Source: a virus
Strand: one strand, 5' to 3'
Length of the DNA: 31,687 nt
IMG/VR virus record: IMGVR_UViG_3300021197_000107
Coordinates: 1 to 31,687 of that record
Below the pieces are notes generated by a model. The model ran no database searches, was not told where the DNA came from, and saw only the letters and a program-made list of their open reading frames with translations. Shown one piece after another: positions 1 to 31,687 of this stretch. The position numbers and the translations under genes were made by a program. How positions within the stretch are numbered: the stretch's first letter is position 1; each line of letters begins with the position of its first letter.

Positions 1-8
1 CCGTTCTA

Positions 9-428
9 ATGGCTAGAAAGAAAGAGGATAAGATAAAACCTATCCCGCCGGTTGGTCGGTTCGGTGGTGCGCGTGTGTTGCAGCGCCGGATTGGCCGGTC
101 GGAGACTTTGGCTCAGAACAAAGAGGCCGTTGCGACTGAGCTGATTGCGATGGGTACAGCCAGGTTAACTGATATCATAAACATCCATACGGGCGAGATT
201 AAGCCTATGGACGAAATACCTGATGAGGCTTTGGCTTCGATTAAGAAGGTTACTGTTGGTCAGTATGGCACAACGATTGAGATGTTTGACAAGGTGAGTG
301 TTCTGCGTGTTCTGGCTAAGGCTAGTGGCTTGCTCGATGTAGAGAAGAACGTGGACAAGCCTTCGATCATTGGGATCAACATGAAGGGTCCAGAGATCAC
401 CACAACATATGAGGCTGACGATGACTGA
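9..428 (+). CDS. Terminase small subunit (Terminase_2-like)
   Basis: Probable DNA-recognition subunit of the packaging motor, working with the large subunit encoded next. What is visible: 139 residues, a basic N-terminus (MARKKEDK) and a C-terminal half with the pattern GEIKPMDEIPDEALASIKKV, then a W/F-DK-x-x-x-L-x-x-LAKA-x-GLLD helix. That pattern is usual in the C-terminal part of small terminases of the Terminase_2 type. A clear N-terminal HTH is not obvious, so the DNA-binding part is short or diverged. The start ATG overlaps a TAA at 7-9 (TAATG), suggesting coupling to a gene ending just at the window edge. The end overlaps the large terminase gene. Family call is from pattern memory and position; it is supported by the adjacent TerL. 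Confidence 0.75.
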   Translation: MARKKEDKIKPIPPVGRFGGARVLQRRIGRSETLAQNKEAVATELIAMGTARLTDIINIHTGEIKPMDEIPDEALASIKKVTVGQYGTTIEMFDKVSVLRVLAKASGLLDVEKNVDKPSIIGINMKGPEITTTYEADDD

Positions 429-1944
429 TCTCCCCAGCATGAACTTGGATTTCTCTAAGTCTGCTACGGTCTGGAAGTTTCTACATGATAAGTCTTTTGT
501 TCGCGGCCTGATGGGTCCAGTGGGATCGGGCAAGTCATACGGCTGTGCTGCTGAGATTATGTTAAAAGCTGTCCAGCAAAAGCCGTCACCGCGTGATGGT
601 ATTCGGTATTCCCGGTTCGTGATCGTGCGCAACACCTATCCAGAGCTTAGGACAACTACGATTAAGACCTGGCAGGAGCTATTCCCAGAGGATGTATGGG
701 GGCAGATGCGCTGGCAACCGCCGATTACCCACCATCTTAAACTCCCCAGCAGAGATGATGCGCCTGGTATCGACTGTGAAGTTATATTCATGGCCCTTTC
801 TACGCCGCAAGATGTGCGCAAGCTGCTCTCATTGGAGCTAACTGGTGCATGGGTAAACGAGGCTAGAGAGCTGCCGAAGGCTGTGATCGATGGCTTGACT
901 CACCGCGTTGGCCGTTATCCTACCAAATCCGATGGTGGTGCGTCCTGGTACGGGATTATCATGGATACCAACCCGCCTGATGCGGATCACTGGTGGCATG
1001 AGCTGTCAGAGAAGAACCCTATCGGTGGGCGGTTTCCTTGGAAGTTCTATCGTCAGCCGGGTGGTGTCCTGGAGGTAGGCGCCAAGGATCTGCCAGAGAA
1101 CCCGGAAGCAAATGGTTTTGTATTTTCCGGCGGCAAGTGGTGGATGGTTAATCCTTCTGCGGAGAACAAGACGCATTTGCCTGATGGTTACTATGAGCAG
1201 CTTCTCGGCGGAAAGAACGCTGACTGGATCAGGTGCTATGCAGAGGGCAAGTTTACCTTCGTGCAGGAGGGCAGGCCGGTTTGGCCGGAGTATGACGATG
1301 AAATGATGTCGGCGGATGTGCAGTATGATCCGCAATACCCGCTACAAATCGGCGTTGACTTTGGTTTGACACCGGCGGCTATCTTTGGGCAGAGAACATC
1401 CGGCGGCGCATGGAAGATCCTCGATGAGCTTGTGACGTTTGACATGGGGCTTGAGCGTTTCGGGCAGGAGCTTATCGGCAAGATCGCTGCAAGCTTTAAC
1501 AAGGCAGAGGTGCAGATCTGGGGAGACCCGGCGGGTAACAAGCGCGACGAGATCTATGAGGTTACTGCTTTCGATCACTTGCAGTCTATTGGGTTTCGGG
1601 CCCAGCCAACAGACAGCAATGCTTTCAATGTAAGGCGTGAGGCTGCTGCGGCTCCTATGAACCGGCTGGTTGGTGGTAAACCTGGTCTTCTCGTTAGCAA
1701 GAAGTGCCTGCGGCTGCGGAAATCTCTGAGTGGCGGCTATTTCTTTAAGCGTGTTTCTATGGGCGCTGGGCAGGATCGGTTTAAAGATGCGCCGGTAAAG
1801 AATGAGCACTCTCACTGCGGGGATGCGTTTGGATATCTTATGCTCGGTGGCGGTGAGCAACGCAGATTGCGGCGCGGAACCTATGGCGGAAGCTTTGCGG
1901 GTGGGCAAACATTCAACGCAAGCACAGATTTCGAGGTCTTTTAA
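421..1944 (+). CDS. terL: Terminase large subunit (ATPase and nuclease)
   Basis: Motor ATPase and nuclease that packages and cuts phage DNA. Numbering from ATG 421 (507 residues): Walker A GPVGSGKS at about 32-39; Walker B-like segment GAWVNEARE at about 142-150 (acidic pair at the end of a hydrophobic strand); C-terminal RNase H-like nuclease with acidic residues in VDFG (about D313), WGDPAGN (about D369) and HCGDAFGY (about D468). Length is normal for the family. A start at 409 in the same frame is possible, but ATG 421 has GAGG six bases upstream and overlaps the small terminase stop by 8 bases, so I prefer it. The gene ends in a TAATG junction with the next gene. Confidence 0.95.
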   Translation: MTDLPSMNLDFSKSATVWKFLHDKSFVRGLMGPVGSGKSYGCAAEIMLKAVQQKPSPRDGIRYSRFVIVRNTYPELRTTTIKTWQELFPEDVWGQMRWQPPITHHLKLPSRDDAPGIDCEVIFMALSTPQDVRKLLSLELTGAWVNEARELPKAVIDGLTHRVGRYPTKSDGGASWYGIIMDTNPPDADHWWHELSEKNPIGGRFPWKFYRQPGGVLEVGAKDLPENPEANGFVFSGGKWWMVNPSAENKTHLPDGYYEQLLGGKNADWIRCYAEGKFTFVQEGRPVWPEYDDEMMSADVQYDPQYPLQIGVDFGLTPAAIFGQRTSGGAWKILDELVTFDMGLERFGQELIGKIAASFNKAEVQIWGDPAGNKRDEIYEVTAFDHLQSIGFRAQPTDSNAFNVRREAAAAPMNRLVGGKPGLLVSKKCLRLRKSLSGGYFFKRVSMGAGQDRFKDAPVKNEHSHCGDAFGYLMLGGGEQRRLRRGTYGGSFAGGQTFNASTDFEVF

Positions 1945-2423
1945 TGGCTTTAGTGCAACTTCCCCAGGTGAGAATGGGCCACGATGAGCACATTGTCCCC
2001 CTAAGCTATGAACATCTCACCAGGATACGCCTCAAGAAAGAGAACCGTGACTTCGTAAATGTGATACCCAACTATTTGGATTACGTCTGGGACCACGCAG
2101 TAGATGGTATGAGCTGGGCAGGCATAGGTAGAGGTAAGGTTGTCTCTGCATTTGGCATTAGGCCGTTCTGGGATGGCGTTGCAGAGATGTGGCTTGTACC
2201 TGGCGAAGAGATAGACCGCCATGCGATATCGGTTGTCCGTGCCTCTAAGCAACTAACCGATACCGCAATAGCCAATAACGGTATAAAAAGGCTACAGATC
2301 TGCGTAAACACGAATAACGATACCGCATTTAGGTTTGCCAAAGCACTACGTTTTGAGGTAGAAAGTGTTATGAGGAAGTACGGACCGGACGGGTCTGACT
2401 ATTACATGATGGCGAGGTTTTAA
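1944..2423 (+). CDS. GNAT-like protein, T7 gp13-type
   Basis: 159 residues, starting on the last base of the terminase stop codon (TAATG). The sequence has the alternating strand-helix layout of a GNAT acyltransferase: a central strand with SAFGIRPFWDGVAEMWLV, then a helix, then RLQICVNTNNDTAFRFAKALRFEVESV, which matches the usual GNAT motif B shape (N...A..fak.lGF..E). Proteins like this (T7 gp13, DUF2833) sit among head genes of T7-like phages and are thought to assist virion assembly rather than to acetylate a known substrate. I cannot see a full acetyl-CoA loop (Q/RxxGxG/A), so enzymatic activity is uncertain. Family membership is inferred. Confidence 0.65.
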   Translation: MALVQLPQVRMGHDEHIVPLSYEHLTRIRLKKENRDFVNVIPNYLDYVWDHAVDGMSWAGIGRGKVVSAFGIRPFWDGVAEMWLVPGEEIDRHAISVVRASKQLTDTAIANNGIKRLQICVNTNNDTAFRFAKALRFEVESVMRKYGPDGSDYYMMARF

Positions 2424-2424
2424 C

Positions 2425-2691
2425 ATGGGTGGACTATTTGGTGGTGGTGGTAGCAGTAAGCCTGCGGCTCCGACTAAGACCGCAACGCAACTTACTGCGG
2501 AGCAGGATGCTTCTGCCGCTAGAGCGAGAGCAGATGAACGTGCAGAGGCTTCTGAGATTTCTGAAATGCGGGGCGCACAAAGACGCCGCCGTTTGCGCCG
2601 GACGGGTGGTTTACGATTGCTATTCTCTCCTGCTCGAATGGAAGGGCCGGACGCGCCGCCAACAACTTCTAACTTAGGTGGTGGTCAGTAA
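2425..2691 (+). CDS. Small glycine/arginine-rich virion-type protein
   Basis: 88 residues, one base after the previous stop. N-terminus MGGLFGGGGSS followed by a low-complexity Ala/Thr/Glu segment, then a very basic patch RRRRLRRTGGLRLLF at about residues 53-67. Short proteins that start MGGLFGGG and end with an Arg-rich motif are common between terminase and portal genes of T7-like marine phages, in the place of T7 gp6.7/gp7.3 (small head or tail-assembly proteins). A virion role is inferred from position only. The stop overlaps the next start (TAATG at 2689-2693), indicating coupled translation. No known domain recognised. Confidence 0.6.
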   Translation: MGGLFGGGGSSKPAAPTKTATQLTAEQDASAARARADERAEASEISEMRGAQRRRRLRRTGGLRLLFSPARMEGPDAPPTTSNLGGGQ

Positions 2692-3044
2692 TGCCACAGG
2701 AGTGGAGCAAAAAGCCCACCCTAAAGTCCACCTTTTCGGACGCCAAGGTGGCAATCGGGGCAATCCTTAGTGGCAATGCTCCTGTAAATTCATCTGGGTC
2801 CAGCGGCCCAACTGCGGCACAACAAGCCTTTTTTGCTTCGGCATCAAGTAACAACAGTGATGATGGCCCTGGATACGCTCGTCGTCCTGCGGGCCCAACT
2901 CCAGATCAGCTAGTTGCTCAACAAGTTGCTGCCGCTCGTGCCGCAAAGAAGGCAGCAAAGCGAAGAATGGGTAGGGAGCGCCGTAAGAAATACGAGGCTG
3001 CTGAGACCATGGTTAAGAAAATGAAGCTGTTATTTACAGATTAG
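2691..3044 (+). CDS. Hypothetical basic protein in head gene cluster
   Basis: 117 residues, coupled to the preceding gene by a TAATG overlap. The N-terminal 70 residues are Ser/Ala/Pro-rich and probably disordered. The C-terminal 40 residues (Ala/Lys/Arg-rich, RMGRERRKKYEAAETMVKK) look like a single charged amphipathic helix. No catalytic motif. Location suggests a small virion or head-assembly protein; this is inference. I do not recognise the family. Confidence 0.55.
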   Translation: MPQEWSKKPTLKSTFSDAKVAIGAILSGNAPVNSSGSSGPTAAQQAFFASASSNNSDDGPGYARRPAGPTPDQLVAQQVAAARAAKKAAKRRMGRERRKKYEAAETMVKKMKLLFTD

Positions 3045-3055
3045 AGAGGCTCGAC

Positions 3056-3175
3056 ATGACTAAAATCAAATCAGATCCCCGCGTTCACATCCGACCGAAA
3101 CCTGTTGAAGCAAAGGCTGCGGTTCCTGAGAAGAAAGCTGCGCCCAAGAAGGCCGCTTCCAAGCCAAAGAAGTAA
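3056..3175 (+). CDS. 39-residue Lys/Ala-rich protein
   Basis: Short reading frame between two real genes: ATG 3056 preceded by AGAGAGG, ending in TAA 3173-3175, three bases before the next ATG. The peptide begins MTKIKSDPRVHIRPKP and ends in a histone-like tail of Lys, Ala and Pro (EKKAAPKKAASKPKK). It fills an otherwise empty 134-base gap, has a Shine-Dalgarno and tight spacing on both sides. It could be a DNA-charge-neutralising virion peptide; that is speculation. No homology claim. Confidence 0.5.
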   Translation: MTKIKSDPRVHIRPKPVEAKAAVPEKKAAPKKAASKPKK

Positions 3176-3178
3176 GTT

Positions 3179-3451
3179 ATGGTAAAGAAGGCGCACCAAA
3201 ATCCGAAGGGCGGTCTCAATGAGGCTGGCCGTAAGCACTTTGAGCGTAAAGATGGGGGTAATCTAAAAGCTCCTGTCAAGAAGGGAACCAATCCCCGGCG
3301 TGTTAGCTTTGCTGCTAGGTTCGCTGGGATGAAGGGCCCGATGAAGAATGAGAAGGGTGAACCCACCCGCAAGGCTCTGGCTCTAAAGGCATGGGGTTTT
3401 GGATCGGTAGAGGCGGCGCGTAACTTCGCTAACCGTAATAAAAAAGGATAA
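3179..3451 (+). CDS. DUF6321-like small basic protein
   Basis: 90 residues. The pattern KGGLNEAGRKHF ... LKAPVKKG ... NPRRVSFAARFAGM ... LALKAWGF is characteristic of a small phage/bacterial family I remember as DUF6321; its function is unknown. The protein is strongly basic. It lies just before the portal gene, with ATAAAAAAGGATAATGAG providing the next gene's ribosome site. A role in head assembly or DNA packaging is suggested by neighbours only. The domain name is recalled, not searched. Confidence 0.6.
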   Translation: MVKKAHQNPKGGLNEAGRKHFERKDGGNLKAPVKKGTNPRRVSFAARFAGMKGPMKNEKGEPTRKALALKAWGFGSVEAARNFANRNKKG

Positions 3452-3455
3452 TGAG

Positions 3456-5018
3456 ATGGCTCGGCTAGACGTAAGAGAGATCATGGAGCGTGAGGCCAAG
3501 GCCCAATCCCGCAAGGATCAATGGCGTACTATCTATGAGGATTGCTACGAGTTCGCTCTGCCGCAGCGCAATATGTACGATGGAAACTATGAGGGTAACA
3601 CCGCCGGTCAGAAGAAAATGGGCCGTGTGTTTGATTCCACAGCGATCTCAGCAACTCAGCGCTTTGCTAACCGCATACAAGCTGGCTTGTTTCCACCACA
3701 GAAAGCGTGGTGCCGCCTAGAGGCCGGTAGTGGCATTCCGAAAGAGCAACAGCCACAGGCTCAAGCTGCGCTTGATGCGTACACTGAGCGGATGTTTGAG
3801 GTAATGCGCCAGACTAACTTTGATCTGGCTATGGGCGAGTTCCTGTTGGATCTCTGCGTAGGTACTGCCGTGATGATGGTGACTCCTGGTGATGAGGCAA
3901 CTCCGATCCGCTTTACACCCATCCCTCAGTATCTCGTTTCGATTGAAGAGGGCACATTCGGCAATGTCGATAATGTTTATCGCAAGCTAAGAATGAAGGC
4001 TGAAGCGATACCGCAAGAGTTCCCTGATGCTGAAATGACGCCGGAATTGGTAGATGCGATATCACGATCACCATCCAAAGAGATCGATCTTATGGATGCT
4101 GTGATCTATGATTACGAAAGAGCGATCTATTGCTATCATGTTATCTGGCCTGGTAAGCGGCAAGATCTGGTTTACCGCACTATGAAGTCTTCGCCATTTA
4201 TCGTTGCGCGTTACATGAAGGTTGCCGGTGAGATCTATGGCCGTGGTCCCCTGGTTACTGCGATTGCTGACATCAAGACGCTGAACAAGACCGTTGAGTT
4301 GGTCCTGAAGAATGCTTCATTGTCGATCTCTGGCGTATATACTGCTGCTGACGATGGCGTTCTCAACCCTCAGAACGTAAAGATCCAGCCTGGTGCGATC
4401 ATTGGTGTGGCTCGTAACGGTGGCGCGCAGGGTCCGTCCCTGTCTCCTCTGCCCCGTGCTGGTGACTTTAACACAAGTCAGATTGTTATGAACGATCTAC
4501 GCATGAACATTAAGAAGATCTTGATGGATGATACGTTGCCGCCTGACAATATGTCGGCCCGGTCTGCGACTGAGATCGCTGAGAGATCCCGTGAGCTGGC
4601 TTCTAACTTGGGTTCTGCGTTTGGTCGATTGATCGATGAGACTATGATCCCGCTGGTTTCACGCATTCTCTATGTAATGGACCAGGCTGGCTACATCGAT
4701 CTGCCGCTCAAGGTCAACGGTGTAGAGGTAAAGGTCACGCCGGTGGCTCCTCTGGCTCAGGCCCAGAAGTTACAAGAGGTAAACGATATCGTGCAGTTTA
4801 TGCAGATTGCCAACTCTTTAGGCCCACAGGGTCAGATGGCATTGTCGATCCCACGGATCACAGCATTCATTGCCGATAAGATGAACATCAAACAGGACTT
4901 GCTCACCACAGCGGAAGAGCAGGAAATGATGATGCAACAGATGCAGGCGCAAGCAATGGCCGAACAAGGGCCGCCGACTGCTGATGATGGTGGAGCAACA
5001 ATGGAGGCTATGCAATGA
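3456..5018 (+). CDS. Portal (head-tail connector) protein, T7 gp8-like
   Basis: Dodecameric ring at the head vertex through which DNA is packaged and ejected. 520 residues, close to T7 gp8 (536). The N-terminus (LDVREIMEREAKAQSRKDQW followed by YEDCYEFALPQRN) and the FDSTAISATQRFANRIQAGLFPP segment are typical of the Head-tail_con family, as are GRGPLVTAIADIKTLNKTVE and the SATEIAERSRELA helix (about residues 370-382). C-terminus is Met/Gln-rich (QEMMMQQMQAQAMAEQ). AGGATAATGAG gives a ribosome site 5' of ATG 3456. The last four bases (ATGA) overlap the next start. Confidence 0.93.
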   Translation: MARLDVREIMEREAKAQSRKDQWRTIYEDCYEFALPQRNMYDGNYEGNTAGQKKMGRVFDSTAISATQRFANRIQAGLFPPQKAWCRLEAGSGIPKEQQPQAQAALDAYTERMFEVMRQTNFDLAMGEFLLDLCVGTAVMMVTPGDEATPIRFTPIPQYLVSIEEGTFGNVDNVYRKLRMKAEAIPQEFPDAEMTPELVDAISRSPSKEIDLMDAVIYDYERAIYCYHVIWPGKRQDLVYRTMKSSPFIVARYMKVAGEIYGRGPLVTAIADIKTLNKTVELVLKNASLSISGVYTAADDGVLNPQNVKIQPGAIIGVARNGGAQGPSLSPLPRAGDFNTSQIVMNDLRMNIKKILMDDTLPPDNMSARSATEIAERSRELASNLGSAFGRLIDETMIPLVSRILYVMDQAGYIDLPLKVNGVEVKVTPVAPLAQAQKLQEVNDIVQFMQIANSLGPQGQMALSIPRITAFIADKMNIKQDLLTTAEEQEMMMQQMQAQAMAEQGPPTADDGGATMEAMQ

Positions 5019-5272
5019 GTTCACCCGATGGGTGGGAAGGTTTAACCCAAGCAACAAGCGAAAGCCCGAAGGCTGCTGATATAGATGTTCTATATGGCAA
5101 GGTGTTCAAAAGCACAGAGGGGCAACGTGTTCTAAGTCATTTGCGCAGCATAACGATTGAGCAACCGACTTGGTTCCCTGGAGAGGATGCGAGTTTCGGC
5201 TATGTGAGGACAGGCATGGCAGAGATGGTACGCATGATTGAGAAAAGAATAGAAAGGTCAAACAATGGCTGA
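5015..5272 (+). CDS. Small Bbp19-like structural protein
   Basis: 85 residues, joined to the portal gene by an ATGA overlap. The core LYGKVFKSTEGQRVLSHLRSIT (from about residue 26, shown in part) resembles the Bbp19 family of small podovirus proteins, where a helix with F..p.GqrVL.hL is followed by an acidic linker and a C-terminal helix (MAEMVRMIEKRIE). Bbp19-type proteins occur next to portal and scaffold genes and are considered virion or assembly proteins. Annotation is by remembered pattern and position. Confidence 0.55.
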   Translation: MSSPDGWEGLTQATSESPKAADIDVLYGKVFKSTEGQRVLSHLRSITIEQPTWFPGEDASFGYVRTGMAEMVRMIEKRIERSNNG

Positions 5273-6026
5273 AGCAATGGCAGAACAAGTGGAGGCTGAC
5301 GCCCCAATGATTAACGTAGCAGAGCCGGACACTCCTCAAGAGGATGCGCCGGTTGCTGTGCATGAAGAGCCGCAGGGTGAGCCTGCTGCTGCAAGTGATG
5401 ATGAGCCGTTAGAGCGGCCAGATTATTATCCAGAAAAATTTTGGGATGAGGACGGCCCAGATGTTGAAAAGCTGGCAAAGAGTTATGCAGAGCTTGAGAA
5501 AAAGTTTAAGGCCGGAAAGCATAAAGCACCGGAAGAGTATGATGTATCTGCACTTGCGGATCAGGGTTTGGACTCTGACGATCCGACTGTCGCCGTATAT
5601 CAGGATTGGGCTAAAGAAAACGGGATTAGCCAGGGCGCATTCGAAGATCTTGCAGGCCGTGTACTTGCCTTGTCTAAGGATGAGCAAGAGAGCGTACAGT
5701 ACGATCAGCGCGCGGAGATGGAGAAGCTAGGGGCAAATGCCTCTGAGAAGATCCAAATGACTGAGCGTGTTCTTATGAAAGCTCCTCTGAACAACTCTGA
5801 GCGTGAAGCGATAGCTTATTCTCTGAACAATGCTGACGCGATCAATGCTTTCTTGAAGTATCACCAGGCGATTACGAATGAGAATATTCCTATTAAGCCT
5901 ACGATCCAGCAAGAGACCATGACAAAGCAGGATCTACAGGTGGCTATCTCTGATCCGCGCTGGCAAAGCGATGCCGCTTGGCGGACTCAGATGGAACAAA
6001 AATGGTTCCAATCTCAGCAGAAGTGA
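5265..6026 (+). CDS. Capsid scaffold / assembly protein (T7 gp9-like)
   Basis: 253 residues between portal and capsid genes, where T7-like phages encode the scaffold. N-terminal 70 residues are very acidic and Pro/Ala-rich (probably disordered); then RPDYYPEKFWDEDGPDVEKLAKSYAELEKKFK (pattern at about 51-82), typical of podovirus scaffold proteins, then a helical middle and a Gln/Lys-rich tail ending QKWFQSQQK suited to binding the inside of capsid protein. Overlaps the preceding gene by 8 bases, with AGAAAGG upstream. An in-frame ATG at 5277 is an alternative start. Confidence 0.85.
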   Translation: MAEAMAEQVEADAPMINVAEPDTPQEDAPVAVHEEPQGEPAAASDDEPLERPDYYPEKFWDEDGPDVEKLAKSYAELEKKFKAGKHKAPEEYDVSALADQGLDSDDPTVAVYQDWAKENGISQGAFEDLAGRVLALSKDEQESVQYDQRAEMEKLGANASEKIQMTERVLMKAPLNNSEREAIAYSLNNADAINAFLKYHQAITNENIPIKPTIQQETMTKQDLQVAISDPRWQSDAAWRTQMEQKWFQSQQK

Positions 6027-6033
6027 TAGAGAC

Positions 6034-6062
6034 TTGCAATAAATATCGCTTGCGTGTATTTT
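6034..6062 (+). promoter_or_regulatory. Possible sigma70-like promoter before capsid gene
   Basis: TTGCAA at 6034-6039, exactly 17 bases, then TATTTT at 6057-6062; each hexamer matches the bacterial consensus at 4 of 6 positions. It would allow extra capsid transcription. It overlaps the 5' strand of the inverted repeat described next, so a transcript starting near 6069 would lack that strand, while read-through transcripts would contain it. Moderate-to-low confidence because such matches occur by chance. Confidence 0.3.
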
Positions 6063-6138
6063 AGCCTTAACGGCTAACCGTGCTCGGCCCGTTGGATGTA
6101 GTAATCTACTGGTTGGCGCGGCCATAACGCGCAAGCGA
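6046..6138 (+). ncRNA. Structured leader candidate before major capsid gene
   Basis: Noncoding stretch able to fold as a three-way junction. Outer helix: TCGCTTGCGTGT (6046-6057) pairs with ACGCGCAAGCGA (6127-6138), 12 pairs with one G-U. Inner hairpin 1: TTAGCC (6061-6066) / GGCTAA (6072-6077), 5-base loop. Inner arm 2: GGCC (6086-6089) / GGCC (6120-6123), capped by GTAG (6098-6101) / CTAC (6106-6109) with loop TAAT; the middle of this arm needs several G-U pairs and is less certain. No reading frame with a ribosome site covers it. Possible roles are translational control of the most highly made virion protein, RNA processing or stability. Folding was done by eye; no RNA family is recognised. 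Confidence 0.5.
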
Positions 6139-6163
6139 CCGCCCGGAACCTCGGATAACGGAA

Positions 6164-6190
6164 GCGTTTAATTGAAACGCAAAAGGAGGT
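6164..6190 (+). promoter_or_regulatory. Hairpin plus strong ribosome site of capsid gene
   Basis: GCGTTT (6164-6169) pairs with AAACGC (6175-6180) across a 5-base loop, and the near-perfect Shine-Dalgarno AAAGGAGGT follows at 6182-6190, eight bases before ATG 6199. A hairpin directly upstream of an exposed ribosome site is expected to raise translation or protect the mRNA end, as in leaders of abundant phage coat genes. This site fixes the capsid start. Confidence 0.6.
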
Positions 6191-6198
6191 TTTTGCAA

Positions 6199-7032
6199 AT
6201 GGCGATTAACGTCTCAACCGCGTTTGTTGATCTTTTCGATTCTGAGGTCAAACAAGCGTATCAAGCCGAATCTGTGCTTCGTGGCACAATGCGGACCCGC
6301 ACCGGCGTTGCCGGTAACACTGTTAAGTTCCCAACAATCGGTAAAGGTGTAGCTACGCTCCGCGTACCACAAACCGATGTTACACCACTTAACGTCACAT
6401 ACGGCCAAGTAACTGCGACAATGGAAGACTACATTGCAGCAGAATACTCAGACATCTTCCAACAGTCCCACATCAACTTTGATGAGCGTTCTGAATTGGT
6501 ACAGGTTGTATCTAAGTCTATTGCTCGGCGCATGGACCAGATCATGATCGATGCTCTGAACGCGGCCACTGGCACATCTACTGTTGCAACAACAATCGGT
6601 GGTGCTGGCACAAACATGAACATCGAAAAGCTCCGCGCTACTGCGAAAGCTATGAATGAGAAGAACGTACCTTCTGAAGGCCGTAACTTGCTCATGCACG
6701 CTTCTCAGCTTGACGCTTTGCTCGGTGAAACTGAAATCACAAGCCAAGACTTTGCTTCTGTAAAAGCTCTTGTCCAGGGTGAGATCAACACGTTCATGGG
6801 CTTCAACATCTTGACAATGGGCGACCGTGACGAAGGTGGCATTCCCAAGCCTTCTACTCGTACTTGCTTTGCCTGGCACAAAGATTCGATGGGCTATGCT
6901 GAGTCGATGGCTCAGAAAACCGAAGTCAACTATGTCCCGGAAAAGACATCGTTCTTGGTTAGCTCCATGTTCTCTGCTGGTTCCGTCTCAATTGACGGCG
7001 AAGGCATTGTCAAAATTTCTTGCACTGAATAA
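6199..7032 (+). CDS. Major capsid protein
   Basis: 277 residues forming the head shell. Evidence: position after portal and scaffold, the strongest ribosome site in the window, and a sequence of the HK97-fold type: N-terminal AINVSTAFVDLFDSEVKQAY, then GNTVKFPTIGKG, an E-loop/P-domain-like middle with DEYSDIF-like helix and ARRMDQIMIDAL, and C-terminal NVLTMGDR-type strand (GFNILTMGDRDEGGIP) followed by CFAWHKDSMGYA and a final strand set. A TTG at 6172 in the same frame would add nine basic residues, but that TTG sits in the hairpin and AAAGGAGGT points to ATG 6199. Assignment to the fold is by pattern; the function is well supported by synteny. Confidence 0.9.
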   Translation: MAINVSTAFVDLFDSEVKQAYQAESVLRGTMRTRTGVAGNTVKFPTIGKGVATLRVPQTDVTPLNVTYGQVTATMEDYIAAEYSDIFQQSHINFDERSELVQVVSKSIARRMDQIMIDALNAATGTSTVATTIGGAGTNMNIEKLRATAKAMNEKNVPSEGRNLLMHASQLDALLGETEITSQDFASVKALVQGEINTFMGFNILTMGDRDEGGIPKPSTRTCFAWHKDSMGYAESMAQKTEVNYVPEKTSFLVSSMFSAGSVSIDGEGIVKISCTE

Positions 7033-7044
7033 GGAGAATAAGAC

Positions 7045-7284
7045 ATGGCATTCGCAACAGCAAATTGGGCAACAGTTGGCGCTTCTAAAAGCGGCAATGC
7101 TCCAGCTATCTATAGCTACAAATCTTCTGGTGATAACAAAGCTGCTATCGCTGGCTCTGGCTATTTCAACACAGTTGAAGCTCTTATCACTACCGGTGAT
7201 TGGATCTACACATACGGCAGCGATGGCGGTCAAACGCTTGTCGCTACCAACACTGCTGGCGTTATCACAACGGCAGTAATCTAA
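7045..7284 (+). CDS. Small capsid decoration-like protein
   Basis: 79 residues directly after the capsid gene, with TAAGGAGAATAAGAC as ribosome site. The pattern APAIYSYKSSGDNKAAIAGSGYF ... ITTGDWIYTYGSDGG ... NTAGVITTAVI (given in parts) is a compact all-beta protein often found beside phage capsid genes; related small proteins are annotated as head-stabilising, decoration or hypothetical structural proteins. Probably virion-associated and abundant, as it shares the capsid transcript and is followed by a terminator-like hairpin. Exact role is inferred. Confidence 0.65.
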   Translation: MAFATANWATVGASKSGNAPAIYSYKSSGDNKAAIAGSGYFNTVEALITTGDWIYTYGSDGGQTLVATNTAGVITTAVI

Positions 7285-7288
7285 AGAA

Positions 7289-7317
7289 AGAGGGGGCTGG
7301 ACCCACTGGCCCCCTTT
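7289..7317 (+). terminator. GC-rich hairpin after capsid operon
   Basis: AAGAGGGGGC... stem: AGGGGGC (7291-7297) pairs with GCCCCCT (7309-7315), extended by a G-U and an A-T pair to nine pairs, with an 11-base loop. Only TTT follows before ACC, so the U-tract is weak and read-through into the tail genes is expected. It would lower tail-gene expression relative to capsid. Confidence 0.55.
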
Positions 7318-7337
7318 ACCCTTTACGGAGAACGATT

Positions 7338-7955
7338 ATGGCTGCTGGTGATACTTCACTCTCGATCTGCTCGGATGCTCTGATACTGTTGGGCGCTTCG
7401 CCCATTTCTTCTTTTACAGAAGGATCTGACTCAGCCCAGGCTTGTGATCGACTTTATCCAGATCTCCGTGACTCGCTGCTTTCAAACTATCAATGGAGCT
7501 GGAGCGTTAAGAAAGTTCAGCTAAATCGTCTTTCTACCGCTCCCATAGATGAATGGAAGTATGCCTATCAAATGCCGGGAGATATGCTCTCTGGCGTTTT
7601 GGCCTTATTTACAAACGCTGGTATTGGCGAGAACCCTGTCCGGTATGGATGGGAAGTTTACGGCGATCAGCTCTACACAAATTTCGAGAAGGTCTTTATC
7701 GACTACCAAGGTACAATCGATGAAAGCAAAATGCCAAATTACTTTGTGCGCCTTCTCCGCACCTCAATGGCTGCTGAGTTAGCTTTTACAATTACCGATC
7801 AGATTAGCAAGTCAGACTACTTTCGGGCCTTGGCATATGGCTCACCCGGTGAGTCAAACCGTGGTGGCTTGATGCGTGAGGCAATGAACATAGATAGTCG
7901 CGGTAAGCCGCCGCAGATCATTGAGGATTATTCTCTTATTGATGTGAGATACTAA
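7338..7955 (+). CDS. Tail tubular protein A (T7 gp11-like)
   Basis: 205 residues (T7 gp11 is 196). Forms the adaptor ring between portal and nozzle. The start SLSICSDALILLGASPISSF and LYPDLRDSLLSNYQWSWSVKK are hallmark patterns of this family, as is the MPGDMLSGVLALF region and the helix MAAELAFTITDQISKSDYF. The frame is open further upstream to 7200, but that would run back across the decoration gene and the hairpin; ATG 7338 has ACGGAGAACG as ribosome site and gives the normal N-terminus. Confidence 0.9.
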   Translation: MAAGDTSLSICSDALILLGASPISSFTEGSDSAQACDRLYPDLRDSLLSNYQWSWSVKKVQLNRLSTAPIDEWKYAYQMPGDMLSGVLALFTNAGIGENPVRYGWEVYGDQLYTNFEKVFIDYQGTIDESKMPNYFVRLLRTSMAAELAFTITDQISKSDYFRALAYGSPGESNRGGLMREAMNIDSRGKPPQIIEDYSLIDVRY

Positions 7956-7956
7956 A

Positions 7957-10155
7957 ATGCGGATTATGCAGTTCCAAACGAACTTCTCGGTTGGTGAGCT
8001 TGATCCGCTTATCCGCGCTCGTACCGACCTGGAGCAATACAGAAACGCACTCGAAGAAGCTACGAATGTAATCATTCAGCCTCAAGGGGGCTTTAAGCGC
8101 CGGGATGGTACGAAGTTTATCTATGACTTTGGCTCAACCTTTACTGACTTTAAGGTAATCCCTTTTGAGTTTAGCGTTGATGATAGTTACCTCTTGGTGT
8201 TTGTCACTCAGAGGATCTATGTCTTTAAGGCTGGTGTATTGCAGACCAATATTAACGGATCTGGCAATGACTATATTACAGCGACCGATATCACTACCGC
8301 TATGCTGGACGACATTAACTATACCCAGGCGGTTGATACGCTCATCCTGTGCCATGAGGATCTTCAGACAAAGAGGCTTGTGCGCAACGGTGATACAAGT
8401 TGGACGTTAGAAAACCTGCCAATTACGAACTTGCCTCAGTATGCTTATGCTTTTGATACGCACCAGCCAGACTTTACTATTACGCCAAGTGCATCTACGG
8501 GCAACATTACTATTACTGCATCTGACGTAACAACTGACACTGGAACAGCACAGGCGGGTGCATATGATACAATCACTCTTAAAGCTGCGTCTAGTTACAC
8601 CACTGACGATCAACCAAACGGTATGTTTATTACCTTAACTTCTGGTACTGGATCAGGGCAGACACGGCACGTTGAGGACTATGTGGCCTCTACTAAGGTT
8701 TTGAGAGTATATCCTGCATGGGATACAGTGCCGGACAACACCACCGGATACAAGGTTGAAGCATTTGCTGAATCCGCTGTCGGTGAGTATGCCCAAGTCA
8801 CAAGCACATTTGGTCGCGCTCGGTATGTCGAGTTTGTTTCTGCGACTGAAATGAAGGCCGTTACGGAAGTGGACTTCTTTGACACCGATGCCGTTACTGC
8901 TGGTTTCTGGGAAAGTGAGCACGGCTACGAAGACGTTTGGTCCAGCACTCGCGGTTGGCCCAGGTCAGCTGCATTCCATGAGGGCCGGTTGTATTTTGGT
9001 GGATCTAAGTCTCGGCCAAACACTATCTGGGGGTCTGGTGTAATCAATTACTTTGATTTCGCTGCTGGAACTGGCCTGGATGATGAGAGCGTTGAAGCAA
9101 CTATCAACACCAATCAACTTAATACCATCGTCAACTTGTTCTCTGGCAATGACTTTAGGATCTTTACGACCGGTGGTGAGTTTGTAATTTTGCAAGGCAC
9201 TAACGAGCCGATCACCCCTTCTACGTTCTTTGTAAGGCCACAGACTAGGCTCGGGGCAAAGTCAGGCATACCCATTGAAGAGCTAAATGGCGCGTCAATC
9301 TTTATCCAGCGTCAAGGTAAATCTATCAATGTGTTCCAGTTTGGTGACACTACAGCGTCCTATCAGGTGCGAAACATATCAGCACTAAGCTCTCACTTGC
9401 TAAAAGATCCTGTGGACATGGCGGCGCGTAGGGCTGCGTCTACAGATGAATCGGATCGCCTGTTTGTGGTCAACGGTACTGACGGATCGATGGCGGTTTA
9501 CTCTATCCTGGTCGGTCAGAATGTTATTGCGCCAAGCCGGTTCACAACAGACGGTGAGTTTATAGCTGTGGGCGTTGAGGTTGCAGATGTTTATGTGATC
9601 GTTAAACGGACCATTGATGGCACTGACAACTATATGCTGGAGAAGTTTGACCCAGATCTTACGCTAGATAGCGCTAAGGAGGGCGGAGCGGCGTCCTCAG
9701 TGACGTTACAGCATCTTGAGGGGGAGACAGTCCAGATCATTAGAGATGGCGTCCTAGAGCCAGAGCAGACGGTCCCGGCATCTCCTTACACAGTTACGTT
9801 TGCTTCTGCTGCTACGTCTAGCTACCAGGTTGGCTTGAATTACACAGTCACAGCTAGGACGATGCCTGCGGAGCCGGTGCTATCTTCTGGATCTGTTCAG
9901 GGCTTTAAGAAACGTATTATCCAGGTTGATGCTATTGTGAATAGCACAAAGGATATGACGATCAACGGCAAACAGGTTTCGTTTAGGAACTTTGGCGAGG
10001 ATGTGCTGGACTCACCGGTTGAGGCTTTCACTGGCATAAAAACTATGCACGGCTTGCTGGGCTATAGCGGAACGGGGCAGATTACGATTAGCCAGAATGT
10101 TCCATTAGAAATGATTGTTCTCGGTCTTGAGTACCGGTTGAGCGTGGGGAGTTAA
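7957..10155 (+). CDS. Tail tubular protein B / nozzle (T7 gp12-like)
   Basis: 732 residues (T7 gp12 is 794). Nozzle of the short tail. The N-terminal FQTNFSVGELDPLIRARTDL and ATNVIIQPQGGFKRRDGTKF are typical of podovirus nozzle/stabilisation proteins, and the rest is beta-rich with WPRSAAFHEGRLYFGGS (about 331-347), another common family landmark. It follows tail tube A by one base. A second in-frame ATG at 7966 could be the start. Neighbours (tube A before, ejection proteins after) agree with the T7 order. Confidence 0.9.
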   Translation: MRIMQFQTNFSVGELDPLIRARTDLEQYRNALEEATNVIIQPQGGFKRRDGTKFIYDFGSTFTDFKVIPFEFSVDDSYLLVFVTQRIYVFKAGVLQTNINGSGNDYITATDITTAMLDDINYTQAVDTLILCHEDLQTKRLVRNGDTSWTLENLPITNLPQYAYAFDTHQPDFTITPSASTGNITITASDVTTDTGTAQAGAYDTITLKAASSYTTDDQPNGMFITLTSGTGSGQTRHVEDYVASTKVLRVYPAWDTVPDNTTGYKVEAFAESAVGEYAQVTSTFGRARYVEFVSATEMKAVTEVDFFDTDAVTAGFWESEHGYEDVWSSTRGWPRSAAFHEGRLYFGGSKSRPNTIWGSGVINYFDFAAGTGLDDESVEATINTNQLNTIVNLFSGNDFRIFTTGGEFVILQGTNEPITPSTFFVRPQTRLGAKSGIPIEELNGASIFIQRQGKSINVFQFGDTTASYQVRNISALSSHLLKDPVDMAARRAASTDESDRLFVVNGTDGSMAVYSILVGQNVIAPSRFTTDGEFIAVGVEVADVYVIVKRTIDGTDNYMLEKFDPDLTLDSAKEGGAASSVTLQHLEGETVQIIRDGVLEPEQTVPASPYTVTFASAATSSYQVGLNYTVTARTMPAEPVLSSGSVQGFKKRIIQVDAIVNSTKDMTINGKQVSFRNFGEDVLDSPVEAFTGIKTMHGLLGYSGTGQITISQNVPLEMIVLGLEYRLSVGS

Positions 10156-10158
10156 GAC

Positions 10159-10620
10159 ATGGACGCAATGTCAGTTATAGGACCGATAGTATCAGTAGGA
10201 AGTAAGCTTGCATCCGCAAAGGCTGAAAGGGATGTCGGCGCTGCGCAGCGGGCAAACTATCAGCAACAGGCAGAGCAGGCAGAATTGCGCGGAAGGTCAG
10301 AGGCTATCGCCTACAAACAAAAAGGATCTGAAGCATTGAAACGCCTTAATGAAACGCTGGCCGCTATTGTAGCTAGGGCTGGTGCTGGTGGTGTTGATCC
10401 TACATCTGGATCTGCGGCTACAGTCCAACAGTTTGCAATGGGCGAAGGCATCGATGAGTTTAATATTGCAGCTGACAACGCGGCTATAGCTCTTGACGAG
10501 GGGTACACGCAGGGCGGAATTTACAGGACTGCTGGTGAAACTGCCTACACTACCGGTAAAGTAAGATCAGCCGCAAAGGTTGGCGAGGCTGCTTACTCCG
10601 CCTACCAACTAATAGGATAG
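10159..10620 (+). CDS. Internal virion protein, T7 gp14-like
   Basis: 153 residues. Starts with a short hydrophobic/Gly-Ser segment (VIGPIVSVGSKLAS), followed by a long Ala/Gln/Glu helix and the RAGAGGVDPTSGSA turn, then an Ala-rich C-terminal helix. This matches small ejection proteins of gp14 type that form the outer-membrane pore on injection. Position directly after the nozzle gene and before two long ejection proteins supports it. Alternative start at 10168. Confidence 0.7.
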   Translation: MDAMSVIGPIVSVGSKLASAKAERDVGAAQRANYQQQAEQAELRGRSEAIAYKQKGSEALKRLNETLAAIVARAGAGGVDPTSGSAATVQQFAMGEGIDEFNIAADNAAIALDEGYTQGGIYRTAGETAYTTGKVRSAAKVGEAAYSAYQLIG

Positions 10621-10630
10621 AGGTTAGAAT

Positions 10631-12931
10631 ATGGCACAACTTCCACGATATCAGCGCTTGGGTTTACAAACCCGTCAGCCGGGAAATATTGACTTTGCTG
10701 ATACGCGGGAACAAGCGAGGTTAGCTGGCACTCTTTCACAGCAACTTGATCGTATGTCTGACTTTGCGTTTAAGAAGTCTGCTGAGATGGCTGTTGAGCG
10801 TGGACAGGAACGTGTGCGGGAGGAAGGTGCTTTACCTACACTTGAGGCTATAGAAGAGAAGGGCGGACCTAGAGGCATTGCTGAACGGGCTGCTGTCGAT
10901 GCCGCTAATCGGATTGCCGTGGTGGAGATCGAAACTCTTGCTACTGCTGATATGCAAAAACTTACTGTTGAGGCAGACAATAACAATATGTCCATGCCTG
11001 CCTATCAGGCCGCAATGGCTGAAATTAATGATGGTTACAAAGCTTCTTTGCAGATGGTTGACCCTGTTGCGGCTGGCGTTTTGGGCGCTAGGCTGCAAAG
11101 CAGTTCGACTAAGTATGAAGCAAGGTATTCTGATGTTGTAACCAAGAAAGCTAAAATTGCTTGGGCAAAAAGTATAGGCGAAATGTTTACAACACGAGGG
11201 GAATCAATTCTAGAAGAAGCTACTATGCCGGGAGTAGTTGAGGCGGATTTGCAAGATAGTGCAAACAAGCTGGTTGAAGATGCGGTTACTAAGGGTGTTG
11301 GTCGAGAAACGGCTCAAAAAGACGCAGACATAATCCTAAAGAAAGCAATAAAACAAAACAGGTTTTATTTGTTTAATGAGGCTTCTACTATAGAAGTTAA
11401 AAGCGCTCTAGTGGATCAGTTCAAAGAAAACCCTATGCCTGGTTACACATACGAGGCAAATGTTAAATTTTCTGAAGAGCTAGAGAATCGTTTAAATCGT
11501 GATATATCAAATGCTAGATCAAGTATATTTGATGATGTCGAAAAAGCTAAGATTGTTATTTCTGCTACAGGAAAACCGCCAGAAGGATACAGCTTTCCAG
11601 AGGATCTTGCTCAGAGTGTTTTTTCTGAAGATGAATTTGCAGTTCTAACCGAAGCTCTAGAGAACTCACAAGAAGATTTTGATAATCGCGGATCTATTTA
11701 TGCCATGTCTCCGTCAGACATAAATCAGATTACAGAAGAGCTTTATTCAGAAATAGACGGGCCAAATCCGCAAGAGGCAACCAAACGATTTAACGATTGG
11801 ATTACTATTGTAGAGCAAAGGGAAGCTGCATTAGAGACTGATGCCGCCGCATATTTGATTAAAGATGACAATTCCTATGCCAACTTAATGGCTGGTATAG
11901 AAAGAAACTTGCAAAATAGAAATTTAGATCAAGCTGCTGCTCAAATTAAAACCTGGTCAGAAATCTCAACAAGAATGTATGATCTTATGGGCGTTGATCT
12001 AGATGACAGGAACCTACTGCCCAAGTCTGTATCTAGTATGATTGTAAATCAAATAAGGTCTTATGGTGACGATTTATCTGCAAACAACCTAGAGGCTATT
12101 AAAATAGAACTTGGAGATGCTGCTCCTCGTTTTATACAAGAGCTTTCAGACAGCGGCCTTGCTCAAGAAGTTGTTGTAGCAATGTACGTTGATAATCGTC
12201 CAGAAGTGCAAACGGAATTGGTGTCTCTGTCTGGGCAGACTACAGAGGATCTGTTTAAGCTAAGCGCAACCGGAGTAAAAACAAAAGCAAAAGACGCTTT
12301 AAATAAAGCCCTTATTAACACAAATTACGGAGAAGCATTTACCGCTGGTGGCCGCGCTAAAGCTAATGACATTCTATTAAATCAAATTCAAGTTCTTGAA
12401 AAACTTATGGCAAGCCGAATAGCAGGTAAAGATTTAAATCAAGCCGATTTAGATCAACATGCCATAAAAATAATTGAGGATGTAATTCCTTGGGCAAACC
12501 AGTCAGTAACAACCCCCTCTCTTGGAAGCTTTGTTATCCCTATGGATTATGATCCTGACATAATTAAGAAAAATCTTTTTAGAGTTAAAACGGTTGATGA
12601 ACTTAGGAAGTTGGGCCTTGACCCTTTAAATGACCCTGCGCTTGAGGGTTACGCTAATTTAGAGATATCATTAGCTTCAGCCGCAGACACAGGTATGTTT
12701 TATAATACAAGTGATGGAAGAGGTGTTGCTCTCCATTACAATATTAATGACAATCCTGTTAAATCCAATCTAGTGATTTCGTTTGATGACCTTTCTTTGT
12801 CTAGAGAAGGTCCTGTATTAGAAGCCGCGGAGGAAGAGGAATTTCTTGAGCAACAGGGAATAGTTGTAGATCAAGAAGGTGGTGGGGTTGTAACGTACAG
12901 TGATCCGCTTCTTAATCCTTCTGCTGATTAA
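10631..12931 (+). CDS. Internal virion (ejection) protein, T7 gp15-like
   Basis: 766 residues (T7 gp15 is 747), almost entirely helical, with conserved-looking N-terminus RYQRLGLQTRQPGNIDFADT and FAFKKSAEMAVERGQERVREEG typical of gp15-type proteins of marine podoviruses. No transmembrane or catalytic motif is seen. Expected to be packed in the head core and ejected to form the periplasmic tunnel. Codon use from about 11.1 kb onward is more A/T-rich (many AAA, TTA, GAA, AAT) than in head genes. Confidence 0.75.
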   Translation: MAQLPRYQRLGLQTRQPGNIDFADTREQARLAGTLSQQLDRMSDFAFKKSAEMAVERGQERVREEGALPTLEAIEEKGGPRGIAERAAVDAANRIAVVEIETLATADMQKLTVEADNNNMSMPAYQAAMAEINDGYKASLQMVDPVAAGVLGARLQSSSTKYEARYSDVVTKKAKIAWAKSIGEMFTTRGESILEEATMPGVVEADLQDSANKLVEDAVTKGVGRETAQKDADIILKKAIKQNRFYLFNEASTIEVKSALVDQFKENPMPGYTYEANVKFSEELENRLNRDISNARSSIFDDVEKAKIVISATGKPPEGYSFPEDLAQSVFSEDEFAVLTEALENSQEDFDNRGSIYAMSPSDINQITEELYSEIDGPNPQEATKRFNDWITIVEQREAALETDAAAYLIKDDNSYANLMAGIERNLQNRNLDQAAAQIKTWSEISTRMYDLMGVDLDDRNLLPKSVSSMIVNQIRSYGDDLSANNLEAIKIELGDAAPRFIQELSDSGLAQEVVVAMYVDNRPEVQTELVSLSGQTTEDLFKLSATGVKTKAKDALNKALINTNYGEAFTAGGRAKANDILLNQIQVLEKLMASRIAGKDLNQADLDQHAIKIIEDVIPWANQSVTTPSLGSFVIPMDYDPDIIKKNLFRVKTVDELRKLGLDPLNDPALEGYANLEISLASAADTGMFYNTSDGRGVALHYNINDNPVKSNLVISFDDLSLSREGPVLEAAEEEEFLEQQGIVVDQEGGGVVTYSDPLLNPSAD

Positions 12932-12946
12932 TAGGGATAATAAATA

Positions 12947-14749
12947 ATGCAACCTCGCCCTTTAGAAACTGAAAATAGAATTTTACGATCAACTGCCGCA
13001 AGCCAGTTGCGAGTTTCTTTGGGTAGAGCCGTTAAGGAAATGGCTCAAACTCCAATGACAGGCAGTCTGGTTCTAAGCAAAATAAAGCAAGAGTCTGCTG
13101 CCGCAGACGTGTTTTCAGTAGAAGAGAGGGAAACGCTAAATGCGTTAAGTAATGCTCAATATGAAATTGAGTGGAATCTTTCTACTGAGACAGATCCTGC
13201 GGTTCGGGATAATCTTCTATTGCAGCTAGAAACCATATACGATCAGAACAAAACTAAAAAAGATCTGATATATCAACAAGCTATTTCTGATGGCAGACTG
13301 GCATCTCAAGAGCAATTAACAGAAATGTACGGAGATCGTTTAACTTTTGATGGGCCTATGGCTCCAGAAAAAGCCAGACTTCTGTATGAGGGTGCAAAAG
13401 AACAATACATTCGAGAACTTATAATATCTAGAAGTCCTGAGGGAATAGGTCCAGGAATTGCAAAGTTTGGTGGCGCAATGATTGCAATGGCTACTGACCC
13501 TTTAGAACTAGCCACCATGTTTATACCCGTGGTTGGTCAAGCTGGTAAGGTTTCTTCTATAGCTAGATTTGGCCGAATAAAGGGTAGGGCTGCGGTCGGC
13601 GCTGTAGAGGGTACTGCTGGTTCACTAATGACTGAGCCATTGTACTACTCTCTGTCTAAAGACCAACAACTTGATTACACGATGACGGAAGCGCTATTCA
13701 ACGTGGGTGCTGGTTTCTTTTTGGGTGGAGCAATAGGAACTGCTGCTGGATTCTATTCTAGGTTAAGAAACCCTGATTCAGATGTGCCAACTCCAGATTT
13801 CTCTCAAAAACCAGATGGAGAAACAATTTCTCCAGAGGAGCTATCGGCTGTAAAAAAACAGGTATCTGAGACGTATAATGCAACAGGCAAGCGGTTGAGC
13901 TATGAAGCTGCTGTTCGTCAGTTTGTAACGGACCAAGATATTGATGTTTCTATGCTTGTACCTAAGAGCGTAAAAAGACCAACTCCTCTAAGTGTGTTTA
14001 TTAAGAGAAATGGCGGCATTAATGATGATGACCCTACGTTTAGGGGGGAGTTAAAAAGCAGGGACATTAAGCCTGTTCGTGGTGGATTGCGCAGGGGGCA
14101 AATGGTGTACCGATCCATGAGCAACCCAGAAAGTCAGATGAATTTAGATGACATGGCTGAGGCTGCATTTGAAGCGGGTTATATCGACGAGAGAAACCCT
14201 AATATGCTAATGGAGGCTATAGATAGCGAGCTTTCTGATAATTATGTTTTTGCCAAACAGGATCTAGAGGAAGCTGAAGATTGGAGAAGGTTCAACGAAA
14301 GTAGCACAAACCGCGAAGCTGAAATTTCTAGAAGAGAGGACATTCGGTCAGAGCTTGAAGAGGAAGGCGTAATTAATGTTTCTGACGATGAGATCGCTAT
14401 AATTTCTCAGAAGATGACGGAATCAGAAGATGCTATTACTGCATACACTAGAGTAAAGAATGTTATCGAAGAAAGTCGAGCGGCTAAGCTTGCAGACTAT
14501 GCCTCTCAAGCAAAAAACTATACGGGCGTAGACTTAGAGGCTTCAGCAAGATTTGGGGAAATAGAACCTGAGTCAGACCTAGACGTTCAGAATGAACAGT
14601 TTGAAAGAGTTGTTGCCCAAATGGAAGAGACAGAAGGCTTAACTGATTATGCCAGATCTGAAAGAGAGCATATTGAAAGATTAACAGCAGAAGCAAAAGC
14701 TTATAGAGAATTAGCTGATGTTGCTGCTAGGTGCGAGGCAACTAGATAA
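12947..14749 (+). CDS. Internal virion (ejection) protein, possible gp16 N-part
   Basis: 600 residues, mostly charged helices with two hydrophobic stretches: about 163-200 (GGAMIAMATDPLELATMFIP and onward) and about 248-273 (VGAGFFLGGAIGTAAGF). Such segments in large ejection proteins are thought to insert in the inner membrane. No lytic transglycosylase motif is visible, unlike T7 gp16. The C-terminal 150 residues are Glu/Arg-rich and probably coiled. It ends in a TAATG junction with the 830-residue protein; together they total 1430 residues, near T7 gp16 (1318), so the two may be a split version of one protein. Confidence 0.65.
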   Translation: MQPRPLETENRILRSTAASQLRVSLGRAVKEMAQTPMTGSLVLSKIKQESAAADVFSVEERETLNALSNAQYEIEWNLSTETDPAVRDNLLLQLETIYDQNKTKKDLIYQQAISDGRLASQEQLTEMYGDRLTFDGPMAPEKARLLYEGAKEQYIRELIISRSPEGIGPGIAKFGGAMIAMATDPLELATMFIPVVGQAGKVSSIARFGRIKGRAAVGAVEGTAGSLMTEPLYYSLSKDQQLDYTMTEALFNVGAGFFLGGAIGTAAGFYSRLRNPDSDVPTPDFSQKPDGETISPEELSAVKKQVSETYNATGKRLSYEAAVRQFVTDQDIDVSMLVPKSVKRPTPLSVFIKRNGGINDDDPTFRGELKSRDIKPVRGGLRRGQMVYRSMSNPESQMNLDDMAEAAFEAGYIDERNPNMLMEAIDSELSDNYVFAKQDLEEAEDWRRFNESSTNREAEISRREDIRSELEEEGVINVSDDEIAIISQKMTESEDAITAYTRVKNVIEESRAAKLADYASQAKNYTGVDLEASARFGEIEPESDLDVQNEQFERVVAQMEETEGLTDYARSEREHIERLTAEAKAYRELADVAARCEATR

Positions 14750-17241
14750 TGGCTGACTGTATAAAACTACTCGATGATGCAAACAAAGGTAGATTAACTG
14801 ATGAACAGTTAATGGAAATTCTTGAGCAACTTCAAGGTGAAAGAAAGAAAAGGCAGGCCGAAGGATCTTTAGGGGGCATTCAGAATGCAATTCTTGAAAA
14901 GGGCCAAAAGATTGGGGATCAGGCCGAGGAAAACTTAAAGAGGGCAAAAAGAAACTATTACATTAATGTAATTGCCGAGGAACAGATCATAGCTAGGGCT
15001 GAACGGGCAGACGCTCTTGTTCAAAACCCTGGCCTAGGCGTTGAGTCTGCGTTTGTTCCAGTAAACTCTCCATTTGAGGGGGCCGGTAGATCTGTATCAT
15101 CTTTAAATGCTGGATATGACATTGCATGGTTTGGGGGTATGACAGCCGATTTAAAAGAACGCGGCGTTCATACGCAGTTTAATACAATGTCTGGAAAGTT
15201 TGAAAGAGATGTTACGCGAGCTTTGTGGGATTTAAACAAAAAAAATCCTACGGGGGTGCCTGGAGTTTCAAAAGACGCAAAGACAATTGCAGAAATAATG
15301 CACAAGTATCGCCGTAAGATAGTTCAAAGGGAGAACCAAGCTGGGGCATACATTTTACAAAAAGATGGTCGCGCCGTTGGAACAGTCCATGATGCCGGTA
15401 AAATTGTAAAAGCAAGTTTTGATAACTGGAGAAAGGATATTTACGAAGGCATAGATTTTGATGCAATGGATATACCCTTTGCTCGAAGGGAAGATTTCTT
15501 AAAAAGTTTATACAAGACAACCACCACTGGCGTTAGAAAAGTTAAGCCTCAAGATCAAGATGCAAACTTTGCCCGGACAGATTTAGCCAGTTCGTTTAAG
15601 GGATACCGAAACCTTGCAAAGACAGAGAGCGCTGCAAGTCTTATCGTTTGGAAGGACGCGGACTCTTGGTATGACTACAATAGCAAGTATGGAAGACCGT
15701 CTCTAAGGGAGGCATTTACGCAAGATATGCAGTCTGCCACCAGAGCCACGGCAATTATGGACATATTTGGAACTAATCCTCAGGCAATGTTAGACAGAGT
15801 TATAAAAAGGTTAGAGGAAAAGTATGAAAACGATCCTGAGAAATTAAAGGGCATTCAAAGAAAAGGGGCCTATGTCGTTAAGTTTGATGCGGCAATGAAA
15901 GAGGTTACTGGAGAAGTCAACTTTGGGTCAGAAACAACCTTTGCGCAAACTATGATGTGGTACAGAACGTTCCAAGCCCTAGCAAAGCTTGGTGGCGTTA
16001 CATTATCGGCCCTTGGGGATACGGCCTTTATTGCCGCTGCAAGGATATATCAAGGAAGGCCGTTGCTAGAAGCTTGGCAAGATGGCTTCGCTGCATTTTT
16101 TCGAGGCATGGCGAAGGGACAAGTTCGTGAAATAGCCGATAGAGCCGGAATTGGCCTTGAAGGACAAATAGGAAGCTACGCGCACGATTTTAGGCTTGGT
16201 GATAGTGCATCTGGGCAGGCTTCAAGATTAATGTCTGGATTCTTTAAGCTCAATCTTCTTACGCCCTGGACAGACTCAAACAAGCGCGGCGTTGGTCTTA
16301 TGATATCAAATGATTTTGGTCGCGAGTCTAATACTGTATTTAGCAAATTGTCTGAGGACCAGCAGAGAATCTTGTCTATTTATGGAATAAACGATCAGGG
16401 TTGGGAGATTGTACGAAAGTCTGCAAAAGTTGCCGAAGATGGAAGACCTTACATTATTCCTAGCGAAATCAAAAACGAAAAGATGAGGGAAAATTTCTTT
16501 GCATTATTGACTAGCGAAATCGACAATGCAGTTATTACCGCTGGCGCAAGAGAGCGTATTATAATGAAGAGAGGGTATAGTGCCGGTACATCTATGGGTG
16601 AAGCATTAAGGCTTGTTGGGCAGTTTAAGGCTTTTGGTGTTACGGCTATGTCCAAAACTTACGGCCGTCAGCTTTACGGATACGGCGCAAAGGGCTGGAG
16701 AGATCAGCTTCAACGCGGAGTTGGCGCAAATATGGGAATAATAAGCACTATAGCTGGTACAACAATGATGGGCTATTACATCATGCAGCTTAAAGAGCTT
16801 GCCAAGGGGCGTGAGCCAAGAGAGTTTAACAAGCAAACCCTATTAGCCGCTATGTTGCAGGGTGGTGGAGCCGCATTGTATGGAGATTTCTTGTTTGCTA
16901 AATATAATAGATTTGGTGGTGGCCCGTTAGAAACTGCTCTTGGCCCCGGAATTACTGAATTTGGAAATTTTGCAAACCTTCTATTGCAACTAAGGGATGT
17001 TGCTACTGGTGAGGATGTAGACTTTGGAGGTGATGCAATAAGACTTGTTAAAAGCAACGCCCCCCTTCAAAACCTTCTATACACAAAACAAGTTACAGAT
17101 TACCTTATTTGGTACCAGCTTCAAGAAATGGTAAATCCAGGGTATCTAGAACGCGCAGAGCGTAGAACCGAAAAAGAAAATGCGACTAAATACTGGCTGC
17201 CACCATCAAGCATTGTCCCAACGGGCAGTGTGTTCAGATAA
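14749..17241 (+). CDS. Large internal virion protein, possible gp16 C-part
   Basis: 830 residues starting on the last base of the previous stop. N-terminal 80 residues are charged helix. The middle (about 90-440) contains AWFGGMTADLKERGVHTQF and WKDADSWYDYNSKYG and FGTNPQAMLDRVIKR, a pattern I associate with the long injected proteins of marine podoviruses. Hydrophobic stretches occur near 415-435, 658-680 and 697-719. The region resembles large polyvalent/ejected proteins and may enter the host with DNA. No enzyme motif is assigned. A/T-rich codon use like the preceding two genes. Confidence 0.65.
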   Translation: MADCIKLLDDANKGRLTDEQLMEILEQLQGERKKRQAEGSLGGIQNAILEKGQKIGDQAEENLKRAKRNYYINVIAEEQIIARAERADALVQNPGLGVESAFVPVNSPFEGAGRSVSSLNAGYDIAWFGGMTADLKERGVHTQFNTMSGKFERDVTRALWDLNKKNPTGVPGVSKDAKTIAEIMHKYRRKIVQRENQAGAYILQKDGRAVGTVHDAGKIVKASFDNWRKDIYEGIDFDAMDIPFARREDFLKSLYKTTTTGVRKVKPQDQDANFARTDLASSFKGYRNLAKTESAASLIVWKDADSWYDYNSKYGRPSLREAFTQDMQSATRATAIMDIFGTNPQAMLDRVIKRLEEKYENDPEKLKGIQRKGAYVVKFDAAMKEVTGEVNFGSETTFAQTMMWYRTFQALAKLGGVTLSALGDTAFIAAARIYQGRPLLEAWQDGFAAFFRGMAKGQVREIADRAGIGLEGQIGSYAHDFRLGDSASGQASRLMSGFFKLNLLTPWTDSNKRGVGLMISNDFGRESNTVFSKLSEDQQRILSIYGINDQGWEIVRKSAKVAEDGRPYIIPSEIKNEKMRENFFALLTSEIDNAVITAGARERIIMKRGYSAGTSMGEALRLVGQFKAFGVTAMSKTYGRQLYGYGAKGWRDQLQRGVGANMGIISTIAGTTMMGYYIMQLKELAKGREPREFNKQTLLAAMLQGGGAALYGDFLFAKYNRFGGGPLETALGPGITEFGNFANLLLQLRDVATGEDVDFGGDAIRLVKSNAPLQNLLYTKQVTDYLIWYQLQEMVNPGYLERAERRTEKENATKYWLPPSSIVPTGSVFR

Positions 17242-17247
17242 GTATTA

Positions 17248-17276
17248 TTGGAATGGCAAAAGAAATCTGCTATAGA
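17248..17276 (+). promoter_or_regulatory. Possible sigma70-like promoter before tail fibre gene
   Basis: TTGGAA (17248-17253), 17-base spacer, TATAGA (17271-17276), placed in the 60-base gap between the ejection genes and the fibre gene. Both hexamers match consensus at 4 of 6. Transcription would start near 17283, about 19 bases before ATG 17302. This gap is one of the few intergenic places on the plus strand. Confidence 0.4.
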
Positions 17277-17301
17277 GTGAACAAAGGAACGGGAAAACGA
17301 C

Positions 17302-20300
17302 ATGAGTGATATCGCAATTAATCCAGTAACCCGCCGGGTTCAGTTCACAGGCAATACCGGAACCGGTCCATATGCCTTTACGTTCAACATCTTGGTCGAT
17401 GGTGATATCGCAGTCTTCAAGGGGACTACGGAGCTAACGCTTACCACTGATTACACGGTCAGTATTAATGCAAATGGAACGGGGTCTATCACCCTAACGG
17501 TTGCTCTCATAGCATCTGACGTTCTGACAATCATTGGCGGTCGTGAGCTTTCCCGCACGACTGACTTTGTTACAGCCGGTGACTTGCTGGCTTCAAGCTT
17601 AAACGAACAGCTGGACAGTAATGTGATTATGACCCAACAGCTTGATGAGAAGCTTGGGCGTGGCTTGTTTGTGAACCCTGGTGATGTGTTCACTGACCTG
17701 GAGCTTCCTCTGAAGGATGATCGCAAAGGCACAGTTCTTGGGTTCAATGCGGCTACGGGTGATCCAGAGCCAGGTCCAGAGATTGCTGATGTCGATTCAC
17801 TAGCAAATATCTCTGCTGATATTAAAACCCTTGCTGAGATCCAGGACGGTACGGTTGCGACTGACGCTATTACAAACGTCAACACGATCCGGGCAAATGT
17901 CACCACGGTATCCAACATCTCAGGCAATGTAACGACTGTTGCAGGGATTAGCTCTGACGTTACTACGGTTGCGGCTGATGGCACTGATATCGGGCTTGTT
18001 GCTGGATCGATCAGTAATGTGAATAATGTTGGTGGATCTATATCAAACGTAAACACTGTTGCCGGATCTATTTCTAATGTTAATACGGTTGCGGCTGACG
18101 GTGCTGACATTGGAACTGTTGCTGGGATTTCTAGCAATGTCACAACTGTTGCCGGTATTAGCTCTGATGTTACGACTGTGGCGGCTGATGGTACGGACAT
18201 CGGCAACGTCTCCGGTTCAATAGCAAATGTTAATACCGTTGCGACAAACATTGCATCTGTAAATACAAACGCAACCAACATTGCTGCAATTCAGGGCGCT
18301 TCAGCAAATGCCGCAACTGCTACGACAAAAGCTAGTGAGGCTGCTGCAAGCGAATCTACTGCAACAACTCAAGCTGGTATTGCCACAACCAAAGCTGGGG
18401 AAGCTGCTGCATCTGCAACTGCTAGTGCGACTTCTGCCTCTGCATCTGAGGCTGCTAAGGATGCTACTCTTGCTGCACTGGATAACTTCGATGATCGTTA
18501 TCTGGGGTCTAAAGCATCCGATCCTACGCTGGACAATGACGGCAACCCATTGATTTCAGGGGCTTTATATTTTAATACTACTGACGATGTGATGAAAGTA
18601 TATGACGGTAGCTCATGGCTTGCTGCTTATGCTTCTCTGTCAGGCGCTCTGCTTGTTGCTAACAACCTGTCTGACTTGGCGTCTGCTTCTGCTGGTCGTA
18701 CTAATCTCGGGCTTGGCACTGCGGCAACTACAGCCTCCACAGATTACGCTACCGCTGCTCAAGGCACACTAGCTGCTAGTGCAGTACAGCCCAACGACAG
18801 CCCTACGTTTGCAGGTCTAACCACTACTGGCAACGTGTCAGTCGATGGCGGCACGATCAAGCTGGACGGGAATTATCCTGTTGGGTCTAACAACGTGGCG
18901 TTGGGTGATGCTGCGCTGGATAGTAACGTGTCTGGCGGACAGAACACAGCTATCGGTTCCGACGCCTTAACAGCTAACACTGCGGATGATAATACGGCTG
19001 TTGGCTGGTCGGCTATGAGTTCGAATACTACAGGCTCTTTGAATGTCGCAGTAGGAAGAAGCGCCTTGGAGGCAAACAATACGGGCGGCTCCAATACCGC
19101 AGTGGGTTATGCGCCATTATCTAATAATACTACAGGTGGAAGCAATGTAGCCGTTGGCCGTCAGGCACTCCTCTCCAATACCACCGCAAGCAACAACACA
19201 GCTGTTGGGTATCAGGCGGGGTACTCTACAAATACTGGTAGCAGTAACACAAGCAGTGGTTATCAGTCATTTTACAGTAATACCACTGGTCACAGTAACG
19301 CTGCTACGGGCTATCACGCACTATACTCCAACTCCACCGCCAGCTACAACACAGCGAATGGTCTTCAAGCCCTGTATAGCACCACAACAGGTCAATATAA
19401 TACGGCTATGGGGGCCACTGCTCTCTACTCCAACACCACCGCTTCCAACAACACGGCGGTTGGGTATCAAGCGGGGTATGACAATACGACAGGCGGTAAT
19501 AATACAGCAGTTGGTCGTGAGGCATTAAGCAACAACACAACCGCTGACAACAACACTGCTGTGGGTTATGTCTCGTTAAGAGATAATACTACAGGGACTA
19601 GAAACTCCAGTGTAGGTATGGCGGCTCTTGCTAACAATGAAACGGCAAGTGACAATACCGCTATGGGTTACTACGCCATGGTTAATAATACCACGGGTGC
19701 CTACAATACCGCTATTGGCACAGAAGTGCTGCATGAAAACACCACCGCAAGTTACAACACTGCTGTGGGGTATCAGGCGGGGCATAGTAATACTACTGGC
19801 AATGTAAACACAGCCGTGGGCTATCGTGCTTTGCTGTCAAATACGACAGGTTATGAGAACACTGCGATTGGGCCAAATTCTCTTAAAGTAAATACAACTG
19901 GACTTTATAATACGGCAGTTGGCTCAACCGCACTTTTCTCCAACACCACAGCCAGCAACAACACTGCGGTTGGCTATCAGGCTGGGTATAGTCGCACTTC
20001 AGGTGGTGATAATACAATTATTGGACGTAAAGCAGGCTACAGTGGAACAACAGGGCAAGGAAATACTTTCTTAGGTCAGCAGTCAGGTTACAACATAACA
20101 ACAGGCTCCAAGAACACCATCATTGGCCGCTACAGCGGCAACCAAAACGGCTTGGACATCCGCACCTCAAGCAACAACATCGTGCTGTCGGATGGGGATG
20201 GTAATGTAAGGGCGCACTGTGACTCAAATGGTACTTGGACAGGTGTTGGTGCTAGTACAACCTTTAACGATGTTGGTACTTATACTCTGGCTGGTCTAAA

Positions 20301-20520
20301 ACAGACAGGCTCTCGTATAACTTATAGTGGGGGAACAACTTTTTCAGCCTCTAGTTTGTTCAAGCCAAACACCGTACAGGCTTACAACCAAATGGAAAAG
20401 AATCTTAACTATGGATCGCAGTCATCTGGTTTGAGTGGCACATGGCGACTTATGGAAGAGGTTAGAATTGAAGATTCCGCTAATCACTTAACTTTTGGAA
20501 TGTTTGTGAGGATTTCATAA
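17302..20520 (+). CDS. Tail fibre with gp17-like N-terminus and YadA-like repeats
   Basis: 1072 residues; host-recognition fibre, almost certainly trimeric. Residues 1-130 match the T7 gp17 tail-attachment domain (RRVQFTGNTGTGPYAFTF; DVLTIIGGRELSRTTDF). About 170-335 carry short repeats of the type NVTTVAGISSDVTTVAADG. About 335-395 is an Ala/Ser/Thr coiled-coil stretch, then a linker domain with DRYLGSKASDPTLDNDG and ALYFNTTDDVMKVYDGSSW. From about 530 to 955 there are about 24 repeats of 17 residues, consensus NTAVGYQALYSNTTGSN, resembling the beta-roll head of YadA-type adhesins. The last 115 residues are a unique tip domain. AAAGGAACGGGAAAACGAC precedes the start. Confidence 0.9.
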   Translation: MSDIAINPVTRRVQFTGNTGTGPYAFTFNILVDGDIAVFKGTTELTLTTDYTVSINANGTGSITLTVALIASDVLTIIGGRELSRTTDFVTAGDLLASSLNEQLDSNVIMTQQLDEKLGRGLFVNPGDVFTDLELPLKDDRKGTVLGFNAATGDPEPGPEIADVDSLANISADIKTLAEIQDGTVATDAITNVNTIRANVTTVSNISGNVTTVAGISSDVTTVAADGTDIGLVAGSISNVNNVGGSISNVNTVAGSISNVNTVAADGADIGTVAGISSNVTTVAGISSDVTTVAADGTDIGNVSGSIANVNTVATNIASVNTNATNIAAIQGASANAATATTKASEAAASESTATTQAGIATTKAGEAAASATASATSASASEAAKDATLAALDNFDDRYLGSKASDPTLDNDGNPLISGALYFNTTDDVMKVYDGSSWLAAYASLSGALLVANNLSDLASASAGRTNLGLGTAATTASTDYATAAQGTLAASAVQPNDSPTFAGLTTTGNVSVDGGTIKLDGNYPVGSNNVALGDAALDSNVSGGQNTAIGSDALTANTADDNTAVGWSAMSSNTTGSLNVAVGRSALEANNTGGSNTAVGYAPLSNNTTGGSNVAVGRQALLSNTTASNNTAVGYQAGYSTNTGSSNTSSGYQSFYSNTTGHSNAATGYHALYSNSTASYNTANGLQALYSTTTGQYNTAMGATALYSNTTASNNTAVGYQAGYDNTTGGNNTAVGREALSNNTTADNNTAVGYVSLRDNTTGTRNSSVGMAALANNETASDNTAMGYYAMVNNTTGAYNTAIGTEVLHENTTASYNTAVGYQAGHSNTTGNVNTAVGYRALLSNTTGYENTAIGPNSLKVNTTGLYNTAVGSTALFSNTTASNNTAVGYQAGYSRTSGGDNTIIGRKAGYSGTTGQGNTFLGQQSGYNITTGSKNTIIGRYSGNQNGLDIRTSSNNIVLSDGDGNVRAHCDSNGTWTGVGASTTFNDVGTYTLAGLKQTGSRITYSGGTTFSASSLFKPNTVQAYNQMEKNLNYGSQSSGLSGTWRLMEEVRIEDSANHLTFGMFVRIS
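18889..20160 (+). repeat. 51-bp tandem repeat block inside fibre gene
   Basis: About 24 in-frame degenerate copies of a 51-base unit encoding N-x-x-x-G-x-x-A-x-x-x-N-T-T-x-x-x. Copies are diverged at the DNA level with frequent AATACNACNG and GGGTATCAGGCGGGGTA strings; three to four copies encoding NTAVGYQAGY are almost identical. One copy near the start is 16 residues long. Such blocks expand and contract by recombination. Confidence 0.85.
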
Positions 20521-20936
20521 TGACTATAACAATCACACAAATCCGCAATGCGGTATCCCTCCAAGCGGATAACCTTCGCATGGACGTAGAGATTAATCAC
20601 CCACAGCACGGCTGGATACCCTACACTCTTGACCCAGCTGATACAGATACAACTATCGACAACGATGCAGTCATGACCCTGATCGGCTCTAACTTTACAG
20701 CGTATGTAGCGCCTACACAGGCAGAGCTTGATGCAGCTACAGCGGCATCTGTTCGGGCTACTCGTGACAATCGCCTTGTTACAGAGGTTGACCCTATCGT
20801 GTCTAATGCTTTGCGCTGGGCTGACCTTACACCCGATCAACAGGCAGCATGGACACAGTACAGGACTGATTTGTTAGCTATATCACAGCAGGCTGGCTTC
20901 CCTAATACAATCACTTGGCCTACAAAGCCTTCGTAA
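20520..20936 (+). CDS. Tail fibre assembly chaperone-like protein
   Basis: 138 residues, starting on the fibre stop (TAATG). The C-terminal half has the pattern R..RD.RL..EVDPIVSNALRWADLTPDQQAAWTQYR (in parts) ... AGFPNTITWPTKP, which is typical of the Phage_tail_APC family. The N-terminal half (WIPYTLDPADTD) is a small beta domain seen in similar proteins. Probably helps fold or attach the fibre encoded just before it, or is a small fibre-associated protein. Good pattern match plus position. Confidence 0.75.
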   Translation: MTITITQIRNAVSLQADNLRMDVEINHPQHGWIPYTLDPADTDTTIDNDAVMTLIGSNFTAYVAPTQAELDAATAASVRATRDNRLVTEVDPIVSNALRWADLTPDQQAAWTQYRTDLLAISQQAGFPNTITWPTKPS

Positions 20937-20957
20937 AAGTCAGAAAAGGAGAAAGAC

Positions 20958-21179
20958 ATGACTGATACACCTACTACAGAAGAGATTGCACAGCATTACA
21001 CAGCAATGGGTCACTCTGTTGACTTGCTAAACGCTGGGCAACCAGAAGGCATGGAAGACGCTGATTGGACTGACACTGTGTCTTGCAACGTAGAGCATCT
21101 TACACTCATGGTGGCTAAAGACTTCTGGACTACAGAAGATATGACCGCTGCTAACGCTGCAATCGCAGCAAACTCTTAA
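20958..21179 (+). CDS. Small acidic protein of unknown function
   Basis: 73 residues with AAAAGGAGAAAGAC as ribosome site. Acidic, mostly helical (TEEIAQHYTAMGHSVDLLN), two Cys/His spots (SCNVEHL), aromatic centre (KDFWTTEDM). It lies between the tail-assembly gene and the lysis region. I have seen similar short proteins in marine phage genomes but know no function. Confidence 0.6.
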   Translation: MTDTPTTEEIAQHYTAMGHSVDLLNAGQPEGMEDADWTDTVSCNVEHLTLMVAKDFWTTEDMTAANAAIAANS

Positions 21180-21201
21180 CCCAAACTGAAAGGAGACCGT
21201 T

Positions 21202-21420
21202 ATGAGTAAAAACGAAAAGAACCTCATCACTGTCAACGACATCGAATACGACATCGAAGACTTCACTGACGCACAGAAGACTATGCTGAACCACATCAAC
21301 GATCTGGATCGTAAGCTAGGCAGCGCACAGTTTAACTTGGATCAGCTTAACGTAGGGCGCAGCGCTTTTGTAAAGATGCTGGCTGACTCTTTGGAACAAC
21401 CGGAAGAAAGAGATGAATAA
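21202..21420 (+). CDS. Small DUF6447-like protein
   Basis: 72 residues. Begins KNLITVNDIEYDIEDFTDAQ, a short beta hairpin, then a helix with LNHINDLDRKLGSAQFNLDQL. This strand-plus-coiled-coil layout (ITVNG.EY..ED.s...k..l..l..l) fits the small phage family DUF6447 as I remember it; function unknown. Strong ribosome site GAAAGGAGACC. It overlaps the next gene by 8 bases. Confidence 0.6.
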   Translation: MSKNEKNLITVNDIEYDIEDFTDAQKTMLNHINDLDRKLGSAQFNLDQLNVGRSAFVKMLADSLEQPEERDE

Positions 21421-21607
21421 ACGAACAATATCGTCTGCGCATGACCGCATTGACAGCCTTGAGAAGGAAATCGTTGCTATCAAGACTGAGGTAAAGATCC
21501 AGTTTAAAGATCTATTCAGCCGCGTCAAACGCATGGAAAGCATTATGATTGCAACCACAGGATCTATCATTGCCCTCTTGCTGGCGGTGCTATCGAAGAT
21601 GGGATGA
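21413..21607 (+). CDS. XhlA-like holin/antiholin-type membrane protein
   Basis: 64 residues: charged heptad-like helix (residues 5-42, RIDSLEKEIVAIKTEV) followed by one transmembrane helix (about 43-62, IMIATTGSIIALLLAVL). This is the arrangement of the XhlA family and of several small phage lysis regulators. It starts the lysis-region genes and overlaps both neighbours (8 bases before; ATGA after). Could instead be a membrane regulator of another holin encoded downstream. Confidence 0.6.
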   Translation: MNKRTISSAHDRIDSLEKEIVAIKTEVKIQFKDLFSRVKRMESIMIATTGSIIALLLAVLSKMG

Positions 21608-22155
21608 GGTTTCTTTTAGCTATAGCCATTGCGCTTGCAGGGGTTGCTGCATCTGCGCAAGACAGTGACGTAGTGAAAAGCGAAAGTACTGTCACAAGTA
21701 GCGGAACAATGGATACAACGGTCAACTCTCCGCCGCCCTCTGCTATCTCTCCGCAAATATCTGCAAGCAATAGCGATCTTTGCACGGTTGGCGTAGCTGG
21801 CGCAGTTCAGACGCAGATACTTGGTATTTCCGCTGGTCGCACGGTGCGAGATATGAATTGCGAAAAGCTAAAGAACGCAAAGACGATGTATGATATGGGA
21901 ATGAAAGTAGCTGCTGTATCGGTCATGTGCCAAGACAAGCGCGTATTCGATGCAATGATGGACGCTGGAACCCCATGCCCCAAGGATGGCTTGATTGGTG
22001 ATGCGGCTAAAACCGCATGGGAGATGGAAGCCAACGAAGACCCTGCGCCAGAAATGCAGCGTGGAGCTATAGAAGGTTTGATTGATGCACAAGACTCCAA
22101 AACTATTGGGATCGGCGCTGTGCTGGGCGCTCTGGGCCTCCTGTTGTTACTCTGA
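21604..22155 (+). CDS. Exported protein with C-terminal membrane anchor
   Basis: 183 residues, coupled by ATGA overlap. Residues 1-18 are a signal peptide (MRFLLAIAIALAGVAASA before Q). The exported part has four or more Cys (DLCTVGVAGAVQTQILG; MNCEKLKNAK; VMCQDKRVFDAMMDAGTPCP), able to form disulphides in the periplasm. Residues 166-183 are a hydrophobic tail (IGIGAVLGALGLLLLL). I recognise the DLCTVG...GISAGR...CEK pattern as recurrent in marine phages, function unknown. The DNA coding for the tail also codes for the next gene's signal peptide in another frame. Confidence 0.65.
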   Translation: MRFLLAIAIALAGVAASAQDSDVVKSESTVTSSGTMDTTVNSPPPSAISPQISASNSDLCTVGVAGAVQTQILGISAGRTVRDMNCEKLKNAKTMYDMGMKVAAVSVMCQDKRVFDAMMDAGTPCPKDGLIGDAAKTAWEMEANEDPAPEMQRGAIEGLIDAQDSKTIGIGAVLGALGLLLLL

Positions 22156-22957
22156 TCCATATTTATTTGGGGTGACAGGCAATGCCGCCGCAAGCGGTCT
22201 GTCTTGGTCGATGGGGTCGGTGCTTCCCTCACAAGATGGCCTAGATGTAAACGGCCTCATTTACAGGTACAGCACGGTCAAAAATACAGACGATGCAATG
22301 AAGGTGCATATCCGCAACGGCAATGCCGATGGCACGGGCTACACGTTCAGCGAGACTGACAATTGGTCAGGCGTTCCAGGCAACACAATCACCAAACAGT
22401 TTTCCTTGCCCTATGTCCCGGCGGCTCTGTGGGGTAATGGCTCAATTGATGTCGAAGGTACAGGCGAAGTGATCGATCCTGTTGTGATTTACAGCTACCG
22501 CTTTGATCCGTGCTACGATCCTCAGATCGACCCAAACTGTCCAGGCTACGTCAAACCTGCGCCGCCTGTCATTGAGGTTGAGGTATATGACGCGCTTGAA
22601 GATGAGGCGATAGCAGAAATTTTAGAAGATGAGACCGAATTTAAATATGATGCGGATGGTAATCTAATTGTAGAAGAGGATGAAGAGGAAGAGGAGACCC
22701 GCTTGGAGATGGGTCTCATGGCATCGGCCAATGCTCTGACACTCACTCAAACCCAAGGGCAGTCCGACTTGATTAACCAGATCAATTTGCAAACCAATAT
22801 CGCCATGTATTATAATACAAGCATAGCAGGGGGAGCCTATGGGGATGTCAATATTTTGACAGAGGTTGATTTGCCCGATAACAAAAAGGCACTGAGAAAC
22901 AACTTGGCACAACAATTGCTTCATGAGCAAATGGTTCAGGGCCAATATGGAGATTGA
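22085..22957 (+). CDS. Exported acidic protein, unknown
   Basis: 290 residues from ATG 22085, which has AGAAGG about eight bases upstream and lies 71 bases inside the previous gene in another frame. Residues 1-23 look like a signal peptide (basic HKTPK, then LLGSALCWALWASCCYS). The mature part starts DPYLFGVTGNAAASG and is beta-rich to about 150, with a CYDPQIDPNCPG loop; then comes an acidic stretch (DEEEEE near 200) and a helical C-terminus rich in Gln/Asn. No known domain. Sits between other exported proteins, so it likely works with them in the periplasm, at the cell surface or on the virion. Confidence 0.6.
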   Translation: MHKTPKLLGSALCWALWASCCYSDPYLFGVTGNAAASGLSWSMGSVLPSQDGLDVNGLIYRYSTVKNTDDAMKVHIRNGNADGTGYTFSETDNWSGVPGNTITKQFSLPYVPAALWGNGSIDVEGTGEVIDPVVIYSYRFDPCYDPQIDPNCPGYVKPAPPVIEVEVYDALEDEAIAEILEDETEFKYDADGNLIVEEDEEEEETRLEMGLMASANALTLTQTQGQSDLINQINLQTNIAMYYNTSIAGGAYGDVNILTEVDLPDNKKALRNNLAQQLLHEQMVQGQYGD

Positions 22958-22958
22958 T

Positions 22959-23450
22959 ATGAAGTACCTAACTCTTGTTCTGTCTTGTGTGGCATTGCCT
23001 ACCCTTGCAAACAACGTAAACATAAACGGAACTGTTCAGGCGCGTTGCGTCATCACAACGGATACTGTCGGTGTTTACGGGAACCCTACTGCCGACAAGT
23101 TGACCACAGCTTCGGCAAGTGCAGGTGTTGTGCCTGTTGTTCGATACGATGTGGCGCTGGCCAACTACTACACCGCAAAGATTACGCATCCTACATCCTT
23201 TAGCTCATCACCCTCACTCAGTGACACGGTAACGTGGACTGGAACAACATCCGTCCACAATACATCTGACGCTGGTATGTCTGGATATGACGCAGCGAAG
23301 GTGACTTACGGATCGACCACCGAGTTTGCCTTAACCGTTGCGGGATCAACGTGGTTTAAGACTGAAAGCGAAGCGGTGTATGGGGTCAGCAAACCCTTCC
23401 CCGGCGGGACTTACACCGCCCTTGTTGTGGCAGAATGCATTGCTGATTAG
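22959..23450 (+). CDS. Pilin / spore-coat-U-like exported protein
   Basis: 163 residues from ATG 22959; the frame is open upstream, but this start gives a perfect signal peptide (KYLTLVLSCVALPTLA, cut before NNVNING) and lies one base after the previous stop. The mature part looks like a pilin-type beta sandwich: strand VNINGTVQARCVITT with a Cys at the usual place, Tyr/Thr-rich middle strands, and final strand GGTYTALVVAECIAD with the second Cys. This layout resembles spore coat U/fimbrial subunits. A structural role is inferred; no sequence search was possible. Confidence 0.5.
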   Translation: MKYLTLVLSCVALPTLANNVNINGTVQARCVITTDTVGVYGNPTADKLTTASASAGVVPVVRYDVALANYYTAKITHPTSFSSSPSLSDTVTWTGTTSVHNTSDAGMSGYDAAKVTYGSTTEFALTVAGSTWFKTESEAVYGVSKPFPGGTYTALVVAECIAD

Positions 23451-23823
23451 AGCTTGCATATTCCTCTGTCTTGCTGCGCCAGTGGCGGCACATGATATGA
23501 CACCTGCATATCCAGAGGTTCGACCGTCCCACGTTGCTGGTGTGGTTCGCGCCGATATGTCTCTCTTTAATGCTCGTAACGATGTCAAATACTATCAGGT
23601 CGAAGTATTCGATGAGGCTTGGGGAAACATAAAGTTCTCGTCGCCTAATCGCATAATGAAGGTGGACTACGAAGAGCGTAAAGACTTTGCAGTTTACATT
23701 CGCAAGTCTGACATGGATCGGGCGGTTTATCTTTGCACTACGTCAAAGATCGTAAAGGATCGTGGAGACAAACCAATGGTCGCAAGTAAGATATGTTCGA
23801 GGCTGGACGGTGGCAGACCATGA
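23440..23823 (+). CDS. Single-domain pilus-chaperone-like exported protein
   Basis: 127 residues from TTG 23440, overlapping the pilin-like gene by 11 bases. This start gives a clean signal peptide (LIRACIFLCLAAPVAA, cut before HDM); the open frame extends to 23338 but that would bury it. The mature 110 residues contain MSLFNARNDVKYYQVEVFD, then NRIMKVDYEERKDFAVYIRKSD and YLCTTSKI, similar in order to the N-terminal Ig domain of PapD-like chaperones (S..L.N....Y.v.v.d ... vp....k.f.vy.r...). The second Ig domain is absent. Adjacent to a pilin-like gene, this is suggestive, but remains inference. Start codon choice is moderately sure. Confidence 0.5.
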   Translation: MLIRACIFLCLAAPVAAHDMTPAYPEVRPSHVAGVVRADMSLFNARNDVKYYQVEVFDEAWGNIKFSSPNRIMKVDYEERKDFAVYIRKSDMDRAVYLCTTSKIVKDRGDKPMVASKICSRLDGGRP

Positions 23824-24266
23824 AACTGCTTTGGGGAGCATACGGTGTCTTCTGCATTGCGGTTTCAATCTGGTTTATATCCGCGATCCAAGCTAGATCT
23901 GACAGTAGCTCTCTCGCTGTGCAACTTCCCAACCCACCGATGAACTATCAGTCAGACAGGTTTCGTGCTGGCAACCTAGATTGCAGCAACGCCATCGGCG
24001 GTGGCACGACCTTAGAGTGGGGCGTGACAGGTGTGGTCAACAACAACGATGGCAATGTTGGTCAGGGCAAGGATATCGGGTTGTATGCCCGCATCGTTAT
24101 ACCTCTGGACAAGCCGCGAAGCCGCATAAACTGTGATGACCTTTACCAGCTTGAGCTAACACAGCGCAGACTTGAGGTGCAGATGCTTCGTGCTGAATTG
24201 CAGGCGTTGCAAGACTTGCAGAATAGCCAAACCAACTCCGATGGAGATATGGAGTTTGAGAATTGA
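23820..24266 (+). CDS. Exported or anchored protein with coiled-coil tail
   Basis: 148 residues from ATG 23820 (ATGA overlap with the previous stop). Residues 1-25 are a signal peptide or anchor (LLWGAYGVFCIAVSIWFISA). The exported part has GNLDCSNAIGGGTTLEWGV and SRINCDDLYQLELTQRRLEV with two Cys, then a leucine-rich coiled coil (about 110-135). Unknown family. The C-D-D/E-x-L motif followed by a helix is reminiscent of MNCEKLKNAK in the 21604 gene, so the two could share a fold. A spanin-like role is conceivable but there is no lipobox. Confidence 0.55.
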   Translation: MKLLWGAYGVFCIAVSIWFISAIQARSDSSSLAVQLPNPPMNYQSDRFRAGNLDCSNAIGGGTTLEWGVTGVVNNNDGNVGQGKDIGLYARIVIPLDKPRSRINCDDLYQLELTQRRLEVQMLRAELQALQDLQNSQTNSDGDMEFEN

Positions 24267-24841
24267 CTGACCTCACAGAAGTTGCAGATGATATCGAAGG
24301 TCTCTCTGACCGTGAGTTTAAGGCTGGTGGTTTTAAGTTTACGTTTGCGTCTGTCGCTGCAATCTTTGCGTTCATTTCCACCATTGTCGGCGGCTTGTAC
24401 GGTGGCTTTGTTCTCTATCAAAAGATCGAAGAGGTTGCTGGTTTAGATCTCGGTGCATATCAACAACAAATGGAGGTGATGGATGCAAAGGTTTCCGGTA
24501 TGGCGGAGAAAGTCGAAGAGGCTGTCGAATATTCCAGAGACATCAAGAACGGTCTTAAAGATGACATACTGCGAATTGAGCAACAAAGTGATAGGGTGGA
24601 AGACACGGTTAGGGCTATTGAAGATCGGGTTGACGGTTCGATACGGTCAAACGAGGCAGAGGTCAGGCGGCTCGTAGATGAAGCCATAGCAGACATCCGT
24701 GCCATGATAGATGCCGCTGACGTTAGGTTTGAAAATCAGAGAGAACGTGTTAGAAGTAGCCAAGATGCGGACATGAAAGAACTTGAAGATCGCCTAACGA
24801 ATAAACTTCAACGGGCGCTGGACAACCCCTTAGCCGACTAG
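24263..24841 (+). CDS. Membrane protein with long coiled coil
   Basis: 192 residues starting at TTG 24263, overlapping the previous stop (TTGA) with GGAG eight bases upstream. N-terminal 25 residues are acidic, one transmembrane helix at about 28-52 (FASVAAIFAFISTIVGGLYG), then about 135 residues of continuous charged heptads (DRVEDTVRAIEDRVDGS). Topology fits a protein whose long rod reaches into the periplasm. Its place beside holin genes makes an inner-membrane spanin-like or lysis-timing role possible; also possible is a partner of the exported cassette. Confidence 0.6.
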   Translation: MTDLTEVADDIEGLSDREFKAGGFKFTFASVAAIFAFISTIVGGLYGGFVLYQKIEEVAGLDLGAYQQQMEVMDAKVSGMAEKVEEAVEYSRDIKNGLKDDILRIEQQSDRVEDTVRAIEDRVDGSIRSNEAEVRRLVDEAIADIRAMIDAADVRFENQRERVRSSQDADMKELEDRLTNKLQRALDNPLAD

Positions 24842-24850
24842 GAGATACTC

Positions 24851-25162
24851 ATGACTTCCTTTGAAAAAGCAGACGTAAACAAAGACGGTAAAATCGACGA
24901 AGCTGAATGGCAAAAACTGGCGCTCGAAGATCGCTGGCGTGAGCTGAACGATGCTGACGCAAAGCGGGACACACAGCGTAGGTTAACTACTGCCTGCGCT
25001 GCTGGTATGTTGTTATACCCTTTCGCCATTGTGGCGGCCGCTGCGTTGGGCTTAGACACTGCTGCGAACCTGATTGCTGACATTGCTACCGTGTATGTAG
25101 TGGCTGCGTCTGGTGTTGTAGCTGCTTACTTTGGTTTCAACGCAATGGAGGCTAAGAAATGA
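24851..25162 (+). CDS. Holin-like two-TM protein with EF-hand loop
   Basis: 103 residues; GGAG six bases before ATG 24851. Residues 8-19 (DVNKDGKIDEAE) match every key position of a canonical EF-hand calcium loop (D1, N3, D5, G6, I8, D9, E12). Then a charged helix and two transmembrane helices at about 45-68 and 74-96. Two small hydrophobic helices next to another holin and an endolysin indicate a holin or antiholin. The single EF-hand in the cytoplasmic N-terminus is unusual; it could pair between subunits. Calcium binding is a prediction from the motif. Confidence 0.65.
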   Translation: MTSFEKADVNKDGKIDEAEWQKLALEDRWRELNDADAKRDTQRRLTTACAAGMLLYPFAIVAAAALGLDTAANLIADIATVYVVAASGVVAAYFGFNAMEAKK

Positions 25163-25545
25163 TCGGGCAGCTTCTAGGCCCAATCACCAACATTGTCGGG
25201 GGCATTGTCCAAGGCAAGATGGAACAGAAGGCCGCTGAAAGCAAAGCCAAGGTCGCCAAGGCTGAAGCCCAGGCTCAGATCATGCTGTCACAGGCTACGT
25301 CCGAGGCCGATTGGGAAAAGGTCATGGCTGAAGGTTCCCAAGAAAGCTGGAAGGACGAATGGCTAACAATTTTGTTCTCTGTGCCTCTGGTGCTTGCCTT
25401 CTGCGGTGAGTGGGGGCGTGATATAGTGGCTGACGGGTTTACTGCACTCAATGCCATGCCTGATTACTATCGCTATACTTTAGGAGCCATCGTGAGCGCC
25501 AGCTTTGGTATTCGTGGCGCAACTAAATTCTTCGGAAAGAAATGA
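25159..25545 (+). CDS. Holin, GTA_holin_3TM-like
   Basis: 128 residues, ATGA overlap with the gene before. N-terminal helix rich in Ala/Lys/Gln (about 20-50), then WKDEWLTILFSVPLVLAFC (about 64-82) and a C-terminal membrane helix YTLGAIVSASFGIRGATKF (about 105-123). The S-x-K/R-D-E-W ... P ... F..P..Y...LG.i...sFG.r layout fits the GTA_holin_3TM family, common in alphaproteobacterial phages. It immediately precedes the endolysin, with which it would release lysin across the inner membrane. Confidence 0.75.
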   Translation: MIGQLLGPITNIVGGIVQGKMEQKAAESKAKVAKAEAQAQIMLSQATSEADWEKVMAEGSQESWKDEWLTILFSVPLVLAFCGEWGRDIVADGFTALNAMPDYYRYTLGAIVSASFGIRGATKFFGKK

Positions 25546-25546
25546 T

Positions 25547-26362
25547 ATGATACTTACAGAAAAACAAGTCGAACAGCTATTGCACGGCAATAAGGATTGG
25601 GCCGAATGGGTTGAACCATTGCAGACTATGCTCTTAAAATATGAAATCGACACTCCAAACCGGATTGCTATGTTTATGGCTCAGTGTGGTCACGAAAGTA
25701 ATAACTTCCGCGTCCTGAAGGAAAATCTCAATTACTCCGCGAAAGCTCTCAACGCGATCTTCCCCAAGTATTTTGAACGCGCTGGGCGTGATGCGCAGGA
25801 ATACCACCGTCAACCTGAAAAGATTGCAAACGTGATCTATGCAAATCGCATGGGCAATGGTCCAACGGAGAGCGGTGATGGCTGGACACACAAGGGTGCC
25901 GGAGTAATCCAGCTCACGGGCAAAAATAATCAAACTGCCTTCGCAAACAGTGTCGGCAAGACGATTGAACGGGCCATTGAGTATTTGGACACTAAAGAAG
26001 GCGCTCTCGAGAGTGCCTGTTGGTTTTGGTCAGAGAATAATCTGAACCGATATGCGGATGACATCCTGAAAGCCACAAAGAAAATCAATGGCGGAACAAT
26101 CGGTCTTGAGGATCGGAAACATCATTATCACGATGCTTTGGAAATCCTGGGTGGCAAGGTTAATCCAGCCCCGCGCCCAACTCTCTTGAAGGTTGGAAGT
26201 GAGGGTGAGGCGGTTAAGAAAATCCAAGAGGTTCTTGGTCTTGATGCTGATGGTATCTTTGGGCAAGTGACCGCTAAATATGTGATGGTCTGGCAAGCTG
26301 ACAATGGACTTGAGCCAGATGGAATTGTTGGCCCGAAAACCTATGCCAAAATAATTAAATAG
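25547..26362 (+). CDS. GH19-type endolysin with peptidoglycan-binding domain
   Basis: 271 residues. Residues about 1-200 form a GH19 (chitinase-like lysozyme) domain: QCGHESNNF with the likely catalytic Glu50, NRMGNG near 105, and GAGVIQLTGKNN (117-128) as the substrate-loop motif, then ESACWFW. Residues about 210-270 are a PG_binding_1 repeat (VGSEGEAVKKIQEVLGLDADGIFG ... GPKTYAKI, in parts). It degrades host murein at lysis. The frame opens at 25505, but ATG 25547 is one base past the holin stop and gives the normal N-terminus. No signal peptide, so it depends on the holin. Confidence 0.92.
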   Translation: MILTEKQVEQLLHGNKDWAEWVEPLQTMLLKYEIDTPNRIAMFMAQCGHESNNFRVLKENLNYSAKALNAIFPKYFERAGRDAQEYHRQPEKIANVIYANRMGNGPTESGDGWTHKGAGVIQLTGKNNQTAFANSVGKTIERAIEYLDTKEGALESACWFWSENNLNRYADDILKATKKINGGTIGLEDRKHHYHDALEILGGKVNPAPRPTLLKVGSEGEAVKKIQEVLGLDADGIFGQVTAKYVMVWQADNGLEPDGIVGPKTYAKIIK

Positions 26363-26398
26363 TTTGCAAATGTAACAGGCAAAATGTAGAAATATCGA

Positions 26399-26467
26399 GC
26401 GGGTGGTCCAACATTGTTTGTTGGTTAACGTGCTACCGAATGCGCCACCATTCACACGGCCACCCGC
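26399..26467. other. Three-stem structured element at convergent junction
   Basis: Between the rightward lysis genes and the leftward cluster. GCGGGTGG (26399-26406) pairs perfectly with CCACCCGC (26460-26467). Inside: CCAAC (26408-26412) / GTTGG (26420-26424) with a 7-base loop, and CGTG (26429-26432) / CACG (26454-26457) leading to GAATG (26438-26442) / CATTC (26449-26453). All stems fold on either strand. There is no U-run on either side, so it is not a standard intrinsic terminator. It could be a bidirectional transcription end, an RNA processing site or a small RNA. It is not a tRNA (no T-loop consensus, no D-arm). Confidence 0.5.
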
Positions 26468-26477
26468 ACGATCTTTC

Positions 26478-26588
26478 TTAGAATATAATTGCTACCAGGG
26501 CCATTACGGCAATGCCACTGGCAAAGCCTGCAAACGCGCCGACCGCGCCTGCAATCTCAATTTTCTTTTCCATTTCCTCTTCGCTCAT
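26478..26588 (-). CDS. 36-residue membrane microprotein
   Basis: ATG at 26588 overlaps the preceding stop (ATGA), with GGGGGA upstream inside the previous gene. The peptide has a charged N-terminus MSEEEMEKKIEIAG and a single membrane helix rich in Gly/Ala ending VMALVAIIF. The coupling, ribosome site and clean charged-then-hydrophobic layout argue that it is real. Last gene of the leftward operon. Function unknown; small phage membrane proteins often act in superinfection exclusion or host takeover. Confidence 0.55.
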   Translation of the reverse strand: MSEEEMEKKIEIAGAVGAFAGFASGIAVMALVAIIF

Positions 26589-27031
26589 AGCGTTCCCCCT
26601 ACCTTAGTTTTTTTCTTTATGCTGCGCTGATGATCCTGCCATTTGGCTGCGTAGATTAACTCGTGCTTTACGGCGCAATCCAGATCGCTCTGAAGTATGT
26701 CACGAAACCTGTTCTTTAACTTTCTTTTGTAATGGCCCTTTGAAGTATCTCGCCTAATGCGAACAGGCTCTCTAGCTGCTGCTTGAGGTTGTGCCGGTTC
26801 TGTTTTTTTGCAGTCTCGATCATGATTGATAGTTGACGTTGACTTCGGGCCAATGCCTGCTTGCCTTCTTGGTTCATCGCTTTTCTGCCTTCCATCGATA
26901 AATTTTATTCCGTATTTTTTTGCGATATCAACAACGGTTTTATACGGTATCGACATAAGAGCAGATGCTTCTTTCTTTGTCAGCTTCATTTCTGCTGCCT
27001 TGATGCACTTGATTATATCTTTACCGGTCAT
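26585..27031 (-). CDS. HTH-domain protein with basic C-terminus
   Basis: 148 residues from ATG 27031, chosen because it overlaps the preceding stop (ATGA) and has GGAAGG upstream; the frame stays open to 27058. Residues about 14-45 form an HTH-like unit (KLTKKEASALMSIPYKTV, then KYGIKFIDGRQK). This unit aligns with the C-terminal half of the upstream 62-residue gene. Residues 60-148 are basic and Gln/Arg-rich, with a final helix (AKWQDHQRSIKKKTK). Probably DNA-binding; the target is unknown. Confidence 0.6.
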   Translation of the reverse strand: MTGKDIIKCIKAAEMKLTKKEASALMSIPYKTVVDIAKKYGIKFIDGRQKSDEPRRQAGIGPKSTSTINHDRDCKKTEPAQPQAAAREPVRIRRDTSKGHYKRKLKNRFRDILQSDLDCAVKHELIYAAKWQDHQRSIKKKTKVGGTL

Positions 27032-27216
27032 TTCTTTTTCCTTCCGTCTGTCTCCCATGTGATGCTGTGCTTGCGGCAGAACGCGCTGAGTAAAGCTTGC
27101 GACATATCCAGGCTTTCCGCTGCTTTTACTTGCGTCACTTGTCCAGCCAGATCCTCAACCACGCCAATCAACTCCCGTTTCTGACGCGCTTTCATTTGTT
27201 TCCAGGTCTCCATCAT
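27028..27216 (-). CDS. Small HTH-like protein
   Basis: 62 residues from ATG 27216 (ATGA with the previous stop, AGAAGGG upstream); ATG 27213 is equally possible. Basic N-terminus (KQMKARQKREL), then an HTH-like pattern QVTQVKAAESLDMSQALLSA and RKHSITWETDGRKKK. The helix-turn-strand ending in T-DGR-K matches the next gene's domain, indicating paralogy. Likely a small DNA-binding regulator. Confidence 0.55.
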   Translation of the reverse strand: MMETWKQMKARQKRELIGVVEDLAGQVTQVKAAESLDMSQALLSAFCRKHSITWETDGRKKK

Positions 27217-27935
27217 TCTTTTCCCTTCTGTGCGCCCAAGATCTTGAGGCAATTCTTGTATCGCTTGTCGATCTCTTCCTTGAACCCTTCAGATAGCTTG
27301 TCGATTTCTTGTTGGTTTTGCTCGATCAACTCACGCAACATTGTCATGCGCTGGCGTGGAGGGATTTCAACTCCATCTTTGACTTCCAGCTTGTTATATA
27401 CTGCGATTAGCTTGACAAGATTAGCTGTAAACTCTTGCGGATAATACGATCCTTTCTCCTCTCCGATGTGGTTCTTCAGTGTGAGCATATCACCGGCGGG
27501 TGGTGCTGGTGGCGGCTGCGTAGATTGAGCCTGTTGACTTTGCGCTGCTGCCTTGCGTGGTACAGCATCGATCTCATTGAGGCTGGCATATGTCCCGCCA
27601 TGCAAGCCAATGGATGCCAGAGCGCGGCCTATCGCACTTGTCTCTGCGTTCTCCAGGGCGCTTGTCTTGTTGACGTTACCCTGGCCCCTGATTTCTTCAG
27701 CCATGCCAGAGCCGACAACCATCCCGGCGCTGTTGGTGATTGATGCCTTGACCACAACTCGCTTGCCATCGTCTGTAAGGATCTCGGTGTTGATCCCGTG
27801 ATCGGTTCCGAATGCTTTGCGGAAGGCTTCAACACGCACAAAAACCTCTGTGTATTTTTTGCCGCCGCGCTGCGTGACGCCGTGGGTGCGATTGAGATCG
27901 TTTACCTCGGCCATTGCTTTTTGTAGTTCGCTCAT
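27213..27935 (-). CDS. Probable ssDNA-annealing/recombination protein
   Basis: 240 residues from ATG 27935 (TAATG junction). N-terminal domain about 1-130: beta-rich GKKYTEVFVRVEAFRKAFG, TEILTDDGKRVVVKASI, then NKTSALENAETSAIGRALAS and GLHGGTYASLNEI. The last two segments fill the place of the S.a.RYal..llGi helix in ERF/Rad52-type annealing proteins and are frequent in phage recombination operons. Then a Pro/Gln-rich linker and a helical C-terminus. It lies next to a Gp157-like gene and upstream of HTH genes, and RusA is encoded nearby. Family assignment is by resemblance; an ssDNA-binding protein is the alternative. Confidence 0.6.
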   Translation of the reverse strand: MSELQKAMAEVNDLNRTHGVTQRGGKKYTEVFVRVEAFRKAFGTDHGINTEILTDDGKRVVVKASITNSAGMVVGSGMAEEIRGQGNVNKTSALENAETSAIGRALASIGLHGGTYASLNEIDAVPRKAAAQSQQAQSTQPPPAPPAGDMLTLKNHIGEEKGSYYPQEFTANLVKLIAVYNKLEVKDGVEIPPRQRMTMLRELIEQNQQEIDKLSEGFKEEIDKRYKNCLKILGAQKGKE

Positions 27936-28420
27936 TATTTGATCCTCACTGTGACAGACGCGCTGCCCATTTGATATTCGCAACCGGGTACAAGCTCCCC
28001 TGCATCCATCTGCTTCTTGATTGCGGCCATGTCCGGCTTGACTGTGACTGTTGTTAGCTGGCTGGGAATGTCATGCGGATCTACTACCACAACTTTCTTG
28101 CGTGGCTTGGTCCGGCTAACTGTTCCTAGAGCGTGCTGGATCTTAGTCTGGCCCATTGCATCGAGCAAGTGGCCGATCGTGATCGAGAGCGCTTCCTGCT
28201 TGGCTGAGAGGCGTTTTGCTCTAGCGGTGTAAGTTGCTGCTAACTCTTTCGCTGACCCTTCGTAGATTGAGCATTCGGTGCGCTCTTGAATGAGCTTGCC
28301 CAGAATGTCCATCGCATCGGTCTCACCGTCCAGGGTGTCCAAGAATGTGTCCTGATCGTCTCCGGTCAATAGCCTGATGTGATCGGACATTTCGCGGATC
28401 TCTTCAAATTTAATATACAT
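27935..28420 (-). CDS. Siphovirus Gp157-like protein
   Basis: 161 residues; CAGGGGAACAAT gives the ribosome site for ATG 28420. Pattern: acidic helix (DTFLDTLDGETDAMDILGKL), then ECSIYEGSAKELAATYTARAKRL, then LLDAMGQTKIQHALGTVSRTKP and VVVDPHDIPSQL. The helix plus D.LpGETD and KR/QTP.GT.s....p.V.V.D...iP....  order is that of the Gp157 family, found next to phage recombination and ssDNA proteins. Exact function is not established; it starts as a coupled partner of the annealing-type protein. Confidence 0.75.
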   Translation of the reverse strand: MYIKFEEIREMSDHIRLLTGDDQDTFLDTLDGETDAMDILGKLIQERTECSIYEGSAKELAATYTARAKRLSAKQEALSITIGHLLDAMGQTKIQHALGTVSRTKPRKKVVVVDPHDIPSQLTTVTVKPDMAAIKKQMDAGELVPGCEYQMGSASVTVRIK

Positions 28421-28730
28421 ATTGTTCCCCTGATTTTGTGACGGTCCAAATGATCTCGCCGTTTCCGTATTGGTTTTTATGGCGCCGCCCGGTGTCTTCG
28501 ATCAGCTCCATCTCTTGCAGTTCCGTTAGGCGTGGTCTTATGCTAGTGATAGGTAGCCGCAGAGAGGCGCTTATCTGCTCCCCTGACCCTCCTCCCAGGG
28601 TCTTAAGCGCGCGCAGGGTGTCCAATCTCCTGCCTGTAACCTTTGTGGCCACCTGGTGCGCCGCCGCGATCTCTGTGTCCCCAGCCCCGCGGTGGTGCAT
28701 CTTTTTTATGTTCACTTCATAGATCTTCAT
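28410..28730 (-). CDS. Winged-helix DNA-binding protein
   Basis: 105 residues from ATG 28730, overlapping the preceding stop by 14 bases; the open frame continues to 28862 but this start fits the operon. Residues about 38-75 give a winged-helix unit: RLDTLRALKTLGGGSGEQIS, then LRLPITSIRPRLTELQEMELIE, followed by a wing (GRRHKNQYGNGEIIWTVTKSG). The resemblance is to MarR/replication-type wHTH domains. Likely a transcription or replication regulator. Overlaps the Gp157-like gene by 11 bases. Confidence 0.65.
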   Translation of the reverse strand: MKIYEVNIKKMHHRGAGDTEIAAAHQVATKVTGRRLDTLRALKTLGGGSGEQISASLRLPITSIRPRLTELQEMELIEDTGRRHKNQYGNGEIIWTVTKSGEQYVY

Positions 28731-28929
28731 CGTCTTGCTCCTCGAATATTGCGCCTTCTCCCTGGCACCGTTCACAATCAACCGGATATTCGTAAGGCTC
28801 CCCGATATCCCGATCAAAGCTTTGCCGCCGGTAAGTGACCTCAACCACCTTGCCATCTCCATCGCACTCCGGGCATACCACTGACGCCCTCTCGCGCTGG
28901 TCCTGGAATATGTCTTTCACTCTGCCCAT
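28717..28929 (-). CDS. Small zinc-finger protein, DnaJ-type CxxCxGxG pair
   Basis: 70 residues from ATG 28929 (TGATG junction). Two CxxCxGxG motifs, Cys19/Cys22 and Cys52/Cys55, separated by a basic/acidic strand region (VEVTYRRQSFDRDIGEP). This is the zinc-binding module of DnaJ-like and other small phage proteins. It probably binds one zinc. Acidic C-terminus (FEEQDDEDL). Function unknown; could bind protein or nucleic acid. Confidence 0.65.
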   Translation of the reverse strand: MGRVKDIFQDQRERASVVCPECDGDGKVVEVTYRRQSFDRDIGEPYEYPVDCERCQGEGAIFEEQDDEDL

Positions 28930-29033
28930 CACTTGCTTTCCTCTGGCTTGTTGCCGGAGCAATGTTTGCAATACTCTTTCGGGGCAGCGCCACACTTGCG
29001 GCAAGCTTCTGACAGTTTCCTCATGTTGCTCAT
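28929..29033 (-). CDS. 34-residue zinc-ribbon microprotein
   Basis: ATG 29033 shares its A with the preceding TAA (TAATG) and the stop TGA shares with the next ATG (TGATG). Cys11-x2-Cys14 and Cys22-x2-Cys25, separated by 7 residues, form a minimal zinc knuckle in a basic peptide (ACRKCGAAPKEYCKHCSGN). The overlaps at both ends and the Cys spacing support reality. Probably a tiny nucleic-acid- or protein-binding factor; not known. Confidence 0.55.
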   Translation of the reverse strand: MSNMRKLSEACRKCGAAPKEYCKHCSGNKPEESK

Positions 29034-29206
29034 TAGTTCACACCTTCTGTAAGGGCTTTTAATTGGGCTTCTGCTATTTTTAAAATCTGAGTTGCCTCTG
29101 AGGCCATGAATTTGTCGCCGCGACTTTGGGCATACGAGATTTCGAATTTGCTTTCCTCGATGCACTCTTTGAGGCCTTCGATTTTCTGTTCGTTAGTCCA
29201 ATCCAT
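29033..29206 (-). CDS. 57-residue helical protein
   Basis: Begins at ATG 29206, which overlaps the TAA of the 31-residue membrane gene (TAATG). The peptide is acidic and helical (DWTNEQKIEGLKECIEESKF and QILKIAEAQLKALTEG), a probable coiled coil or helical hairpin. The open frame runs up to 29293 but that part would overlap the membrane microprotein. No family recognised. Confidence 0.5.
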   Translation of the reverse strand: MDWTNEQKIEGLKECIEESKFEISYAQSRGDKFMASEATQILKIAEAQLKALTEGVN

Positions 29207-29301
29207 TACAAAATCCCCGCAAAGAAAAATAAAAGGTAGAAGGTGAGAAACAGGCTCAACACTCCGATGGTATCTTTTAGCCACTCTTTCCAATCGTTCA
29301 T
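29206..29301 (-). CDS. 31-residue membrane microprotein
   Basis: ATG 29301 is preceded by GAGGAGTAAAATC, a good ribosome site, and the TAA overlaps the next gene's ATG (TAATG). The peptide starts MNDWKEWLKDT and continues as one hydrophobic helix of Leu/Phe/Tyr (LSLFLTFYLLFFFAGIL). Charge and coupling suggest a genuine single-pass membrane peptide. Role unknown. Confidence 0.55.
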   Translation of the reverse strand: MNDWKEWLKDTIGVLSLFLTFYLLFFFAGIL

Positions 29302-29312
29302 GATTTTACTCC

Positions 29313-29543
29313 TCAATTATGATTTTTATTAAAGACCAACAAAACATTGCCGATCACTTTGCTGCTGAAACCGGTGACGTTCATCAACTTGTCTATAAAG
29401 AATTGTTCCAAGTCCTCGCCGTTTTTAAACTCCGCGCGATAGTATGGCTCACCGTGTTTGTTGAACATTTTTTCAAAGTAGGCATCTAAATGCTTGGGTG
29501 CATCAGACATCCGCTCGACCATGTTGGTGTAATTAACTGACAT
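29313..29543 (-). CDS. Small protein of unknown function
   Basis: 76 residues with AAAGGAGAGAGGAA as ribosome site. Pattern: helix (MSDAPKHLDAYFEKMFNKHG), then FKNGEDLEQFFIDKLMNVTG and a hydrophobic final strand (VIGNVLLVFNK). Net charge is mixed. It is the fourth gene of the leftward operon. No function recognised. Confidence 0.55.
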   Translation of the reverse strand: MSVNYTNMVERMSDAPKHLDAYFEKMFNKHGEPYYRAEFKNGEDLEQFFIDKLMNVTGFSSKVIGNVLLVFNKNHN

Positions 29544-29562
29544 TTCCTCTCTCCTTTTGACT

Positions 29563-29598
29563 TAATGATGCGCCCGAAGGCGCACTGTTAAATCAAGT
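29563..29598 (-). repeat. Intergenic hairpin repeat, copy 1
   Basis: On the minus strand GTGCGCC (29585-29579) pairs with GGCGCAT (29574-29568) around a stable TTCG tetraloop, just after the 115-residue gene. The surrounding 36 bases (TTAATGATGCGCC...GCGCAC..TTAAATCAAG on the plus strand) recur at 29955-29992. No U-run follows, so it may be a processing or pausing site or mRNA stabiliser. Confidence 0.55.
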
Positions 29599-29935
29599 AG
29601 GCTGGGCCGGTCCATGTAACTCCCTTGAAGTTGCCCTCGATGATGTTGCCACGCGCCCGGTTCCGTGTTGGCGATGCCCAACTAGCAGGGTAAAGGATGT
29701 CGCCTTTTTTAAACTTGGGATCATCATCAACATTAACGATGAAGCCCCAAACAGTAGCCATTGGAGTGCCGCCGTTGTCCTTCATGATCTTGATGTATTT
29801 CTTGCCCTCTTTGTAACCTAAGCCGCTGTTGAAGCTGTCGATCATTTTTTGCTTGATGCTATCGTCAGTCCACATACCCCAGCCTGCGTAATCAGCTTTG
29901 ATAATGTCGATCAATTCTTGTATCTGCTTTTCCAT
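29588..29935 (-). CDS. Hypothetical 115-residue protein
   Basis: Starts at ATG 29935 (AGAGGAAAAAAGAAA upstream); the frame opens to 30097 but that part overlaps the neighbouring gene antisense-free spacing and lacks a ribosome site. N-terminal helix (KQIQELIDIIKADYAGWG), then a mixed alpha-beta part with GKKYIKIMKDNGGTPMATVW, VNVDDDPKFKKGDILYPASW and a C-terminal TWTGPAYLI. The later half looks like a small barrel. Not recognised. Confidence 0.55.
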   Translation of the reverse strand: MEKQIQELIDIIKADYAGWGMWTDDSIKQKMIDSFNSGLGYKEGKKYIKIMKDNGGTPMATVWGFIVNVDDDPKFKKGDILYPASWASPTRNRARGNIIEGNFKGVTWTGPAYLI

Positions 29936-29954
29936 TTTCTTTTTTCCTCTTGGT

Positions 29955-29992
29955 TTAGTGATGCGCCCCGAAAGACGCACTTCTAAATCAAG
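29955..29992 (-). repeat. Intergenic hairpin repeat, copy 2
   Basis: Diverged copy of the 29563-29598 element: on the minus strand GTGCGTC (29980-29974) pairs with GGCGCAT (29967-29961), seven pairs including G-U, loop TTTCGG. It lies between the 85-residue gene and the 115-residue gene. The shared flanks (TTARTGATGCGCC and TAAATCAAG) indicate duplication of an intergenic unit. Confidence 0.5.
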
Positions 29993-30245
29993 CTTCGCAA
30001 ACACCCAAAACGCCAGGGTTGATCCACTCAGCGAACAAACCATACTTGTCCAAGATCTTGTTGATCTTGTTGCTAACTCCGAAATCATCCAAGCCACCTG
30101 GAAACTCGCGGTAATAGTCAGCCCAGCAAACAGGGTGATTTTTTTCGCCGCTGATAACGAACTTATCGGGATCGTCCCAACCCTCGATCACAGGGCAACC
30201 AATTTTCTCCAAAGCATTGAAGGCTTTTTGAAAGTTCTTTTCCAT
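29988..30245 (-). CDS. Hypothetical 85-residue protein
   Basis: ATG 30251 has AGGAG only two bases upstream, while the second in-frame ATG at 30245 has it eight bases upstream, so 30245 is the likely start. The peptide begins MEKNFQKAFNALEKIG, then VIEGWDDPDKFVISGE and PVCWADYYREFPGGLDDFGV, ending in a helix (KINKILDKYGLFAEW). It reads like a small globular protein. No family recognised. Second gene of the leftward operon. Confidence 0.55.
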   Translation of the reverse strand: MEKNFQKAFNALEKIGCPVIEGWDDPDKFVISGEKNHPVCWADYYREFPGGLDDFGVSNKINKILDKYGLFAEWINPGVLGVCEA

Positions 30246-30256
30246 TGTCATAACTC

Positions 30257-30505
30257 CTAACAGATCCGCATTACTTGACCGGCCTTGGCCGCATCGATCC
30301 AGGCTTGCTGCCTGGCCTTGTCATTGGCTTTGATTCTTGCCAACAAACTATCTTCGTAAGCAAACTCCCGCAAAGCATCCCAGCTATCAGCCAAACTCTT
30401 CTCAGCAATAATATCCTCGATATCGGTCTGCCGCTCACCGGGCTGGCTGTTGCTGCCGTTGTCGAACAAGTCGAACATCGCGGCGTCTTTCTGAATCCTA
30501 GCCAT
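30257..30505 (-). CDS. First gene of leftward operon, hypothetical
   Basis: 82 residues, helical and acidic in the middle (TDIEDIIAEKSLADSWDALR) with a basic/Ala-rich C-terminal helix (ARIKANDKARQQAWIDAAKA). GAGAGGAATCAGAA provides the ribosome site for ATG 30505. First gene after the leftward promoter, so probably among the earliest expressed of this cluster. Function not recognised. Confidence 0.55.
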   Translation of the reverse strand: MARIQKDAAMFDLFDNGSNSQPGERQTDIEDIIAEKSLADSWDALREFAYEDSLLARIKANDKARQQAWIDAAKAGQVMRIC

Positions 30506-30538
30506 TTCTGATTCCTCTCTTGATTAACTTACTCTTAA

Positions 30539-30568
30539 TAGATAAGGTGATATCACAATAAAGGTCAA
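30539..30568 (-). promoter_or_regulatory. Leftward sigma70-like promoter
   Basis: On the minus strand TTGACC (30568-30563) matches the -35 consensus at 5 of 6; TATCTA (30544-30539, 18-base spacer) or TTATCT (17-base spacer) would be the -10, a weaker match. Transcription would start near 30532, about 27 bases before the first leftward ATG at 30505. A palindrome occupies the spacer. Confidence 0.45.
30547..30556. promoter_or_regulatory. Palindromic operator candidate GTGATATCAC
   Basis: Perfect 10-base palindrome lying between the -35 and -10 of the leftward promoter, about 73 bases upstream of the ribbon-helix-helix gene that runs the other way. A related GGGGATATCACAA at 30724-30736, inside that gene, matches GGTGATATCACAA (30546-30558) at 12 of 13 bases. 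Such placement is typical of repressor sites. The regulator bound is inferred to be the 30629 product. Confidence 0.45.
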
Positions 30569-30628
30569 GGGGTAAATCAAACTTTTTTTAAAGTATTTGA
30601 TAACCTGCTGAAAGAAAAGGAAAGAAAG

Positions 30629-30871
30629 TTGAAATACCAAACAAAGACGGAAGCAAAAAAAGCTCTGGTGGTCCGATTGCCTGCCAGTGTCAAAGCCCGA
30701 TTAGATATCTTTTCCCAATCGCAGGGGATATCACAAAGCCGGTTGGCTTCTGAGCTGATATCGGAAGGGTTGCCCACCACATCCATCGCAGCACGGGCTT
30801 CGGCGCGCAGCGATGTTGTGATCGAAGACGATGACAAATCAGATGTGACAGACTGGCTGAAACGGATATGA
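30629..30871 (+). CDS. Ribbon-helix-helix (Arc/CopG-type) regulator
   Basis: 80 residues from TTG 30629, with AAAAGGAAAG upstream. Residues about 11-47 fit a ribbon-helix-helix: ALVVRLPASVKARLDIFSQS (strand then helix A), GISQSRLASELISEGL (helix B). The C-terminal 30 residues are acidic (VVIEDDDKSDVTDWL). RHH dimers bind palindromic half-sites with their paired strands. It is divergent from the leftward operon, whose promoter carries a palindrome, so it probably controls that operon and itself. ATGA overlap with RusA. Confidence 0.75.
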   Translation: MKYQTKTEAKKALVVRLPASVKARLDIFSQSQGISQSRLASELISEGLPTTSIAARASARSDVVIEDDDKSDVTDWLKRI

Positions 30872-31284
30872 CCACCACTTACATTTGGCTCCCTGGTCAA
30901 CCGATCGGCAAAGGTCGGCCCAGGTTCACCAGGACCGGCAGGGTCTACACTCCAGAGAAAACGCGCCGCTATGAGCATCGGCTGGCCGGTACTGCATCAA
31001 ATTACATGATGTTGCACCAGCTCGAACCAACATCAGGGCCATGCCAGATGGTAATCAAGGCGCAGTTTGAGATCCCTAGGAGCTGGACAAAGGCAAAAAA
31101 GGCGGCGGCTGAGGCTTATGAGATATTACCCGGCAAGCCCGACATCGACAATATTGCCAAGATCGTTTTGGACAGCTTCAACGGCGTGGTCTTCGAGGAT
31201 GATGCCCAGGTATATGATCTAAAAGTTGTCAAAACTTATGGAGATCCATGTTTGTTGACAGAGGTCACTTGCTGGAAGTGGTAA
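30868..31284 (+). CDS. rusA: RusA-like Holliday junction resolvase
   Basis: 138 residues; cleaves four-way DNA junctions in phage recombination and packaging. N-terminus GQPIGKGRPRFTRTGRVYTP is the usual RusA start (G.P..K.RPR...G..yt). Catalytic signature KPDIDNIAKIVLDSFNG (90-106) and FEDDAQV: Asp92, Asp94, Lys98 and Asp112 match the acidic and basic residues of E. coli RusA. Overlaps the RHH gene (ATGA), so both are on one transcript. Its presence beside the annealing-type protein supports a phage recombination module. Confidence 0.92.
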   Translation: MTTTYIWLPGQPIGKGRPRFTRTGRVYTPEKTRRYEHRLAGTASNYMMLHQLEPTSGPCQMVIKAQFEIPRSWTKAKKAAAEAYEILPGKPDIDNIAKIVLDSFNGVVFEDDAQVYDLKVVKTYGDPCLLTEVTCWKW

Positions 31285-31290
31285 TAGAAA

Positions 31291-31316
31291 CGCCCCTGCA
31301 ATTTCTTGCAAGGGCG
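31291..31316 (+). terminator. Hairpin after rusA, possible attenuator
   Basis: CGCCCCTGCAA (31291-31301) pairs with TTGCAAGGGCG (31306-31316), ten pairs with one internal C-A mismatch, loop TTTC. No U-run follows on the plus strand, so termination is doubtful; on the minus strand TTTCTATT follows. It separates rusA from the next gene. Confidence 0.35.
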
Positions 31317-31338
31317 ATAGGACTAGGTTACATTGGAT

Positions 31339-31377
31339 TTGAACAGTCAATGCAGGGTTAGAATATAGAAGCCCTGC
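31339..31377 (+). promoter_or_regulatory. Weak promoter and inverted repeat before HTH gene
   Basis: TTGAAC (31339-31344) with AATATA 17 bases later (31362-31367) or TATAGA 19 bases later could be a promoter. GCAGGG (31352-31357) and CCCTGC (31372-31377) form an inverted repeat that flanks the -10 region, which could be a repressor site or hairpin. Low confidence. Confidence 0.25.
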
Positions 31378-31399
31378 CCAAATGAAAAGGGTTAAAACG

Positions 31400-31687
31400 A
31401 TGTCGCATTATATGACTGCACTTGCGATGCAGCAAAAGGGATTGAAGCCAGCAACCAAGGTTGTTTTGTATTGGCTGGCAGATCATCACAACAGCGAAAC
31501 AGGTTTATGTTTCCCAAGCCTCGGCATTCTAGCAGAGGAATGTGATTTGGATCGATCAACAGTTATCAGGCATATTGCAATTTTAGAGGGCAAAGGGTTG
31601 CTGATGAGGGTGCATCGAAAGCGCAACAATGGGTCATCAACCAGCAACGGCTATCAATTATTGCTAGAAAAACAACCAGTCGCAAAA
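31400..31687 (+). CDS. HTH replication-type protein, N-terminal part (truncated by window)
   Basis: 96 codons open to the window edge. Pattern: ALAMQQKGLKPATKVVLYWL, then ADHHNSETGLCFPSLGILAE, CDLDRSTVIRHIAILEGKGL and a wing (MRVHRKRNNGSSTSNGY). This is the HTH_36-type winged helix (aLkp..k.vL..LAd..n..tg.cfPS...La...g.drsTv.r.i..Le..Gll) found at the N-terminus of phage replication initiators (O-like) and regulators. ATG 31400 follows AAAAGGG by about 8 bases; an in-frame ATG at 31382 is an alternative. The rest of the protein is outside the window. Confidence 0.7.
   Translation, partial: MSHYMTALAMQQKGLKPATKVVLYWLADHHNSETGLCFPSLGILAEECDLDRSTVIRHIAILEGKGLLMRVHRKRNNGSSTSNGYQLLLEKQPVAK

Follow-up and report, generated by a model that had tools for sequence, protein, structure and literature searches.

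The window analysed here is a 31.7 kb virus record that carries terminase, portal, capsid and tail genes. Between its long tail-fibre gene and its endolysin lies a block of six genes; five of the encoded proteins have export signals, and two of these recall parts of a bacterial pilus assembly system. The question raised by this locus is what such genes do in a phage, and whether they belong to this phage alone.

Organization of the six-gene block

The first-pass annotation had reported five consecutive coupled genes at 21604-24266 and placed them in the lysis region. All five open reading frames are present there, and the coupling recurs in the intergenic distances of the relatives. However, the extent of the cassette was revised: the starts of the second, fourth and fifth genes (B, D and E) were corrected, and a sixth gene, F (24263-24841), was added. 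The six genes, A to F, lie on the plus strand as a translationally coupled set in which neighbors overlap or abut. The features are as follows.

17302-20520: long tail-fibre gene, followed by small genes and then by the A-F block
21604-22155, + strand: gene A, 183 aa
22085-22957, + strand: gene B, 290 aa, overlapping A by 71 nt
22959-23450, + strand: gene C, 163 aa
23440-23823, + strand: gene D, 127 aa, TTG start
23820-24266, + strand: gene E, 148 aa
24263-24841, + strand: gene F, 192 aa
24851-25162, + strand: companion protein with EF-hand and membrane segments, 103 aa (EF-hand_5, 9e-7)
25159-25545, + strand: holin-like membrane protein (phrog_2524, 5e-30; family without a named function)
25547-26362, + strand: endolysin (phrog_181; PG_binding_1, a peptidoglycan-binding domain)

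The median intergenic distances in relatives, from A through F, are -71, +11, -11, -4, and -1 nt. The ATG at 22085 is the most likely start of B because the overlap with A is conserved (median A/B distance of -71 nt in 69 loci). Gene D starts with the TTG at 23440, and TTG is likewise used by 53 of 77 relatives; for E, the ATG at 23820 is the most likely start and 23793 a possible one. The location in the lysis region is borne out by the holin-like gene and the endolysin, which follow F at about 0.3-0.7 kb. We infer from its layout and position that the 25159-25545 product is a holin. The companion protein is a frequent neighbor of the block in other carriers.

Export signals

Signal peptides were scored by a simple n/h/c-region heuristic, not by SignalP. 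Among relatives, the heuristic called 22/29 A, 29/34 B, 25/25 C, 27/30 D, and 29/31 E proteins, far above the background of 73 among 1365 other ORFs of the carrier contigs, in line with the signal peptides or anchors previously noted on five genes. The window's own B scored just below the hydrophobicity threshold (1.71 vs. 1.9). For gene F, none of 20 members had a signal peptide by this heuristic.

Predicted folds of C and D

Gene D (23440-23823) had been likened to the first Ig domain of a PapD-type chaperone. Its product is predicted to consist of a signal peptide and one PapD-N-like domain, with a cysteine pair (C99 and C119) that is invariant in 29 relatives. The AlphaFold2 single-chain model from the family alignment is confident (pLDDT 86.4). 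Its best Foldseek match was SfaE (E-value of 1.3e-4), and many FimC, Caf1M, and SafB chains were also matched; with VIA, the model aligned to FimC over 104 residues (Z 10.7, rmsd 3.7). Taken alone, the structure places D only at the level of the PapD/MSP superfamily because MSP domains and one exo-glucosaminidase domain score nearly equally. The sequence profile adds a specific signal: the profile-profile score to PapD_N was 23.8, compared with 10.3 +/- 2.0 for column-shuffled alignments, none of 60 reaching it, and the same comparison gave no signal to SCPU. D is predicted to be a single-domain PapD-like chaperone.

For gene C (22959-23450), the layout of a pilin or spore-coat-U subunit with paired cysteines had been proposed. 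The cysteine pair was confirmed, as C30 and C160 are invariant in 25 relatives, whereas the pilin-like Ig sandwich that is predicted to follow the signal peptide (residues 1-17) is less firmly supported than the fold of D. The AlphaFold2 single-chain model from the family alignment is again confident (pLDDT 86.5). Its top Foldseek matches were chiefly pilins (the PapG pilin domain, FimG, and CfaB, with Caf1 and CsuA/B lower), at a probability of up to 0.99 with E-values no better than 3e-3, which is below significance, and TM-scores mostly below 0.5. VIA preferred generic Ig-like adhesin folds (Z of at most 7.8), and a Foldseek comparison with viral structure models returned nothing significant. 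The family matches phrog_25895 (E-value of 1e-5). Its profile-profile score to SCPU is weak, at 16.5 vs. 11.9 +/- 2.1 for shuffled alignments, with 1 of 60 shuffles as high. For both C and D, sequence-profile searches against solved structures gave chance-level matches only, and the Pfam models PF05229 (SCPU, for C) and PF00345 (PapD_N, for D) gave no match at an E-value of 1.

In pilins, the stretch before the first cysteine includes the donor strand. Counting back from the first cysteine of C, positions 10, 8, 6, and 4 are nonpolar in 80, 100, 100, and 100% of the sequences, with mostly polar residues between them; in SCPU pilins sampled from the class, the same positions are nonpolar in 94, 100, 94, and 100%. 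The whole stretch is 11-18 residues long in C (mostly 11-12), compared with 16-23 in most SCPU pilins. The monomer model shows this stretch as a low-confidence coil, which fits a donor strand without its partner and any flexible N-terminus alike. Ig-like and chaperone-like folds are what the models of C and D show, and we consider it very probable that the module exists with its predicted folds. With the genes also kept together in relatives, neither of the outcomes named in the first-pass annotation as refuting its reading was observed.

Genes A, B, E, and F

Protein A has a signal peptide, a Ser/Thr/Pro-rich linker, a conserved Cys domain (LCTVGVAGAVQTQILG...NCEKLKNAKT...GMKVAAVSVMCQD...AGTPCP), and a C-terminal hydrophobic segment, and it matches phrog_20531 (E-value of 5e-12). 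Protein B comprises a signal peptide, a putative beta-rich domain ending in DPCYDPQIDPNCPGY, an acidic linker, and the conserved C-terminal motif LRNNLAQQLLHEQMV..QY. Protein E carries a signal peptide or, in the window, a long signal anchor, and ends in a coiled coil; it matches phrog_37374 (E-value of 5e-9). Its conserved region reads YQSDxFRAGxLDC...YARIVIPLDxxxxRINCDDLYQ, and the mature N-terminus of many members has an alternating SSSLxLxLP segment. Protein F has an N-terminal membrane segment, a long coiled coil, and a conserved ALDNPL end. Searches of A-E against Pfam, NCBIfam, and PADLOC returned no informative family, and no enzyme, transporter, or regulator family was recognised in A-F. 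An identity of F with ZorA was rejected, as the PADLOC matches were weak and look like coiled-coil matches.

Distribution and mobility of the block

Searching the viral contigs of IMG/VR with C yielded 106 relatives, and 80 loci were retained. Where the loci extend far enough to judge, nearly all 80 have the genes in the order A-B-C-D-E(-F), and the contigs measure 5-220 kb; in some large-genome phages, F has shifted by as much as 2.3 kb. Protein distances between pairs of carriers are correlated among the six genes (r of 0.71-0.91); therefore, A-F travel together. Chance is excluded because protein sequence and gene order are conserved in about 80 loci and the divergence of A-F is correlated.

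All ORFs of 16 longer carrier records (32-220 kb) were then compared. Judged outside the block, the carriers form at least six groups:

Carrier groups: the window with G001; G006, G008, and G012; G015 and G016; G017; G026; G027
Large-genome group: G014, G021, G022, G024, G025, G028, and G029

The groups have mostly 0-4 proteins in common outside the block, and 5-8 in a few comparisons. By terminase, the nearest isolated phage is MEP301 of OM43 (68% identity), which has the same backbone as the window phage; A-E were not found in its genome. As the carrier groups are otherwise unrelated and the MEP301 backbone lacks the block, we regard the block as a mobile module rather than a part of one lineage. 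The first-pass annotation was therefore right that a phage carries the module but understated its scope, since numerous marine phages that are not related to one another have it. A search of cellular genomes found homologues only on two short contigs of one Rhodobacteraceae metagenome bin, which are probably phage.

Partial relatives in isolated phages

Two kinds of partial relatives were found in isolates. A-type proteins occur in the pelagiphages HTVC115P, HTVC202P, HTVC033P, HTVC023P, Baldr, and Mosig and in the roseophages CRP-207 and CRP-810, several of them close to an annotated endolysin or lysozyme gene, and F-type proteins occur in HTVC115P and in the roseophages. The loci of HTVC115P (gp54/gp49) and CRP-207 (gp75/gp73) resemble the block in the A-family Cys domain (E-values down to 1e-50) and in an F-type membrane coiled-coil protein. 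However, the pelagiphage and roseophage loci have no C-D-E, and another acidic exported protein stands in place of B; among them, the C-terminus of B is matched in HTVC115P only, weakly (E-value of 0.002).

The triplet of C, D, and E (phrog_25895, phrog_25455, and phrog_37374) occurs in the same order in the Vibrio phages pVp-1 (gp77-79), PS14A.1, and vB_VhaS-tm. In pVp-1, all three proteins pass the HMMs (E-values of 2e-6 for C, 4e-7 for D, and 1e-13 for E); in vB_VhaS-tm, D and E pass, and in PS14A.1, E alone, the other members being assigned by position and by eye. In contrast to the block, no A was found in these phages, and neither B nor F was present in the stretches that were read. The pVp-1 triplet has a T-type holin and an M15 endolysin in its vicinity, and that of vB_VhaS-tm lies between capsid and tail genes. 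In both phages, a small lipoprotein gene follows E, and its product is a possible o-spanin. The Vibrio C-D-E proteins and the pelagiphage and roseophage A/F relatives are all annotated as hypothetical.

Lysis neighborhood and spanins

Holin and endolysin genes follow the block in six of the carriers (the window, G001, G008, G012, G026, and G027), whereas in large-genome carriers it lies away from recognised lysis genes. The Rz spanin family (PF03245) was not found in 34 records, and F does not match it. A heuristic lipobox scan of the window in all frames, which recovered lambda Rz1 and T7 gp18.7 as controls, found no candidate on the coding strand of this possibly incomplete record. For about 13% of the 677 phage genomes covered by a published survey, no spanin could be identified, and by what means such phages open the outer membrane is an open question (PMC6139136). 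Additionally, the survey proposed that the i-spanin role could fall to type I membrane proteins whose TM segment is C-terminal (PMC6139136), and the layout of A matches that description. By its sequence, F has an i-spanin-like layout of membrane segment and coiled coil, and it may have the type II orientation in which the coiled coil faces the periplasm. MEP301, which lacks the module, has no credible spanin lipoprotein either; therefore, a missing spanin need not be compensated.

Proposed function and alternative explanations

As a whole, the locus is best explained as a late envelope-remodelling module that plausibly replaces spanins, with D chaperoning C, a tentative choice that we place somewhat short of an even chance. 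A-F would form a horizontally shared envelope module, in many carriers just before holin and endolysin. A-E are exported to the periplasm, and the N-terminal segment of F would anchor that protein in the inner membrane. D may hold C until a strand supplied by a second C molecule, or by another protein such as E with its alternating N-terminal segment, completes the fold of C. C could then join a complex that connects the inner membrane, where F and A would lie, with the outer membrane, and this complex would remodel or breach the outer membrane late in infection in phages with no recognisable spanin. That the block acts on the outer membrane is a possibility that we advance with caution. The more specific proposal, in which phages reuse a pilin-like subunit, half of a PapD-type chaperone, and four phage-specific envelope proteins as a mobile usher-less periplasm-spanning machine that opens the outer membrane of the hosts of spanin-less marine phages, is doubtful. 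Envelope modification before lysis is nevertheless the best among the options first listed for this locus.

The strongest rival is superinfection exclusion or progeny protection, in which the exported proteins would mask receptors on the infected cell or on debris. The T5 Llp lipoprotein is the model for such masking, and both the export signals of A-E and the tail-fibre or fibre-like genes that lie immediately upstream of the block, in the window as well as in the Vibrio phages, are consistent with it. However, the genomes that keep this gene set are unrelated, their phages presumably use different receptors, and six proteins seem a large number for plugging a receptor; we consider this explanation unlikely. 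A change in the physiology of the host envelope while infection proceeds, affecting, for instance, uptake or stress control and not connected with lysis or exclusion, is quite unlikely. It would suit the EF-hand and membrane segments of the companion protein and the large-genome carriers that keep the block outside recognised lysis clusters, but not the lack of any recognised enzyme, transporter, or regulator family in A-F.

More improbable still is a true extracellular fibre. In this case, donor-strand exchange between C subunits would build a thin pilus, which would leave the cell by way of a host usher or a different pore and might serve, for instance, in cell aggregation, a role proposed for pelagiphage curli. 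The pilin-like C with its donor-strand-like register, the chaperone-like D, and the precedent of pelagiphage curli (PMC9599517) favor it, whereas the shorter stretch before the first cysteine of C and the presence of SCPU and of PapD_N in just 13 each of the 142 genomes that were sampled in the class count against it. The statement that no usher is present held up as well: the outer-membrane usher (PF00577) was over the cut-off in 0/30 carrier records, some of which may be fragments, and the E. coli control was positive. With the usher missing and D providing one of two chaperone domains, the extracellular appendage suggested earlier is disfavored. The same applies to virion decoration because A-E have signal peptides while tailed-phage virions assemble in the cytoplasm, and conserved Sec signal peptides would lead proteins away from the assembly site. 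Ig-like domains are common on phage particles, and C-D-E of vB_VhaS-tm sits between capsid and tail genes, yet a role of C or E as a virion component is very improbable.

A six-gene exported block that recurs across otherwise unrelated marine phages, often beside holin and endolysin, is a concrete candidate for outer-membrane opening where spanins are missing. It is testable through isolates, namely the Vibrio phages with C-D-E and the pelagiphages and roseophages with A/F relatives.

Comparison with known systems

A literature search covering few subscription journals returned no report of a phage pilin/PapD module. Among bacterial systems, the block is like chaperone-usher pili of the SCPU type (PF05229 and PF00345) in that an exported Ig-like subunit adjoins an exported PapD-like domain and that C has the same nonpolar register before its first cysteine as pilins. 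In contrast, the block has no usher, D has one domain instead of the two of the pilus chaperone, the second cysteine of C lies in the last strand, and four additional phage-specific proteins are present. We did not file the block as a chaperone-usher system because only two parts are alike and two defining features, the usher and the two-domain chaperone, are lacking.

With the Rz/Rz1 spanins, the block has in common its position at the lysis genes and the membrane segment and coiled coil of F, which resemble an i-spanin. However, the window has no lipoprotein partner, there is no Rz family match, and six genes stand against two.

The curli, or type VIII secretion, block of pelagiphages has been described as moving between families of marine phages (PMC9599517); cell aggregation has been proposed as its role, and a role in lysis has also been proposed (PMC9004378). 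A relation to curli was rejected because the CsgG pore (PF03783) was found in 0/34 records; no amyloid or pore gene was recognised, and the two blocks have no tested gene in common. In both cases, nevertheless, genes of envelope-appendage type are exchanged between marine phages as a unit, and the curli block is the nearest precedent in behavior. With A-F, the blocks exchanged among marine phages come to include, besides curli, a second kind of bacterial protein of the surface-fibre type.

Genes adjoining the export block

The genes next to the block (genes A-F), and roseophage genes matching its A and F families, are as follows.

Window 21413-21607: 64-aa coiled-coil protein with a C-terminal membrane segment, just 5' of A
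Window 24851-25162: conserved 103-aa block companion that combines an EF-hand with membrane segments
L088:1725-1940 (roseophage CRP-207): small predicted lipoprotein, immediately 5' of A
L088:3292-3873 (CRP-207 gp73): F-family match, annotated lysozyme
L089:4558-4818 (roseophage CRP-810): small predicted lipoprotein, immediately 5' of A
L089:4776-5531 (CRP-810 gp53): member of the A family, labelled 'OmpA family protein'
L089:6162-6584 (CRP-810 gp51): F-family match, annotated lysozyme
G021 61679-62395 and G029 39467-40183 (large-genome carriers): protein with lipase-like sequence (FRGTEPGEFSD), 3' of E
L087:6221-6433 (Vibrio phage vB_VhaS-tm): small acidic lipoprotein gene, overlapping or after the 3' end of E
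L086 6287-6445, open upstream (Vibrio phage pVp-1 gp80): small acidic lipoprotein gene, likewise placed

The two predicted roseophage lipoproteins were matched weakly by the A-family HMM (E 1e-4 in CRP-207 and 2e-5 in CRP-810), and they read as if each were an outer-membrane-anchored copy of a short A-type domain. Pfam searches found no OmpA domain in CRP-810 gp53 and no lysozyme domain in CRP-207 gp73. The lysozyme label of gp73 and CRP-810 gp51, which share the membrane segment and coiled coil of the F family, is probably a misannotation.

In both large-genome carriers, E is followed by the putative lipase-like gene and then by a nuclease-like gene.

The 64-aa protein of the window showed a weak likeness to the phage 'hemolysin' family phrog_1193 (E 0.06). 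At about 18900-20100 of the window, the tail-fibre gene contains numerous head-to-tail NTAVGYxAGYxNTTG-like repeats, which, judged by eye, resemble YadA-type adhesin head repeats. In vB_VhaS-tm and pVp-1, the small lipoprotein gene at E resembles in its arrangement an o-spanin gene.
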